Assembly (NCBI GenBank): GCA_902705835.1
Contig: CACSIN010000026.1
Coordinates: forward strand, 4,154 to 68,153
Reading direction: 5' to 3'
Length of the DNA stretch: 64,000 nucleotides
Source of the DNA: BD1-7 clade bacterium
GTDB taxonomy: Bacteria; Pseudomonadota; Gammaproteobacteria; Pseudomonadales; DT-91
Part shown: piece by piece, positions 1 through 64,000 of the stretch
Layout: the number at the start of each line of letters is the position of its first letter
How positions within the stretch are numbered: position 1 is the stretch's first letter
Translations under genes and position numbers: made by a program
The notes under the pieces: generated by a model
Database searches by the model: none
What the model was told of the DNA's origin: nothing
Seen by the model: only the letters and a program-made list of their open reading frames with translations

Positions 1-2
1 CC

Positions 3-1660
3 CTGATTGCTGATGCAACCGCCCAAACCTGGACGGTATCGGCGAGCGACTTGACCGGATCTTCCGTAGGATCCGCCGATATGGTGATGACCGGCTTCGA
101 CCACTTACAAACCGATCAAAATAACATCGCTGATACCATCGTTGTTGCTGATGGTGGCGTATTAGCCAGCCTGAAAGGCGGTACCGGTGATGCGTTACAC
201 GTAGGTGATAGCGCTCTGCAAATTAATACCGATGGCAGCATTGGCGGCAAACCGAACCAAGGCATCGCATCGATAATCGGCATCAATAGTTTTACCGGTA
301 ATGGCGCAGCAACGAACACCTTGGTAGGCTCAAGCGTTGCGGAAGCTTGGAATCTATCAAATAATAATGACGAACGAGTTATTGCGTTAGATGCTGTTTA
401 CAACGGCCAGCAACAAAACCTTACGTTCAATAATTTTGTCGAGCTGGATACCAGCAATAACAATGCGAACACGGCGAATGCCGATACAGTGAATATCCTC
501 GGCTCGATCACCAACGCCTTCACGACCGTGACGGTCAATAATGTTGATACCGTCAATATCGCTAGCGCGAATGCTGCCACTTTATCTCTAACTGATAATG
601 GTGATATCACCTCAGCAGATTTGGGTGTGGGTACTTTGTCAGGTGTGCGTACCATTGTGTCGACTCAAGGTCGGGGTCATACGCTATCTGGTGCTGGCAT
701 TGCCGAAACCTTTACGGTTTCAGCCGGTAGTCAGCTCAATGTGACTGGCGACTACAGCGGCCAAACCCACACGCTGAATACAATCGGCATGGACGGTTTG
801 GTGACGAGTGATGATTACGCTGAAACCATTACCCTTGAATCGGGTGGTAGTCTGCAACAACTCACAGCAGACGGTGCCGATACGTTGAATTTTGCGTCGA
901 TCGCGGATCAAGATGCGGTTATTACATTGATCGACAATGGAGGAGATACCGAAGTCGGACTGACATTGAACGGTAGTACTCCGATCGCTACATTGAACGG
1001 GGTACAACGTTTTACGGGCAACAACACAAGAAGCACTGTTGTTGGTTCAACTGCAGCAGAGACCTGGACGGTCACAAGTGCGAACCAACTGAGTCAGGAT
1101 GACGGATATGTATTTGATAGTTTTGGCTCCTTGCGTACGTCGCATACCAACACAAATACCGAATCTCTGGCGGCTGCGGATCGCATCGTAGTGAATGAAG
1201 CAGGCTCATTGGTTGAATTAAACGCGGGCGCGTTCGACACCATTGATTTGTCAGCGCATAAAGATGTTTCGGTGAATGTTGTCGATGGTGGGTTTACCAG
1301 TGCACCATTAACCAACTTTAGTGGTGGTAAGACGATTGTTGGTAACGGAGCAGCCAGCGTTGTAAATGCTGGCGCAGTCGCTGAAACCTGGGTTGTTGAT
1401 GATACCTACCGGATGATATCGAATGGAATTGTTTTCGACGGATTTGGTGTACTAGACACAACAGCGAATGGCGCAGTTAGCGGTGATACGGTGGCATTAT
1501 CGCAGTCCGGTCAACTTTCAGCGTTAATCGGTAAGGCAGCCGATACGCTGACGCTCGAGACGGACACAATTGACCAAGTTGTTTATCTCGATCATTTCAA
1601 TAACCAACAGCTAGCCGGTGATGTGACTGGGATTGTGGATATTGCCGGGAAAACGCGCGT
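3..1660 (+). repeat. Super-repeat copy A inside the giant gene
   Basis: This block of several consecutive units aligns in order with the block at about 2690-4375. Landmarks shared in the same order are GFDHL, NGxxxNxxxGSxxAE, FDNF/FNNFVxLDTSN, SLQQxTADxAD, TGNNTRS, IDLSAH and GGxTIVGxG. The offset is 2,697 bases at GFDHL (base 96 against 2793) and 2,712 bases at NNTRS (base 1020 against 3732). Copy A probably begins left of the window. Confidence 0.75.
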
Positions 1661-4600
1661 TATCGTTGATCAACTCAGTGGCATTACGCAGATTGAAAAC
1701 ACCGGTAGCAGCGCGTCTGTTATTGGCGATGGGCATCAATGGAGTATTGATTTCACCGGCGATATTCTTGTCGATAACACATCTACCTTGATGAACTTTG
1801 ACACCATTACTTCAACCGGTGGGAAAATTGATAACTTCGCGCTCAGTGGAACAACCTCTGCGAATACGTTGACATTAAATGGCGGCAGTGAAGATATCCT
1901 CGATTTTACCGACCAACAAAGTCTCAATTTAACTATTGATGCTAACAACCAGGTCGAATTGAACCTTGGGCTTACCGTGACCGGCATTAATACCTATCAA
2001 GGTAATGAAAGCGCGCAGGTATCCTACAAAGATGGTACCGCGCCGGCGGGCGGCAATTGGCAAGTTACGGGCGACAACATTTTTGACCTGAATAACGGTA
2101 CGCTGAACTTTATCGGCTTTGGTCAACTTGATGTTAGCGCTGAGAATACGGTTGATCAGGTGACGTTTGCGAACAACAGCAGCCATCTTCAAACCTTAAC
2201 AGCAGGGCAAGGTGATCTGCTAGATCTCACTGCGTTTGGTGATTTGGTTGTTAACGCAGGTCGATTGAATGTCGATAACCCGGCTGCTGTAGGTGACGAT
2301 ATCGCCGGTGTTTCAATACTCAATGGCACCGGTTATACCCTTCGCTCGACGGGGCAAAGCCGCGTGATTGCAGGCGCTGCACCGAGCAACTGGAATATTA
2401 CTGGTGCTGCGATGCTCTCCGACGGGCGTTATACCTTTGATGGATTTAACGCTCTCGATACTTCGACCAATAACGTCTCTGATATTGTGAATATGGTCAG
2501 CGGCAGCACAATTGATGGCAGTAGCGCATGGCTGCAGGCCCTCGTATTAGATTCGATAGATATGCTGGATTACACCGCCTATACCCCGGGTAATGTTGTG
2601 GTGGATTTACATAGCGAGACGGCGACAGGTATCGCATCCGTGATCGGCTTGCATCGTGCTTCGGTTAGCAGCGATTCCAATGCAAGTTTAACCGCAGGGG
2701 CAACGGCTCAAACTTGGACAGTTGCAGACAACGAACTTACCAGCGATAGCGGCACGGTTTTGGATCTTACCGATGATGTGCAGATGATTGGATTTGATCA
2801 TTTAATCACAAGCACAAACGGTGTGGCAGATGCGGTGAAGATTGACCAAAGTGGTACGTTAGTGAGCCTGACGGGGGCGGCTGATGACTTGTTGAATGTC
2901 GGCAGTGGTGGCTTACAAATCCGAAATGACGGAAGCCTTGGAGGCATCGCCAATCATGGGATTGAAATTATTTCGGGTATTCAACACTTTGTTGGTAACG
3001 GGGCATTTTCTAATCGTATTACCGGATCAAATACCGCTGAAAATTGGTTAATGGGCGCAAATGGCTCTGATCGTCGAATCGAAGTCTCGGCTGCGTATGA
3101 CAACCAACCTCAAACCTATCAGTTTGATAATTTTGTCGCACTTGATACCAGTAATGACGGTGCTGATATCGCGATAGGTAGCGCAGACACAATTACTATC
3201 GCTAACGGTATCGATACAGATTATGAGGCGTTGGTCGTCAATCAATCGGATACCGTCGATGTCGCGGCCGTGACAGATGCATTATTGCAACTGCAGGCGG
3301 ATGGAAGCATTACATCTGGAAACTTGGGTGTTAAAACGCTGACGGGTGCACGCACCTTGGTTTCTGAACGGGGCAGCAATCAGCAGTTGATCGGTGCAGA
3401 TATCGCGGAGACATACTCCATAGCGGCTGGCGATCAACTGACGATTACCGCTGATTACGATAGTTCGCCGACTACGTTGTCGGTAACCGGTATTGATCAT
3501 TTGAATACAGCTGATAGCCATGCTGAAACTGTCTTCCTAGAAAACGGCGGTAGTTTGCAGCAGTTTACCGCTGATAGTGCTGATTTATTGGATGTGTCGA
3601 ATATTGCGGGAGATACCTTAGTGACACTGAGCGAGTCATCGAATGGCATTGTTCAGCTCCCTCAATTGCGGCTTAAGATCGACAATACGACTCCGATAGA
3701 GACCATCGCCGGTTTAAATCGCGTTACGGGTAACAACACCCGAAGTTCAGTTGCGGCGGCAAATTCTGCTGAGCAATGGACGATTACTGGCGAGAATCGT
3801 TTTGATCAAGGTGGATACTTCTTCGATGGATTTAACACGCTGACAACAGCTCACGCTCTCGGTGGCAGCGAAACTGAAACAAACGCAGATGTGATTGTTG
3901 TTGCGGCCAATGCAAGCTTGGAGAATCTGAACGCTGGTAGCGAAGATCGTATTGATTTGTCGGCGCATGATAATGTTGAAATCACTCTGACAAACGATGG
4001 GTTTTCGACGGATACACTTGCGTCTGCCAGCGGTGGAAGAACGATTGTTGGCGCAGGTTCAGGCAGCCGCGTTAATGCCAGTGCAGCTGCGGAAGCTTGG
4101 TCAATTTCTGGCGTAAGCCGTATAGAGAGTGATACACGTTCGTTCGAAGGGTTCAGTATTCTCGATACCACTGCTGGGCAAAATCATACTGATACGATTC
4201 AGCTCATCGATGGCGGATCGATCGATACGTTGTTGGGTAAAAATAGCGATATCGTGGATTCGCAACATCTTTCGAATGGCGTGGAGCTACATCTCGACCA
4301 AATCGATCGAGTTAATTCTAGCTCAACCAGCACTGGCGACGACATTAACGGTATTCGCGATGTGTCGGGTGTGCGCAACTTTGTTGCAGCAGGTGGGCAG
4401 GATACGGTTATTGCCGATGGCAGAAACTGGACCGTAGATGCTGCCAATCACATTGTTACCGACAGCTTTGTATTAGACGGATACAACAATCTTGATACCC
4501 GCGGCGGCAGTGTTGATCAGGTAACAATGACTGCTGATGCCAACCAGGCTGGTGTTCGAGGGCAGCTAAGCCAAGTTTCTGGTGATGCTACGGATCAATT

Positions 4601-7600
4601 GCTTTATAGCAATTATGGTGAAGCCGTTATTCTAGATCTTGCCAATACTGAAGCTGTTGATGTAGGCGCCGATAGCACTGGTATTGACCAGCTGGTAGGT
4701 ATTCGCCATATAAGCACTGACGGTGATTCCGATACAGTTGCTGGTGATGGCCGCTCTTGGGATTTACAAACACGCGATCAGATTGCTGTTAGCGATTTTG
4801 AATTGATAGGCTTCGAAAACCTGATCACATCGGGTGGCGAATCGGATGTGCTGGCGGTGGGTGATGATACACAGATGCAATCTATCACTGGTGACGCGGG
4901 TATTGATCGTTTAGATGCTAGTGCCATGACACAAGCTGTCGACCTGATTCTGGCGAACCTTGATAACCAAGCGCAGGGCGATTTTGCCGGTATCGATCAG
5001 TTGTCGGGAATTCATCGCTTTATCGGTAATCAACAGAATTTGTCGGTGACCGCGAGCTCGGAAGTTGATCGGCATATCTGGCAAGTCAGTGGCAGCACTG
5101 GTAATGCATCAATGACTGATGGTGTTGTAACCATTGAAGGCCTGACGGCCTTGATTGGTGATGGGCAGCATAGCCTCGACTATACCGGTTATAGTGACGA
5201 TGTTGAGTTAACCATCAAGGGTGCAACGGATCAAGCGACCGGTATTGATCGTGTGGAGGGCATCTCCAACTATGTGGTCGCGCAGAATCGCGGTAGCTTC
5301 ATCAATCAAGTGACCGATAGCAATTATCAGGTATCGAATGTGAATGGTAATGTCACGCTTAACAGCAGTGATGCCTCGAACCAACAGCGAGTTTTCTCAG
5401 GTTTTGGTCAACTGAATATCGAAGGGGGCCAAAGCAACACGATCGCGCTAAGCGACAATGTTCGTTTGCAGCAGCTCGTTGGTGACGAGTTTGACGTGCT
5501 TGATTATAGCGCTGTAACCACGGCGGTTTCGTTGGATTTGCGTAACGGCGATGTGAGTCAGGTTGATGATTTGAGCGGTATTGTGCGATTTGTTGGCAAC
5601 AATACGGATACCCAAATCGTTGCTGCGACGGATTCGCAACAGCTGAATTGGCAGGCTTCGGATATTACTGTAAGTGATCAATCAACACAGCGGGTTTACA
5701 CCGATAGTGTTGTAACGGTTTCAGGCCTTACACGATTTGTTGGTAACGGTGAGCACACGATGGATTTCACCAATGTGTCTGAGAGTTTGAATCTCGTTGC
5801 TCGTCCGCATCAGGGTACGTTGAACAGTTTCAGTATCGATAATCTTCTCGTATTTGGTGTGCATGAGCTGAGCGCGACTGCGAATGCGGTCAATACTTTC
5901 ACGGGTGCTGATCTTGCCTCAAACTTTCAACTGACAGGAGAAAACCTGCTGACTTATAGCCAGCAAGATGATGCAGATAGAACATTGTCGGTGAGTGGAT
6001 TTCAAAATATCACTACGGGGGCAGCAGCTGACCGCATTGTGATGAATGATGGGGCATCGATTCAAGCACTTAGTGGTGATAGCACCGATGTGTTGTCGTA
6101 CGCTAACGTTAATAGTAATGTGGATATTAACCTTGCCGAAGGCAATGCGACCGGGATCAGTTTGCTTCAGGGCGTTCAGCACTTCGAGGGGAGTCAGAAT
6201 GCCGTTAGCCGTTTCTCAGCAAATAATGCAGCGCGTGTTTGGGTTGTTGATGGAGAAGATCGTTTCCAAGCGGATGACAACTCTATAAGTGCAACGGATT
6301 TCGATGTGTTAGTCACCGGTAGCGAACGAGACACGATTCGTTTGTCAGACCAATCCGTTATCGACCAGCTGGTCGCTGCTGGTGATGAAGTTTCTTTGTC
6401 TCAAGTAGCGGGTAGCAATACTGTTCATGCAGATACAGGAAGCATTGTGTTGTCTGCTGGGGATGTAGGTTTTACTGGCGAGGTTGATATCACCGGCAAT
6501 GGTCAGACGATTGTTCAGAATGATACGGCCAACGGGAATTGGTCGGTTGCAGAGGGCGATTTCATTACATTTGGGGATACCCGCACTCAGAATATTGCCT
6601 CGGTTCAGGGTTCTGGTTCAGATACCGTTAGTTATGACGGTTATAACCAAGCAGTTAATGTGGATCTGGAATCGAGTACTTCCAACGTGATTGGAATCTT
6701 TTCGGGTATTAGCCAATTTGTCGGTGATACGGCGCTAGTTGCTGACAATACTGTTGTTGGCAGTAATACCGATACACAATGGCTGGTGACTGGCTCTAAC
6801 GCATTTACCGAAGGTGACATCGAGTTTTCTAACTTTGCTGTTTTGAACACTGGTGGTGCGACCGACGTTATTGAGTTATCTGCAGTGGATTCTTCACTCG
6901 GTCGTGTTGTTGGTGACGCGTCAGATACCATTCGTTATTCCGAGAGCAATCGCGCGGTAACGATCAACGTCGATCAGTCATCGGCAACGGGTATTGATGT
7001 GTTTGAGGGTATTACTCAATTCGATGGTAACGGCGCAAACACAGAAGTGATCAGCTTTGATAATACGGATTGGCTTGTTGCAGATGGCAGCGGATCTTCG
7101 CTAGTAACAACCTTGGGAGATATGCGCTTTACTCAAGTGGGTGCTTTAACCGCTGGAGGTGATGCCAAACTGTCTGTGAATGTCGGTCGTGATATTGATA
7201 TCAATGCTGATCGGCAAATGGCCATTGGAAGTGAAACGCTCGGTATTACCGGATTCAACCGCTACGACTTGTCTAGCAGTGGTGATGTTAACTCTGAGGC
7301 AGATCTTGGTGTGTTGTCGTTGTCAGCAACCAATGCAACGATTCGTGGGCCAGGGTCATTGGATCTGGTTACGGTCGATGTTGCCAATGATCTGATGATT
7401 GATATGGGTAATTCGCTTAACGTCTTACCGAATAATCAGTTCAACGGGCGTAATCTTGCGTTGATTGCCACGAATGAAATTAAGCTTGGCAGCGGAACCC
7501 AAATCAATGTGTCTGGCGACGTGGCGATCGAAACTAACAGCTTGATTATCGGTGAAGATTTCGAGATCGATGTTGCAGCTGAACGAACGGTTGAGTTCTC

Positions 7601-7748
7601 TGGCGATATCCGAATCAACGTATCGATCTTCGAATCTTTGAACATCTTTAGCGTGAATGATACCTCCATCGCCAAAGATAAACGTAAGACGATAGACAGT
7701 GCCGAACGCCTGCATGAAATCTTGGCCGAAACTGAAAAAGATATCTGA
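3..7748 (+). CDS. Giant repetitive surface protein, C-terminal part (5' truncated by window)
   Basis: The frame is open from the left edge, so only about 2,580 C-terminal residues are visible. It consists of about 22 diverged units of roughly 115 residues. Each unit carries an A-E-x-W-x-V/I motif (AETWTV, AEAWSI, AEQWTI), then F-x-G-F-x-x-L-x-T, a D-x-I/V strand, L-x-x-x-x-D-x-L-D, and a closing G-I-x-x-x-x-G-I-x-x-F. It is rich in Thr, Ser, Asn, Asp and Gly and has almost no Cys, as in secreted beta-solenoid proteins. The L-D-Y-S/T and N-A-T-G-I wording resembles spacers in RTX-type adhesins, but no calcium-binding GGxGxD nonapeptides are seen. The last 130 residues change to a haemagglutinin-like style (N-L-A-L-I-A-T-N-E-I-K-L) and end in a charged helix. 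A secreted or surface adhesin-like role is inferred; the secretion route cannot be judged without the N-terminus. Confidence 0.8.
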   Translation: MIADATAQTWTVSASDLTGSSVGSADMVMTGFDHLQTDQNNIADTIVVADGGVLASLKGGTGDALHVGDSALQINTDGSIGGKPNQGIASIIGINSFTGNGAATNTLVGSSVAEAWNLSNNNDERVIALDAVYNGQQQNLTFNNFVELDTSNNNANTANADTVNILGSITNAFTTVTVNNVDTVNIASANAATLSLTDNGDITSADLGVGTLSGVRTIVSTQGRGHTLSGAGIAETFTVSAGSQLNVTGDYSGQTHTLNTIGMDGLVTSDDYAETITLESGGSLQQLTADGADTLNFASIADQDAVITLIDNGGDTEVGLTLNGSTPIATLNGVQRFTGNNTRSTVVGSTAAETWTVTSANQLSQDDGYVFDSFGSLRTSHTNTNTESLAAADRIVVNEAGSLVELNAGAFDTIDLSAHKDVSVNVVDGGFTSAPLTNFSGGKTIVGNGAASVVNAGAVAETWVVDDTYRMISNGIVFDGFGVLDTTANGAVSGDTVALSQSGQLSALIGKAADTLTLETDTIDQVVYLDHFNNQQLAGDVTGIVDIAGKTRVIVDQLSGITQIENTGSSASVIGDGHQWSIDFTGDILVDNTSTLMNFDTITSTGGKIDNFALSGTTSANTLTLNGGSEDILDFTDQQSLNLTIDANNQVELNLGLTVTGINTYQGNESAQVSYKDGTAPAGGNWQVTGDNIFDLNNGTLNFIGFGQLDVSAENTVDQVTFANNSSHLQTLTAGQGDLLDLTAFGDLVVNAGRLNVDNPAAVGDDIAGVSILNGTGYTLRSTGQSRVIAGAAPSNWNITGAAMLSDGRYTFDGFNALDTSTNNVSDIVNMVSGSTIDGSSAWLQALVLDSIDMLDYTAYTPGNVVVDLHSETATGIASVIGLHRASVSSDSNASLTAGATAQTWTVADNELTSDSGTVLDLTDDVQMIGFDHLITSTNGVADAVKIDQSGTLVSLTGAADDLLNVGSGGLQIRNDGSLGGIANHGIEIISGIQHFVGNGAFSNRITGSNTAENWLMGANGSDRRIEVSAAYDNQPQTYQFDNFVALDTSNDGADIAIGSADTITIANGIDTDYEALVVNQSDTVDVAAVTDALLQLQADGSITSGNLGVKTLTGARTLVSERGSNQQLIGADIAETYSIAAGDQLTITADYDSSPTTLSVTGIDHLNTADSHAETVFLENGGSLQQFTADSADLLDVSNIAGDTLVTLSESSNGIVQLPQLRLKIDNTTPIETIAGLNRVTGNNTRSSVAAANSAEQWTITGENRFDQGGYFFDGFNTLTTAHALGGSETETNADVIVVAANASLENLNAGSEDRIDLSAHDNVEITLTNDGFSTDTLASASGGRTIVGAGSGSRVNASAAAEAWSISGVSRIESDTRSFEGFSILDTTAGQNHTDTIQLIDGGSIDTLLGKNSDIVDSQHLSNGVELHLDQIDRVNSSSTSTGDDINGIRDVSGVRNFVAAGGQDTVIADGRNWTVDAANHIVTDSFVLDGYNNLDTRGGSVDQVTMTADANQAGVRGQLSQVSGDATDQLLYSNYGEAVILDLANTEAVDVGADSTGIDQLVGIRHISTDGDSDTVAGDGRSWDLQTRDQIAVSDFELIGFENLITSGGESDVLAVGDDTQMQSITGDAGIDRLDASAMTQAVDLILANLDNQAQGDFAGIDQLSGIHRFIGNQQNLSVTASSEVDRHIWQVSGSTGNASMTDGVVTIEGLTALIGDGQHSLDYTGYSDDVELTIKGATDQATGIDRVEGISNYVVAQNRGSFINQVTDSNYQVSNVNGNVTLNSSDASNQQRVFSGFGQLNIEGGQSNTIALSDNVRLQQLVGDEFDVLDYSAVTTAVSLDLRNGDVSQVDDLSGIVRFVGNNTDTQIVAATDSQQLNWQASDITVSDQSTQRVYTDSVVTVSGLTRFVGNGEHTMDFTNVSESLNLVARPHQGTLNSFSIDNLLVFGVHELSATANAVNTFTGADLASNFQLTGENLLTYSQQDDADRTLSVSGFQNITTGAAADRIVMNDGASIQALSGDSTDVLSYANVNSNVDINLAEGNATGISLLQGVQHFEGSQNAVSRFSANNAARVWVVDGEDRFQADDNSISATDFDVLVTGSERDTIRLSDQSVIDQLVAAGDEVSLSQVAGSNTVHADTGSIVLSAGDVGFTGEVDITGNGQTIVQNDTANGNWSVAEGDFITFGDTRTQNIASVQGSGSDTVSYDGYNQAVNVDLESSTSNVIGIFSGISQFVGDTALVADNTVVGSNTDTQWLVTGSNAFTEGDIEFSNFAVLNTGGATDVIELSAVDSSLGRVVGDASDTIRYSESNRAVTINVDQSSATGIDVFEGITQFDGNGANTEVISFDNTDWLVADGSGSSLVTTLGDMRFTQVGALTAGGDAKLSVNVGRDIDINADRQMAIGSETLGITGFNRYDLSSSGDVNSEADLGVLSLSATNATIRGPGSLDLVTVDVANDLMIDMGNSLNVLPNNQFNGRNLALIATNEIKLGSGTQINVSGDVAIETNSLIIGEDFEIDVAAERTVEFSGDIRINVSIFESLNIFSVNDTSIAKDKRKTIDSAERLHEILAETEKDI
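2690..4375 (+). repeat. Super-repeat copy B inside the giant gene
   Basis: This is the second copy of the multi-unit block. It starts at the A-x-T-A-Q-T-W-T-V motif, which also opens copy A at the window edge. The two copies are diverged at DNA level but remain collinear over about 560 residues. The 1660-2690 stretch between them holds other units. Confidence 0.75.
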
Positions 7749-7761
7749 TGTCGGTTTTTGA

Positions 7762-7800
7762 GCGCGTGCCGGGGTTCTTCGTCCTGGCGCGTTTGTTAAG
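7762..7800 (+). terminator. Possible terminator after the giant gene
   Basis: An imperfect GC-rich stem (CGC-GCCGGG against CCTGGC-GCG, with a two-base bulge) lies 14 bases past the stop and is followed by a T-rich stretch. The remainder of the 294-base gap to the convergent gene shows nothing else I can name. Confidence 0.4.
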
Positions 7801-8042
7801 TTTGTTAGCATCGTTTGCCGATAAACTAGCGGCAATCAGCCTCACGATTTCAGCACAGGGGTGCAGTTATTAGGTGTGCTGGATCGTAGAGCGAATCATT
7901 GGACGTATACAAGTGCAGATAGTTTTGCGCCGAGGAAAAACACGTGTGTGAGGTGTTTCTGTTTTTACCGTTAGGGATTATAACGGCCCTGAATTAAAGC
8001 AACATGTGTCACTATGATCAGGTCTAGAGATTATCGTTGTTC

Positions 8043-8639
8043 TTATAGCGATGCTTGTTCGCGTTGGATGATTTCAATATCCGGCAAGTTTTTAGATAGC
8101 TCAAGGTAGGTTGACGCCGCTTCCATTGAGATGGTCACTTCCTGCATGGGGGTTGCCCAGATAGGTGCAAAATCTGCTTCACCTTCGATCAATATAGGGT
8201 AGGCCAGTTGCTCAATCGGCGGGGAAAACTCTGCGTGAATGTCGGAACGATTTCCACGAGCATCCATACGATACCAGCCGTAGTCTTTTAAGAGCACGGC
8301 ATTCAACCCGTGTAAACAAAAAGGTGGTTTATCATCTTTGATCGTCAGCCGTTGATAGCATAAACCAGCTGGAATACCGTTAGCTCGGAGTAACGCTGCC
8401 AGAAGGTGGCTTTTGGCGTAGCAAAATCCGGTGCCTTCTTCGAGAGCTTCTGAGGCCTTAACGGTGACTGGGTTTAGTTTAAAGTCCATGCTGTGCTTGA
8501 TTTGATCACGCACAAACAGAAAACAGGCATGTGCAATGCTGTAGTCTGAATCACAACCTTGGGCTAGCTGGCGAGCTTTGGCCAATACGTTAGGGTTTTT
8601 CCAGTCGATATAGGTACTGGATTCCAGATACGTCTGCAT
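8043..8639 (-). CDS. Transglutaminase-like cysteine protease-fold protein
   Basis: This 198-residue soluble protein has no signal peptide. The segment GTGFCYAKSHLLAALLRA places a Cys at the head of a helix as in the transglutaminase-like superfamily. A following LHGLNAVLL supplies the His and YRMDARGN the Asp, completing a Cys-His-Asp triad in the expected order. Such stand-alone proteins are usually of unknown substrate; some act as peptidases or amidases. It stands alone, convergent to the giant gene. A weak AAAGG sits about 10 bases before the start. Family assignment is good; substrate is unknown. Confidence 0.8.
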   Translation of the reverse strand: MQTYLESSTYIDWKNPNVLAKARQLAQGCDSDYSIAHACFLFVRDQIKHSMDFKLNPVTVKASEALEEGTGFCYAKSHLLAALLRANGIPAGLCYQRLTIKDDKPPFCLHGLNAVLLKDYGWYRMDARGNRSDIHAEFSPPIEQLAYPILIEGEADFAPIWATPMQEVTISMEAASTYLELSKNLPDIEIIQREQASL

Positions 8640-8782
8640 AACAATGGCAAACCTTTGGTGTAATTATTCTTAGCATGAATATGCGCTGATTCGATAACGA
8701 TAGTCAAATCAGTCGCGTCAAACTGTGCACAAGATCACGATGGCCTGTTAGGCAGAGTGATTTCATCAAGTGATATCAGAAG

Positions 8783-8854
8783 AGCTCTCGTCATCAGCTT
8801 ACGTGGCGCTATAAGAGGGCGCCATATGAGCAAGAGTGATCGATGACGAGAGCT
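8783..8854. repeat. Nested inverted repeat, 72 bp
   Basis: A perfect 13-base inverted repeat (AGCTCTCGTCATC at 8783-8795 and its complement at 8842-8854) encloses a second perfect 6-base inverted repeat (TGGCGC 8804-8809, GCGCCA 8819-8824). It lies in the 300-base gap between two minus-strand genes, about 85 bases beyond the end of the 8940-9371 gene. It could be a structured RNA, a long terminator without a U-tract, or a small non-autonomous repeat element. Confidence 0.75.
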
Positions 8855-8939
8855 ACAGCAAGTCCAGTGGTTGAAAATATAACGGTGGGCGTTCGCCTGT
8901 CACGCGTTCATTGATTTCATATTTTCACTAAGTGTTTAC

Positions 8940-9371
8940 TTAGTGTCGAACTAATGTGTCTAGAATTTGCGCCTCTGGGGATTTGATCAAATCCTTGCTC
9001 ACTGTGTTGACGATATCAATTTTTTTACTGAGTTTGGGAAGGATTTCCCCCATGAGTTTAGGGGGGGCACAAACGTGTAAATGGCCAAAAGCGTTCAATG
9101 CATAAGCTTCATTGAGATCGTCGGCCAGTGCCGCTGCAAAATGACGGGATTCCTCAATTTTTGCGGTGTTTTCGTCACCGACGGAGCGGTTTGCAACCTT
9201 GCCCATTGCTGAGTGAGTACGACCGGGTTGAGAGGTAACAAAGTCGCCGTTGTGCCAACGCCCTTGTTCGTGATCAGCTGTGTCGAGCAGCTCGAGGCTT
9301 TTCGGTTTTGTTCTCAATTTGTACAGTCTTGCTTCGCTGTTGTCGGCGACTAGTGCCCAGGTTGCTTTCAT
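8940..9371 (-). CDS. Host-attachment-type protein (baeRF-like family)
   Basis: The 143-residue product starts MKATWALVADNSEARLYKL, typical of the family named for a protein required for attachment to host cells. The family has been related to archaeo-eukaryotic release-factor-like folds. Further family features are GRWHNGDFVTSQPGR, a central helix with FAAALADDLNEA, and a late LHVCAPPKLMG. A good GGAGAA ribosome site lies 6 bases before the ATG. The stop codon lies inside an 8-base hairpin (8926-8945, loop GTTT) that lacks a U-tract on the coding strand. The cellular role is not established; it may relate to stress or ribosomes. Monocistronic. Confidence 0.8.
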   Translation of the reverse strand: MKATWALVADNSEARLYKLRTKPKSLELLDTADHEQGRWHNGDFVTSQPGRTHSAMGKVANRSVGDENTAKIEESRHFAAALADDLNEAYALNAFGHLHVCAPPKLMGEILPKLSKKIDIVNTVSKDLIKSPEAQILDTLVRH

Positions 9372-9536
9372 CGGGTTCTCCTTCTGTGTCTTTTTGTTTA
9401 GACAGCAGATCAGAGAAGGAGTTGATTTTATGCGAGTCAGTTGTGCTTGTTATGTAAGGAGAAGATGCCGTGGAATTTTCCCGGTGTTCGGCTAGGGCAC
9501 CGGAGATAATCTGCGGTTGGCCAATCGAATGGCGGG

Positions 9537-11666
9537 TTAGTCGAGTTGTTGGATAGGAATTAAGCCAGTTTTATTGACTTGGCGTCTCCCCATACTGATA
9601 ACAAAGAGCGTAACGCCAATTTGCAACGCCACCATTCCGGCGATCCAGCTCATTGATGATGCGGGGTGAGCAGCAAATGTCAGTGCCTGATAAGAAACTG
9701 TTGCCAGTGTATAGGCTAACGTTAATGACCAAAGTACACTGAAGCTCATCCAGAATGCGCCGTGTTCTTTGTACATAGCGCCAATGGTGGCAACACAGGG
9801 AACATACAAGAGTACAAATAACATGTAGGCAAATGCACCGGCGCTACCGCTGAAGAACAACTGCATCTGGCTGATTGTTGTATTGGTAACACCTTCGGCA
9901 GACAACGAAGAAACGGCATCAGCTGTTGATCTGACGTGCATACCCAGCGGGTTGGCGAAGTTGTGTAGAACATCTGATACGTTCGCCGGAATCGACAGAA
10001 ATGCCGCTTTAATATTACCCAATATATCAAGACTCGCATTGCTAGGAGCCGGTGTTGTATACAGCGCGTTCATGGTACCGACGACGACTTCTTTGGCAAA
10101 AGTACCCGTGATAATGCCCACTGTTGCAGGCCAGTTATCAGCGTGAATCCCGAAGGGCGCGAATAATGGCGTAATGGTTCTTGCGAGTGCGGCGAGCAAG
10201 GAGTCTGCGCGGTTTGCTGCGCCGATGCTGCCGTCGATGCCGATCGAACCGATCACATTGAGAATAATGACGACAGCGACAATGGCTTTACCGGCACGTT
10301 TAACGAAACCTTTTAAGCGCGTCCAGGTATGCATAAACAGATTTCGGCCGGTTGGCATTAAGTACGGCGGAAGTTCCATGACGAAGGTACTGGCAGCGGC
10401 TGGCATAACAAATTGACGAATGATCCAGGCAGTAAAAATCGCGACCAGAATCCCGATAATATAGAGAGCGAAGACGATATTTTGCCCGTTAGTGCTAAAA
10501 AAGGCCGCAACAAACAGGGTATAAACTGTAAGTCGAGCGCCACAAGACATAAATGGCGCCATTAACGACGTTATCAAACGATCACTTTCACGAGTTAATG
10601 ATCGAGACGCCATGATGGATGGAACATTGCAACCAAAGCCGACAATTAGAGGCACAAATGATTTGCCCGGAAGCCCCAACGATCGCATCAGCCTGTCCAC
10701 GATAAACGCTGCCCTCGCCATATAGCCGACATCTTCCAGAAACGAGAGCGCCAAAAACATGGCGCCGATAACTGGAACAAATGTCAGTACTAATTGAATA
10801 CCTCCGCCGACACCTTCGGCGATAAATGCTGTCAGCCAATCAGGCGATCCCACTTCACTAAGTAGAGAGCGGGGAATATCAACGAATATAGTACCGCCGA
10901 TGATGTCAAAAAAATCTTGAAATGCCGTGCCCATGTTGATCGAAAACATGAAAAGCAGATACATGATCAACAGGAAGATGGGAATACTGAGAAATCGATT
11001 CAGGATGATATCGTCAATGCGTTCACTGAGGGTTCTTCGTGGTTCGTGTAACAGAGACTTCACTTTGGCGGCAATAGTGTCCACTTCACTAAAGTGGCCG
11101 ACGATATCATCGATTCGCAAGGGTTCGTGCGCAAATTCTGTAGGGCGTTTGCCTTGATGAAGCACGCTGCTTAAACCGGACTTTAGTTCCTGCAGGCCCT
11201 GGTTTCGGCTCGCTATAACTTCAATAACCGGGCATTCGAGTATAGCTTCCAACTCTGACGCTGAGACCTTGATACCTTTGCTTTGCGCGACATCGACCAT
11301 GTTCAGCACGATGATCAGTGGTACGTCCAAGGCGCGTAGTTGCGATGTCAGAAATAAACCGCGTTCTATGCTGGATGCGTCAATCACATTGATAATGCAG
11401 TCAGCTTGGTTTTGTTGAATGTATTGTTGCGCGACTTGTTCGTCGAGGGAGTCCGCATCACCGTCACCATGCAAACCATAGGTGCCAGGTAAATCGACGA
11501 GTTCGACCTTGTTGTCGTCTAGGCGGAATTCACCCGTCTTGCGCTCTACGGTCACCCCAGGCCAATTACCAACACGTTGTCGATTGCCCGTCAGAGCATT
11601 AAAGAGGGTTGTTTTACCGCAATTGGGGTTGCCAATGAGGCCAATCGTATAGGCTGCATTCGTCAT
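9537..11666 (-). CDS. feoB: Fe(II) transporter FeoB
   Basis: This is the inner-membrane ferrous iron permease with an N-terminal G-protein domain. Residues 12-20 form the P-loop GNPNCGKTT, followed by NWPGVTVE, DLPGTYGL and the specificity NMVD. A helical region precedes the polytopic membrane part with two Gate-like halves (GFGCNVPSIMA and LLYVPCVATIGA, each with the family Cys). The length of 709 residues is slightly short of E. coli FeoB (about 770) but complete. It starts 3 bases after feoA stops and has no clear ribosome site of its own, suggesting translational coupling. No feoC follows. A small GC hairpin (9481-9503) lies 34 bases downstream. Confidence 0.97.
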   Translation of the reverse strand: MTNAAYTIGLIGNPNCGKTTLFNALTGNRQRVGNWPGVTVERKTGEFRLDDNKVELVDLPGTYGLHGDGDADSLDEQVAQQYIQQNQADCIINVIDASSIERGLFLTSQLRALDVPLIIVLNMVDVAQSKGIKVSASELEAILECPVIEVIASRNQGLQELKSGLSSVLHQGKRPTEFAHEPLRIDDIVGHFSEVDTIAAKVKSLLHEPRRTLSERIDDIILNRFLSIPIFLLIMYLLFMFSINMGTAFQDFFDIIGGTIFVDIPRSLLSEVGSPDWLTAFIAEGVGGGIQLVLTFVPVIGAMFLALSFLEDVGYMARAAFIVDRLMRSLGLPGKSFVPLIVGFGCNVPSIMASRSLTRESDRLITSLMAPFMSCGARLTVYTLFVAAFFSTNGQNIVFALYIIGILVAIFTAWIIRQFVMPAAASTFVMELPPYLMPTGRNLFMHTWTRLKGFVKRAGKAIVAVVIILNVIGSIGIDGSIGAANRADSLLAALARTITPLFAPFGIHADNWPATVGIITGTFAKEVVVGTMNALYTTPAPSNASLDILGNIKAAFLSIPANVSDVLHNFANPLGMHVRSTADAVSSLSAEGVTNTTISQMQLFFSGSAGAFAYMLFVLLYVPCVATIGAMYKEHGAFWMSFSVLWSLTLAYTLATVSYQALTFAAHPASSMSWIAGMVALQIGVTLFVISMGRRQVNKTGLIPIQQLD

Positions 11667-11669
11667 AAA

Positions 11670-11909
11670 TCAGTTGCCCGGCTTTTCAACCCAAATGCCG
11701 GCAGCTTCTTGCCGGCGCAGGCTCAGTTTAAAGTCACGCACAGCAATTTCGATAGGGTCGCCCAATGGAGCAACACGTGTAACAGAGAGTGGGGTGCCGG
11801 GTGTGAGCCCGAGCGTCATTAAACGTTGGATAACCGAGCCGGCTTTAACGTCGCAGCGGCTGATTGTGGCTGAATCGCCGAGTTTGAGTTCGCTGAAAGG
11901 AATGACCAA
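11670..11909 (-). CDS. feoA: FeoA, SH3-like partner of FeoB
   Basis: This 79-residue protein has the FeoA SH3-like core: L-K-L-G-D-S-A, then R-L-M-T-L-G-L-T-P-G-T-P-L and the closing IEIAVRDFKLSLRRQEA. It is a cytosolic accessory protein needed for FeoB-mediated ferrous iron uptake. The only in-frame start consistent with the family is a TTG at 11909; the nearby ATG at about 11921 is out of frame. The gene lies first in the feoAB operon, 100 bases below a candidate Fur box, so derepression under iron limitation is expected. Confidence 0.93.
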   Translation of the reverse strand: MVIPFSELKLGDSATISRCDVKAGSVIQRLMTLGLTPGTPLSVTRVAPLGDPIEIAVRDFKLSLRRQEAAGIWVEKPGN

Positions 11910-12011
11910 TGGTAAACCCCATCGTAGTAAGTTGAGATTGACCCAATGATCACCAACGACAAGCCGATGACACGGGGAAGAACCGCGTTGATAATAAATC
12001 TTGGTTTAAAT

Positions 12012-12030
12012 GATAGCAATTTTCATTATC
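12012..12030 (-). promoter_or_regulatory. Candidate Fur box for feoAB
   Basis: The minus-strand 19-mer GATAATGAAAATTGCTATC matches the classical Fur consensus (GATAATGATAATCATTATC) at 15 of 19 positions. It sits about 100 bases upstream of feoA, the expected place for iron repression. Confidence 0.7.
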
Positions 12031-12083
12031 GTTTTATTTGATGCAGATCGTATGACGGCGTTCAATTTTTTTGCGATAAACGG

Positions 12084-12117
12084 AAAACCCGACAACTCTA
12101 GGAGAGTCATCGGGTTT
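12084..12117 (-). terminator. Terminator of the MCE operon
   Basis: AAACCCGA pairs with TCGGGTTT, continuing past a 2-by-2 internal loop with ACTCT/AGAGT. It begins about 20 bases after the stop of the lipoprotein gene. On the minus strand the stem closes with TTTT and further T-rich sequence. Confidence 0.65.
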
Positions 12118-12137
12118 AGATGGGTATTGAGATCGGT

Positions 12138-12854
12138 TTATTTTTTGTTGGTATTGTCTATTGTTGGTGCCATCGGGGGTTTTGGTGCTTTGTTTCCAGT
12201 TTGGATTTCAACGTCTAAACGCGGCAAACTATTAACGTAGCCCGACACAATTGAGCTGGTTGATTCGATGGCTTTCAAATACGCATATGCTTGCGGCAAA
12301 TCTTTGGCCAGCTCTGTCTCCGACAATTGAATATCCAGTGATGTATCGCTGAAGTAGGTGCGCTTTGGAGGATGGTGTAGCTGCCATTGCAGCTTGGCAG
12401 ACCAATTGTCGTGGTTTACCTGAATCAATTCATAGAAGATGACTGTTAGGCGACATACCGGCTGATCATCTTGTCGCCATGGGAAATCCTGAATTCTAAT
12501 GGTAGGTAGATCTTGGATGAGCTGTAGGGTTAGTGCACGAAACATGGCGGATTCAAGAGGTTCGTACCAGCGTTTTTGATCAAATACTTCCACAGTACTC
12601 TCGGTTTGTAGCCCAACAATATTGTCGTTGTTGAGATATTCAGGCAACACTAATTTGTCGACGCCAAGACTGATGCAGGGGGTGTCGGGGTTGGTATAAG
12701 CTGCCGGTTCGACGGGAGTCGGAATAAACGGTTTCACGGGGAGTAGATGGTATTCTGGCGGGGGATTACTGCCGCAACCAACTAACATCATACCCGTCAG
12801 AAAAGCACCAATGAATGTTGCTCTACGTTGAAAATTTGTGATTTTAGCATCCAT
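12138..12854 (-). CDS. MCE-transporter auxiliary lipoprotein (PqiC/YmbA-like)
   Basis: Start taken at 12854 (238 residues), one base after the stop of the MCE gene; this gives a normal lipoprotein signal ending in L-V-G-C, with the lipidated Cys at 27. The mature part has the ABC-type transport auxiliary component pattern: Y-H-L-L-P, then LGVDKLVLPEYLNN, and a later LTVIFYELIQVNHDNW. In E. coli such proteins (PqiC) sit in the outer membrane and contact the MCE tunnel. As last gene of the operon it should dock the transporter to the outer membrane. An upstream start would extend it 13 residues into the preceding gene and spoil the signal peptide. Confidence 0.8.
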   Translation of the reverse strand: MDAKITNFQRRATFIGAFLTGMMLVGCGSNPPPEYHLLPVKPFIPTPVEPAAYTNPDTPCISLGVDKLVLPEYLNNDNIVGLQTESTVEVFDQKRWYEPLESAMFRALTLQLIQDLPTIRIQDFPWRQDDQPVCRLTVIFYELIQVNHDNWSAKLQWQLHHPPKRTYFSDTSLDIQLSETELAKDLPQAYAYLKAIESTSSIVSGYVNSLPRLDVEIQTGNKAPKPPMAPTIDNTNKK

Positions 12855-12855
12855 G

Positions 12856-13812
12856 TTATTTGCCCCAGATAATTGAGTCTGGTTTTTGTTCAATAGTATC
12901 GGCTAGCCGTTCGAGCGAGCGAGCGGTGCGCTGAAGCTGACTTGATGTTGATTGCAGGTTGCGTAATGTTGGGGAATCATCCGAAAGCAGGAAGTTGGCA
13001 TTTTCCAGTAGTTGGCCGAGCTTGTCGTTCGACGCTTGTAACCCTTCGAGACTTACCTGAACTTGTTCGCTTAACATCGGCACTTGCTGACTTACACTGG
13101 TGCTGAGTCCATCGAGGTTTGCCATCAATGTACGCATATCTGCTGCGGTTGTCGTAATTTCTTTCTCGGCACTAACCGAAAGCTTGTTCAGGTTTCCGGT
13201 CAATTGCTCTGCGTTCGCCAACACTTTGCCGATATTCGGATTGTTGATGACGCGATCCAGCCCAGCGATGATGTCTTTGAACTGTTTAAGAATCTTATCA
13301 AAGTCGATTTTTTGCAGACTCTCGGTTAATTTTTCCAAATCGGTTGGGATAGTTGGAAACTCCGGGTAGGGCGAGTCGATTTTGTAGTATTTTACTGGCG
13401 TGTTGGGGAAGAAGTCGATATTCACATAGAGCAGGCCGGTCAGTAGACTTTCAGATTGCAACTGTGCTCGCATCCCTTTTTTGATAAGCTCGGGCATTAT
13501 CTGATCTTGCTCGGTTTCAGCATCCAAATTGACCTTGGATAAATCCACCTCAATCGGTACCAATGTAACCACGCTTAATGTTTTCGGATTCATTTTTGCG
13601 GTGATATTCAATACTTCACCGATCTGTACGCCTTTGATTGCAACCGGCGCACCGATTTTTAGGCCTTGAACAGACCCGTCAAAAATCAGCATGTAACGTT
13701 GATTGTGTTGAAAAAATTTACCGCCGGAAATAATCATCAACATGGCAACAAAAACAAATACGCCAACGATGACAAAGGTCCCGACGCGAAGATTGGTCTT
13801 GGCGCTTGTCAT
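12856..13812 (-). CDS. MlaD-family MCE domain protein
   Basis: The 318-residue protein is anchored by one N-terminal transmembrane helix (about residues 10-30). A single MCE domain follows (about 38-120; GSVQGLKIGAPVAIKGVQIGEV is the hallmark). After it comes a long helical C-terminal region of about 190 residues with repeated heptad-like L/V spacing (EQLTGNLNKLS, LQASNDKLGQLLENA). E. coli MlaD is only 183 residues, so this is the longer type that may form an extended periplasmic bundle or tunnel, as in PqiB-like systems. It is the substrate-contacting periplasmic subunit of the lipid transporter encoded with its neighbours. A ribosome site (AGGAAT) precedes the ATG. Confidence 0.9.
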   Translation of the reverse strand: MTSAKTNLRVGTFVIVGVFVFVAMLMIISGGKFFQHNQRYMLIFDGSVQGLKIGAPVAIKGVQIGEVLNITAKMNPKTLSVVTLVPIEVDLSKVNLDAETEQDQIMPELIKKGMRAQLQSESLLTGLLYVNIDFFPNTPVKYYKIDSPYPEFPTIPTDLEKLTESLQKIDFDKILKQFKDIIAGLDRVINNPNIGKVLANAEQLTGNLNKLSVSAEKEITTTAADMRTLMANLDGLSTSVSQQVPMLSEQVQVSLEGLQASNDKLGQLLENANFLLSDDSPTLRNLQSTSSQLQRTARSLERLADTIEQKPDSIIWGK

Positions 13813-13920
13813 GTATTCCTCCGTGGTTGCCCAGTTCGGGCTTTCAACCTACTCATATGCCTTCCTTATGTGCGATTGCCCGAAGCGTGTTTTGCTTGCA
13901 AGGTTTTAGCGCGTGTTCAG

Positions 13921-14688
13921 TTAATCTTGTTTGTTGAGCTTCCGCGCTAAGAAATCCCTGACGATTTCATGTTCGCAATTGTCCCGGAGTTCTGCCGGAG
14001 GCCCGATTGCTAAGGGACGCCGCTCTTGGCTATCAAGAAAAATACAGCGATCAGCGATAGCAAAAATGCTCGCTAATTCATGAGTAACGATGACAACGCT
14101 GGCGCCTAGCTGATCGCGTGCCAACAGAATGAGTTCATCAAGCCGGGCGGAACTTAATGGGTCGAGTCCGGAAGAGGGTTCATCAAAGAAGAGAATTTGC
14201 GGATCGAGCGCCAACGCTCGCACAAGGGCTGCACGTTTTTGCATGCCACCGCTGATTTCATGTGGATAGTAATCCTGAAATCCGGCGAGCCCTACTAGTG
14301 CCATCTTGAATGCGATGATCTCTTTGATTTCAGCGTCTGAATAGTCAGTGTACAGCTGCAGGGGCACCGCGGCGTTTTCTTCCAATGTCATGGAGCTAAA
14401 GAGACCGTTACCTTGATAGGTGATGCCCCAGTTTTGACGAAGTTTCTGCTGTTTGTTGGGCTCGACGTTCCAAAAGTTGGTGCCGGAATACGCAAGTGAG
14501 CCGCGATGCGGTTTGAGCAAGCCAATCAGGTGTTTGAGTAAGGTACTTTTACCGCAGCCGCTGGGGCCCATGATGGCAAAAATCTCTTCGCGGTTGACAT
14601 CAAAAGAGACGTCGGATTGGATGACCCGCGAGCCATAGGCCATTGTCATGTCTCTGACGCAGATAGGAGGATGTTCGGTTGTCATCAT
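13921..14688 (-). CDS. MlaF-like ABC transporter ATPase
   Basis: This 255-residue nucleotide-binding subunit has Walker A GPSGCGKST (41-49), the Q-loop in NWGITYQGNGLFSS, the signature SGGMQKRAALVRALALDP, Walker B ILFFDEPSSGLDP and the switch His in IVTHEL. It energises lipid transfer with the permease encoded upstream. A strong GGAGGAGAT ribosome site precedes tandem ATGs. The gap to the permease stop is 9 bases, and 108 bases separate it from the MCE gene downstream. Confidence 0.93.
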   Translation of the reverse strand: MMTTEHPPICVRDMTMAYGSRVIQSDVSFDVNREEIFAIMGPSGCGKSTLLKHLIGLLKPHRGSLAYSGTNFWNVEPNKQQKLRQNWGITYQGNGLFSSMTLEENAAVPLQLYTDYSDAEIKEIIAFKMALVGLAGFQDYYPHEISGGMQKRAALVRALALDPQILFFDEPSSGLDPLSSARLDELILLARDQLGASVVIVTHELASIFAIADRCIFLDSQERRPLAIGPPAELRDNCEHEIVRDFLARKLNKQD

Positions 14689-14697
14689 TATCTCCTC

Positions 14698-15852
14698 CTA
14701 TATTAAGTTCGCAAGAATGTTGATAACAGCATCAGCCATGATTATGTAGACGATCGAAAGCACTACTGCTCGTGTTGTTGCATCCCCCACTGCTTCTGCA
14801 TCGTTACCGCAGCGCATACCTGATTGGCAGCTGGCGACACCAATTAGCGCTGCAAATGTAAACGCCTTGATCATACCGATAAAAAAATCGTCGAGAGTAG
14901 CAACGGAAATGACGCGGCTGAGATAAAGGCGGGCAGTGAGCCCTTCAGCGAGCGCAACGAGCAGGCCTCCAAAGATTCCACAGATATTGGCGGCTAAGGC
15001 GAGCATGGGCAGCATAATAAAGAGCGCTAACAGTCGAGGCAAAACGAGGTAATCCGTCGTATTGATACCTGTCGTATGCAGGGCATCGATTTCTTCGCGT
15101 ATTTTCATCGTACCTAACTGCGCAGCAAATGCTGCGCCGGTTCGTCCGGCCATGACAATTGAGGTAATTAACGCACCCATTTCCCGCACCATGCCGATCG
15201 ATACTAAGTTTGCGATGTAAATCTGTGCACCAAATGCTTTGAATTGAACCAGCCCTAAATAAGCGAGGATGATACCGACGAGCAAGGATGTGAAGCAGAC
15301 GATGCCTAATGCATTGGGGCCGGATTGTGATGCAGCTGTCATAAATTCACGTAGGCGAAAATCGGATTTCCCGATCGCTAAACGACCTGTCGCTAGGGCA
15401 ACATCGCCGATGAACATCACTTGATAAATAGTGTGGCATCCAACCCTTTCTATAAAATCGAAAAACCGTCGTCGAAGTGTTGTTAAAGATGAGACATCGT
15501 CATCTTCTTTCAACGGTGCGACGGCAAGTGCAACACGCATCAATGAGCGCAGAGAGCGTGGGAGGTTATCGTAATTGAACACAGCATCATCGTGTGTGTT
15601 TTGTACTAATTGATAGAGTTTGGCGGCAAATTGCTGAGACCAAACAAAGTCGTCTGTGGCAGATAGTGAAATGGTCTTTGCAGCCCTAAGCTTTTCGAGA
15701 ATATCTTCAAGTTCACTGTGAGGGTGTTGCCAATTTCCGGAAAATGTCACGCTGACTAAGTCGTCTTGCTGTTTTTCAACTCGACATTGAAGCTGGGCTT
15801 GCGATGATGGCCCGTCGGGTGGGGAGGGTGTTGCCGAAGACGTTGGTTCCAT
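14698..15852 (-). CDS. MlaE-like permease with N-terminal STAS-like extension
   Basis: The 384-residue protein starts with about 110 soluble residues (VEKQQDDLVSVTFSGNWQH ... TISLSATDDF) resembling a STAS domain. The MlaE/YrbE permease domain follows, with the family signatures SGPNALGIVCFTSLLVGIIL, GMVREMGALITSIVMAGRTG and the coupling EEIDALHTTGI. E. coli MlaE is about 260 residues and its STAS protein MlaB is separate, so this looks like a MlaB-MlaE type fusion. It is the first gene of a four-gene operon (permease, ATPase, MCE protein, lipoprotein) for lipid trafficking across the envelope, either retrograde or anterograde. Confidence 0.9.
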   Translation of the reverse strand: MEPTSSATPSPPDGPSSQAQLQCRVEKQQDDLVSVTFSGNWQHPHSELEDILEKLRAAKTISLSATDDFVWSQQFAAKLYQLVQNTHDDAVFNYDNLPRSLRSLMRVALAVAPLKEDDDVSSLTTLRRRFFDFIERVGCHTIYQVMFIGDVALATGRLAIGKSDFRLREFMTAASQSGPNALGIVCFTSLLVGIILAYLGLVQFKAFGAQIYIANLVSIGMVREMGALITSIVMAGRTGAAFAAQLGTMKIREEIDALHTTGINTTDYLVLPRLLALFIMLPMLALAANICGIFGGLLVALAEGLTARLYLSRVISVATLDDFFIGMIKAFTFAALIGVASCQSGMRCGNDAEAVGDATTRAVVLSIVYIIMADAVINILANLI

Positions 15853-16275
15853 GTGCGCTTCTTATGTTCTTTGTTAGGGCTCTTATCGGTTGTTTGTATG
15901 CTAGTTCTACCCGGAGAACTGCTGCACCCATATTCTATTGTGTTCCGTTGCTCGATATCGCACAAGCTATTTGGAACCTGCCGGCTATCGGGCTCACATC
16001 ATTTCGGATAAACATGTTCCCTTGGTTTGTTTTGCCGAGTTGGCCGAGGGATTATCCTTAAATCTGAATATTAGTCGTTGTTCTGTAACAAACGCTTGTT
16101 CAATTCTACGCAGCTGTTAATTCTGTATAGACGATAGTGCACAGAAGTGTTTGGCAAATAAAATATGGCCTTTCGAGTGTAGCATCTTCGTAAATAAAGA
16201 AATCTCGGTATATTTTACATATATCTATATGTCCTGGAGATGCAAACTGACGATGTTAGGTTAATGCTTGCGCCC
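15853..16275. other. Gene-free gap with probable promoter of the MCE operon
   Basis: These 423 bases between two minus-strand genes have no convincing ORF. The part near 16140-16230 is AT-rich and contains ATATATCTATATG. The promoter for the MCE operon should lie in the 15853-16100 part, but I cannot point to clear -35/-10 boxes. Confidence 0.4.
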
Positions 16276-17991
16276 TTAACGAATTAGGTGTTTGCAACGC
16301 TGGACTATAAACGTACGTATTGTCACGGGTTTAATGGGTTTATGGATGACGGTAAAGCCAGACGCTTTTGCTTCTTTTATCCTAGCAGGGTCTGTGTCAC
16401 CAGTAATGATGAGTACCGGGATCTTTTCATTTAAAACGTTATGTATTTGTTGAGCAGCTTGTGCTCCTGTTTTGTGTTCTCTTAAGCGGTAATCCGATAT
16501 TAATAAGTTTGGTCGCCATTCCGTATGAGTTAACAAATAATCCTCTGCAGCCATAGCTGAATCAAAGGCTTTAACTTCACTTCCCCAGTTCTCGAATAAG
16601 GCCACTAAACTATGGCAAATGGCCTCGTCATCGTCAATGATCAGTGCCCGAATAGACTCCAGTTTTCCGGTTGAGACAGGTTGGGTTTTTTTAATAACTT
16701 GATCTTCATATCCCAACGGTACCTCAATAGAAAAGCAGCTGCCTGATGAATCTGACGACAATGATAACGTCCAGTGTTGAAAATCGCATAAGCGCTTAAC
16801 GATGGCTAAGCCTAAACCTAATCCGTTATTACTGTCTCGTTCTGGGTTATGAAGCTGATGGAATTCATCAAAGACTGATTGTTGCTCATTTTCAGGAATC
16901 CCAATGCCCGTATCTTTTACTTGTATCAATACTTTATTCGACTGTTTTTTTGCGTAGATGCTGATCGTTCCTCTATCAGTATACCGAACAGCATTAGACA
17001 ATAAGTTTTTAAGTACCCGTTCTAATAGAATCTCGTCAGCATAAACATACGATTCATCAATGTTTTTATCGATGCTCAGGGATTTTTTTTCGACAAACGG
17101 ATGAATGTCATTGAGTAATCTCTCACATAGCTTAACTAAGCTGAAATGTTCATTCTTGCTATTGACTGAATCAGCATCCAATTTTGAAATGTCGAGTAAG
17201 TCATTGAGCAACGCCGAAATATTATCAACACTGGACTGTAAGCGTTGATAAATAACATCATCTTCAGGCTCTCGATTACGACTTTTTAACGTCTCTAAAA
17301 AGAATATCACTGCTTGAAGTGGTTGACGAATATCGTGACTAGCAGCAGCTAAGAACTTAGTTTTGGATTGATTAGCTTGCTCGGCTTCGATTCGTGATTG
17401 AACATTTTCCAACTGCAGTGAGATTGTTTCCAGCAGTTTTTTACTAATATGACTATAAAAAGCAAATGCTGATAGCGCTGTCATGCAAATACCTATCTGT
17501 AACATTAAGCCATCTTCTATATTGCTATAGGAAATTTTGATCATTAGAGAGGTTAGTGGAACGCCTAGCAGTATCGCAATTAGCTTCAAGTAATAGGAGA
17601 ACACATAAGCAGTATTGGCGATCAGGGCGAGTTGCATAACTAGGAGTGTAAAATAGTAAATGCTTTGGTCTGTGTTTAAAAATAGCCAGGGGGAGAGGGC
17701 GATAAAAAAAGAAAAATATACGATAGGAATAACGGCTATTTTTAAGGTTATTAGTTCATTTTTTTTGAAAAAAATATAGTAAACCAAAATGGTTGTTATT
17801 AGAAAAATTAAATCAAAAGAAAACCAGATTAAATAAGCATTATCAATGGCGGATGTGTGAAGAATGAATGCATAAAAAGGAGTAGCAACAAATATTGCAC
17901 CTAAGTAGTGAGGAAAAGACTCCTTCATGAAAGTATCAAGTCTATGCTCTTCAAACTCTACTTGTGAAATACTCTTATCTACAGATGACAC
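16276..17991 (-). CDS. Membrane hybrid histidine kinase with C-terminal receiver
   Basis: Counting from a possible TTG at 18000, about six hydrophobic helices span residues 30-185. A short coiled coil leads to the H-box (AAASHDIRQPLQA, His222), then the N-box (Asn336), G1 DTGIGIPE and G2 GLGLGLAI. A receiver domain from 450 has acidic IIDDDE, phospho-acceptor Asp503 in ISDYRLRE and Lys554. There is no output domain or HPt, so phosphate must leave to a separate partner, or the receiver acts as an internal brake. Start chosen at GTG 17991, because AAGGG lies 9 bases before it and would be too close to the TTG. No response regulator gene is adjacent. The N-terminal half is visibly more AT-rich than the neighbours. 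Confidence 0.88.
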   Translation of the reverse strand: MSSVDKSISQVEFEEHRLDTFMKESFPHYLGAIFVATPFYAFILHTSAIDNAYLIWFSFDLIFLITTILVYYIFFKKNELITLKIAVIPIVYFSFFIALSPWLFLNTDQSIYYFTLLVMQLALIANTAYVFSYYLKLIAILLGVPLTSLMIKISYSNIEDGLMLQIGICMTALSAFAFYSHISKKLLETISLQLENVQSRIEAEQANQSKTKFLAAASHDIRQPLQAVIFFLETLKSRNREPEDDVIYQRLQSSVDNISALLNDLLDISKLDADSVNSKNEHFSLVKLCERLLNDIHPFVEKKSLSIDKNIDESYVYADEILLERVLKNLLSNAVRYTDRGTISIYAKKQSNKVLIQVKDTGIGIPENEQQSVFDEFHQLHNPERDSNNGLGLGLAIVKRLCDFQHWTLSLSSDSSGSCFSIEVPLGYEDQVIKKTQPVSTGKLESIRALIIDDDEAICHSLVALFENWGSEVKAFDSAMAAEDYLLTHTEWRPNLLISDYRLREHKTGAQAAQQIHNVLNEKIPVLIITGDTDPARIKEAKASGFTVIHKPIKPVTIRTFIVQRCKHLIR

Positions 17992-18000
17992 AATAACCAA

Positions 18001-18337
18001 CCCTTAATGACTCAGGTGCTAATTGTCGCCATTTATGTCGGTATCGCAACAGGTTTGTGTTTGTTAACGTATTATTGAATCTCCCAATGTAAAAATGTTC
18101 TGATCACTTTGGTGGTTCAGCCGTTCGGATTTGGCGCAGTGCGACCTATGCAAACATCACGCGGTTCTTTTGTTTTTGCGCTCACGTAAAGCCGCACAGT
18201 ATCTCTAACGTCAGATAGCGTTACTCTTACATTATGTCATTCAGATCCGTATTCTTGGCAGCTATAGCAAACACCCTGTCACCTGTGTTGTGCATTAACC
18301 GTCAATATTTAGCCGTCAGGTGGGTATCAAAACCTTT
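18001..18337. other. Divergent intergenic region between kinase and MATE gene
   Basis: About 320 bases carry the promoters of two divergent genes. No ORF and no convincing box is visible to me. Confidence 0.4.
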
Positions 18338-19687
18338 ATGCAAGAACTGAAAAAACTACTGCGTCTGGCTGGGCCAATTCTTGTTGCTCAGTTGTCGTTT
18401 ACGGCGATGAGCCTCGTCGATACCCTAGTTGCCGGGCGCTACGGCAGTGATGATCTCGCGGGAGTCGCAATCGGAGGCAGTTTTTGGCTGCCAGCGCTGA
18501 TGTTTACGCAAGCTGTGCTGTATTCGGTCACACCCTTTGTCGCCCAGGCGCTCGGGCGCGGTGACGATCGTGCACGTGGCCACTATCTGCGTCAGGGAAT
18601 TTGGTTGGGTGTCATTGTTGGTAGCCTGGTTTGGTTGATTGTTTTTACCCTTGGCGACATAGGATTGGCCCAAATTGGCTCAATGCCTCACATTGAACAG
18701 ATTGCCGGTGATTACTTATTTTGGATCATTTTGTCGTTGCCTGTTGCAGGAGCTTATCAAGCTATCCGGAGTTTTGTTGAGGGCTCAGGCCGAACACGTC
18801 CGGTAATGTTTGTTAACTTGACTGGGCTGATATTGAATATCCCTCTTAATTACATTTTTGTGTTTGGCGAGTTTGGCGCGCCTGAAATGGGTGGCGCTGG
18901 GTGCGGGTTGGCCACCGGGTTAGTGTTACTTTATATGCTGATAGCGATGGCTTGTTACTTGCGATTCGGGGCTATACGAGCTGCTGCCAGCCGAAAAGAT
19001 TGGCTACCTTCTCTGCGAACATTTTTGCAGTTAGGCCGTATCGGGCTGCCAATTGGTTTAACGATTGTTGCTGAGGTGAGTATTTTTGCGGTGCTTGCGT
19101 TGATCATTGCGCCCTTGGGTGCTGATGTTATTGCGGGCCACCAGGTAGCGTTGAGTATGACATCGCAGACCTTTATGTTGCCTATGAGTGTCTCTTTGGC
19201 GTTGACGGTAAGAGTTGGCTACTTTCATGGTGCAGGAGATTGGCAAGGCATGATGCGGGCGATCAAGGCGGGCTATCTACTCGGTATTGGTGGTGGTTTG
19301 ATGACTGCGATACTGTTGTATTTTGGTGCCAACGCTTTGACAGGGTTCTATTCCGATAATCCTCGGGTACATGAAGTTGCGGTTGCTATTCTGTTTCTTC
19401 CTGTCTTATATCAGATTCCCGATGCGATCCAGGTTTGCAGCGCTGGTATTCTTCGTGGCTTAAAAATTACACGCACTCCAATGTTGGCTGTGTTGATAGC
19501 CTATTGGGGGATTGCGCTGCCGATTGGATATACGCTGGGTCGAACAGACTGGTTGATTGAACCGATGGGGGCTCGGGGGCTTTGGTTGGGGCTCGTTATC
19601 GGGCTCACACTTGCAGCAGTATTTTTGGTAACTATCACGTGGGTTTCCCTGCGGCGGGTTCGTCGGCGCTTGGAGGCACTGGTTTGA
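18338..19687 (+). CDS. MATE-family multidrug exporter (NorM-like)
   Basis: This polytopic inner-membrane antiporter (449 residues from ATG 18338) has two homologous six-helix halves. It begins LLRLAGPILVAQLSFTAMSLVDTLVAGRYG, where Asp and the following helix match the NorM cation/drug site region. The second half has RIGLPIGLTIVAEVSIFAVLAL and GADVIAGHQVALSM. It should extrude cationic drugs or dyes using Na+ or H+. ATG 18338 is preferred over GTG 18320 because AGGTGG lies about 11 bases upstream. It stands alone, followed by a second, only distantly similar MATE gene. Confidence 0.92.
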   Translation: MQELKKLLRLAGPILVAQLSFTAMSLVDTLVAGRYGSDDLAGVAIGGSFWLPALMFTQAVLYSVTPFVAQALGRGDDRARGHYLRQGIWLGVIVGSLVWLIVFTLGDIGLAQIGSMPHIEQIAGDYLFWIILSLPVAGAYQAIRSFVEGSGRTRPVMFVNLTGLILNIPLNYIFVFGEFGAPEMGGAGCGLATGLVLLYMLIAMACYLRFGAIRAAASRKDWLPSLRTFLQLGRIGLPIGLTIVAEVSIFAVLALIIAPLGADVIAGHQVALSMTSQTFMLPMSVSLALTVRVGYFHGAGDWQGMMRAIKAGYLLGIGGGLMTAILLYFGANALTGFYSDNPRVHEVAVAILFLPVLYQIPDAIQVCSAGILRGLKITRTPMLAVLIAYWGIALPIGYTLGRTDWLIEPMGARGLWLGLVIGLTLAAVFLVTITWVSLRRVRRRLEALV

Positions 19688-20050
19688 TATCGCTGTTGGC
19701 GCGGATTCTTTGTTTTGGGTGACACGCAGTGGTAAGAAATCAGGCTAGCGGCTACAAAATAATTGATGAATTGTGATTTTTCATCGTTGGGCAGCATGCG
19801 CAATGTAAACATTTAGTATTTGATTGGGATCTGGCATATGATTGCGAATTGCTCGTAGCTGCCAAAGATCGCAGCTCGCTGATCATCGCCCCCGGATCAG
19901 CATCTATACGACAGGTGAGTGTTGTTTAGCACCAGAATACGATCGAGTCTTTCGCCGATTTTTCATCTGATGTTTTTGTACACTTGGAAGTTTGCGCATG
20001 AGCAGAATTTCCGCCTGCTAATTTGCCTCGCCGCTCACAATAAGGCTTTT
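19688..20050. other. Gap between the two MATE genes
   Basis: A TTG-initiated extension of the downstream frame reaches into this region, but its sequence is unlike MATE N-termini. No terminator or clear promoter is seen. Confidence 0.35.
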
Positions 20051-21436
20051 ATGGTTGCAGCTCGTTTAACCGAGGGATCAATACCTCGTTCTCTGGCGAC
20101 AATGGCGTTACCCATGATTGTGGGTCTACTCGCTAACATGTCGATCCAGGCCGTCGACATCTGGTTTATCTCTCGCCTGGGCCCTGAGCCTTTAGCTGCG
20201 ATGGGCTATGTGTTTCCCGTCACTATGGTGTTTCTGAGTATTTCTATTGGTTTGTCTGCTGGCGCTGCGTCGGCAATTGCTCGCAGGATTGGCCATGGTC
20301 ACAAAGGCACGGATATTCGAAGGTTGGTAACCGATACACAATGGCTGGCCGTTTTGGTCGCGATTGTTACAGCGTGTATTGGCTGGCTGACGATTGACCC
20401 TGTTTTCCGCAGTTTGGGCGCATCGGATTTGTTGATGCCTTTGATCCGTCAATATGTTGAGATTTTCTATTTTAATGGCGCGTTGACGCTGGTGGGTATG
20501 GTTGGGTTGTCAACGGTTCGGGCCACGGGTAACACCAAGGCTCAGGGTATGGCAATGCTGATTGGCGCCATTATCAATGCAATTTTGGATCCTTTGCTGA
20601 TCTTTGGCTTGTTCGGGTTTCCACAGCTCGGTATTCAAGGTGCCGCGTTGGCATCAACTGCCGCAAGACTCTTTTCTCTCGGTGTTGCCTGGCACATCCT
20701 GGTGAATCGCATGGATCTGTTGATTTGGGGTAGGGTCAAGTTTTCGCAAATGTGGGCATCCTGGAAGACCATATTTGCAGTGGGGCTGCCGGCCGTTGGT
20801 ACTAATATTATTATTCCATTGTCTGCTTCCATCATCACAGCGTTGTTGGCGTCCTATGGGGATGAAGCTGTTGCTGGCATGGGTGTCGCGAGCAGGATCG
20901 AGCCTTTAATGCTTATTTGCTTTTATGCGCTGTCGTCTGTAATTGGACCTTTTGTCGGGCAAAACCTTACAGCGCTGCGCGCTGATCGTGTAAGGCGTGG
21001 TGTCGTTGTGGCTGCGCTTTTTTGTCTCAGTTATGGCACGCTACTGACGTTATTTTTGTGGTTTTTTGCAGCGCCAATTGTGTCGTGGTTTTCTGATCAG
21101 CAGGAAGTTATTCAAGTCGCCAGGGATTATCTTTGGATCGTACCGATCAGTTATGGCTGTAGCGGTGTTGTGATGTGTGTGAATGCGAGCTTCAATGGCA
21201 TGGGTAAGCCGATACCCGCTACGGTAATCAGCGCACTCAGAGTGATTGTATTGTATTTACCACTCGCGTTTTTGGGATCGTCAGTTTACGGAGTGAAAGG
21301 AATATTTATTGCCTATACCGGCGTGAATATTCTTACGGCCATTATTGCGTGGCTTTGGTTTGAGCGATTTATTACTCGCCATTCGATTCGTGTCGAAAAA
21401 ACTACGCTGGCGCGTGAGAGTAAAAACTCTCGTTAA
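20051..21436 (+). CDS. Second MATE-family efflux protein
   Basis: The 461-residue protein starts with ARLTEGSIPRSLATMALPMIVGLLANMSIQAVDIWFI when ATG 20051 is used. That is the normal beginning for the DinF/NorM-like MATE branch, and TAAGG lies about 5 bases before it. Both halves are complete (second half VGLPAVGTNIIIPLSASIITALLAS, AVAGMGVASRIEP). It belongs to a different MATE branch from the upstream gene, so the pair is not a recent tandem duplication. The end lies 20 bases from the convergent ygiD-like stop. Substrate unknown. Confidence 0.9.
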   Translation: MVAARLTEGSIPRSLATMALPMIVGLLANMSIQAVDIWFISRLGPEPLAAMGYVFPVTMVFLSISIGLSAGAASAIARRIGHGHKGTDIRRLVTDTQWLAVLVAIVTACIGWLTIDPVFRSLGASDLLMPLIRQYVEIFYFNGALTLVGMVGLSTVRATGNTKAQGMAMLIGAIINAILDPLLIFGLFGFPQLGIQGAALASTAARLFSLGVAWHILVNRMDLLIWGRVKFSQMWASWKTIFAVGLPAVGTNIIIPLSASIITALLASYGDEAVAGMGVASRIEPLMLICFYALSSVIGPFVGQNLTALRADRVRRGVVVAALFCLSYGTLLTLFLWFFAAPIVSWFSDQQEVIQVARDYLWIVPISYGCSGVVMCVNASFNGMGKPIPATVISALRVIVLYLPLAFLGSSVYGVKGIFIAYTGVNILTAIIAWLWFERFITRHSIRVEKTTLARESKNSR

Positions 21437-21456
21437 ACGTTGTTGGGGTGTTTTCG

Positions 21457-22254
21457 TTAGGCCGCATCAAAGCGGATTGATCTTGAGCAGGCAGTTCCTA
21501 AATCGTCAAATGCGAATGAAGAATGGGTCTGTTGATCGTTGTTGTCAGTCAGCCCCAGTGCATACGCCAGTGGCAGAAAGTGTTCAATAGTCGGTACGGC
21601 GTCATTGGCGAATGGATGTTCATTAAAGCGAGCAACTGTGTCCATATCACGCCGTTCAACCGCGTTTGCAATATGTTGATCAAATGATGCAGCCCATTCG
21701 ATGGAGTCACTCGGGCGCGCCATCATCCATTTCATAATGTTGTGCACGATATTCCCGCTACCAATAAACAACACCCCTTCGTTTCTCAGTGGCTTTAACA
21801 TCTCGCCAATACGCGCGTGGTGGAGGATGTCGTCAATTCGGTTGTCCAAACTCACTTGCAATACTGGGATATTGGCTTGTGGGAATAACTTTTTCAAAAC
21901 CACCCAGCTGCCATGATCAAGCCCCCAATTGTCATCGCTGATGACATCAATATCGGCGGCATTGAGTGATTCGATGATCTGTTGCGCAAGATCCGGAGCG
22001 CCAGGGCAGGGGTACGTTTGCTGAAATAATTGAGGCGGGAATCCACCAAAATCGTGAATGGTCTTTGGGTTATCCACGCTCAGGATGCGTGTGCCGGGTA
22101 CATGCCAATGCGCAGAAAAGACAACAATTGCTGTGGGTGTTGGGCAGGGCTTAAACAGCGTATCCCAGTCAGCAGTGAAATGATTATTTTCGAGAGCATT
22201 CATTGGGCTGCCGTGTGCAACAAAAAACACAGGCATAGTGGTATTGTCAGTCAT
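21457..22254 (-). CDS. ygiD: LigB-family extradiol dioxygenase (YgiD/DODA type)
   Basis: This 265-residue cytosolic enzyme has the single-domain LigB fold: VAHGSPMNAL (metal His14), VVFSAHWH (His51, His53), GLDHGSWVVL and FIGSGNIVHN. E. coli YgiD cleaves the ring of L-DOPA in vitro; the natural substrate is uncertain. The length matches (262 in E. coli). No pathway partner is adjacent, so the physiological role cannot be read from context. Confidence 0.9.
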   Translation of the reverse strand: MTDNTTMPVFFVAHGSPMNALENNHFTADWDTLFKPCPTPTAIVVFSAHWHVPGTRILSVDNPKTIHDFGGFPPQLFQQTYPCPGAPDLAQQIIESLNAADIDVISDDNWGLDHGSWVVLKKLFPQANIPVLQVSLDNRIDDILHHARIGEMLKPLRNEGVLFIGSGNIVHNIMKWMMARPSDSIEWAASFDQHIANAVERRDMDTVARFNEHPFANDAVPTIEHFLPLAYALGLTDNNDQQTHSSFAFDDLGTACSRSIRFDAA

Positions 22255-22334
22255 GGAGAGCGTTTTTGAGTGGATGGCAATAAGGTTCGTCAGAGAGACG
22301 AACCTTAGCGGAAAACCCTGTGCAAAGGCAAGGG

Positions 22335-22727
22335 TCAGTGTTGAGGTAACGTCTTACACTGAAAATAATGGATCATCACTGAGCCATCATCGAATTCGTA
22401 GTCTTTATCGAACTCACCCGGTACGATTTGTGGGGGGATTTGCACCCAAAGATAATTGGCGTGATGTTCTTCGATTTTGTGCAAGTTCGCTTCTGAGCAA
22501 ACTTTTAACACTTCTGACGCTGTTTCAATGGGGCGATCGCAGCTAGCGGTATATACGATTTTGCAATCGAACGGCGTCAATGGTTCATTCAGCGACATTA
22601 AAATGGCGCCATTTTTGGTGTGAGCCCATTCCCCTTCGGCGGTGTCTAGATCTGCGTCGTGAGCCGTGGCTATAGTGGCAGACAGTAGCAATGCGCTAGC
22701 GATAGTGAATTTCGATATTAACGTCAT
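22335..22727 (-). CDS. Small exported protein of unknown function
   Basis: Start set at 22727 because AAGGAG lies 7 bases upstream; a longer frame would add eight residues ahead of the signal peptide. The 130-residue product begins with a clean signal peptide (TLISKFTIASALLLSATIATAHA-like, cut after Ala). The mature part of about 105 residues is acidic with four Cys (in FDCK, SCDR, VCSE, FQCK), enough for two disulfides in the periplasm. I do not recognise a family. It lies between ygiD and bioA on the same strand, with 80 bases to ygiD. Confidence 0.75.
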   Translation of the reverse strand: MTLISKFTIASALLLSATIATAHDADLDTAEGEWAHTKNGAILMSLNEPLTPFDCKIVYTASCDRPIETASEVLKVCSEANLHKIEEHHANYLWVQIPPQIVPGEFDKDYEFDDGSVMIHYFQCKTLPQH

Positions 22728-22868
22728 AAGCAACTCCTTAGCTTGAATCAACGCACCTGGTACGTCATGAGGTACAGTGTTTGTCCTCAGTGTAATCCAA
22801 AATCCCAGATCCGAAACCTCAAGGCAGAGCGGCTTATCGTATTTGTTAAGTGCGTTGATATCTGCGTT

Positions 22869-24167
22869 TTATTGTTGGCTGGCAACCTTGATCATGGCTG
22901 TCGTCAACGTGTTTAGGTCGTCGTTGTCCATCACGTACGGCGGCATTACATACAACAGTTTGCCGAATGGGCGAACCCAAACGCCTTCGTCAACCAGCAT
23001 GGCCTGTGTTTTTTGCATGTCGACAGGCTGTTTAAGCTCGATGACGCCAATGGCGCCCAAGACTCTGACGTCCGCAACCTGCGGTAGTGCTTTTGCAGGT
23101 GCTAATCCACTCTCAAGGCGTGTTTTGATGCGCTGGATGTTGGCCTTCCAATCTTTGCTCAGTAATAGATCAATACTGGCCAACGAGACGGCGCAGGCCA
23201 TCGGGTTAGCCATGAAGGTTGGGCCATGCATGAGAACACCGGCTTCGCCTTCACTGATACCAATGGCAACCCTTTCTGTGCAAAGTGCTGCAGCGAAACT
23301 CATATATCCGCCGGTGATGGCCTTGCCTAGCGTTAGGATGTCTGGGGTAATTCCTGCATGTGTGCATGCAAAGAGTTCACCGGTACGACCGAAACCTGTA
23401 GCGATTTCGTCAGCGATTAACAAGATATTCCAGTGATCACACAGTGCACGAATGCGTTTAAGAAACGCTGGCGAGTAGAATTTCATACCGCCGGCACCTT
23501 GAACGATCGGCTCAAGTATCAAGGCGGCGATATCTTGATGGTGCTCAAAAAACAGCGCTTCAACGGCTTCGACATCTTCTTTCAGGTAATCTTGAGAGGC
23601 GAAGTCGCAACCGGGTGACACGGTAAATAAATGCTCGGCCAAGGTATGTTTAAACAGATGGTGCATGCCGTTGTCTGGGTCGGTGACTGCCATCGCACCA
23701 AAGGTGTCGCCGTGGTAGCCATTTCGCAGGCTAACGAGTTTTGTCTTTTGACTTTCGCCTTGTGAGAGCCAGTATTGCACGGCCATCTTGATGGCGACTT
23801 CAACGGCGACTGAGCCTGAATCTGCGTAGAACACCTTTTCTAGCCCTGGCGGAGTGATTTCGACCAATTTACGCCCGAGATCAACGGCCGGCTGATGGGT
23901 TAGGCCGCCAAACATGACGTGCGCCATCTTGTTCAGTTGATTCTCGATGGCCGCATTTAACGCTGGGTGGTTATAGCCATGAATGACTGACCACCATGAG
24001 GCCATGCCGTCAATCAGTTCGCGTCCATCATCCAGTCGAATTCTCACGCCATCGGCTGACTCCACCACATACATGGGGGATGGGTTTGTCATGCTGGTGT
24101 AGGGGTGCCAAAGGTGCTTTTTATCAAATTCGATAAGATCAGAGGAGGAAAGCGTCGGATCGGACAT
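22869..24167 (-). CDS. bioA: Adenosylmethionine-8-amino-7-oxononanoate aminotransferase BioA
   Basis: This 432-residue class III PLP aminotransferase makes 7,8-diaminopelargonic acid in biotin synthesis, with SAM as amino donor. Signatures are KHLWHPYTSMT at the N-terminus (typical of BioA), DGMASWWSVIHGYNHP, LLIADEIATGFGRTGELFAC and the PLP lysine in LTLGKAITGGY. The remaining bio genes are not in the window, so bioA is detached from bioBFCD here. A CAGGA ribosome site precedes the ATG. Confidence 0.95.
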   Translation of the reverse strand: MSDPTLSSSDLIEFDKKHLWHPYTSMTNPSPMYVVESADGVRIRLDDGRELIDGMASWWSVIHGYNHPALNAAIENQLNKMAHVMFGGLTHQPAVDLGRKLVEITPPGLEKVFYADSGSVAVEVAIKMAVQYWLSQGESQKTKLVSLRNGYHGDTFGAMAVTDPDNGMHHLFKHTLAEHLFTVSPGCDFASQDYLKEDVEAVEALFFEHHQDIAALILEPIVQGAGGMKFYSPAFLKRIRALCDHWNILLIADEIATGFGRTGELFACTHAGITPDILTLGKAITGGYMSFAAALCTERVAIGISEGEAGVLMHGPTFMANPMACAVSLASIDLLLSKDWKANIQRIKTRLESGLAPAKALPQVADVRVLGAIGVIELKQPVDMQKTQAMLVDEGVWVRPFGKLLYVMPPYVMDNDDLNTLTTAMIKVASQQ

Positions 24168-24240
24168 GGTTAAAATCCTGTTTGACCGAAAATAGCAGTG
24201 TTGTATGAAGGTCGAAAGAGAAGGTGTGTTGGAAGAAAAT

Positions 24241-24262
24241 AACCGCCCATAGCTGGGCGGTT
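24241..24262 (-). terminator. Terminator of the thiolase gene
   Basis: A perfect 9-base stem AACCGCCCA/TGGGCGGTT with a 4-base loop lies 20 bases after the thiolase stop. On the minus strand it is followed by ATTTTCTT. Confidence 0.85.
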
Positions 24263-24282
24263 AGATGTAGCGCAGTTGTTGC

Positions 24283-25464
24283 TTAGATCAGTTCGATAGC
24301 AACTGCTGTTGCTTCGCCGCCGCCGATGCATAGTGCTGCTACGCCGCGTTTTTTGCCAGCTTTTTGCAGTGCGTGCATCAAGGTTACGATAACGCGTGAG
24401 CCGGTAGAGCCAATAGGATGCCCTTGTGCACAAGCGCCACCGTTGACGTTTACTGTCGCTGGGTCCAAGCCGAATTCTCTAACTGCTAGCATGGTAACCA
24501 TGGCGAAGGCTTCGTTGATTTCGAACAAATCAACGTCGTCTTTGCTCCAGCCGGTTTTTTCAAACAGCTTGTTCATCGCGCCAATCGGAGCCAGTGTGAA
24601 TTCCCCCGGCTCTTGTGAATGACGAGAGTGGGCAACGATACGAGCCAGTGGTTTTGCACCTTGTTCTTCAGCTGCAGATTCAGACATCAACACCAATGCA
24701 GATGCGCCGTCAGAGATAGAGCTGGCGTTTGCCGCAGTGATTGTGCCGTCTTTAGCAAATGCTGGGCGCAGGCCGGGAATTTTATCGAGCTTGGCGGTTA
24801 ACGGTTGTTCGTCATCTTTAACAACGGTTTCACCTTTACGCGTTTTAATGGTTACCGGAACGATTTCATCATCGAGTGTGCCTTCGTTAATGGCTTTTTG
24901 AGCGCGAGTCAGTGATTCGATCGCAAACGCATCCATGTCTTCGCGGCTAACGTTATGATCGTTTGCGGTGTCTTGAGCAAAACTACCCATCATGCGGCTG
25001 GTGGTTGCGTCTTCGAGGCCATCCCAAAACATGTGGTCCAAAAACTGAGTGTGGCCGGTACGTACGCCGCTGCGAGCACCCATGACAATATGTGGGGCGT
25101 TAGTCATGCTCTCCATGCCGCCGGCAACCATCGTTGTATTGGTGCCAGCTTTGATCGCGTCGTGGGCATAGATCACAGCTTGCATGCCAGATCCGCACAG
25201 CTTGTTGATAGTGACACAGCCGGTTGACTTCGGTAAGCCAGCTTGTAATGCCGCTTGGCGAGCCGGCCCTTGGCGCAGACCTGCAGAAAGCACGTTGCCC
25301 ATGATGGCTTCGTCAACGGATTCTGGCTTGATACCTGCGCGCTCAACCGCTGCCTTGATTGCCGTTGCACCGAGTTCAACAGCAGTAACACCGCTCAAAG
25401 AACCTTGCAAACCACCCATAGGTGTACGTGCACCGCCGACAATAACTACAGAATCGTTGGACAT
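24283..25464 (-). CDS. Acetyl-CoA C-acetyltransferase (thiolase II)
   Basis: This 393-residue thiolase has nucleophile Cys90 in INKLCGSGMQAV, His in GGACAQGHPIGSTG and the second Cys in CIGGGEATA. The short length and GHPIGSTG context fit biosynthetic or degradative acetoacetyl-CoA thiolases (AtoB/PhaA) rather than FadA. It interconverts two acetyl-CoA with acetoacetyl-CoA. No phaB/phaC or ketone-body genes are adjacent. A good AGGAAAT ribosome site precedes the ATG, and a strong terminator follows, so it is monocistronic. Confidence 0.93.
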   Translation of the reverse strand: MSNDSVVIVGGARTPMGGLQGSLSGVTAVELGATAIKAAVERAGIKPESVDEAIMGNVLSAGLRQGPARQAALQAGLPKSTGCVTINKLCGSGMQAVIYAHDAIKAGTNTTMVAGGMESMTNAPHIVMGARSGVRTGHTQFLDHMFWDGLEDATTSRMMGSFAQDTANDHNVSREDMDAFAIESLTRAQKAINEGTLDDEIVPVTIKTRKGETVVKDDEQPLTAKLDKIPGLRPAFAKDGTITAANASSISDGASALVLMSESAAEEQGAKPLARIVAHSRHSQEPGEFTLAPIGAMNKLFEKTGWSKDDVDLFEINEAFAMVTMLAVREFGLDPATVNVNGGACAQGHPIGSTGSRVIVTLMHALQKAGKKRGVAALCIGGGEATAVAIELI

Positions 25465-25601
25465 AAGAATTTCCTGTGTCAGTTAATGGTAAACCGCCGG
25501 ATTTTAGCACTCTAACGGGGCACAAAACCAGAGTGGCGCCTTACTTTAACGAGTTTTCATCGATGTCGGATGTTGGCGGCTAGGTCATGGTTAGTGGCTG
25601 A

Positions 25602-26585
25602 CTAGGCACGAAACAGCTTGCCTCGAACTGCGTTTCTGAAGGCTTTAGGGGTTTGCGCCGCATGTTTTTTAAATACTTGAGCAAAATGTGATGCATCGGC
25701 ATAGCCGAGCAACACCGCAATATCCTGAATGTTGAGGTTGGAATCCTTCAGCAAGTCTTTGGCATTCTGGATGCGGACAGATTGCTGGTATTGCAGTGCG
25801 CTTAAGCTGAAGGCTTGTTTGAAGCGGCGTTGAAAACTGCGAATACCGATGCCCATCGATGTTGCTAGGTGATCGAAGTCGATGGGTTTTGTGTAGTTCT
25901 GACGAATATAATCTTTGGCGGATGCCATTAGCTCATCGGTGACACTCAGATTGTTGCCGTCATCGAATAAATAATTGTCGTAGGCCCTGCGAATTTCCGG
26001 TGAAAACTGACTTTCGACCCGTTTTGCAACAGCAGCCGAGTAACCCGTCTCGATAAAATGGATGGTGAGGTCGGCAACCGAATTAACGCTGCCTGCACAA
26101 TATATGTTGTCGGATTGGGTGATTAAATGATCGCGCTTCCATTTTACGGCGGGGTATCGACGTTCCATCTCGTCAAAATAATACCAGTGCGTGGTCGCGG
26201 CCTTATCAGCCAATAACCCTGCTTCTGCCAGAAACGTACTGCCTGTACCAACGGCACACAGATGTTCAGAGGCCGGAGCCGCCATTTTTAACCAATCGAC
26301 GATATCCGGATGTTTTGCGACGGTATGTGTCGGGCTTCGCCATAGTGCGGGAATAATAATGAGCTCAGATTCTTTAATGTCAGACAATCGGCACGTTGGA
26401 ACTATTGGTAAGCCGCCGCTGCTTATCACGGGGTCGAGCGTAGGGGCTGCCAAATTGATATTCAGACCGCGACGCCGACGACTGCCTGCACGAGAAATAT
26501 TATCGGCAGCATTCAGCATTTCGAGTGGCAGGCTGATACTTGAGGACATGCAGTGATCGAACATAACGAATGTGACAGATTGCAT
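25602..26585 (-). CDS. AraC-family regulator with DJ-1/PfpI-like domain (GlxA type)
   Basis: The 327-residue regulator has an N-terminal class-I glutamine-amidotransferase-like domain (VTFVMFDHCMSSSISLPLEMLNAAD ... SEHLCAVGTGSTFLAEAGLL). A C-terminal pair of AraC helix-turn-helix motifs follows (SMGIGIRSFQRRFKQAF; NIQDIAVLLGYADASHFAQVFKKHAAQTPKAFR). Start set at ATG 26585 rather than an upstream TTG. It is divergent from the FabY-like gene with about 145 bases between starts, so that gene is a plausible target. The ligand is unknown. Confidence 0.88.
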   Translation of the reverse strand: MQSVTFVMFDHCMSSSISLPLEMLNAADNISRAGSRRRRGLNINLAAPTLDPVISSGGLPIVPTCRLSDIKESELIIIPALWRSPTHTVAKHPDIVDWLKMAAPASEHLCAVGTGSTFLAEAGLLADKAATTHWYYFDEMERRYPAVKWKRDHLITQSDNIYCAGSVNSVADLTIHFIETGYSAAVAKRVESQFSPEIRRAYDNYLFDDGNNLSVTDELMASAKDYIRQNYTKPIDFDHLATSMGIGIRSFQRRFKQAFSLSALQYQQSVRIQNAKDLLKDSNLNIQDIAVLLGYADASHFAQVFKKHAAQTPKAFRNAVRGKLFRA

Positions 26586-26730
26586 ACGGGTGTCCAAATA
26601 GCGAGGAGGGTTGGCTAGCGGTGTCGTATTTCTTGCATTTTATGACGTAAATGCCATTAAAAAAAGTGGCAAAAAGGTTACAATGCCCCCATTTTATCTA
26701 TATGACACTTTCTCAAAAGGAAAACGCTGT

Positions 26731-28584
26731 ATGTTGAGACTACCTGTGATCGTAGGTTTCGGAGGCGTTAACGCGGCAGGCAGAAGTTCTTTCCATCATG
26801 CCCACAACCGCATGATCTTCGATGCTTTGAATGAATCACAGCAGGCGACCACGCTGCAATCATTAGCGTCACTGATGAATATTGATACGCCTGATGCCGA
26901 TCTGATTTTACCCAGTACGCTGGTTCGAAAGATTGAATCATCTTTGTTTGATACAGAAAACGTGACTTGGAATAAACGCTTCCCTGTTGCACCAAATGAC
27001 GATAACCGTATTAGTTTTACGACGAAACCGAATGCGTTACCTGAAGTCATTCCGCCCGGTTGGACGGTGACAGAGCTGGGTGACCGCCGTGTTCGTGTTG
27101 ACATCGCTGAAGCTGTCGACTTTTTATTACCGACGACGCGTTCAACCATTGTTCGTTCAGCGGGGCAGCTACCGGCGGGTTTCGAGCCGGGTAAACTGTA
27201 CCAATCGCGCAATCATCCGCGCGGTATTCAAATGACGGTTTACGGTGCATCTGATGCTTTGAGTTCAATGGGTATCGCCTGGGATGATGTTCGCGCCCGC
27301 GTTGCGCCAGATATGATCAGTGTGTATGCCGGGTCAGGGATGAGTCAGCTAGATTTGAACGGTAATGGCGGCATGATGATGGCACGCCTGACCGGTAAAA
27401 AAGTAACGTCCAAACAGTGCCCGTTTGGCTTTGCTGAAATGCCAGCAGATTTTATCAATGCATACCTTCTCGGCAGTATTGGTACAACGGGAACGAGCAT
27501 GGGGGCGTGCGCGTCTTTTCTGTATAACCTGCGTAGTGGTATTCAAGATATCCAGGCGGGTCGTTCACGAGTAGTTATTGTTGGTAACGCGGAAGCGCCG
27601 ATTACGTCTGAAGTTATTGATGGTTATGCGGCGATGGGTGCGTTGGCGACAGATGACGAGTTGCGCCAGTTAGACGGTCGAAGCGCCGATCAGCCGTGCG
27701 ATCACACGCGCGCTTGTCGTCCATTTTCAACCAACAAAGGATTTACATTAGCCGAATCCGCTCAGTTTCTGGTATTAATGGATGACGAACTAGCAATGGA
27801 GCTTGGCGCTAATATTCACGGTGCTGTGTCAGATGTATTTATCAACGCAGACGGCTATAAAAAGTCGATTTCGGCGCCGGGTGTAGGTAACTATGTCACT
27901 GTCGCAAAAGCGATGGCCGCGGCGCGTTCTATTGTTGGCGAGAAGGCATTTCGAGAGCGTTCGTTCTTTCAGGCACACGGTACCGGTACGCCGCAAAATC
28001 GATTGACTGAATCACACATTATCGACATGGCGGCGCGCAGTTTTGGTATTGATAAGTGGCTGGTAGGCGCAGTGAAGTCATATTTAGGGCATTCGATTGG
28101 TTGTGCAGCTGGAGACCAGATTGTAACGTCTTTGGGGATATGGAATAGTGGTATCTTTCCGGGCATTCATTCAATCGATCACATTGCTGAAGATGTCCAT
28201 CAAGATAACGTCAACTATGCGATGGAGCATGTTGAAGTTGGGCAGCAAGGAATGGATGTCGGCATTATCAATGCCAAAGGATTTGGTGGTAATAATGCAA
28301 CGGCAACATTGCTGGCTCCGCATATTGCTCAGCAGATGTTGGCTAAGAAGCACGGCAAGGGCGTGATTTCTGCCTGGCAGGACAAAAATGCCGCTGTACA
28401 ACAGGCGGCTAGTGACTATGATAGTGCGGCAACAGCAGGTGACGCTGAAACGATTTACCGCTTTGATTATCAAGTGGCCAATGGTGACAGTGTAACGATG
28501 TCGCAGAATGCGGTAACGGTTGATGGCTTCGAAAACGCAATATCTTTAGATTTTGAATCGCCATACGCTGAATTTCTCAAATAA
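26731..28584 (+). CDS. fabY: FabY-like beta-ketoacyl-ACP synthase
   Basis: The 617-residue protein from ATG 26731 (AAGGAAAA upstream) is a thiolase-fold condensing enzyme with triad Cys260 (TSMGACASF), His416 (FFQAHGTGTPQ) and His454 (SYLGHSIGCAAG). It is much longer than FabB/FabF (about 410) because of a roughly 200-residue N-terminal insertion. It opens LPVIVGFGGVNAAGRSSFHHA, which I associate with FabY of Pseudomonas aeruginosa, the enzyme that primes fatty-acid synthesis from acetyl-CoA and malonyl-ACP in place of FabH. A secondary-lipid synthase is the main alternative. An apparent 40-residue N-terminal extension in the frame is probably untranslated. Confidence 0.75.
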   Translation: MLRLPVIVGFGGVNAAGRSSFHHAHNRMIFDALNESQQATTLQSLASLMNIDTPDADLILPSTLVRKIESSLFDTENVTWNKRFPVAPNDDNRISFTTKPNALPEVIPPGWTVTELGDRRVRVDIAEAVDFLLPTTRSTIVRSAGQLPAGFEPGKLYQSRNHPRGIQMTVYGASDALSSMGIAWDDVRARVAPDMISVYAGSGMSQLDLNGNGGMMMARLTGKKVTSKQCPFGFAEMPADFINAYLLGSIGTTGTSMGACASFLYNLRSGIQDIQAGRSRVVIVGNAEAPITSEVIDGYAAMGALATDDELRQLDGRSADQPCDHTRACRPFSTNKGFTLAESAQFLVLMDDELAMELGANIHGAVSDVFINADGYKKSISAPGVGNYVTVAKAMAAARSIVGEKAFRERSFFQAHGTGTPQNRLTESHIIDMAARSFGIDKWLVGAVKSYLGHSIGCAAGDQIVTSLGIWNSGIFPGIHSIDHIAEDVHQDNVNYAMEHVEVGQQGMDVGIINAKGFGGNNATATLLAPHIAQQMLAKKHGKGVISAWQDKNAAVQQAASDYDSAATAGDAETIYRFDYQVANGDSVTMSQNAVTVDGFENAISLDFESPYAEFLK

Positions 28585-28596
28585 AAAGATGGCATT

Positions 28597-29052
28597 ATGG
28601 GCGCAAGCACTCCATACAATCCCAAGTTCAGTGAACTGTACCGGGATCTATTGGTAACCCTGGATCAGAACGGCGTCGGTTCGACGTTGCGTTTGACCAA
28701 GAAGGCGCTGGCACATGGAAAGTTGGGTTTTTATAGCTGCAGCGCTTTCTCAATAGGCGAAGAAGCCACCATTCATGCGAATCTCTACGGTAAAGCCTTT
28801 GATGCCGTGGTTCGGGTAACTGACTGTTGCCCGAAAAAAGATCTATATATGATTGAGCTTGAAATGGTTGAAGACATCGCCTTTCAGGCCAGAATTTTTC
28901 TGCAATTGGCTGCGATTGCGAATTACAAAGAGGCTTGTGACTGTGATGGCCGATGTTTGACCATTGATGAGGCGGCCTTTGAGTGGATTGAAGAGCATGC
29001 CGAGAGTTTTGCTGAAGAGTTTGAGAGCCGCGTCAACGATTCGGTGATTTAA
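28597..29052 (+). CDS. Unknown protein in operon with the FabY-like gene, weakly PilZ-like
   Basis: This 151-residue soluble protein starts 12 bases after the synthase stop. The middle (SIGEEATIHANLYGKAFDAVVRVTDCCPKKDLYMIELEMVE) has the strand rhythm of a PilZ barrel but lacks the RxxxR and D/NxSxxG c-di-GMP residues. A Cys cluster (CDCDGRC) and an acidic C-terminal helix (EEHAESFAEEFESR) follow. I do not recognise the family. Close spacing suggests co-translation with the synthase. Confidence 0.7.
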   Translation: MGASTPYNPKFSELYRDLLVTLDQNGVGSTLRLTKKALAHGKLGFYSCSAFSIGEEATIHANLYGKAFDAVVRVTDCCPKKDLYMIELEMVEDIAFQARIFLQLAAIANYKEACDCDGRCLTIDEAAFEWIEEHAESFAEEFESRVNDSVI

Positions 29053-29372
29053 CAAAGCCCCCATTCGTAAAGCCCGATTCATACAATCCCATTTTTTAAG
29101 TGTTACTTCCTACCCCGCAGTTGTTGTGGTCAATCCAGCCAGCACTCGTTGGTGGTTTCTCTTTTTTTGTAATGTCCAATTGCGCGCTGCTATTTATCAG
29201 CCGCTAGCTTGCGTTGACTTTGCTCTTTGTGCCGTATTGTTTGGAGCCCGGTAGGATTGATTTAGCCTGACTGCTGGTGTATTTTCGCTGGTTTTACTTT
29301 TCTACAAGCCACGTTGCGGTCTGTTGTTGTGACTTTTGCGTGTGGCCGACGACCAATTTGGGAGAGATTGTC
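29053..29372. other. Gap before the SRPBCC operon
   Basis: About 320 bases carry no believable gene. An in-frame extension of the next gene to 29277 is Cys- and Phe-rich and unlike protein. No terminator is evident; a promoter for the next operon should be here. Confidence 0.35.
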
Positions 29373-29870
29373 ATGGGGCGTGAAGCGACATACCGAGTAT
29401 CCATTAATATTCCACGGCAAGAGGCGTGGGAAATCATGCAGGATCTAACGGTGCCTCATAAATACGTGCCCGGTTTGCTCAGAACCGAGATGCATACAGA
29501 GCAGTTGCAAGGTGTTGGTACCAGCCGTCGTGTATTCAAGAAAATGATGGCATTGGATGAAACCGTTACTGAATGGAACGAGGGTGAGGGTTTTACACTG
29601 CGTTTGCATGATGGACAAAAAGACAAACCAATGCCTAAATCCTTCTTTCGCTACAAAATCGAAGACGGCCCGGCAAACACCACGATTTTTACTGCCACCA
29701 TGGGCTACACCTTCTGGCTTGGCCCTATCGGTCAGCTCATTGACGGGCCGATTGTGTATCCGATCGTAAAAGGTGAAATCCGTGATGTCGCTTTGGCAGT
29801 GAAACACTATTACGAAACCGGTACAACACCTACGCCAGCGGATATCAAACGCTTGCGAGCCATTGCATGA
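29373..29870 (+). CDS. SRPBCC (START-like) family protein
   Basis: The 165-residue protein begins MGREATYRVSINIPRQEAWEIMQDLTVPHKYVPGL, the usual opening of polyketide-cyclase/dehydrase-like SRPBCC proteins with a hydrophobic ligand cavity. The end TFWLGPIGQLIDGPIVYPIVKGEIRDVALAVKHYYETG is the long C-terminal helix of the fold. Start chosen at ATG 29373 with GGGAGAG 9 bases upstream. Its stop overlaps the start of the FkbM gene (ATGA). Ligand unknown. Confidence 0.82.
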   Translation: MGREATYRVSINIPRQEAWEIMQDLTVPHKYVPGLLRTEMHTEQLQGVGTSRRVFKKMMALDETVTEWNEGEGFTLRLHDGQKDKPMPKSFFRYKIEDGPANTTIFTATMGYTFWLGPIGQLIDGPIVYPIVKGEIRDVALAVKHYYETGTTPTPADIKRLRAIA

Positions 29871-30685
29871 GTCAAGCAGATCCAAAAAACGCGGCATTAT
29901 ACCCATTACGTATCGACAACTTTGCACATACTGTAAGTCTGTACGTGCACGAAAGCGGTGATCAGCACGTCTCGCTCAGCATTGCTGAAGAGGCCGTGTG
30001 GGAGGCCTACGAAACCCAGCTGCTATTGAAATTACTAAAGCCTAGCTCGGTGTTAGTTGATGTCGGCGCGAATATTGGTTACTACTCTGTGGTGGGTGGC
30101 AAACAGATTGGAGAAGCCGGGCAAGTGTTTGCTTTCGAACCCGAACCTGATAATTTTGCGTTATTAGCGCGCAATGTCGAGGCTAACGATTTGGCGCATG
30201 TGCATGCGATCAATGCGGGTTTGTCGACAGAGGCGGGTGATGCACGTATTTATCTCTCTGATGATAACTTTGGTGACCATCAGATCTATGACGATGGCAG
30301 TGAGCGCCCGTTCAAAACGATCGAGTTGGTGGCAGGTAGCGAGTATCTGGCACCGTTTACCGGTCGTATCGATGTGTTGAAGGTCGATACACAAGGGGCT
30401 GAATTTCAGGTTTTATCCGGGTTGGATACGCTTATCAGAAGCAGCTTGCCTGAATTTTCGATGATCATCGAGTTTTGGCCCAATGGACTCAAACGATCCG
30501 GCTCTAGTGCACATGCGCTGCTTGATCTGTTGCTTAGCTATGAGTTGCCCTTGCATATTATCGACCATATAGAGTACCGGTTAATACCGTGTAAAGAGTC
30601 AGATTTACGGCCATGGATTGATGAGGTCGATGCCGCAGGCACTAACGAAGGGTTTATGAATCTCTATCTTGGAAATCCAGTATGA
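29867..30685 (+). CDS. FkbM-family methyltransferase
   Basis: This 272-residue SAM-dependent methyltransferase has motif I LVDVGANIGYYSVV (about 62-75), the acidic post-I FAFEPEPDNFALLARNV and the DVLKVDTQGAEFQVLSGLD signature of FkbM proteins. These usually O-methylate sugars or small molecules. It starts inside the stop of the SRPBCC gene and ends overlapping the nitroreductase start, both as ATGA, so the three genes are translationally coupled. The substrate is not evident from context. Confidence 0.88.
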   Translation: MSQADPKNAALYPLRIDNFAHTVSLYVHESGDQHVSLSIAEEAVWEAYETQLLLKLLKPSSVLVDVGANIGYYSVVGGKQIGEAGQVFAFEPEPDNFALLARNVEANDLAHVHAINAGLSTEAGDARIYLSDDNFGDHQIYDDGSERPFKTIELVAGSEYLAPFTGRIDVLKVDTQGAEFQVLSGLDTLIRSSLPEFSMIIEFWPNGLKRSGSSAHALLDLLLSYELPLHIIDHIEYRLIPCKESDLRPWIDEVDAAGTNEGFMNLYLGNPV

Positions 30686-31254
30686 CTGTCAATCAGGCCG
30701 TTCTTGACGCCATTCTCAAGCGTAACTCTTCATCTAAGCTGGCAGAGCCTGCGCCTTCAGACGCTGAACTAGCGGTGTTGATGCAAGCTGCTGGGCGCGC
30801 TCCTGATCATGCTCGCCTTCAGCCATGGCGTTTTCTGGCGATACAGGGCGAAGGGCGTAGTGCTTTGGGTCAATTGTTTGCCGATGTGCAGCAGGAAGAC
30901 ACTGGGCAAGTATTGAGTGATGATAAACGGCGCGATATTGCTACAAAGCCACTGCGGGCGCCGCTAATTTTGGCTCCAATCGCACACATTCAAGATCACC
31001 CTAAAGTGCCGGAAGTCGAACAAGTCATGTCGGTTGCCTGTGCTTGTCAGAACGTGCTTCTTGCGGCTGAGGCGATGGGATATGCAGGTATATGGCGCAC
31101 CGGCCCAATGGCATTTGATGCGCGCGTACATGTAGGATTAGGGTTGGCTGAAAACGAACAGCTTTTGGGCTTTTTGTATCTGGGCACTCGTGCGGCTTCT
31201 GAGAAGTCACTACCTGAAATCGCAACGTCAAGCTTATTGCGCCAATGGCCATAG
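30682..31254 (+). CDS. Nitroreductase family protein (YdjA-like)
   Basis: This 190-residue flavoprotein of the short YdjA branch opens with the FMN-binding KRNSSSKL and has APDHARLQPWRFLAIQG. It also has RAPLILAPIAHI, the dimer helix SVACACQNVLLAAEAMGYAGIWRTG and a final GFLYLGT. It should use FMN and NAD(P)H; substrates of the branch are poorly known. Third gene of the ATGA-coupled operon. Confidence 0.9.
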   Translation: MTVNQAVLDAILKRNSSSKLAEPAPSDAELAVLMQAAGRAPDHARLQPWRFLAIQGEGRSALGQLFADVQQEDTGQVLSDDKRRDIATKPLRAPLILAPIAHIQDHPKVPEVEQVMSVACACQNVLLAAEAMGYAGIWRTGPMAFDARVHVGLGLAENEQLLGFLYLGTRAASEKSLPEIATSSLLRQWP

Positions 31255-31648
31255 TGTCAGTCGGTAATTGGGGTGCTGCTAATTGAATGTGTTGAAATCC
31301 ACGTTCTAGCATAGCGATATTTGCGTAAGGTGCTGTTGGCTGAGCGCTCTATGATTGGCTAATGGTTTATGCTGGAGTATCCTTGTGGGATGCTCTGGTG
31401 CGCAACACTAACTCCGTTATATTTTTTAATTTGCACCTTTCCTGTTTTTATTGCATATCAATTTGACGAACTAGTTGAAATTTTATTTGCGTCATAAAAT
31501 GACTCAACTTGGCAGATCTTCTTTAAAATACGGCTTTTCATTGTTTCTGAGTTTTTCTAACATGGGGACATAAGCCGCTGTATTGCCGAAATAATTTCAG
31601 TTCTGCAATACGATTCTTTTTGATTATTTCTCGCACAACTGAGATCGA
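31255..31648. other. Gene-free gap upstream of the DUF1631-like gene
   Basis: The 394 bases turn AT-rich from about 31410. TTGACG occurs near 31463, but I cannot pair it convincingly with a -10 box. No ORF or RNA gene is recognised. Confidence 0.35.
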
Positions 31649-33580
31649 ATGCCGATTCTTGTAGATAAATCCGCCGTGATCGCGGGAGACCAGGATCAAC
31701 TTAACGCATTAATTTGTGCGCACTTTATCGGCACATCTTCAGTGGCTGGTGAAGCGCTAACCGATGCTGATCAACAGCACCTCGCCAATATGGCCTTTAA
31801 ATCCCTTGCCGGCTATTCTAGCTGGGATGTTTCTCATATCGACAAAATGCTCGTTGGTCTTGAAAAAAATGCCAAACTCCGTATTCCCGGCGTTACGCGT
31901 GCCCAATTGGTTTTTAATATACATTTGGTTAATGCGGTGGCGCGACGTATTCAGCTCGATTCTCCACTGGCGGAGTATTTGAGTCGTTTGTCGTTGCACC
32001 TGTTTTGTTATTCGCTGCGGGATATGGAAATCTGGCAGCACGGCCATGCCATTCTCCAGACGATTGATCGTCTTAATCAGTTGTCGGTGGGGTGGCAGGC
32101 AGATTTTCCCAAGCATTCGGATGCCTACAAGCAGCTGTTGGATGAGCTTGTTACTGATCTGCAGGCGGTGGAGTTCGGCAATAGCAGTGAGTTGATTCAG
32201 CGTTGTCAGCAGAGCGAGCAGCGTATTGAGCAACAGCTGAAACGATATTCAACCTTGTCGCAGCGCTTGTGTGACAGTGAGGCGGGCGCGCTGAAAGCGC
32301 GTCAGGCGAACGATACGGTTATTCGATTCTTTAACAAATGCAGTAAAAATCGGCATTTGCCTGCGCAGGTCGCTGATTATATTCGTAATACCCTGGTATC
32401 GGAGCTTAAACTTGTCATCGTTGGCTCCGGGGGGTTAGGTAGCGGTAAATGGTTGCGTTTAAGAAAACTGATCGAAACCTTGTTTGTGCTCTATCAGCCC
32501 GGCGGCGTTGATCTGAATGACCCGCGCAAGAAGGCTATGTTGACTCAGGTGCCAGAAGAGCTGAAGAGGGCGTTAGAGAGCCTGTCAATCACTGGTGATG
32601 AGGCTGAAGCCTTTCTTAACCAAGTAGGGTTTGATTTTGCAAAGATTGCTGCGAATGCTGCCGATTTTGAGCTCGAGCCTGTTGCGCCGCTACCCATTGA
32701 TGATGTGACGGCAGATATTGAAACCAGCGTTGCCAGCAATTTAATGGATCACGCCAAGCAATTTGATGAAGGGCATTGGTTTATTCACAAAGATGAAGCC
32801 GGTAAGCGCACACGTATGCGTCTGGCGTTGAAGTTGACGGATTTCGAGCAAGTTATGTTTACGAATTTTGTCGGCAAGAAAGTTATGAGTCTTTCCGTTA
32901 GCGATTTCGCGTATTTGTTGTCGTCACGCTCTGTTGTTCCCGTGTATGCCGGCAGTATTACCGATCGAGCCTACCAACGTTTGTTAGAGCAGTTGCTGGA
33001 CGGATACGATGTGATCTACCAGCGTCAACTTGACGACGAGCGCCGCTCAGCCGAGGCACGGCGTGCCAAAGAGGCTGAAGCTAAACGCTTAGCAGACCTT
33101 GAAGAGCAGCAGCGTGAACAAGAGAAGCTTGAGCAGGCAAGACAGGCTCAGCTTCAGGCTGAGCGATTGCAAGCCGAGCAGGAGGTGCAAGAGCGTGCCT
33201 TGGCTGCGGAGAAAGCGCGACAAGAAGCGGAGGCTTTGCGGCAGCAGGAAGCTGAGGAAGCGCGCCAGCAACAGCTGGAGAAAGTAACCGCAGACTTGAA
33301 GAAACAAGCACGACTAGCGTTGGATTCTTTGTCACTCGGTAGCTGGATCGATTTGAAGCAAACCTCGGATGCCGAAATGATACGAGTCAAGCTGGCTGTT
33401 AAATTCAACGCGACCAAGCGATATATTTTTGTCGATCACGATGGTGTCACGGTCGGTGAATATCACCGCGACGACCTGGTTGAAAAAGTGTTGATTGGTG
33501 AGGCTTTATTGCTTGAAAGTGATGAGCGTTTTGCGCAGCGTTTGGTGAAGGTGGTAGAGACGATAAAATCAGGCCGTTGA
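31649..33580 (+). CDS. DUF1631-like protein with duplicated C-terminal domain
   Basis: This 643-residue cytosolic protein has an alpha-helical N-terminal half (about 1-330). A compact beta-rich domain near 372-455 contains GHWFIHKDEAGKRTRMRLALKL. A Glu/Gln/Arg/Ala-rich coiled coil covers about 465-552. A second copy of the compact domain follows near 560-640, with GSWIDLKQTSDAEMIRVKLAVKF. The aligned copies share G-x-W-x-x-x-K, R-x-K/R-L-A-x-K and a trailing L-x-x. I assign it to DUF1631 by its general look; function unknown. The PilZ gene downstream suggests a link to c-di-GMP biology, which is inference. Confidence 0.65.
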   Translation: MPILVDKSAVIAGDQDQLNALICAHFIGTSSVAGEALTDADQQHLANMAFKSLAGYSSWDVSHIDKMLVGLEKNAKLRIPGVTRAQLVFNIHLVNAVARRIQLDSPLAEYLSRLSLHLFCYSLRDMEIWQHGHAILQTIDRLNQLSVGWQADFPKHSDAYKQLLDELVTDLQAVEFGNSSELIQRCQQSEQRIEQQLKRYSTLSQRLCDSEAGALKARQANDTVIRFFNKCSKNRHLPAQVADYIRNTLVSELKLVIVGSGGLGSGKWLRLRKLIETLFVLYQPGGVDLNDPRKKAMLTQVPEELKRALESLSITGDEAEAFLNQVGFDFAKIAANAADFELEPVAPLPIDDVTADIETSVASNLMDHAKQFDEGHWFIHKDEAGKRTRMRLALKLTDFEQVMFTNFVGKKVMSLSVSDFAYLLSSRSVVPVYAGSITDRAYQRLLEQLLDGYDVIYQRQLDDERRSAEARRAKEAEAKRLADLEEQQREQEKLEQARQAQLQAERLQAEQEVQERALAAEKARQEAEALRQQEAEEARQQQLEKVTADLKKQARLALDSLSLGSWIDLKQTSDAEMIRVKLAVKFNATKRYIFVDHDGVTVGEYHRDDLVEKVLIGEALLLESDERFAQRLVKVVETIKSGR

Positions 33581-33606
33581 ACCTCGTTAGAAGATTGTGA
33601 ATTAAG

Positions 33607-33622
33607 TGTGAATTGCGTCACA
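33607..33622 (+). promoter_or_regulatory. CRP/Vfr-type binding site upstream of the PilZ gene
   Basis: TGTGA-N6-TCACA matches the CRP core exactly, with N6 = ATTGCG. The symmetry extends to 8-base arms (AAGTGTGA/TCACACTT). It lies just upstream of a promoter-like pair, at about -55 to -60 from the presumed start of transcription, a position used for activation. Confidence 0.75.
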
Positions 33623-33634
33623 CTTGCAAAATCT

Positions 33635-33664
33635 TTGGACAAATAGCGGTTGCGCCTTTAATCT
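33635..33664 (+). promoter_or_regulatory. Sigma-70-like promoter of the PilZ gene
   Basis: TTGGAC at 33635-33640 and TAATCT at 33659-33664, 18-base spacing. It lies just downstream of the CRP-like site and about 30 bases before the PilZ ATG. Confidence 0.5.
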
Positions 33665-33695
33665 AGAGTCAGATTGACTTGGGGCGTGCTTGACC

Positions 33696-34064
33696 ATGAA
33701 TAACAATAATCAAAAGCGGCAAGAGTCGCGGTTGGACCAACGCGAAACCATCTTCATTGAAACGCAAAGCGCCTATCGGGGCGAGCCAGGCAATTACAAG
33801 ATGCTGGTCTGCGAGTCTGTTGATGTATCTGCCAACGGCATTCGTGCGTATATCGATGAGCCTGTGCCTGAGCAGGCGATATTCCAAATGTGTGTAGAAA
33901 TCCACGAAACTAACCAGCGATTGTATTTGGCGGTGCAGGTTCGATGGATTCGTGACGATGAATCCGGCCAGGGTTACCAGGTGGGGTTTCAGATCTTCGA
34001 ATCTGACGATACTGATGTGCAGGCGTGGAAGCTTCATATTGCGGATTGTCTTGTACCTGAATAA
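33696..34064 (+). CDS. PilZ-domain c-di-GMP receptor
   Basis: This 122-residue single-domain protein has an R-x-x-x-R pair near the N-terminus (RLDQRE) and D-V-S-A-N-G-I-R as the D/N-x-S-x-x-G motif, the two signatures that bind c-di-GMP. The strand VRWIRDDESGQGYQVGFQI closes the barrel, and a final helix follows. Start taken at ATG 33696 in place of the TTG two codons earlier. As it has no partner domain, it probably acts by protein contact. Likely cAMP-CRP controlled, given the site upstream. Confidence 0.88.
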   Translation: MNNNNQKRQESRLDQRETIFIETQSAYRGEPGNYKMLVCESVDVSANGIRAYIDEPVPEQAIFQMCVEIHETNQRLYLAVQVRWIRDDESGQGYQVGFQIFESDDTDVQAWKLHIADCLVPE

Positions 34065-34350
34065 TCCTGGACAACCTAGCGCTTCTGACCCCGCGTTGTG
34101 TGCTGCTTCCAATTTCAGCATGAATGCCTTTGATTGCCGTCCACATGCGGCCTATATCGCGTGGCTTTGGCCAGGTTGCAAAATTTGCTACTGAACAGCC
34201 CTCTTCAAATCTTGTCGTAGACTCTGATACCTCTATAATATCCGCCTTGCGAATCTCTGCAGATAGAATGCACTGTGCTGTCGACACTGTATGGCATGTA
34301 TCAGTATCATCAGAGGCTCTGAAAATTCCCTACCGATTGTTGGATAAGTT

Positions 34351-35850
34351 ATGACCGAAGTTCGTACCCGGATTGCGCCGTCGCCTACCGGTGACCCGCA
34401 TGTCGGCACCGCTTATATTGCGCTGTTTAACCTGTGTTTTGCCCGTCAGCATCAGGGTAAGTTCATTCTTCGCATTGAAGATACTGATCAGACACGTAGC
34501 AATCGTGAATCCGAGCAGGCGATCTTCGATTCACTACGCTGGTTAGGGCTTGAGTGGGATGAGGGCCCAGACGTTGGCGGTGATTTTGGCCCATATCGTC
34601 AAAGCGAGCGCGGAGATGTATACACCGAACATTGCAGTGAATTGATCGAAAAGGGTTATGCATTTCGCTGTTACCGAACGCCGGAAGAGCTCAATGTGTT
34701 GCGAGAGAGTCGTCGTGAACAAGGCTTGCACGCGGCGTTGAAGCCATCAGACTTGAAGTTGCCAGATGACGAAGTTGCTCGTCGTGAAGCTGAAGGTGCC
34801 CCTTATGTTATTCGTATGGTTGTGCCAGAGGATGACGGTCAATGTATCGTTAAGGATATGCTGCGCGGAGAAATCGCGCTCGACTGGAGTATGGTCGATG
34901 CACAAATCCTATTGAAATCTGATGGTATGCCAACCTACCACTTGGCAAATGTTGTTGATGATCACTTGATGAACATTACCCACGTTCTGCGTGGCGAAGA
35001 GTGGATTAATTCGGCGCCCAAACACAAGTTGCTGTATCAGTATTTTGGTTGGGATATGCCTGAGCTTTGTCACTTGCCGCTACTGCGTAACCCTGACAAG
35101 AGCAAATTGAGCAAACGTAAAAACCCAACCAGCATTTTGTATTACCAGCGTATGGGTTTTATGCCAGAAGCTGTGCTGAACTATCTCGGCCGCATGGGGT
35201 GGTCAATGCCAGATGAAAGTGAAAAATTCTCACTGGAAGAAATGCACACACACTTTAATATTCAACGAGTTTCTTTGGGTGGTCCCATCTTTGATGTGAC
35301 AAAACTGAAGTGGTTGAACGGCCGTTGGTTGCGTGAAGATTTGACGCTTGAGCAGCTGGCTGATCGCTTGCAGGAATGGGCATTCAATAAAGAGCGTTTG
35401 ATGCCTGCGTTGGCTCAATTTCAGCCACGTCTTGAGGTTATGAGTGATCTGGCGCCATCGGCAGCCTTTTTGTTCGGTGGTATGTTGGATCTGGAAGAGG
35501 GTGACTTTACCAGTAACTCCAAGTTGCCGGTTGAGCAGCAGGTTGATTTACTGCAATTTGCGCTGTGGCGTTTGGAGGCTTTGCGTCACTGGGAGAAAGA
35601 TGTCATCTTCGCTGAGATGAAAACACTGAGTACGCAGATGGAGATCAAACTGAAAGATTTTCTTGCGCCGATCTTTGTTAGCATTGCGGGTACTACCTCA
35701 TCTATTTCGGTTATGGATTCTATGACGATGCTTGGCCCGGATATGTCTCGTGCACGTTTGCGTCATGCGATTGATGTTTTGGGCGGCGTATCCAAGAAGA
35801 AGATGAAGAAGCTGGAGAAAGCCTACCAAGTGCTTGAAATAAATAGCTAA
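34351..35850 (+). CDS. gltX: Glutamyl-tRNA synthetase
   Basis: This 499-residue class I synthetase has the HIGH-type motif in [13 protein letters not shown] and the KMSKS-type loop [31 protein letters not shown] is typical of GluRS. It charges tRNA-Glu. GGA sits 9 bases before the ATG, and 286 bases without other features separate it from the PilZ gene. A tRNA-Ala gene with its own promoter lies immediately downstream. Confidence 0.97.
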
Positions 35851-35867
35851 TTTTTTCGAATTAGCAG

Positions 35868-35895
35868 TTGACTCCGACGCGTACGTCTCTATAAT
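35868..35895 (+). promoter_or_regulatory. Promoter of tRNA-Ala
   Basis: TTGACT (35868-35873) and a perfect TATAAT (35890-35895) with 16-base spacing lie 14 bases before the tRNA. The discriminator is GC-rich (GCGCA), as in stringently controlled stable RNA promoters. Confidence 0.85.
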
Positions 35896-35909
35896 GCGCA
35901 ACTCAATTC

Positions 35910-35985
35910 GGGGCCTTAGCTCAGCTGGGAGAGCGCAACACTGGCAGTGTTGAGGTCAGCGGTTCGATCCCGCTAGGCTCCACCA
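35910..35985 (+). tRNA. tRNA-Ala(GGC)
   Basis: 76 bases including an encoded CCA. The acceptor GGGGCCT pairs with AGGCTCC and contains the G3:U70 wobble that identifies alanine tRNA. The D arm is GCTC/GAGC. The anticodon stem CAACA/TGTTG holds loop CTGGCAG with anticodon GGC, reading GCC/GCU. The T arm contains GGTTCGATCC. Confidence 0.97.
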
Positions 35986-35990
35986 AATTG

Positions 35991-36027
35991 AAAAAAGCTT
36001 CATGTTTCGACATGAAGCTTTTTTTTT
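35991..36027 (+). terminator. Intrinsic terminator after tRNA-Ala
   Basis: A perfect stem AAGCTTCATG/CATGAAGCTT with loop TTTCGA is followed directly by seven T residues. It starts 6 bases after the tRNA. Confidence 0.93.
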
Positions 36028-36103
36028 GCCTGAAATAATTTTTCTGTGTCTGGTAGCATACGTATCAACCAACAGTGAATTTGTACGAAGATCTTTAACC
36101 TTT

Positions 36104-36616
36104 ATGGAACAACTGACAGAGCAGCAACTCACGACCATCGAGCAGCAAATTGGCCGTGCTCCCGTTGGCATTGTACGAATAGCGGCGCAATCGCCTAACG
36201 GTGTGCCATTGGCTCTGCAAATGCGCAGCGTGGTTGATAACAAACCATTTCCGACGCTTTACTGGCTTAGCAGTAAAACGCTCTCTAAAGCCATCGGAAC
36301 CATTGAAACTCAAGGCTGGGTAAAATCACTGGAAGAGCGGTTGCGTGATGATCAGCCGTTTCGTGAGGCGTATCTCGAATGTCAGCGGTCATATGTTCAG
36401 GCACGAACCGATGCGATGCTCCCAGAAGATCGGGAATTTCTTCGGTCAAAAGGCCTAGATGATGTATTCGCCGGGTATGGTATTGGCGGGATCGCTAATT
36501 GGCAGCAAGTTCGCTGTTTACATATGCAATATGCGCATCATTTGGCGGATTATAATGTGATTGGCGAGTGGCTAGATGCGGAGTTTGGGCTCAATGCCTT
36601 ATCTATTTCGCAGTAA
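36104..36616 (+). CDS. DUF501-family protein
   Basis: The 170-residue protein has the DUF501 layout: QIGRAPVGIVRIAAQSPNG, then the conserved PFPTLYWLSSKTLSKAI and a later RSKGLDDVFAGYGIGGIANW with the family Gly-rich turn. ATG 36104 is used; an upstream frame extends into the terminator region and is unlikely to be translated. DUF501 proteins are conserved cytosolic proteins of unknown activity, sometimes near phosphatases of the exopolyphosphatase family; no such gene is here. Confidence 0.85.
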   Translation: MEQLTEQQLTTIEQQIGRAPVGIVRIAAQSPNGVPLALQMRSVVDNKPFPTLYWLSSKTLSKAIGTIETQGWVKSLEERLRDDQPFREAYLECQRSYVQARTDAMLPEDREFLRSKGLDDVFAGYGIGGIANWQQVRCLHMQYAHHLADYNVIGEWLDAEFGLNALSISQ

Positions 36617-36699
36617 CGCGATAAATCCTGCTCGCACGGTTGATTCACTTTTATATGTTTTTTAAACACGTTATCGAAGGATCGATAGGTACTGTGCTC

Positions 36700-37155
36700 A
36701 TGACACACGTATTGAAAAAAGTTATCCAGTTCACGGGGATGATGATTGTTTGCGTACCAATGGCGTTGGGTGAGATTTATTCGTGGATAGATGAAAACGG
36801 CAAGCGACAGTATTCTGATCGCAAGCCTCCATCGCAACAAACCGTTGAGCAAGTTGATGTTAAACCGGTGAATACGTCTCGCCCGGTCGCGATCCCCAAA
36901 TCGGATGACGACGAGTTTGAGCAGCAGGCCGCACTAGACAGCGCTGCCCAAAACGCACTGCGACAACAAGCCAGAAAATGGGGCAGTAGTCATTGCGTAA
37001 GACGCATTATTTGGAATAGCCCAGTTGATAAAGCCACTGGTAGCGGTGGCTATTCCCGCAAACGCGCGGTTGTTTGTAAAGAGCCCGTACCAGCAAGGTT
37101 TCGACCCTTTCTAGATAATGCCCGTTACGATAAAGCGCTATATTATGGGCAGTAA
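36700..37155 (+). CDS. Exported DUF4124-domain protein
   Basis: This 151-residue protein has a signal peptide (KKVIQFTGMMIVCVPMALG) followed at once by EIYSWIDENGKRQYSDRKP, the hallmark of DUF4124. The rest is a polar linker and a basic C-terminal segment with two Cys (HCVRRI, VVCKEP). Start set at ATG 36700 because the longer frame would add 20 residues before the signal. Function unknown; probably periplasmic. Confidence 0.82.
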   Translation: MTHVLKKVIQFTGMMIVCVPMALGEIYSWIDENGKRQYSDRKPPSQQTVEQVDVKPVNTSRPVAIPKSDDDEFEQQAALDSAAQNALRQQARKWGSSHCVRRIIWNSPVDKATGSGGYSRKRAVVCKEPVPARFRPFLDNARYDKALYYGQ

Positions 37156-37182
37156 AATTTCGTTCTCGCAGATATACGTATC

Positions 37183-38046
37183 ATGAATCAGCCTTTGTTT
37201 TTTCGTCATCAAGTTGATGAGCATATGCGTCTTGCATGTGACGAGACTCGCTCGATCATATCGCCGGATCAGGCACCTTGGGTGGTTTTAAGTCATGGTG
37301 GCGGGCAAACGCGCCATGCGTGGCAAGATACCGCCGGTGCTCTGGCTCGCGAAGGATGGAACTCCCTAGCTTATGACCACCGTGGCCATTGTGAAAGTAG
37401 CTGGTCGTCAGACGGCGTTTATACCGTTCCGCATTTTGCCCAAGATCAGCTTTCAATTGCGGGTCGTCTACCGAGCAAGCCGGTATTGGTCGGTGCCTCA
37501 TTAGGTGGGCTGTCGTCATTACTCGCTCAGGGTGAGAGCGCGCTTGAGCATTACCGTGCCATCGTCCTCGTTGATATTACTCCGCAAATGGATCGCAAAG
37601 GCGCAATGGATGTCTTGGCGTTTATGGAATCCAGTGTCGCAGAAGGGTTTGAAACGCTGGATGAGGTTGCGGATGTAATCTCGGTATACACCGGGCGCAG
37701 CAAACGGGTAAACCCCGAAGGCTTACGCAAAAACCTGCGTTTGTGTGACGATGGGCGTTATCGCTGGCACTGGGATCCGGCATTTCTCAATATACGCGAC
37801 GATTGGGAAACATCGCCGGAGCGCCTGATAAAAGCCGCGCAGAACATTGATGTGCCGATGATGTTGGTGAGGGGGCGTGAGAGCGACGTTGTGACTCTTG
37901 AAGTCGCGGAGGAGTTTCTACAGCTAGTGCCAAATTGCGAGTATGTTGATATTCGTGATGCAGGGCATATGGTGGCAGGTGATCGTAATACGGTATTCAC
38001 CGATGCCGTTGTCGATTTTCTCAAGCGTCTGCCCGCTGTGAGTTAG
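37183..38046 (+). CDS. Alpha/beta hydrolase
   Basis: The 287-residue enzyme has the oxyanion HGGG (LSHGGGQTRHAWQ), YDHRGHCES, nucleophile Ser106 in GASLGG, and the acid and His in the strand after MMLVRGRESDVV and in DAGHMVAGD. It resembles peroxidase/haloalkane-type hydrolases of small esters. It follows the DUF4124 gene by 27 bases on the same strand. Substrate unknown. Confidence 0.88.
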   Translation: MNQPLFFRHQVDEHMRLACDETRSIISPDQAPWVVLSHGGGQTRHAWQDTAGALAREGWNSLAYDHRGHCESSWSSDGVYTVPHFAQDQLSIAGRLPSKPVLVGASLGGLSSLLAQGESALEHYRAIVLVDITPQMDRKGAMDVLAFMESSVAEGFETLDEVADVISVYTGRSKRVNPEGLRKNLRLCDDGRYRWHWDPAFLNIRDDWETSPERLIKAAQNIDVPMMLVRGRESDVVTLEVAEEFLQLVPNCEYVDIRDAGHMVAGDRNTVFTDAVVDFLKRLPAVS

Positions 38047-38084
38047 GCTTAAGCGAAAGCCAATCAAACGCGGAGATCAATAGT

Positions 38085-38591
38085 ATGGATGATCATGGAT
38101 TAACCCGCGACGAAATCATAGTTCCAATGACTTGGGTCACCGGCGGCCAAACAGGGGCTGATAGAGCTTGCATGGATGTTGCGCTGGAATACGGCGTTAG
38201 GTTGCAAGGGTTTTGCCCTCGCCAACGTATGGCTGAAGATGGTCCAATTGATGACCAGTATCCGCTGCAGGCAATTGACGGTGATTATGACGATAGAACG
38301 CGTGCTAATGTCGTCTTGGCAGATGCCACAGTGATTTTTTACGCCACGGATATACGTGGTGGTTCTGCGTTAACGCGCTTCATCTGCGATGAAACAAAGA
38401 AGCCCTATTTGTTGCTGGAGATCCACCAACTGAGCATATCTGATGCTGTTGCCGCGTTGGCTGATTTTGTTGAAGTGCATGCCGTTAAGCGTTTGAATAT
38501 TGCTGGCCCACGGGCATCTGAATGCGCGGGTATTTATGCTTACGTTAGATCTGCACTATCCGCATTTTATCTCCATGCGATCAAATCCTAA
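38085..38591 (+). CDS. Putative molybdenum-carrier-like (SLOG-fold) protein
   Basis: This 168-residue protein begins its domain with WVTGGQTGADRACMDVALEYGV, the nucleotide-binding loop shared by the putative molybdenum carrier family and other SLOG/LOG-type Rossmann folds. It continues GFCPRQRMAEDGPIDDQYPL and RTRANVVLADATVIFY. The name comes from homologues; the ligand may be a nucleotide or cofactor. GAGA lies 9 bases before the ATG; 38 bases separate it from the hydrolase. Confidence 0.8.
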   Translation: MDDHGLTRDEIIVPMTWVTGGQTGADRACMDVALEYGVRLQGFCPRQRMAEDGPIDDQYPLQAIDGDYDDRTRANVVLADATVIFYATDIRGGSALTRFICDETKKPYLLLEIHQLSISDAVAALADFVEVHAVKRLNIAGPRASECAGIYAYVRSALSAFYLHAIKS

Positions 38592-38639
38592 CGTTCTTGT
38601 TTATTCCATCCATCCATCCAAGCCGTATTCGCTACACGG

Positions 38640-39509
38640 TTAAAAGCTGAGTTTTCGAACTAACGTCTCAATAGCCGCCTTGCGTGTTGATTGCAGTCTG
38701 TAGCACGCGTAAACCTTGCGTTTATAGGCAGGCGCAATTTTCTTATCGATACCAACAAACTCATTGCTATCGTCAAGCAGGATATCTGGCAAGTAGGCGC
38801 ATCCGCCTGTGCTCAAGAGAGAGTGTTGCGCCGTTTGGGCATTGTCAGTTTGAAGCGCGAGATTGAGTGTGTCGCCGAATTGTTTGTGATGAAACAGATT
38901 AAATGAGTGTCCCCAATTGACGTGAATATAGGGCGTACTTTTTAGCTGGAAACATGACTCATGACGCTGGTGAACCATCAAGCGCAAATTCATTGCGCCG
39001 ATTTTCTGATATCCGACGTCGGTGTTATTGATATTGTCGTACACAAGTGACAGATCCAAAGCCTCATCGATCATCAAGCGGCGGATATTTTCCTCAGCTA
39101 ACGATAGTGTATTGATTAAACAACCCGGTGTTCGCTGATCTGTTACGCAAGTATCGATTTCGTCCGGCGCTAACAGGTCTATGATTTTTTGGTTAAAAAC
39201 GTAGTGCCAAAGTCCGGGTGTTGAAGCGATAGATAGTCTTTCTCTGGTTTCGTTATCGTTCATCAGGTCGAGTTTTGCATTATCCCAGGCTCGCAAAATA
39301 ACTTCGGCATGCTGTAACAGTTTTACGCCGTGCTCGGTCAGGTTTACCTGTTTGGTATTGCGTTCGAATAAGCGTGTATTCACATTGGATTCGAGTAAAC
39401 GAATTCGGGCACTTACCGCAGATTGGGTGAGATACAAGTTGTCTGCGGCTTTGCCGAAATGGCGCGTTTTGCTCACCTCGATAAAGGTGCTAAACAGGTC
39501 GAGATCCAT
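38640..39509 (-). CDS. hdfR: LysR-family regulator HdfR
   Basis: This 289-residue regulator starts MDLDLFSTFIEVSKTRHFGKAADNLYL, very close in style to E. coli HdfR, with the LysR helix-turn-helix at 18-45 (QSAVSARIRLLE) and an effector domain after 90. In E. coli, HdfR represses flhDC and affects gltBD. The assignment is strengthened by the divergent maoP gene, the same arrangement as in enterobacteria. No flagellar gene lies here. Confidence 0.85.
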   Translation of the reverse strand: MDLDLFSTFIEVSKTRHFGKAADNLYLTQSAVSARIRLLESNVNTRLFERNTKQVNLTEHGVKLLQHAEVILRAWDNAKLDLMNDNETRERLSIASTPGLWHYVFNQKIIDLLAPDEIDTCVTDQRTPGCLINTLSLAEENIRRLMIDEALDLSLVYDNINNTDVGYQKIGAMNLRLMVHQRHESCFQLKSTPYIHVNWGHSFNLFHHKQFGDTLNLALQTDNAQTAQHSLLSTGGCAYLPDILLDDSNEFVGIDKKIAPAYKRKVYACYRLQSTRKAAIETLVRKLSF

Positions 39510-39736
39510 AGCAACTCCCGAAACAGTGTTGATCGCTCAAATGGCTGGAAATTGGATGCTGAATTGAGAGTGACTTTATAAGAAAAAGTTTTTGTTAATA
39601 CAATGAAAATTTATCGTTGGCGTCTTAATCGGGTTGCCAGTAGATTTCGCATGAAGAGCCACTTTGATTCTGATGGTTTTTGTTAACTATATGAATATTA
39701 AAGAAAATACGAATAAAGCGTGGATGTTTCAATGGC

Positions 39737-39752
39737 ATGGTCGGTCGACCAT
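39737..39752. promoter_or_regulatory. Perfect palindrome in the hdfR-maoP region
   Basis: ATGGTCG-GT-CGACCAT, two 7-base arms with a 2-base centre, begins 45 bases before the maoP ATG; a further CATGGT follows at 39758. It is a candidate binding site. In E. coli the MaoP target maoS lies in this same intergenic region, but I cannot equate the two by sequence. Confidence 0.55.
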
Positions 39753-39781
39753 CTAGCATGGTATTTTGCAGAGGGGTGTTT

Positions 39782-40129
39782 ATGAAAATAGCCGGTTTTG
39801 ATCAAGGTACACCGTTTTACGACAATAAAACCTGCCCTATGGGGTTCTCTAGAAGTGGGCATTTTACATTGCAACAAGCGACACTCATCGAGCGCTATGG
39901 CAATCAATTATTGGCTCTAGAGGATGGTAAGGAAACGCCACTGACACCAGAGCAAGCGCAGTTTGTTGACGTTTGCGCCGGTAAAAAACCGCCGTCAACG
40001 CTGTTAGAAAAGGCTTGGGCACGCTACTACACACTGCGGTTTGACACATGTGCGGTGAATCCCTTTGGTAAAGCGAAGGTCACTATTGATGAGGATGACA
40101 TCGATACATCAGACGATGACGATCTCTAA
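39782..40129 (+). CDS. maoP: MaoP (YifE/DUF413), Ori-macrodomain protein
   Basis: This 115-residue protein matches E. coli MaoP along its length: YDNKTCPMGFSRSGHFTLQQATLIERYG, then FVDVCAGKKPPSTLLEKAWARY and an acidic tail ending in D-D-D-D-L. MaoP acts with the maoS site to confine the replication-origin region into a macrodomain in E. coli. Start placed at ATG 39782 with GAGGGG 6 bases upstream. Divergent from hdfR, as in enterobacteria. Confidence 0.9.
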   Translation: MKIAGFDQGTPFYDNKTCPMGFSRSGHFTLQQATLIERYGNQLLALEDGKETPLTPEQAQFVDVCAGKKPPSTLLEKAWARYYTLRFDTCAVNPFGKAKVTIDEDDIDTSDDDDL

Positions 40130-40262
40130 TTGTTGGCGTTCTACTATCTTTTGTCTGCTTTCTGGGCGAGCGCGTAGATTTAGTCTTACGTTTCATCATA
40201 ATTTGACGGGTTATGATGCTTGGAGTCAAGGGCGCTAACCGGCCGCTAGAACGTCTATTTAC

Positions 40263-40282
40263 AGGTTGCTGCCAAGCAACCT
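40263..40282 (+). repeat. Hairpin in the maoP-speA leader
   Basis: Perfect 8-base stem AGGTTGCT/AGCAACCT with loop GCCA, 23 bases before the terminator-like structure. Without a T-tract it is more likely part of a leader RNA fold. Confidence 0.6.
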
Positions 40283-40304
40283 GAAATTTACCGTAAAAAA
40301 CCAT

Positions 40305-40345
40305 TGCGGTTTTCGCTGAAATGGCGAAAATGCGCGTCTTTTTTT
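40305..40345 (+). terminator. Terminator or attenuator upstream of speA
   Basis: A stem of 11-12 pairs, with core TTTTCGC/GCGAAAA extended by GCG/CGC pairs past one bulged G, has a 7-base loop and is followed by TCTTTTTTT. It lies 175 bases after maoP and 94 bases before speA. AAAACC (40297-40302) can pair instead with GGTTTT (40308-40313), which overlaps the terminator's left arm. Confidence 0.75.
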
Positions 40346-40438
40346 GTTGGATAGTCTTCCTGTCGCGGTAATTGCTAAACGCATATTTTGCGTTCATCTA
40401 CTGAGTTGTGCTTTTGAGTTCATCAATCGAGTATAAAT

Positions 40439-42388
40439 ATGACGCCGGTTAATTTTACACATACTGATGCGTTGTCTGCCCAGCTTAAAGATTGGAATGC
40501 ATCCGACGGTGCTGATCTTTATGGTGTTGAGCACTGGGGAGCCGGTTATTTTCAGGTAGACGATGCTGGGCAGGTTTGTGTTAACGCCTGTTTTGGTAGT
40601 AAATTCGTCAGCGTGCCCCTGATCGAAATTGTTGAGGGTATGGCCGAGCGTGGCTTGGCGATGCCTTCAATCTTACGAATCGAAAACCTGCTAGATGATC
40701 GAATACGGCTATTAAACGAAGCGTTTGCTAATGCCATTGCTCAAACCGGTTATGCCAATGTCTATCGGGGTGTGTTTCCGATCAAGGTTAATCAGCAATG
40801 CCATGTTATTGATGAAATTGCTGATTATGGCCAGCGTTTTCACCATGGTTTTGAAGCTGGTAGTAAAGCTGAATTAATTATCGCGCTGAGCCAGTTGCGT
40901 GATCAAGAAAGCTTGATCATCTGTAATGGCTATAAGGATGCTGAGTTCATCGAGCTGGGCCTGTATGCACAGACCTTGGGCATTCGCTGCTTTTTTGTAT
41001 TAGAGACCCCAACAGAGCTTCCTATTATTATCGAGTGTTCGAAACGGTTAGGTATTCGCCCGCTTATTGGCGTGCGGATGAAATCGTCAGTGGTGGTAGA
41101 TGGCCATTGGAATGAAGATTCAGGTGATCGCTCAATATTCGGGTTGTCGACAGCCGCGTTACTCGCGGTTGTTGATCGATTACGTGATGAGGACATGCTC
41201 GATTGCTTGCAGCTATTGCATTGCCATCTAGGCTCTCAAATTCCCAATATCCGTAACATACGCTCCGGCGTGCTTGAGGCATGCCAATTTTATGCGGGTT
41301 TGATTGCTGAAGGTGCACCACTGGGCTTTCTGGATCTTGGCGGCGGGTTGGCCGTGGATTATGAAGGCGCAAATTCCAATTCGACACACAGTATGAATTA
41401 CGGGTTAGATGAATATTGTGTCAATATCGTTGAGACCATTCAGGAAACGCTCGATCCGCTCGAGATTGCGCATCCGGTGATTGTGTCAGAATCCGGGCGT
41501 TCAACCGTCGCTTACTCCTCGTTATTGATGTTCAACATTCTGGATGTTCGGCGCAGTGCACCGGCATCCATTGATTTGCCGGCAAACGGTGAGTGTCATG
41601 AGTTGCTGAATAGTCTCGATCAAGTGCTTGCTGCTGTATCGACTGTCAATTTGCAGGAGTGTTATAACGATTCGGTTTACTACCGTGATGAGATGCGCGA
41701 GCTGTTCCGCCGTGGTCAAACCACGATTCGTGAGCGTGCACTGGCGGATAGTTTACACCTCGCCGTGCTGGAAAAAATTGCGGCGTTGATTGCCAATGTT
41801 GAGCGTGTACCTCCTGAATTAGAACGGTTACCAGAGCAGATGGCCGATATCTATTATGGCAACTTCAGTTTGTTTCAATCTCTGCCGGATATTTGGGCTA
41901 TTGACCAGATATTCCCAGTGATGCCGATCCACCGCTTAGATGAAGAACCTTCAAGGCAAGCGATTTTGGCGGACATCACCTGTGACTGTGATGGAAAAAT
42001 TGACAATTTCACGACGCCAGAAGGTCATCGAAAAACCCTGCGACTGCATGAGCTGCGTAACGAAGAAGAGTACTACCTAGGCGTATTTCTGGTTGGTGCC
42101 TATCAGGAAACGTTGGGGGATCTCCATAATCTGTTCGGGGATACCAATGTCGTGTCTGTTTACATCAACGAAGACGGGACGTTCGACTTTATTCGAGAGT
42201 TCCAAGGCGACAGCATCGCCGATGTGATGAGCTATGTGGAATATGACCCTAAACAGGTGCTTGAGCAATTTCGTAAGAAAGCCGAGAAAGCTGTACGTGA
42301 TGGCAGTATAACGGTTAAGTTACGTCAACAAATGCTCAAGGCGTTTCGAGAGAGTCTGCAGGGCTATACCTACTTCGAACAGGATTAA
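40439..42388 (+). CDS. speA: Biosynthetic arginine decarboxylase SpeA
   Basis: This 649-residue PLP enzyme of the alanine-racemase-fold group turns arginine into agmatine. Signatures are the PLP lysine in GVFPIKVNQQCHV, GFEAGSKAEL, LLHCHLGSQIPNI, LDLGGGLAVDYEG and VSESGRSTVAYSS. The length fits E. coli SpeA (658). No clear ribosome site precedes the ATG, so expression may depend on the leader structures upstream. First gene of the polyamine cluster. Confidence 0.96.
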   Translation: MTPVNFTHTDALSAQLKDWNASDGADLYGVEHWGAGYFQVDDAGQVCVNACFGSKFVSVPLIEIVEGMAERGLAMPSILRIENLLDDRIRLLNEAFANAIAQTGYANVYRGVFPIKVNQQCHVIDEIADYGQRFHHGFEAGSKAELIIALSQLRDQESLIICNGYKDAEFIELGLYAQTLGIRCFFVLETPTELPIIIECSKRLGIRPLIGVRMKSSVVVDGHWNEDSGDRSIFGLSTAALLAVVDRLRDEDMLDCLQLLHCHLGSQIPNIRNIRSGVLEACQFYAGLIAEGAPLGFLDLGGGLAVDYEGANSNSTHSMNYGLDEYCVNIVETIQETLDPLEIAHPVIVSESGRSTVAYSSLLMFNILDVRRSAPASIDLPANGECHELLNSLDQVLAAVSTVNLQECYNDSVYYRDEMRELFRRGQTTIRERALADSLHLAVLEKIAALIANVERVPPELERLPEQMADIYYGNFSLFQSLPDIWAIDQIFPVMPIHRLDEEPSRQAILADITCDCDGKIDNFTTPEGHRKTLRLHELRNEEEYYLGVFLVGAYQETLGDLHNLFGDTNVVSVYINEDGTFDFIREFQGDSIADVMSYVEYDPKQVLEQFRKKAEKAVRDGSITVKLRQQMLKAFRESLQGYTYFEQD

Positions 42389-42468
42389 CACCGTGCGTAA
42401 CGCATGGGCGTTTGATGGGTGTGAGAACACCTACATTTTTGCGATCAGATTTTTAGGAGGAATGGCTC

Positions 42469-43668
42469 ATGTCTAAAGTCATGATAATCGGTGCTGGTGG
42501 TGTTGGCGGTGTCGTCACTCATAAGTGTGCTCAATTACCGGAGGTGTTTACCGACATCATATTGGCGAGCCGTACCGAGTCAAAATGTAAGGCGATTGCG
42601 GCTCAAATTGATCGCAATATCCGCACGGCTCAAGTGGATGCCGATAACGTTCCTGAGCTGGTTACTTTGCTGAAAAAAGAATCCCCTGAACTTGTTATCA
42701 ATGTTGCCTTACCGTATCAAGACTTAACCATTATGGATGCTTGCCTCGAGGCCGGTGTTCACTATATGGATACCGCAAATTACGAGCCTTTGGATACCGC
42801 CAAATTTGAATATAAATGGCAGTGGGCCTATCAGGAGAAATTTAAACAAGCTGGCTTAACAGCATTACTCGGCAGCGGTTTTGACCCTGGGGCAACCAAC
42901 GTCTTTACGGCGTATCTGGCTAAACACTATTTTGATGAGATCCACGAACTCGATATTATCGATGTTAACGGCGGTGATCACGGCTACCCATTTGCGACCA
43001 ACTTCAACCCGGAAATCAATATCCGAGAAGTGACCGCAGAGTGCCGACATTGGGAAAACGGCGGTTTTATTGAAACACCGGCCATGTCGAAAAAAGCCAG
43101 TTTCACGTGTCCGGAAGATGTCGGTACCTTCAATATTTACAGGATGTACCACGAAGAGCTGGAATCGTTGGTGATTAACTACCCGACCATCAAGCGGGCG
43201 CAGTTCTGGATGAGCTTTTCAGAGAGCTATTTAACCCACCTTGAGGTGCTTGGTAATGTGGGTATGACCGGCATTGAACCGATCGACTACGATGGCCAAA
43301 AAATTGTACCGATACAGTTTTTGAAAGCTTTGCTGCCTGATCCGTCGACGCTTGGGCCGCGCACTCGGGGGCGGACTTGCATTGGCGTTGTCGCCAAAGG
43401 CGTTAAAGACGGTCGTGAGCGAGTCATGTATTGCTACAACATTTGTGACCATCAGGCGTGTTATGCCGAAGTGCAATCTCAAGCGATTTCATACACGACG
43501 GGCGTACCGGCTATGATTGGCGCCAAACAAATGTTACAGAAGCAATGGTTGGCTCCGGGTGTTTGGAATATCGAACAATTCGACCCCGATCCATTTATGG
43601 CGGATATGAATCAGTATGGATTGCCGTGGAAGGTCGTTGAATTAACCGATTTCGATCTAGATCACTAA
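42469..43668 (+). CDS. Carboxynorspermidine (carboxyspermidine) dehydrogenase
   Basis: This 399-residue saccharopine-dehydrogenase-like oxidoreductase has Rossmann motif GAGGVGGVV (7-15), VINVALPYQDLTIMDACLEAGVHYMDTANYEP, and GSGFDPGATNVFTAYLAKHYF as in Lys1-like CASDH. It condenses aspartate semialdehyde with putrescine (or diaminopropane) and NADPH to give carboxyspermidine (or carboxynorspermidine). A strong AGGAGG lies 9 bases before the ATG. It sits directly before the matching decarboxylase. Confidence 0.92.
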   Translation: MSKVMIIGAGGVGGVVTHKCAQLPEVFTDIILASRTESKCKAIAAQIDRNIRTAQVDADNVPELVTLLKKESPELVINVALPYQDLTIMDACLEAGVHYMDTANYEPLDTAKFEYKWQWAYQEKFKQAGLTALLGSGFDPGATNVFTAYLAKHYFDEIHELDIIDVNGGDHGYPFATNFNPEINIREVTAECRHWENGGFIETPAMSKKASFTCPEDVGTFNIYRMYHEELESLVINYPTIKRAQFWMSFSESYLTHLEVLGNVGMTGIEPIDYDGQKIVPIQFLKALLPDPSTLGPRTRGRTCIGVVAKGVKDGRERVMYCYNICDHQACYAEVQSQAISYTTGVPAMIGAKQMLQKQWLAPGVWNIEQFDPDPFMADMNQYGLPWKVVELTDFDLDH

Positions 43669-43683
43669 CTGAAGCAACCCCAT

Positions 43684-44850
43684 ATGCAATTTAGCGACTT
43701 TAGCAAACTCGATCTTTCTCGTGTATCGACGCCGTGTTTTGTTGTTGATGAAGCTGCCTTACAGCGCAATTTAGCGATATTACACGATGTAGCCGAGCGC
43801 AGTGGTGCGAAGATCTTGGGCGCATTAAAGGCCTTTTCGATGTGGCACTTTGCGCCGTTGACAGCCAAATACCTGGCAGGAACCTGTGCTAGCGGGTTGC
43901 ATGAGGCTCGCCTGGGATATGAAAAATACGGCGGCGAAGTACACGTGTATGCCGCAGGCTACACAGAAGCTGACCTGCAAGAGATGTTAACTTTCGCGAA
44001 TCATGTGGTGTTTAACAGTTGTTCTCAATGGCAGCGTTTTCAGCCTTTGATTCGTGCCGCGAGTGAAACACGCCCAGAGCTGAAGTTCGGGTTGAGGATT
44101 AACCCTGAACACTCAGAAGGTGATGTCGATATCTACAATCCTTGTGCCAGTGGTTCACGATTAGGTGTTGTTCGATCACAGTTGGACGAAGCCCAGTTAG
44201 ACGGAATCAGTGGTTTACATTTTCATACGTTGTGTGAACAAATGTATGAACCGTTAGATCGTACGCTAGATGCAGTAGAGGCACGATTTGGAGACCTTTT
44301 ACATAGTCTTGAATGGGTAAACTTTGGGGGCGGGCATCACATTACTGTGCCTGGGTATGATATCGAGGCATTAATAAGTCGGGTCATCGCATTCTCTGAA
44401 AAGTACGGTGTTCAGGTGTATCTAGAGCCAGGAGAAGCAGTCGCTGTGGGTACGGGTGTATTAGTTGCTGAGGTGCTCGATATCGGTTTTAACACATTAC
44501 CTCAGGCGATACTCAATGCATCGGCAACCTGCCATATGCCAGATATTCTAGAAATGCCGTATCGTGCAGATATTCTCGGAGCAGGGCAGGCCGGTGAAAA
44601 AGCGCATACCTACCGGCTTGGCGGGTTAACTTGTTTGGCGGGCGATGTCATGGGCGACTACAGCTTTGATACACCACTGGTGGTTGGTCAGAAGCTGATT
44701 TTTGAAGACATGGCTCACTATACTATGGTAAAAACGTCTACGTTCAACGGGGCACGGCTACCCGACATTGTTGTTTGGAATAGCGTTACTGACGCGTTAA
44801 ATGTTATCAAACGTTTTAACTATGACGACTTTTTATCAAGACTTTCGTGA
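43684..44850 (+). CDS. nspC: Carboxynorspermidine decarboxylase NspC
   Basis: This 388-residue PLP decarboxylase is related to DAP decarboxylase. The PLP lysine is in KILGALKAFSMWHF, followed by CASGLHEARLGYEKYGGEVHVYAAGYTE, SGLHFHTLCEQ, VNFGGGHHIT and YLEPGEAVAVGTG. It removes CO2 from carboxyspermidine or carboxynorspermidine. It starts 15 bases after the dehydrogenase stop. With SpeA and SpeB supplying putrescine, the product here is probably spermidine. Confidence 0.95.
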   Translation: MQFSDFSKLDLSRVSTPCFVVDEAALQRNLAILHDVAERSGAKILGALKAFSMWHFAPLTAKYLAGTCASGLHEARLGYEKYGGEVHVYAAGYTEADLQEMLTFANHVVFNSCSQWQRFQPLIRAASETRPELKFGLRINPEHSEGDVDIYNPCASGSRLGVVRSQLDEAQLDGISGLHFHTLCEQMYEPLDRTLDAVEARFGDLLHSLEWVNFGGGHHITVPGYDIEALISRVIAFSEKYGVQVYLEPGEAVAVGTGVLVAEVLDIGFNTLPQAILNASATCHMPDILEMPYRADILGAGQAGEKAHTYRLGGLTCLAGDVMGDYSFDTPLVVGQKLIFEDMAHYTMVKTSTFNGARLPDIVVWNSVTDALNVIKRFNYDDFLSRLS

Positions 44851-44908
44851 CATAGCTACAACCCTTTTTTTCTGATATTTACATCACCCTGCAATAGTAG
44901 AGATTTCG

Positions 44909-45802
44909 ATGAGTGACGCGATTCCAACGGATGAGTTTCCCATTTTTTTAGGCTCGGAAATCGAGCAAGCTGCTGCTGAAAAAGCGGCATTTCATGTGCT
45001 TCCCGTGCCTTATGAAAATACGGTTTCCTATGGCGGCGGGACACGTTATGGACCTTCATCGATTCTCAAAGCCAGTTGGCAGCTTGAACAATGGGATGGT
45101 AAGAGCAAACCCTGCGCACAGGGTATTCATACGTGCGAGCCGGTAGATTGCCAACAATCGCCGGGAGAAGTCATTGAGGCTATTGCCGAGGCTACCCAAA
45201 AAATTGTTGAAGCCGGTGCGATGCCGGTTGTATTGGGCGGTGAGCATACGGTGACCTTGGGTGTCGTCAAAGGCTTGCTCAATGCTGGGATAACAGACTT
45301 TGGCCTAGTGCAGATTGATGCTCACGCAGATTTACGTGATGCATTTGAAGGTGACCCGTTGAGCCATGCATCGGTGATGCGTCGTATTGTGAATCTTGAT
45401 ATACCCTTACTGCAATTGGGCATACGGGCCTTTTGTGAAGAAGAAATAGAGGCCCGTGATCGCTATGGCGTTCGGTATCTGGATGCTGATGATCTGGTTC
45501 CACAACGTGTTCAGCAAATCGAAATTCCTGAAGACTTCCCTGAAAAAGTGTTTTTCACATTGGACATCGATGGCATGGATCCGTCGGTGTTTCCATCGAC
45601 AGGTACCCCAGTGCCCGGCGGGCTCGATTGGTATCAGACGCTCAACCTGTTTGAATCGGTGGCCTCTCAACGGGAAATCATCGGTTTTGATATTATGGAA
45701 TTTGCGCCAATTGAGGGGTTTCACGCTTACGATTTTGCCGCATCGCTACTGACCTATAAATTAATGGGAATAATTGAGCGGAGTGAGACTGCTAGAGTCT
45801 GA
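44909..45802 (+). CDS. speB: Agmatinase SpeB
   Basis: This 297-residue ureohydrolase has the three metal-binding motifs GGEHTVTLG, QIDAHADLRD and FTLDIDGMDPSVFP. It hydrolyses agmatine to putrescine and urea with a two-manganese centre. The start region VPYENTVSYGGGTRYGPSSIL is normal for agmatinases. It lies 58 bases after nspC on the same strand and closes the four-gene polyamine cluster. Confidence 0.94.
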   Translation: MSDAIPTDEFPIFLGSEIEQAAAEKAAFHVLPVPYENTVSYGGGTRYGPSSILKASWQLEQWDGKSKPCAQGIHTCEPVDCQQSPGEVIEAIAEATQKIVEAGAMPVVLGGEHTVTLGVVKGLLNAGITDFGLVQIDAHADLRDAFEGDPLSHASVMRRIVNLDIPLLQLGIRAFCEEEIEARDRYGVRYLDADDLVPQRVQQIEIPEDFPEKVFFTLDIDGMDPSVFPSTGTPVPGGLDWYQTLNLFESVASQREIIGFDIMEFAPIEGFHAYDFAASLLTYKLMGIIERSETARV

Positions 45803-45997
45803 TGTGAATATGAACGCTGGCGGTGGTAAGTAACCTGAGTTGCAGCTGAACGCCGGTGTTAACTATTTTTGTAGAGCATGTTTGCAATTAGCCAGTTTGC
45901 AACGAATACACAACCGTGTGGTTAGAATACCGCTGAGTTGTCGATTGTTGATGATTTTGTGTTACATTCACGGTTTTTAACTGCGCACGAAAAACTC

Positions 45998-46324
45998 ATG
46001 ATTTCCAACCCCCGTCTTTTATCGTTATCAGATATTGCGAGCGAAGCTCACGCCAAGATTCAACAAGACTTCGCCGACATCAACCCGGTTATCGGTGTCA
46101 CTCAGGGAATGCGTCGCACGGGTATTCCAGCTGACTTAATGACGATTGATTGCCTGCAAAGCCGCAAGCGAATTATTGTGGTGCTGCATGACGAGCAGCT
46201 CGGTGTTATTAGTTACCAAAACACCTTTATGGATCAAGACCCGGGTGACGACTTTGAACACCTCGCCGAGCAAGAGGTGACGAGTGATGTCATCTATCAG
46301 TGGATCAAAGACTACTTTTCGTAG
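45998..46324 (+). CDS. Unknown small acidic protein
   Basis: A 108-residue protein if ATG 45998 is used; a TTG at 45938 would add 20 residues. It has no signal or membrane segment. Strands such as LMTIDCLQSRKRIIVVLHDEQLGVISYQNTF suggest a small alpha/beta fold, and the C-terminus DVIYQWIKDYF is helical. I do not recognise it. It stands alone after speB and is convergent with trxC. Confidence 0.65.
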   Translation: MISNPRLLSLSDIASEAHAKIQQDFADINPVIGVTQGMRRTGIPADLMTIDCLQSRKRIIVVLHDEQLGVISYQNTFMDQDPGDDFEHLAEQEVTSDVIYQWIKDYFS

Positions 46325-46346
46325 ATTCTCAACTCTCCATCACTCT

Positions 46347-46378
46347 GCAGCCCTTTCAGTTTTTGTACGAAGGGCTGC
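46347..46378. terminator. Hairpin between convergent genes
   Basis: A perfect 9-base stem GCAGCCCTT/AAGGGCTGC with a 14-base loop lies 23 bases after the unknown gene. It has no T-tract directly after it, so termination is plausible rather than certain. Confidence 0.5.
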
Positions 46379-46447
46379 GTCTCTCGATTCTCAGCCGTTT
46401 TGTATTCCACATCGTAAATAGTGAGTTAGCCGGTCTTAAAGTAAAGT

Positions 46448-46891
46448 CTATGCACTCACTTGCATAACCCATTGTCTGAATTGTTGCTCCGGCAGGGCGC
46501 CGGCCAATCGTTGTGCTTCTTTGCCTTGACGAAACGCGATGAGGGTGGGAATCGAGCGAATGCCATATTTCGCAGACGTTTGCTGATTCGCCTCAGTATC
46601 TAGCTTCAGAAATAGAGCATGGGTTTTCAAATTGGCAGCAATATTGGCGTAAGCCGGAGCGAATTGTTGGCAGGGGCCGCACCATGATGCCCAAAAGTCG
46701 ACGATAACAGGCAGGTCGCTTTTCTCGATAAAGCGGCTGAAATTCGCATCGGATACATTTAAAGGCTTGCCCGGAAGCAATTCACTTTTACATTTACCGC
46801 ACACCGGTGAATCGGGCAGTCGTTCAGTTGGAACACGATTCAGCGCCAGACATGATGGGCAAACTAGCTGTCGATGGCTGTTGTCAGGCAT
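46448..46891 (-). CDS. trxC: Thioredoxin 2 (TrxC)
   Basis: This 147-residue protein has an N-terminal zinc finger of two CxxC pairs (VCPSCLALN, VCGKCKSEL) and the redox motif WASWCGPC, the combination that defines thioredoxin 2. It is a cytosolic disulfide reductase, usually OxyR-linked in E. coli. ATG 46891 is used; an upstream frame would run into chrA. It lies 52 bases after chrA on the same strand, so the two may be cotranscribed. Confidence 0.94.
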   Translation of the reverse strand: MPDNSHRQLVCPSCLALNRVPTERLPDSPVCGKCKSELLPGKPLNVSDANFSRFIEKSDLPVIVDFWASWCGPCQQFAPAYANIAANLKTHALFLKLDTEANQQTSAKYGIRSIPTLIAFRQGKEAQRLAGALPEQQFRQWVMQVSA

Positions 46892-46943
46892 GGGTACAAC
46901 TCCTGTTAAACGATAATTTAGGTTGCGATAATGTTGTTGTTTT

Positions 46944-48113
46944 TTAGGCCGGTAATAGCGGGCCAATGAGCATAAACGCTGCAACCAGTAACAAAACCTT
47001 CCAACGCAACACGCGCAGGGCAAAGATCCCGGCAATGACAAGTGCCATATCAATGCCGTTAGCGACAGCGCTGGTAAATACTGGCTGATAAAGCGCAGCG
47101 ATTAAGAGACCCACAACTGCAGCGTTAATGGCGGATACTGCGCCACGCAGGTGTGGTAGATCGGTGAGTGTTTGCCATGCTCCCTGAAGCGCGATGACTA
47201 GCAGCAAGCCGGGAAGGAAAACCCCGATTGTTGCGGCAAGACTGCCAGCAAAGGCGCCATCAGGATGCAGATCGGCACCCAGAAAAGACGCCATTGTAAA
47301 CATCGGACCAGGCACCGCTTGTGCGCTTGAATAGGCCATCAGAAACTGATCGTTAGTAAGGTTTTCAGCTGCGGTTTGCTGTAGCAGAGGCAATACAACG
47401 TGACCGCCGCCAAACACCAAACTACCTGCATGATAAAAGTCGTTAAAAATTCCTATCAACGTGTGGCGGTCATCAAGTAGTGGGCTGGCCGCAAAAATGC
47501 CAACAAATAGAACCAGTGCCCACCAATGAATAGGCTGGCTATCTTGTTTATGAGAAGAAGGGGGAGTGCTCGTGTCTGTAGGTTTGAGCCATAACGCACC
47601 AACAATTGCCGCGATACCGATTAACGCAATCTGGGTATGCAGGTAAGGCATGCACAATACGACGATGGCACCTGCGACAGCGATGGCTATGGTGCGTGAT
47701 TCCTGACAAAACGCTTTGAACATGGTCAGTACCGCATCCGCAACCACCACCACGGCGAACAGCTTTAATCCGTGAATAATGGCCATGACGATAGGGTTGC
47801 CAGCATAGGTTGTGCTCGAAACTGCAACGGCGTAGAGCAACAAAAAAGATGGCAGGGTAAAACCGATGAAGGCGCAGGCACCGCCGAGTAAACCGGCGCG
47901 ACGTAAACCAATGGCGAAACCAACCTGACTAGAACCAGGCCCCGGCAAAAATTGGCTGAGAGCGACCAGTTGTGTGTAGTCTTTTTCTGATAGCCAGTCT
48001 AACTTATCAACAAAGTTGCGTTGAAAGTAGCCGATATGGGCTGCCGGCCCCCCAAAGCTGTAAAGGCCAAGCAAAAAGAACTGCCAGAAAACTTCAGCCG
48101 AACGTTTGAGCAT
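46944..48113 (-). CDS. chrA: Chromate transporter ChrA (long-chain CHR)
   Basis: This 389-residue inner-membrane protein has two CHR halves, each with its hallmark: GLYSFGGPAAHIGYFQ and SQFLPGPGSSQVGFAIG in the first, FVFGGGHVVLPLL-like and SAQAVPGPMFTMASFLGA in the second. It is inferred to export chromate, possibly sulfate-like oxyanions, driven by the proton gradient. Divergent from the cytochrome b561 gene; upstream of trxC. Confidence 0.92.
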   Translation of the reverse strand: MLKRSAEVFWQFFLLGLYSFGGPAAHIGYFQRNFVDKLDWLSEKDYTQLVALSQFLPGPGSSQVGFAIGLRRAGLLGGACAFIGFTLPSFLLLYAVAVSSTTYAGNPIVMAIIHGLKLFAVVVVADAVLTMFKAFCQESRTIAIAVAGAIVVLCMPYLHTQIALIGIAAIVGALWLKPTDTSTPPSSHKQDSQPIHWWALVLFVGIFAASPLLDDRHTLIGIFNDFYHAGSLVFGGGHVVLPLLQQTAAENLTNDQFLMAYSSAQAVPGPMFTMASFLGADLHPDGAFAGSLAATIGVFLPGLLLVIALQGAWQTLTDLPHLRGAVSAINAAVVGLLIAALYQPVFTSAVANGIDMALVIAGIFALRVLRWKVLLLVAAFMLIGPLLPA

Positions 48114-48198
48114 AAAAAAACCTATCGATAACGGGCAAATAATATGGGCGTAATGATACCTGAATCAGCTGGGTATAGCGCCGGTATCCTGTTGATCG

Positions 48199-48217
48199 GA
48201 AAATGATAACAATTATT
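48199..48217 (+). promoter_or_regulatory. Candidate Fur box upstream of cytochrome b561
   Basis: GAAAATGATAACAATTATT matches the Fur consensus at 15 of 19 positions. It lies between the divergent chrA and b561 starts, 104 bases from chrA and 171 bases from the b561 ATG. Confidence 0.6.
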
Positions 48218-48388
48218 ATTTACAAATTTTTGTCACATAGAGATGGTAGGCTTGTTGGTTCAGATGAATTTTTCAGATATCGTTATGCCGCTATACTTTG
48301 TCAATCGCTCGAATCCAGTCCGTTTTTTGTGTTCAAATCTACAAGAGGCGAATCCGAATTTTTTGGTGTTTTATCCGGTAGGCAAAAA

Positions 48389-48937
48389 ATGAACGCGTCT
48401 GAACCCGTCTTGATGTCTTCATCCGGGGTGTCTGGTTCTGAAACCCCCATTCAATATCCTTGTCTGGCCAAAGCTCTGCATTGGTTATCAGCAATCGTCA
48501 TCTTGTGGGCGATGATTACAGGCACCTACATCAGTATTTTTAGCGTTTCCCAGACGCTGAAAGATCAGATTGCCTATATCAATGTGTCTGTCACCGCGGT
48601 TTTTATTCCGGTGTTCGGCCTACGGCTGCTGCTTCGATACGTTTATCGGAATAACCCCGTATATCGTCACTCATCTGCCGTGAAAGGTGTTCATTTATTG
48701 ATGTATTTTTTGATCACCGTGGTATTGATCAGTGGTGTTCTGATGATGCATAAGCCGATCAATATTTTTGATATTCTAAGCCTTCCCGTACCGATTCAGA
48801 GTCGCGCGATTCAGGGCGTGTTTGATGTGGTGCATGTATGGGGCTGCCGCACCTTAGGCTTGATCGTGGTGGTGCATATTTTTGCGGTGTTCTGGCATCG
48901 ATTTCGTGGTGAGTCGGTTCTGCACAAGATGTGTTGA
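48389..48937 (+). CDS. Cytochrome b561 family protein
   Basis: A 182-residue four-helix membrane cytochrome with His at the expected places: ALHWLSAIVI (helix 1), KGVHLLMYFLITVVLISG (helix 3), VVHVWGC and VVHIFAVFWHRF (helix 4), giving bis-His ligation of two b hemes. Start set at ATG 48389. The longer frame to 48203 runs through the Fur-like box and is not family-like. It probably moves electrons from ubiquinol, or shuttles them across the inner membrane. Confidence 0.88.
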   Translation: MNASEPVLMSSSGVSGSETPIQYPCLAKALHWLSAIVILWAMITGTYISIFSVSQTLKDQIAYINVSVTAVFIPVFGLRLLLRYVYRNNPVYRHSSAVKGVHLLMYFLITVVLISGVLMMHKPINIFDILSLPVPIQSRAIQGVFDVVHVWGCRTLGLIVVVHIFAVFWHRFRGESVLHKMC

Positions 48938-48949
48938 AAGAGGCTTGCT

Positions 48950-48982
48950 ATCGATGGGGATTTCAATCTAAGCCCCATCGAT
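48950..48982. terminator. Bidirectional terminator between b561 and the metal permease
   Basis: Perfect 10-base inverted repeat ATCGATGGGG/CCCCATCGAT with a 13-base loop between two convergent genes, 12 bases from each stop. Confidence 0.75.
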
Positions 48983-48993
48983 GGTTTATTGTG

Positions 48994-50070
48994 TTATTCC
49001 GCTGATTGCGTCTTTTGCGCGAGGGCTGATTGATTCGCCCACTTTTTGCTTAAGTTGCGATAAAAGCTGGCGATTAGCAGTAGTGCTAAAACGACAGCAC
49101 TGACGATGCTTAAACTATAAAACCACGCTGAGCCGTGTTCATGGCGCAGCATCGCTTGGTTCGCAAAATCGCTGGTTGATACCCATAGGTTCAGTAGGTA
49201 ACCACATACAAAACTCGTTGCTACAACACCTGTTAAGTACGCAGTCAGTGCACGAGTGCCAAGTTCTTTGCGAATAATAGCGATTGTACCGAGGTTCGTG
49301 GCCGGGCCAGCAAGCATGAATACCAGCACTGCGCCGGGTGAGACACCGGCAAACAAAAATCCTGCGGCAATGGGTGTTGATGCTGTTGCACAGATATACA
49401 TAGGTACGCCAATTAGTGCCATCACTGCAAATGCCTGCCAGCTATCGCCCCATTGGGTGAAAAAGGTCTGTGGGATAAACGCCTGCACAGCAGCGGCAAA
49501 CAACAACCCAACGAGCAGCCAGAGCGAGATATCATCTAGCATTTTAATGTAAGAGAATCGTAGACCACTCAAAAACTTCTGTGAGGTTGTTAGGGATTGC
49601 GTCTCGGCTGGCTTCTTGCTGCCGCAGCACTTTTTACAACTCGAAGCAGCGACCGGTGCCGCCGCATCATCTTTTTCAGTGCCCACCAAAATACCGGCTG
49701 TGATTGCGCTGATGATTGCTGCAATCGGTCTGACGATTGCCATCAACGGGCCGAGCAGGGCGTAGGTGACGGAAATAGAGTCAACACCGGTTTCCGGTGT
49801 GGCCACTAGAAAGGAAACGGTAGCATTCTTTGAAGCCCCAGAACGACGTATGCCCAGCGCTGCTGGGACAACACCACAGGAGCATAGTGGCAGTGGTGCG
49901 CCAATAAACGCAGCTTTGACGGTTGTTCCTATGCCTTTGCCACCCATGTGCTTGTTCATCTTTTCGGTGGAAATAAACGCATGAATCAACCCGGCGATAA
50001 AGAACCCGAGAAGTAACCAAGGGGCAGACTCGACAAACAGGTCAAGAAAGTTGTAAATGTAGGCAGTCAT
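48994..50070 (-). CDS. SO_0444-type Cu/Zn efflux permease (DUF318/ArsP family)
   Basis: This 358-residue polytopic permease has the family CSCG (PLCSCGVVPAALGIRRSGAS, Cys63 and Cys65) and its second-half counterpart ICATASTPIAAGFLFAGVSPG. A central soluble loop carries a metal-binding CKKCC (145-149). It is predicted to export soft or transition metals. Its ribosome site AAGGG lies in the last codons of the MerR gene, 3 bases before it, so the two are coupled. Confidence 0.85.
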   Translation of the reverse strand: MTAYIYNFLDLFVESAPWLLLGFFIAGLIHAFISTEKMNKHMGGKGIGTTVKAAFIGAPLPLCSCGVVPAALGIRRSGASKNATVSFLVATPETGVDSISVTYALLGPLMAIVRPIAAIISAITAGILVGTEKDDAAAPVAASSCKKCCGSKKPAETQSLTTSQKFLSGLRFSYIKMLDDISLWLLVGLLFAAAVQAFIPQTFFTQWGDSWQAFAVMALIGVPMYICATASTPIAAGFLFAGVSPGAVLVFMLAGPATNLGTIAIIRKELGTRALTAYLTGVVATSFVCGYLLNLWVSTSDFANQAMLRHEHGSAWFYSLSIVSAVVLALLLIASFYRNLSKKWANQSALAQKTQSAE

Positions 50071-50073
50071 AAA

Positions 50074-50505
50074 TTAGCCCTTTTCTATCGGTTGATCGGC
50101 AGACAGTGATTTAAGGATATTACACGCGGTGGCAGCATGAAGACCGCCATCGCAAGAGCGCCATAGTGTTGATAAGGTTGCCCGCATTGATTCAAGTTCA
50201 GCGATCCGGTTTTCGATTTCATCGAGCTTATGACGAGTGAAGTTTTTCACCTCTTGGCATGAACGCTGGTCTTTTTCCGTATTCACTTGAAGCAATTGTC
50301 GTATATCGGCTAACGAAAATCCGGCAGATTTTGCACGCTGAATAAAGTGAATTTGCCGGAGTGTTTGCTCGTCATACAAACGATAATTAGATGCCGACCG
50401 GCTTTGGGCTTGAATCAAACCTTGTTTTTCATAGTAACGAAGCGTGTCCTGGCTTAGCCCGGTTTGGCTGGCAATATCGCCGATTCGAAAATAATGAGAT
50501 TGCAT
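50074..50505 (-). CDS. MerR-family metal regulator (ZntR/CadR-like)
   Basis: The 143-residue activator has the MerR helix-turn-helix (RIGDIASQTGLSQDTLRYYEKQGL), the dimerisation helix with Cys83 in RSCQEVKNF, and the C-terminal metal loop CDGGLHAATACNIL (Cys118, His123, Cys128), the ZntR-type zinc ligand set. The start is ATG 50505; a longer frame upstream overlaps the operator and is not family-like. It should sense Zn(II), Cd(II) or Pb(II) and switch on its own operon with the efflux permease. Confidence 0.92.
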   Translation of the reverse strand: MQSHYFRIGDIASQTGLSQDTLRYYEKQGLIQAQSRSASNYRLYDEQTLRQIHFIQRAKSAGFSLADIRQLLQVNTEKDQRSCQEVKNFTRHKLDEIENRIAELESMRATLSTLWRSCDGGLHAATACNILKSLSADQPIEKG

Positions 50506-50608
50506 GGCAGTTCGTCTGTTTTTGAGGCTCTGTTCTAGCTTGCAAGGTGATGCGTTGTCATCCCAGCATGCTAGGTCTGTTGCAGTTAAAACTTGATCAA
50601 CATCCAGT

Positions 50609-50640
50609 TTAAACCTTGAAGTATACTCCAAGGTAAAGGG
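50609..50640 (-). promoter_or_regulatory. MerR-type operator/promoter of the efflux operon
   Basis: A 22-base dyad at 50613-50634 (arms ACCTTG/CAAGGT around AGTATACT, one mismatched pair) sits in a minus-strand promoter. The -35 TTTACC and the -10 TTAAAC are separated by 19 bases, the long spacer that MerR activators correct by twisting DNA. It lies 108 bases before the MerR start. Confidence 0.85.
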
Positions 50641-50795
50641 GTTTCTGCAGATATTTGCTCGAATGGTTCGGTTATACGACCGGCAGCGAGTGGCTAAACA
50701 CGCTGAAAGTGCTCTGCGGTGGGGGTAGGGGAAGTGCCCATGGCTGATGTGAATCAACCACGGGAAAAGATCGATGAGTTTTTCTTAGTAGGTCG

Positions 50796-52943
50796 TCAGA
50801 ATTGGATCTCAAAGCCGATTGATGGCAAGAGACCGATGGAATAGCGGGTTCTGACGGGTACGTTTGAGGCAAAGCCAGGCGGATTTTTGCTATCGGTATC
50901 TTGCCCGTTTGGTGCGTAGCTGTATCCGTCGACGTTTTTCTGGTTGTAGGCGTTCAAAAGATCCAGATAGAGACTCCAATAGCCGCTCGATGTTGGTTTT
51001 TTGTATTCCGCGCGGATATCCAGCCGATGATACAGTGGCTGGCGGTAGCTGTTGAATTGGCCGTAAATTGGGACTTTGACATCTGGATCTGAGGTACTGT
51101 CACGTAGGTCAACAATAGGGGTGTAGAGTGCGCCACTTTGTGCCGACCATTTAAAGCCGATCATCCAGTTTTCAGCCGGTATGTAGTTGCCGACGATATT
51201 CAGTATCAGTGGTTTATCGTAATCAAAAGTGATGGACTGCCCGGTTCGATCGTTACGTCGAGAGGTGCGAGAATAGCTCAAAGCGATCCAGCCGTACCAG
51301 TTGTCTGTCAGTTGTTTATTGACAAAAACCTCAGCTCCCCACGCATCACCGCTGCCCTGATTGATATAGCGTTTATCAAACAGCGGGTCGTCCGGGTCAA
51401 CAACGGCGATGACGAGGTCGCTGATGGTTTTGTAGTAGATTTCGGTTTTCCATGACCAGCCATCGTCTAACTGGTTTTCAATGCCAGTGACGAAATGATT
51501 CGATTTTATATAGTCCAGATCCGGATTGCCGATTTCGGAAACCAATTCTTCGAGCAAGGGAAGTTGAGAATACTGACCGGCAGAAAATGAGTACGTCCAG
51601 GCATCATCGATAAACCAAGTGAGGCCACCGCGAGGTTCAAATTGCGTGCGTCCTGTATAGGTGTCGTGATTGACGTTAACGCCGAAACGCAGGATAACTG
51701 GTTCGATCACGCTCCAGCCATCTTCGGCGTAGAGATTAACGCTATAGAAATCGAGATTGGTTTTTATGGTTGTCAGCGGCGCGTCGACGGTGTCGCAATC
51801 TGGGTCGAAGTCGTCACAAACAGGAATCTTAGCGTTGATGCTGATGGCGTTTTGAACGTTTTCAGCGTATCCACCGAGAGTGAACCAGTGATTCTCTCCA
51901 AGTGCTTGTTCCCAATTGGTTTGCAGTCGATAACGATCTGAGGTGACGCGATTAAATTGGCCAGTACCAAAACTGGCGTTATCCATTTCGGTGAGATGAC
52001 TAAATAGGGTTTTAACCATCTGGGTTTGGCCGGAATTTATCCAATCCCAAACGATGCCTTGGCTATCGTAACCCTGCCTGATTCTTGCTGCGCCGGCAAA
52101 ATCTGGGTCGCGTATGACCAGGTTCGAGTTTTGGTTGAAGGTAGCGGCGATTGAATCTCTGGCCCCGGAGGCGACAAAATTGATGCGATGTTCGTCGTTG
52201 ATGTCCCAACGATATTTTGCCTGGTAATCGTCTGAAGATGGGAGCTCATCGGCTTTAATGCCATTGTCGTCGTCAGATAGTAGATCCTTGCTGGCAATAT
52301 ATTCGATTAAGCTGCGCCGGTAGCTGGCATAGAAGGCCTGATCTTCGGTGATAGCACTCTCGAATAACAGACCTGCTAACAAAAAACTGGCCGTGATCGT
52401 TGTTGTGAAAGGAACATTCGCCGGCTCCCTCAAAGTTACATCAATAACGCCCCCGGTAGCGTTAGTGTAACGACTCGGGAACGCAGCAGGGTATAGATCG
52501 AAACGGTGAACTAAGTTTTTATTAAAAATACTGTTGCCGAATAAATGGAAAATATAACGCGCCGGAATAAAATCAATGTAGTAAGCGTTATCGACCGGTG
52601 CAGATCCGCGAATGGCGGGCTCTGCTTGAAATCCACTAGAAAACGTAACGCCGGGTAAACTGTAGACTGCCTGCAACGGGTCGAAAGCTGCGCCAGCACT
52701 GTTGAATAACTGTTCAGTTTCAACATCCTGTTTGGTGATATCGACTTTCAGATTTCGGCCTTCAACGATAACTTCTTCGTAATCAGGCTTTGCCGGGCCT
52801 GGGTTTCTGGCCTTATCGCTACTGTTGTCGTCTTGAACATTCTTAATAGCCGGGCTCGTCGCTGATTCCTGCGCAGCCGAGGGTATGCTGAGTAATCCGA
52901 GGGAAAGAGCCAGGCTATAAACTGTGAGTTGTGTCGATTTCAT
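50796..52943 (-). CDS. TonB-dependent outer-membrane receptor
   Basis: This 715-residue protein has a signal peptide (about 1-24), then a polar stretch, a TonB-box-like EEVIVEG (about 56-62) and the plug domain. The plug has AEPAIRGSAPVDNAYYIDFIPARYIFHLFG and FPSRYTNATGGVIDVTLREP. A beta-barrel follows and ends in F-E-I-Q-F with the terminal Phe required for insertion. One barrel loop carries CDDFDPDC, an acidic Cys pair that could bind a metal or form a disulfide. The substrate is unknown: no siderophore or vitamin gene is adjacent, and no Fur-like box was found in front. Confidence 0.9.
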   Translation of the reverse strand: MKSTQLTVYSLALSLGLLSIPSAAQESATSPAIKNVQDDNSSDKARNPGPAKPDYEEVIVEGRNLKVDITKQDVETEQLFNSAGAAFDPLQAVYSLPGVTFSSGFQAEPAIRGSAPVDNAYYIDFIPARYIFHLFGNSIFNKNLVHRFDLYPAAFPSRYTNATGGVIDVTLREPANVPFTTTITASFLLAGLLFESAITEDQAFYASYRRSLIEYIASKDLLSDDDNGIKADELPSSDDYQAKYRWDINDEHRINFVASGARDSIAATFNQNSNLVIRDPDFAGAARIRQGYDSQGIVWDWINSGQTQMVKTLFSHLTEMDNASFGTGQFNRVTSDRYRLQTNWEQALGENHWFTLGGYAENVQNAISINAKIPVCDDFDPDCDTVDAPLTTIKTNLDFYSVNLYAEDGWSVIEPVILRFGVNVNHDTYTGRTQFEPRGGLTWFIDDAWTYSFSAGQYSQLPLLEELVSEIGNPDLDYIKSNHFVTGIENQLDDGWSWKTEIYYKTISDLVIAVVDPDDPLFDKRYINQGSGDAWGAEVFVNKQLTDNWYGWIALSYSRTSRRNDRTGQSITFDYDKPLILNIVGNYIPAENWMIGFKWSAQSGALYTPIVDLRDSTSDPDVKVPIYGQFNSYRQPLYHRLDIRAEYKKPTSSGYWSLYLDLLNAYNQKNVDGYSYAPNGQDTDSKNPPGFASNVPVRTRYSIGLLPSIGFEIQF

Positions 52944-53739
52944 GGTAGTTTTTATTCTTCTGTGTAGCTGGCGTTAGCCTTGGTAAGTTTCCCGGTTTCG
53001 TTTTGGTGGGGCAGCCCAAGCGTTAACGAATGCGATCACGTCACCAAATAGTTACGAATCATTGTAGTTTGATTGCCATCTTCAGGCATCGATCATTTGA
53101 CGACTTTTTACTGCGTTTTAACTGTTAGTGTCATGTTGCTGTCACAGTTGAAATCACGCTTAAACTGATGCTTTGTGGCTATTTTGTCTCATTAGATTTT
53201 CTACTTATCTTGTATCTCTACGTTCTGCAAAAGCGCGAGCGAAGGTGGCGACGGTAAGCCTTGAGAATAGCAACCGGCGTTAGGGTAGGTGAGTGTTACT
53301 TAGTAACATTTTCCTTCGGCGTTGGCAGGGTAAGTCTGCTGTATGTCAATTTCAAACACTTGATTTCTCGTTTCTGATGGGAATCATCAAAGTGATCATA
53401 AATTGCTTAGTATCCATACGGTTACGAAGGCTTTTGAGATTAGGTTATGTGCGATTTTTCCGCTTGAAATGATATTTGTCAAGTTGCGCCGTCGGTGTCT
53501 GAGAGAGAATTGACATTGGGGAAAATGGATTGATCGTATTAGAAATGCGTAAGCGATTCGCTGTTTCAGGGGTGACCGCGTCAGTGGCGTCTGTTTATTT
53601 ATCACCGGATAAGGGTAGTCTTCTGGCGTAGCGTCAGGGGTTGCAGTATTCCGCTCAGACTTTCATCGTTAATCAACATCGGTTTAACAATCGAGGTCTG
53701 CATCCCTTCTACAGAAAGGGAATACAATGAGATGGTTTA
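52944..53739. other. 796-base gene-free region between TonB receptor and Crp/Fnr gene
   Basis: No convincing gene lies here. Visible elements are the palindrome TGTTACT-T-AGTAACA (53294-53308), CTTGA-N11-TCAAG (53463-53483), and a hairpin TCCCTT/AAGGGA (53703-53721) just before the Crp/Fnr gene. Divergent promoters are expected. A small regulatory RNA is possible but nothing proves it. Confidence 0.45.
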
Positions 53740-54477
53740 ATGACAACAAGTGAACAAACGTCTGACTTGATTAACTGCGTATGTCTGGATGACAAGGTTA
53801 TTCGCCGACAGGAATGCGAGCACTGTGCGATTCGCCAACGGATGCTGTTTTCGCAACTCGATCTCGAATCACTCTCGACCTGGTTGTGGCCGATACACCA
53901 AATGCGCTGCGATGCGCGCACTGTTGTCTATCACCAAGGGCAGCCTGCACAAACTGTGTTTTCGCTGAGGCAAGGATTTATCAAGTTGGTGCGCTATTCG
54001 GAAAATGGTGATCAGCATATTGTTCGATTGTTAGGCCCAGGTTCCTGTGTTGGGCTTGAAGCCATGTTGCAAGATACCTATGAACACCAAGCTGAAGCTC
54101 TAACGGATGTGGATTTTTGTGCGATACCGGTAAAAACCATTAACGCGATTCAACATCAGCAACCGGGCCTGTGCAAAGAGTTAGGACGACACTGGCAACA
54201 ACACTTGAGTCAGGCCGATACTTGGCTTTCGACGCTGCTGGCCGGGCCAGTTAAACGGCGAGTTAGCAATTTGCTGGTGATGCTGCATGATTTGCAGAAG
54301 CTCCCCAATAATCAGGTGATGTTGATGAGCAATCAGGATATTGCGTCGATTCTGGCGACGACCGAGGAAACGGTTAGTCGTTGTCTTAGCCAATTACGCC
54401 GTGATGGGCTTATTACGCCGTTGCAAAAGCGTTACTTCACTGTTGATTTACCCGGTTTGGCTGCCAATAACGCTTGA
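53740..54477 (+). CDS. Crp/Fnr-family regulator, possibly oxygen-sensing
   Basis: This 245-residue regulator has an N-terminal Cys-rich stretch (Cys13, Cys15, Cys26, Cys29; CVCLDD ... ECEHC), a cyclic-nucleotide-like beta-roll (TVVYHQGQPAQTVFSLRQGFIKLVRYSENG) and a C-terminal winged helix. The recognition helix reads TTEETVSRCLSQLRRDG, keeping the E--SR residues that read TTGAT half-sites in FNR. Two further Cys (GSCVG, DFCAI) could supply a fourth ligand. The Cys spacing differs from classical FNR, so an iron-sulfur cluster is plausible but not secure. Confidence 0.82.
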   Translation: MTTSEQTSDLINCVCLDDKVIRRQECEHCAIRQRMLFSQLDLESLSTWLWPIHQMRCDARTVVYHQGQPAQTVFSLRQGFIKLVRYSENGDQHIVRLLGPGSCVGLEAMLQDTYEHQAEALTDVDFCAIPVKTINAIQHQQPGLCKELGRHWQQHLSQADTWLSTLLAGPVKRRVSNLLVMLHDLQKLPNNQVMLMSNQDIASILATTEETVSRCLSQLRRDGLITPLQKRYFTVDLPGLAANNA

Positions 54478-54551
54478 TTTAGGTGCGAATCCGTCCGTTG
54501 GTCTATGTTTAGTGCAATCGTTTATTCCGACCTTTTGCGGCGAGGTTGCAT

Positions 54552-55136
54552 ATGGCAAGGGCACAGATACCGGGCTTTGTAACGGTATATCATGACAATC
54601 ATTTGACGCTTTTTGGCACGGAGAATACTGCACAGGATAGTCGTGTTGGTTTATCGCGCCCTCAGCATGCGGTAATTGTTGGGCAGGGGCGCGTTGTGGA
54701 TAGCGACCATTTTATCTTACCGAATTTACTCAAAGAAATTCGTTTTCTCGCCCCCGATGGCTATCGGCTTTTTTCATCGCTGCAGTTGTTAAGGCATCTT
54801 GGTGATGCACGAAAATTCGACGCTTTACATGGCGGGGCGAATTGTCAGGACATTGAGTTACGGCCATTGAGTGCTAGTAGTAAAGCGGGTAATGGTCGGT
54901 TATTGGCTGAGACAGGATCTGTTGAGTGGCAGGCCGGCGGCTCATCCTACGATATCATCTCTGTGAACTGCCCTTTACGATTTAAAGAGCTGCTACATCA
55001 CCCCGAAATACTGCGTTATCAAACTATCGATTTACATGTTTGCCGATGTGAGCAAGTAACGGGGCCAATGTATTTTCTGGATATCCCGTCGGTGCCAGCC
55101 GACCAACTAAAATTTATCGATTGGCAAGTGTTCTGA
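54552..55136 (+). CDS. Unknown 194-residue protein
   Basis: Start at ATG 54552 with GAGG 7 bases upstream. It is soluble, with no signal or membrane helix, and strand-rich. Features include GFVTVYHDNHLTLFGTE, a Gly/Arg/Val stretch VIVGQGRVVDSD and a C-terminal LDIPSVPADQLKFIDWQVF; there are four Cys, two of them in HVCRCEQ. I do not recognise the family. It follows the Crp/Fnr gene by 74 bases on the same strand and may be cotranscribed with it. Confidence 0.7.
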   Translation: MARAQIPGFVTVYHDNHLTLFGTENTAQDSRVGLSRPQHAVIVGQGRVVDSDHFILPNLLKEIRFLAPDGYRLFSSLQLLRHLGDARKFDALHGGANCQDIELRPLSASSKAGNGRLLAETGSVEWQAGGSSYDIISVNCPLRFKELLHHPEILRYQTIDLHVCRCEQVTGPMYFLDIPSVPADQLKFIDWQVF

Positions 55137-55260
55137 GCATTGATAGCGTTTTTCTGTCCAATGGTGTTACCCGCAGACGGGTGTCTTTTATCGCTTTGTC
55201 AGTAAAAGCAGCGTTATAGGGCGTCTGCTAGACTTTGGTTGAATTAGCGAGGGTCGCTCT

Positions 55261-56160
55261 ATGCCAGAAGAGGTGATGCTGTTTTTTAGTTCATACAAAC
55301 TGATCGCCACCGTTATTGTGATTGTGGTCATCGTTGTTATTCGCTGGCTAATTCTGTCGTTGTTCCGGCATCCTCGATTTTCTACGCGTGAAAATCGAAG
55401 GCTCTACGCCAATGTCGTACGTAACGTGTCGAATATTCTTATTCTGTTTTCGCTGGCGTCACTCTGGTCGGCTGAGATTCATCAGTTCGCATTGTCGATA
55501 GCCGCTTTCGCCGTGGCCTTGGTATTGTCGATGCGAGAGTATATTCAATCCCTCTCGGGAGGTGTCTATCGGATTGTGACGTCTCCATTTGTGATTGGTG
55601 ACTGGGTTCAAATTGGTAGCTATACCGGTGAAGTTACATCGACTGACCTGCTGTCGACCACGCTATTCGAAGTGGATGTTTCCCACGGTCATTATGGTTA
55701 CACCGGAAAAACACTGGTATTGCCTAATAATTTGTTTTTGACCAACGGAGTCAAAAATCTCAATTTCATGCGGCGGTTTCTGGTGCACAGCTTTTCGATT
55801 ACACGCAAAGGTCATGTGATGAATCCTTTTGAGGCCAAGGCATATATTCTTGAGCGCGTTCAGGAATATTGTGCCCACTTTTATGAGATAGGGCGCCGTT
55901 ACAATGCTCTGATCGAAAAAAGGCTGGATATCACGATCCAGGGGCCGGAGCCAATGATCCGTGTTAGTACCACGGATCTTGGTCATAATGTGTTTACGGT
56001 GAGTATTTTTTGCCCAACGGAAGAGGTCCACGATATTGAGCAGAAGGTGACAGAAGACTTTCTCCGACTATGGTATGAAAGGTTGGATGCGCAGATGGCA
56101 TTTGGTCGCACCCATGCTGAACATTGGGCTGACCCGAATCAGGAAGATACTCGTGATTAA
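55261..56160 (+). CDS. MscS-family mechanosensitive channel
   Basis: This 299-residue membrane protein has an N-terminal helix (11-32), a second (about 53-70) and the pore-lining helix about 75-100. The MscS beta domain follows: SLSGGVYRIVTSPFVIGDWVQIGSYTGEVTSTDLLSTTLFEVD and VLPNNLFLTNGVKNLNF. It is a short-type MscS relative; a role in releasing solutes on hypo-osmotic shock is inferred. GAGGG lies 8 bases before the ATG. Its stop codon overlaps the GTG start of the CorA gene. Confidence 0.87.
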   Translation: MPEEVMLFFSSYKLIATVIVIVVIVVIRWLILSLFRHPRFSTRENRRLYANVVRNVSNILILFSLASLWSAEIHQFALSIAAFAVALVLSMREYIQSLSGGVYRIVTSPFVIGDWVQIGSYTGEVTSTDLLSTTLFEVDVSHGHYGYTGKTLVLPNNLFLTNGVKNLNFMRRFLVHSFSITRKGHVMNPFEAKAYILERVQEYCAHFYEIGRRYNALIEKRLDITIQGPEPMIRVSTTDLGHNVFTVSIFCPTEEVHDIEQKVTEDFLRLWYERLDAQMAFGRTHAEHWADPNQEDTRD

Positions 56161-57124
56161 TTGTTACTGGAAGTCGGTTAATGGTTTTAGATCAGGCGAA
56201 ATGGATCTTGTCGAAGAGTGGGAGGCGCATCCGGATGGAGTAATCTGGATTGATATTTGTTGTGATTCTTCAGCATTAATGGTGTCTTTACTTGAACGTT
56301 TTCGTTGTCACCCGATGGCGATTCAGGATGCGGTGAAGCCCCGGCATCCACCCAAATTTGAAGCCTTTAAACACGATAGCTTTCTGTTGTATCAAAGTGT
56401 TACTCATATCGAAACAGACCTTGAAATATCGACCCAGCCACTGGCATTTTTTATGACGGATCAAATGCTAATCACTGCGCATCGAGAGCCGTCTATTGCG
56501 ATAAAATCTGTCGCGGCGCATAAAAAACTGAGCTCTTTGATGGCTACGCCGGCATCATTGATGTGCCACATTACGATTCAATCTGCGGGGCTTTATCTGG
56601 ATGTATTACAGAACGTAGAACTGGTGTTGGATGATATGGAAGACGCGATGAACGGGGTTTTCGATGACTCCAGTGAGAAAGCACTGAAAACGCTGTACGC
56701 CTATCGGGCGCGGTTGCGATTGATTAAGCGCATATTCTCGTACCATGAATCGATTTTTATGAATCTGCTAGTCCACCCCGAATTACTGCCTGGGTCTGAT
56801 CATGAGTTTGTTCACCTGATTCGTGATGCGTATGACAAGTTTGAGCGACTGCTGAGTTTGGCGAACATGTATTACGAACAATGTGGTGATTTATCGCAAG
56901 GGTATTTATCGTTAATGAGTCATCGATTGAATGAAACCATGCAGTTTCTGACGGTTGTTACTGCTATTTTTGCGCCATTGATGTTAATTACGGGAATTTA
57001 CGGCATGAATTTCGAGTTTATGCCGTCACTTAAATACCATTTTGCTTATCCCGCGACGCTGAGCATTATGGCGGCGATTGCATTTCTCCTTTACCGGATT
57101 TTCAAGCGCAAAGGTTGGCTCTAG
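56153..57124 (+). CDS. CorA-family divalent cation transporter
   Basis: This 323-residue protein has a cytosolic N-terminal domain (MDLVEEWEAHPDGVIWIDI, LERFRCHPMAIQDAVKPRHPPKFEAF) and two C-terminal membrane helices. The signature GMN lies in ITGIYGMNFEFMPSL, as required for Mg2+ selectivity. I place the start at GTG 56153 because AGGAAG lies 7 bases upstream and the codon overlaps the MscS stop. An ATG at 56075 would force an 85-base overlap. It is expected to be a homopentameric Mg2+ (or Co2+/Ni2+) channel. Confidence 0.9.
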   Translation: MINCYWKSVNGFRSGEMDLVEEWEAHPDGVIWIDICCDSSALMVSLLERFRCHPMAIQDAVKPRHPPKFEAFKHDSFLLYQSVTHIETDLEISTQPLAFFMTDQMLITAHREPSIAIKSVAAHKKLSSLMATPASLMCHITIQSAGLYLDVLQNVELVLDDMEDAMNGVFDDSSEKALKTLYAYRARLRLIKRIFSYHESIFMNLLVHPELLPGSDHEFVHLIRDAYDKFERLLSLANMYYEQCGDLSQGYLSLMSHRLNETMQFLTVVTAIFAPLMLITGIYGMNFEFMPSLKYHFAYPATLSIMAAIAFLLYRIFKRKGWL

Positions 57125-57250
57125 CAGTCAGCGGAGAATTAGAGTTTCAGTTATTCCGTATGGATAAATCACGTGTCTGCCGGGATTTGTCATCGTATCC
57201 GCGATACTATGGCGCCTTCGAAACCTTCTGTGTTGCTATCGGGAATGAAC

Positions 57251-57697
57251 ATGAAAATCTGGGTTGATGCGGACGCTTGTCCTGTTACTGTTCGTGAAAT
57301 CATCTGTCGTGCGGCGAATCGCACAGAAACACCCGCGACATTTGTTGCGAATCATTTTATCCGTATTCCACCATCTAAGTTCTTGTCGATGCGTCAGGTT
57401 AGCTCAGGTTTTGATGTGGCGGATGACGAGATTGTACAGAGTGTTGAAGCTGGCGATATTGTTATCAGTAGTGATATTCCCCTGGCAGCCGAAGCCCTTG
57501 AAAAGGGTGCTATTGTGATCACTTCTCGTGGAGAGCGATATACGCTGGATAACATCAAGCCGCGATTGAATATGCGAGATTTTATGGAGACCATGCGTTC
57601 CAGTGGTGTGCAGACTGGTGGGCCGCCGGCGCTGTCTCAAGCGGATAGACAAGCCTTTGCAAACCAATTAGATCGGTTGTTAGCCCAAAAAAGCTGA
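57251..57697 (+). CDS. yaiI: YaiI/YqxD family protein (UPF0178)
   Basis: This 148-residue protein begins [25 protein letters not shown] and has [30 protein letters not shown] and the Gly-rich [29 protein letters not shown], all standard for UPF0178. The acidic DADACP and SSDIPLA suggest a PIN-like nuclease fold; biochemistry is unknown. Start at ATG 57251 rather than the longer upstream frame. A strong terminator follows. Confidence 0.9.
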
Positions 57698-57732
57698 GTA
57701 ATTGGTATTTTGTCGTTACGACGCAAGCGTGA

Positions 57733-57751
57733 TTATCAGACGTTCTGATAA
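57733..57751. repeat. Short perfect hairpin before the fusA terminator
   Basis: TTATCAGA-CGT-TCTGATAA, 8-base arms. It sits directly next to the bidirectional terminator in the convergent gap and may add to termination or RNA stability. Confidence 0.55.
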
Positions 57752-57753
57752 AG

Positions 57754-57787
57754 AAAAACCCCGGAGGCTTGCGCCTTCGGGGTTTTT
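57754..57787. terminator. Bidirectional terminator between yaiI and fusA
   Basis: AAAAACCCC paired with GGGGTTTTT, extended inward by G-AGG/CCT-C pairs, loop CTTGCG. It has T-runs on both strands and serves both convergent genes. Confidence 0.93.
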
Positions 57788-57811
57788 ACGTTTAAGCCTT
57801 AGGTCTAAGGA

Positions 57812-59896
57812 TTAACCGTTTTCTTTCTTCTCTTTAGCATCAGCGATTACGCCCTCTGCAACATTTGCAGGGCAAGGAGCGTAATGTGCGAATTCCATTG
57901 AGAACTGACCACGGCCAGATGTCATGGTACGCAGGTGACCGATGTAACCGAACATTTCTGAAAGCGGTACATTAGCCTTGATGCGAACGCCTGTAGCGCC
58001 AGCTTCTTGACCTTCGATCATGCCACGACGACGGTTCAAATCACCGATAACGTCACCAACGTGATCGTCTGGAGTGAACACGTCAACTTTCATGATTGGC
58101 TCAAGCAGCTGAGGGCCAGCTTTAGGCATTGATTGACGGAAAGCGCCTTTAGCAGCGATTTCAAACGCAACAGCCGAGGAGTCAACGGCGTGGAAGCCAC
58201 CGTCATAAAGCTCGATATCAACGTCCAGTACAGGGAAACCAGCCAACGGACCTTCGTCCATCATACCTTTGAAGCCCTTCTCGATAGCCGGGAAGAATTC
58301 TTTTGGTACGTTACCGCCAACAACCGATGATTTAAAGGTGAAACCAGCACCTTGCTCACCCGGCTTGATGCGATAGTCGATTTTACCGAACTGACCAGAA
58401 CCACCAGACTGCTTCTTATGTGTATAAGAATCGTCGATTGGGGTAGTGATAGTTTCGCGGTAAGCAACCTGTGGCTGACCCACTTCCAATTCAACAGCGT
58501 AGGTACGCTTCAGGATGTCAACTTTGATATCCAAGTGAAGCTCACCCATACCACGTAGGATGGTTTCGCCTGAATCTTCGTCAGTTTCAACAACGAAAGA
58601 TGGATCTTCTGCAACCATCTTACCGATAGCAACACCCATCTTCTCGGTAGAACCTTTATCTTTCGGCTTAACCGCGATAGAAATAACTGGCTCTGGGAAT
58701 ACCATTGGCTCAAGTGTACAAGCATTCTTAGGATCACAAAGTGTGTGACCAGTTTGTACGTTCTTCATGCCTACGATGGCGATAATGTCGCCAGCTTGAG
58801 CACTGCTTAATTCAGTACGTTCATCAGCATGCATTTCAACCATACGGCCAATACGCTCAGTTTTGCCAGTGAACGAGTTAAGGATGGTGTCACCCTTGTT
58901 CAGCACACCTGAGTAAACACGGATAAAGGTCAACGCACCAAAGCGGTCATCCATGATTTTAAATGCTAACGCACGGAATGGTTCGTCAGTAGAAACCAAT
59001 GCAGTTTCACCTGTTGGCTCACCGTCTTCGTCAGTCAGTGGCTGAGCATCAACTTCAGTCGGGCTTGGCAAGTAATCGATAACGGCGTCAAGAATCAGTT
59101 GAACACCTTTGTTTTTGAATGCTGAGCCACAGTATGTTGGGAAGAAGTCAAGCTTACGTGTACCTTCACGGATGCAACGCTTGATGTCTTCCATAGATGG
59201 CTCTTCGCCGTCCATGTAGGCCATCATCACGTCGTCGTCTTGCTCAACAGCAGTCTCGATCAACATTTCACGGTATTCTTCAACTTTGTCGACCATGTCT
59301 GCTGGGATATCAACAATTTCGAAGTTTTCTGGTAGACCAGAGTCATCCCATACAAATGCTTGACGGCTTAGGATATCAACAACACCGACGAAATCATCTT
59401 CGATACCGATAGGCAGAGTCATAACAAGCGGGTTTGCAGCAAGAACGTTTTCTACTTGATCAACAACGCGGTAGAAATCTGCACCCATACGATCCAGTTT
59501 GTTAACGAAAATGATACGAGCAACTTCAGATTCGTTTGCATAGCGCCAGTTAGTTTCTGACTGAGGCTCAACACCACCAGAACCACAGAATACTCCTACA
59601 CCACCATCAAGTACTTTCAAAGAACGATAAACTTCAACAGTGAAGTCAACGTGCCCTGGGGTATCGATGATGTTCATGCGGTGATCTTTCCAGAAGCAGG
59701 TTGTTGCCGCTGACTGGATGGTAATACCGCGTTCAGCTTCCTGTTCCATGAAGTCTGTTGTTGACTCACCGTCGTGTACTTCACCAGTTTTATGAATTTT
59801 ACCGGTCAGTTTCAGGATACGTTCGGTAGTGGTCGTCTTACCGGCATCAACGTGAGCGAAGATACCGATGTTACGGTAGAGAGATAGATCTGCCAT
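57812..59896 (-). CDS. fusA: Elongation factor G, orphan paralogue (EF-G2 type)
   Basis: This 694-residue translational GTPase has G1 AHVDAGKTT, switch [11 protein letters not shown]4 NKLDRMG, domain III/V signatures [14 protein letters not shown] and [11 protein letters not shown], and a C-terminal ALL-type region. The N-terminus [42 protein letters not shown] resembles the EF-G2 of Vibrio and relatives. The gene is detached from any rpsL-rpsG-tuf operon. It has its own promoter with TATAAT and a GC-rich discriminator, and stands alone. Whether it is the organism's only EF-G cannot be told from this window. Confidence 0.95.
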
Positions 59897-59936
59897 GGTA
59901 TTACTCTAGTTAGGTCAGGGTTGAAAATTGCGCCGC

Positions 59937-59964
59937 ATTATACAGCAACATGCCCCCGAACAAG
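59937..59964 (-). promoter_or_regulatory. Sigma-70 promoter of fusA
   Basis: On the minus strand, CTTGTT and TATAAT are separated by 16 bases and followed by a GCGGCGC discriminator, typical of growth-rate or stringently regulated promoters. The leader before the ATG is about 35 bases. Confidence 0.75.
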
Positions 59965-60153
59965 AATGGGTTTGTGTAAATAAAATGCGAATTAGGCGCA
60001 GTTTTTTCGCTTATCGCCGCAAAACGAGGTGCTGATCGGCCTAATTGGTTAGAGGGTAATCGTTTGTGATTGTTTACCTCTCACCAAAAAGAACATCCAT
60101 TTTAATCGCAACCTGCAAAATACGGAATGCGAGAACGTAACGTTTACCCAGCG

Positions 60154-60645
60154 TCAGCTAGGTCGATTACGCGGTGCAGTAGCAATGAAGTGATCAAGTG
60201 CCAGATCGAGTTTCTCAGCTTCGTGCCTATTCTGACTGATTGCCAGCAATTCCGATATACATTCTGCAGTGCATAGGCCATTTTCTATTTGATTTCGACG
60301 TAGATTGAATCTTGAAGGCGTTGTTGGGGCCAATTGGATATGAGGCAAGGGATGCAAGTATGGACTTTTGTTGTGGATTTTTCGCGCTTCTTGCCAGGTG
60401 CCATCGATAACAATGACGTTATCGTAACCGGTCAAGTTGTCTTTGGATGTCACTGTGATGGCATCTGGTGCTGGGTAAAGAACGGCAATTTGGGTTGTGT
60501 TGATCGCCGACAAAACAACATCGGACGGTTCGTTGCGCTGCCACTTAATAATACTCACCCAGTCGGGCAGCGTATCGTGTGCGACTCGACCTGTGTTCGT
60601 TGGCTTATTCACTTCTCGGCTATGGGTTAGTAGGTAAAAGTACAT
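60154..60645 (-). CDS. DTW-domain protein (short type)
   Basis: The 163-residue protein has LLTHSREVNKPTNTGRV, the DTW motif in VIDGTWQEARKI, and SRFNLRRNQIENGLCTAECI. E. coli TapT, which adds an aminocarboxypropyl group to U47 of tRNA, has this domain preceded by a zinc-type Cys cluster. Here a stop lies five codons before the ATG and no Cys cluster is visible, so it belongs to the short branch. tRNA modification is the likely role by family. Divergent from the alcohol dehydrogenase gene. Confidence 0.85.
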   Translation of the reverse strand: MYFYLLTHSREVNKPTNTGRVAHDTLPDWVSIIKWQRNEPSDVVLSAINTTQIAVLYPAPDAITVTSKDNLTGYDNVIVIDGTWQEARKIHNKSPYLHPLPHIQLAPTTPSRFNLRRNQIENGLCTAECISELLAISQNRHEAEKLDLALDHFIATAPRNRPS

Positions 60646-60741
60646 GCGCCGTGTCTGTTACGTTGATAATGGGTTAGGGGGGATTATTCAGATCCTCCGA
60701 AGCGAGTCAATGCCGAAATTTGGTGCGTGATTGGACGAAAA

Positions 60742-60807
60742 TAATACGGTTGTAATACGGAATAATCATCGACCGATGTAGTCAGATAACGTGCTAGTCA
60801 ATGACTA
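60742..60807 (+). promoter_or_regulatory. Operator-like repeats upstream of the alcohol dehydrogenase
   Basis: A direct repeat of TAATACGG occurs at 60742-60749 and 60753-60760, 11 bases apart. The palindrome TAGTCA-A-TGACTA lies at 60795-60807, with an extra TAGTCA half-site at 60779-60784. All fall in the divergent promoter region. Confidence 0.55.
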
Positions 60808-60844
60808 CACTGTCTATTCTATATTCACGGTCAGGTACTCCATC

Positions 60845-61867
60845 ATGAAAGCAGCAGTTACTCATGCATTTAAAACGCCGCTCAAGATAGAAGATGTAGC
60901 AATACCAGAAGTTGGGTCGAAGCAGGTGCTGGTTCATATCAAGGCTTGTGGTGTTTGCCATACAGATCTTCATGCATGTCATGGTGATTGGCCAGTTAAG
61001 CCTAAGCTGCCCTTGATTCCAGGTCATGAAGGCGTCGGAGAAATCACCCAGATCGGTGATGGTGTAACACATTTGAAGGTGGGTGACAGAGTTGGGATTC
61101 CTTGGCTTTATTCTGCTTGCGGTTACTGTGACTATTGTCTGGAGGGCAGAGAAACACTGTGCTTGGACCAGCAGAATGCTGGTTATTCAGTGGATGGCGG
61201 TTACGCTGAATACTGCGTTGCGGCCGCAGATTATGTGGTAAAAGTTCCGGACGGTTTGAGCTATGTTGAAGCCGCCCCGATTTTTTGCGCCGGTGTAACA
61301 ACCTATAAGGCGCTCAAGGTCAGTGGTGCCAAGCCTGGTGATTGGGTATCGATTGTTGGTGTCGGTGGGTTAGGGCATTTAGCCGTGCAATACGCAGTTG
61401 CTATGGGCTTCAACGTAATCGGTGTTGATACAGGTGCCGAAAAAATGCGTCTAGCCAAAGATCTCGGGGCTGCGTTTTTTATTGATTTTAAGGAATGTGC
61501 GCCGGAAGAGAAAATTCAAGAGTTGCTAGGAACGGGTGTGCAGGCTGCGGTTGTTACGGCAGTCTCAAAAGTGGGTTTTGACAGTGCCTACCGTTCGGTT
61601 CGTCGGGGCGGTGCTTGCGTATTGGTTGGCTTGCCGCCGGATGAATTGCCGATTCCAATCTTTGATACCGTCCTCAACGGTGTTTCCATCATTGGCTCGA
61701 TTGTCGGCACTCGCCGAGACTTACAAGAATGCTTAGATTTTGCTGCCCTAGGCAAGGTGAAGGCAATTATCCAGGAGCGTAGGCTGGAAGAGATTAACGA
61801 AATCTTCGACGAAATGCTTAAAGGTGAAATTGCGGGTCGTATCGTTGTAAATATGGAAAAAAACTAG
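60845..61867 (+). CDS. Zinc-dependent alcohol dehydrogenase (AdhP-like)
   Basis: This 340-residue medium-chain dehydrogenase has catalytic zinc ligands Cys in [24 protein letters not shown] and a later Cys in [10 protein letters not shown]. The structural zinc Cys set is CGYCDYC...LC. NAD binding is by [16 protein letters not shown] and the Asp in VIGVDTG (NAD preferred). It resembles ethanol/propanol-preferring enzymes of E. coli AdhP type. ATG 60845 gives the normal length; an upstream frame would cover the operator region. Confidence 0.93.
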
Positions 61868-61981
61868 TTTTCGGAGTTCGGCTCCCATTTCGGTGCCGAC
61901 GGAAGTGCTGATACACTCGCACTGGAGAGTTGGTTATCCGTAATTCCTTTTTCCGCAGTTGAAGGGCGTCCTCTAGTGTCA

Positions 61982-63928
61982 CTAAAGGGTAGTGGGAGGT
62001 CGGTCGTCCCTATCTGCGACAAACACCACTGGTTCGGAAGCGTTCAGGGCCGCAGGGCTCTCCTGCTCGACGATGTGTCCTTTCATCCAGCTACCGCCGT
62101 CGGGGTCGTGCAGTAACGAACCCACACCGCCGGGTGACTCGACCGTGACATTCGATGTGTCTGTAAATATGGTGTCGATTGGTAATTCCATTTTTGACAA
62201 TGTGTCGAGTAGTTTTCTGGCATCAAACGGGAAGTCGTAGGTGTTTTGTTGGCGATCTGCCGACATCGGTTTCAATGCTTTATCTAATGCAATCGTACAC
62301 GATGCCTGATGCTTGAATATGTCGGTGGCGGCGTGCTGATCCAGCCAATCAGTAATAGTGTTTTCAATGACGTTATAGGTGAAGTCGGCGTCTTCAAATA
62401 GCGCTAAGTAGATACGAGCGCGGTTTTCATAAATGTGCATTTTATCGCTAAGATCAAGCCCGTCGAAATACGATTGATGTGTTTCCAGCAATGTATGCAG
62501 CACTTTGCGTAACAAGGTCGAAACCGGCACTGAGCCCTGAAGCGCCATCAATCGAATGGTGAGGGGGAGCAGGTAGCCGTGGTTGAGAATGATGTGAGCA
62601 GTAATGAGAAAATAGCCTTCAATGCCCTCGTTGGTATCAAATGTGTGGCAGCCAATAACGTATTCACCCTTGGCTTTTCCGTAACCTGCGACCGGCAGTG
62701 TTTGTATCTCGTAGGCATGGCGCTTTTTATAAAATTCAGTGCCTGGCAAAAGGGTGTATCCGAAAATGTTGATATTTGGAAATATACCTAAAAGAATATC
62801 GAGGTTGGTTTCGTAGTCGTTTAAGTTGTCGCCAGGTAGCCCCCAGATCAATTCTGCAGCGATAGGCACATCGCAATTTGCCATGTCTTTGGCAATACGT
62901 TCGTACTTATTAGAATCCATGTTTTTGCGATTAGACAGCGTCAATGCTAGCGGTGTGAGGGTTTGTAATGCGAGCTGGTAATGGGGCAAGAGCCCGTTTT
63001 TATTCAGCAGTAACACCATTTCTTGAGTACGCTGATTATGTTTTTTTGACCACGATGTTGCGAAGGTTATCGGTAAGCCCGATTCCTTTTTGAGTTCGCA
63101 AATCAATTCGGTTTTTTCAAGATCTTCTCGCAGTGCACCGAAATTCGAATCAGCGAGCCATATATTTTTAATACCTGCATCAACAATGGTACGCCAATCC
63201 TTGTGGATTTGTGCCATTGGGAATTGGTTCATCTTGCTGCCAATGGCCCCTGTTCCCCATTCACAAAATGCACACTTGTAGGGGCAGCCGCGACTGGTTT
63301 CGTAGGCGATAGATTCGTAAAGTGCGTTGCCGTTATCGTCGGTGAGGGGTAAAACATCCAGTGGGCTGGGGATGTCACTGAGGTTTTTGATGCGTTCCCG
63401 AGATGGTGTTTCTACGATCTTATTGTCGGCATCCAAAAATGCTAAGCCGTTGACGTGTGAAAAATCATTGTTTTGGCAGTCCAGTATTTGGGTAAACGTT
63501 TGTTCGCCTTCACCCAAAACAATCAAATCAATAGGGTCGTAACCTAGGTAATCCTCAGCTTGCTGAACGTGGGGCCCTCCAGCGATGCTCAGTACGCCGG
63601 GTGCCTGTTTTTTCAGGCTGGCGACCAAGGCAAGAAATTCAGCCGCGTTCCAGGTGTAAAAGCTGAAGCCGATAATGGGTTGTTGGCCGTAGTTTTGTGA
63701 TGTTCGAATATCTGTCAGAAGGGCGTCTTGATGATCTAGCGTCCATTGCTGGAGGTGATCCTCATCGCGAAAATGAATCAAACGAATGTCGTTAGATGCC
63801 GTGTGTTGGCCGTGCTTGAGGTAGTAAGCCTTTAATGTCGCGGAGGTTGTCGGTGCGGCGAAGAATTGATCGGAATCCATGCTGAAGATCCAGACCGGCC
63901 GTGCTTGATGCTGTTGGATAGGTGCCAT
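61982..63928 (-). CDS. Radical SAM protein with B12-binding-like domain
   Basis: The 648-residue protein has an N-terminal cobalamin-binding-like Rossmann region (20-150; IGFSFYTWNAAEFLALVASLK, SIAGGPHVQQAEDYLG, LIVLGEGEQTF) without the DxHxxG of base-off B12 proteins. The radical SAM barrel has CxxxCxxC at 215-222 (RGCPYKCAFCEWG). It continues with GLPGDNLNDYETNLDILLGIF and TLLPGTEFYKKRHAYE, then about 240 residues that are less typical and end in a polar tail. It could methylate or rearrange an unactivated carbon, or modify a peptide; substrate unknown. Upstream, another ORF ends 5 bases before it. Confidence 0.87.
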   Translation of the reverse strand: MAPIQQHQARPVWIFSMDSDQFFAAPTTSATLKAYYLKHGQHTASNDIRLIHFRDEDHLQQWTLDHQDALLTDIRTSQNYGQQPIIGFSFYTWNAAEFLALVASLKKQAPGVLSIAGGPHVQQAEDYLGYDPIDLIVLGEGEQTFTQILDCQNNDFSHVNGLAFLDADNKIVETPSRERIKNLSDIPSPLDVLPLTDDNGNALYESIAYETSRGCPYKCAFCEWGTGAIGSKMNQFPMAQIHKDWRTIVDAGIKNIWLADSNFGALREDLEKTELICELKKESGLPITFATSWSKKHNQRTQEMVLLLNKNGLLPHYQLALQTLTPLALTLSNRKNMDSNKYERIAKDMANCDVPIAAELIWGLPGDNLNDYETNLDILLGIFPNINIFGYTLLPGTEFYKKRHAYEIQTLPVAGYGKAKGEYVIGCHTFDTNEGIEGYFLITAHIILNHGYLLPLTIRLMALQGSVPVSTLLRKVLHTLLETHQSYFDGLDLSDKMHIYENRARIYLALFEDADFTYNVIENTITDWLDQHAATDIFKHQASCTIALDKALKPMSADRQQNTYDFPFDARKLLDTLSKMELPIDTIFTDTSNVTVESPGGVGSLLHDPDGGSWMKGHIVEQESPAALNASEPVVFVADRDDRPPTTL

Positions 63929-63933
63929 TGTTA

Positions 63934-63999
63934 TTATTTTTCGTAAAGTTGGGGGCCGATTGTTGCCCCCGCACCTGCTTGTGATGTTCTTATGCAGGT
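63934..63999 (-). CDS. C-terminal tail of an upstream ORF (truncated by window)
   Basis: The last 21 codons of a minus-strand frame, ending in TSQAGAGATIGPQLYEK and tandem TAA stops, lie 5 bases before the radical SAM start. The rest is outside the window. It may be a small protein cotranscribed with the radical SAM gene; size and function cannot be judged. The frame continuous with the radical SAM ORF is also open to the edge, so this assignment is tentative. Confidence 0.45.
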   Translation of the reverse strand, partial: TCIRTSQAGAGATIGPQLYEK

Positions 64000-64000
64000 T

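Follow-up and report, generated by a model that had tools for sequence, protein, structure and literature searches.

What does a hairpin with a T tract do between maoP and speA in a bacterium of the BD1-7 clade? The structure lies in a gap of 309 nt within the 64,000-nucleotide stretch of DNA analysed here (the window; Table 1), where it might either close the transcript of the first gene or govern that of the second. Our preferred reading, held tentatively and at a little under an even chance, is that an intrinsic and probably leaky terminator separates the maoP transcript from the speA polyamine operon. RNA polymerase would stop at this terminator and so end the maoP transcript. Since the lower stem competes with a hairpin upstream whose local stability is almost the same, termination would probably be incomplete, and a fixed fraction of transcription would pass into speA. 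The remaining transcription of speA would then come from a separate promoter of its own.

Table 1 Features of the maoP-speA locus, numbered from the first nucleotide of the window
Feature	Coordinates	Strand	Description
LysR-type gene	38640-39509	minus	Divergent, adjoins maoP; hdfR-like by position
maoP (DUF413)	39782-40129	+	Pfam DUF413, E 8.5e-24; upstream of and co-directional with speA
Hairpin 1	40262-40283	+	Perfect 9-bp stem, loop of 4 bases; sister species has the same core stem
ACCGTAA/TTGCGGT alternative hairpin	40290-40310	+	Arms 40290-40296 / 40304-40310; -6.1 kcal/mol
AAAACC/GGTTTT alternative (arms first proposed)	40297-40313	+	Arms 40297-40302 / 40308-40313; 6 bp, -3.5 kcal/mol
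Intrinsic-terminator-like hairpin and T tract	40306-40345	+	Hairpin 40306-40335, -12.5 kcal/mol; T tract 40339-40345
speA, arginine decarboxylase	40439-42388	+	Pfam domains; heads polyamine gene run
Carboxynorspermidine dehydrogenase-like gene	at 42469	+	Saccharopine-dehydrogenase-like by Pfam; gene order in relatives
nspC-like gene	at 43684	+	Decarboxylase by Pfam; gene order in relatives
speB-like gene	at 44909	+	Arginase-family by Pfam; gene order in relatives

Sequence and folding calculations together establish the gene order, the T tract, the predicted hairpins and their near-equal folds. The three genes after speA are presumably carboxynorspermidine dehydrogenase, nspC and speB, names that we assign from their Pfam families and general knowledge of the pathway. 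An in-frame stop codon lies 24 nt 5' of the speA ATG (40439), and no other in-frame start follows it. The speA ribosome site is weak, in keeping with the original prediction that speA lacks a clear one: it pairs with the anti-SD at -2.5 kcal/mol, where 81 ORFs of the contig have a median of -3.7 and random positions give -2.1. The terminator placed before speA by that prediction is also there: the hairpin GCGGTTTTCGCTGAAATGGCGAAAATGCGC (40306-40335) is followed by the tail GTCTTTTTTT, and 93 bases separate the end of the T tract (40345) from the speA ATG. A stable hairpin directly before a U-rich tract is a mark of an intrinsic terminator, and the predicted structure has this arrangement, with the energy given in Table 1. 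The gap with its borders (40130-40460) folds better than shuffles (z -3.2), and 40257-40350 does so more strongly (z -4.2). A simple promoter and terminator scan did not have 40306-40345 among its calls.

The left arm of the terminator had further been proposed to pair with bases just upstream, giving mutually exclusive folds. Two such folds are supported in silico, with different arms from those first named. In the local ensemble the AAAACC/GGTTTT pairing forms with a probability of less than 0.001, and this, with its low stability beside the stronger ACCGTAA/TTGCGGT, rules it out as the main alternative. The latter displaces the terminator stem at its base alone; a 7-bp core hairpin remains, set apart from the T tract (the split fold). 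For RNA starting at 40257, the split fold is calculated at -29.0 kcal/mol; the terminator fold has -29.2 for an RNA end at 40340 and -29.8 for one at 40345. With the RNA end at 40328-40335 the split fold has the lowest energy, and at 40340 and 40345 the terminator fold does. In the ensemble up to 40345 the base of the terminator forms with a probability of about 0.88 and the alternative with 0.07. We favour an insulating terminator because of this preference of the full-length ensemble and because the hairpin carries a T tract.

The competition itself is unusual by a measure of upstream pairing that was picked post hoc, with the fold already in view. At the moment of stem completion, upstream pairing of the basal left arm has a probability of 0.87, higher than in 83 of 83 control terminators, a set that surely includes some false terminators; 0.4% of 1000 shuffles of the 22-nt spacer reach this value. 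Eight nucleotides later the upstream pairing has fallen to 0.25, which 8% of the controls and 1% of the shuffles reach. Across the stages the leader thus stays in the top 0.4-1% of the 1000 spacer shuffles, and at 3 and 8 bases after stem completion it lies in the top 8-10% of the controls. An alternative pairing of at least six contiguous Watson-Crick pairs occurs at 3 of 89 intergenic terminator-like sites, the speA leader included, and arises in 2.4% of shuffles of the site's own upstream 20 nt (P 0.024); in a ranking of the 89 by energy, its alternative fold comes only at 33%. These sites come from the window and 79 named loci, with the sister locus (L034) set aside, and replaced a narrower set of 23; here too some are surely false terminators. 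Upstream A-rich and downstream T-rich stretches also typify a two-way terminator, so part of the pairing reflects composition. Longer RNAs, with 5' ends from 40130 to 40242, mostly favour the split fold at equilibrium in both species, and this frequent success of the alternative with more upstream sequence counts against a plain separator. We give the long-RNA folds little weight, since they depend on long-range pairs closing large multiloops, and polymerase would in all likelihood have passed before such pairs could form.

Among the loci compared, maoP and speA adjoin each other in the window and its sister only, and the 79 other speA loci have no leader terminator or pattern in common with that of the window; both findings support a plain separator. 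A terminator-like site within 300 nt upstream of speA is present at 9 of 81 loci (the window, the sister and 79 others), that is, at 7 of the 79, and one of these seven (L035) clearly marks a gene end, lying 29 nt beyond a co-directional ORF. Two results count against the separator. The terminator starts 176 nt after the maoP stop, whereas 19 terminator-like sites between tandem genes in 463 kb of the same genome follow the stop at a median of 26 nt, three of them beyond 176; the same 463 kb supplied part of the upstream-pairing controls. The 176 nt was taken from window coordinates, and the sister gives the same value; the automatic assignment of distances had missed maoP at this site, counting a spurious 104-aa ORF (40083-40397, minus strand) as a gene. 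The second is that no promoter above chance was found between the terminator and speA, where the best score of 5.5 is matched by 75% of shuffles, in a search that weak or non-sigma70 promoters would escape.

The strongest competitor to the insulating terminator, though an unlikely one in our estimate, is a regulated attenuator of speA. A transcript starting within 40130-40285 would fold into either the terminator or the ACCGTAA/TTGCGGT hairpin with the short core stem, and, as part of the same reading, some factor (a ligand, protein, small RNA or ribosome) would tip the balance. The near-equal local folds, the brief period in which the split fold is lowest, the strength of the upstream pairing and the distance from the maoP stop all speak for it, the pairing with the reservation that its measure was chosen after the fact. 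The region 40100-40262 yields no promoter above chance (best score 7.1, P 0.35), and the Rfam search brought no sensor to light: the gap matches no family at gathering score, and below that score there are only implausible chance-level matches, e.g. U12 (E 0.27) and astro_FSE (E 0.15). Hairpin 1, the third hairpin foreseen ahead of the two folds and indeed a perfect stem, shares no bases with either of them; a stem of this kind appears in 9 of 2000 dinucleotide-shuffled versions of the gap.

Nor did a leader peptide emerge as a sensor. The sole short upstream ORF has 23 codons (40213-40284) and a weak ribosome site (-1.2, with -3.2 at a second ATG), and its changes between window and sister are all non-synonymous, with an earlier end in the sister. 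It is thus unlike the conserved translated ORF of arrest-peptide leaders of the speF/speFL type, and no conserved leader peptide was found. A response of the speA leader to arginine or polyamines, as first suggested, is therefore unsupported: neither an Rfam family at gathering score nor a conserved peptide speaks for it. The leader is also short of relatives, which weighs against a regulated element. Its DNA was matched in 2 of 76 genomes, those of the window and its sister; among 293 genomes of the order, a long match again occurs in these two only, and the remaining matches listed are pieces of about 16-55 bases with E 4.8e-4 or worse.

Early termination ahead of speA has been described or predicted in other bacteria, which lends the attenuator some further weight. 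In E. coli the speA 5' UTR undergoes premature Rho-dependent termination according to reporter and northern data (PMC7815308), and for the 5' UTR of Shewanella speA a terminator is predicted only (PMC2659441). The predicted BD1-7 site resembles E. coli in placing termination 5' of the speA coding sequence, with a short ORF upstream (yqgB as listed for E. coli), and differs in being a predicted intrinsic hairpin with a T tract behind maoP. Its likeness to Shewanella is that of a terminator-like structure before speA and implies no similarity of sequence or structure. The Salmonella speF leader with orf34 has alternative folds and premature Rho-dependent termination, and no intrinsic terminator is reported to have been found there (PMC6386406). 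Both are polyamine-gene leaders with alternative folds and premature termination, described in Salmonella and predicted in BD1-7; unlike speF, an ornithine decarboxylase gene with a translated orf34, the speA leader has no conserved peptide. Within the mainly non-subscription literature covered on polyamine-gene leaders, maoP/maoS and the BD1-7 clade, seen as listings and passages, we found no mention of this maoP-speA leader.

A narrower version, which we consider improbable, is a lineage-specific intrinsic attenuator. It would date from the placing of the speA operon behind maoP, and a local two-state switch in the terminator's lower stem would set expression of the polyamine operon. Such an attenuator would differ from E. 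coli in that termination before speA is intrinsic and not Rho-dependent. Were an attenuator real, termination in the speA leader would have arisen by a route other than that of E. coli, and a small two-state terminator would be available for study. If the structure is a plain terminator between two genes, its importance is little.

A small RNA ending at the terminator is another improbable reading. It would be either the processed 3' end of the maoP mRNA or the product of its own promoter in 40130-40285 and would act elsewhere, speA being a mere neighbour. Such an RNA of about 200 nt would have several hairpins, the last of them followed by seven T, and a terminator so far from the maoP stop would suit it. 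We take its end to resemble those of Hfq-bound small RNAs. The same missing Rfam family and above-chance promoter count against this reading, as do the restriction of the leader to two genomes and the fast change of the hairpin 1 loop and flanks.

That change emerges from comparison with the sister, BD1-7 clade isolate SB11_3 (L034), the nearest named record; its SpeA and that of the window share 99% identity. Around the site the two differ at 19 of 1061 bases. Seven of these fall in 40257-40290 (3819-3852 in the sister), in the loop and flanks of hairpin 1, and none in its 14 core stem bases; the probability that all seven would miss the core, landing among the 17 non-core positions of the 31 in 40259-40289, is about 0.007, calculated by hand and post hoc. 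The terminator and the alternative hairpin keep both helices identical, with one T of the tract (40345) changed. The 92 nt at 40347-40438 are identical as well, which says little, since divergence is only about 1% over most of 39300-41000. We regard it as very improbable that hairpin 1 acts as DNA, a palindromic operator (AGGTTGC-N6-GCAACCT) for a regulator of speA or maoP: the core is kept amid the changed bases and lies between the hexamers of the gap's best promoter-like site, which spans hairpin 1, but that site's score of 8.5 is within the range of other 350-nt chunks, both hexamers are altered in the sister, and the palindrome occurs just once in the 5.06-Mb genome even with one mismatch allowed.

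With the insulating terminator as the preferred reading, several observations around it deserve record. The seven substitutions are packed into 34 bases around hairpin 1, in a tract with about 1% divergence elsewhere. The cluster looks like one event, for which template switching at the palindrome or allele exchange may account. At 40194-40218, 5' of hairpin 1, an inverted repeat CATCATAA-N9-TTATGATG is identical in the sister and could possibly be a hairpin or a protein site. The genome of the window has another SpeA-like gene (contig C5, 150039-151970), 59% identical to the SpeA of the window, and the sister species also has such a copy; by eye, a short ORF precedes the copy on contig C5, with a gap too small for a leader of this kind. 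The E. coli maoS site lies upstream of maoP, unlike the site in the maoP-speA gap (PMC5023128). A textbook two-way terminator, a perfect 15-bp stem with a T tract, occurs at 35991-36024, right after a tRNA gene (35910-35982). Compared with the sister, tracts at about 39300-41000 and 42400-43300 show 0-3 differences per 100 bases outside the hairpin 1 cluster and neighbouring stretches 8-30, a mosaic of divergence that suggests recent exchange between the two species.
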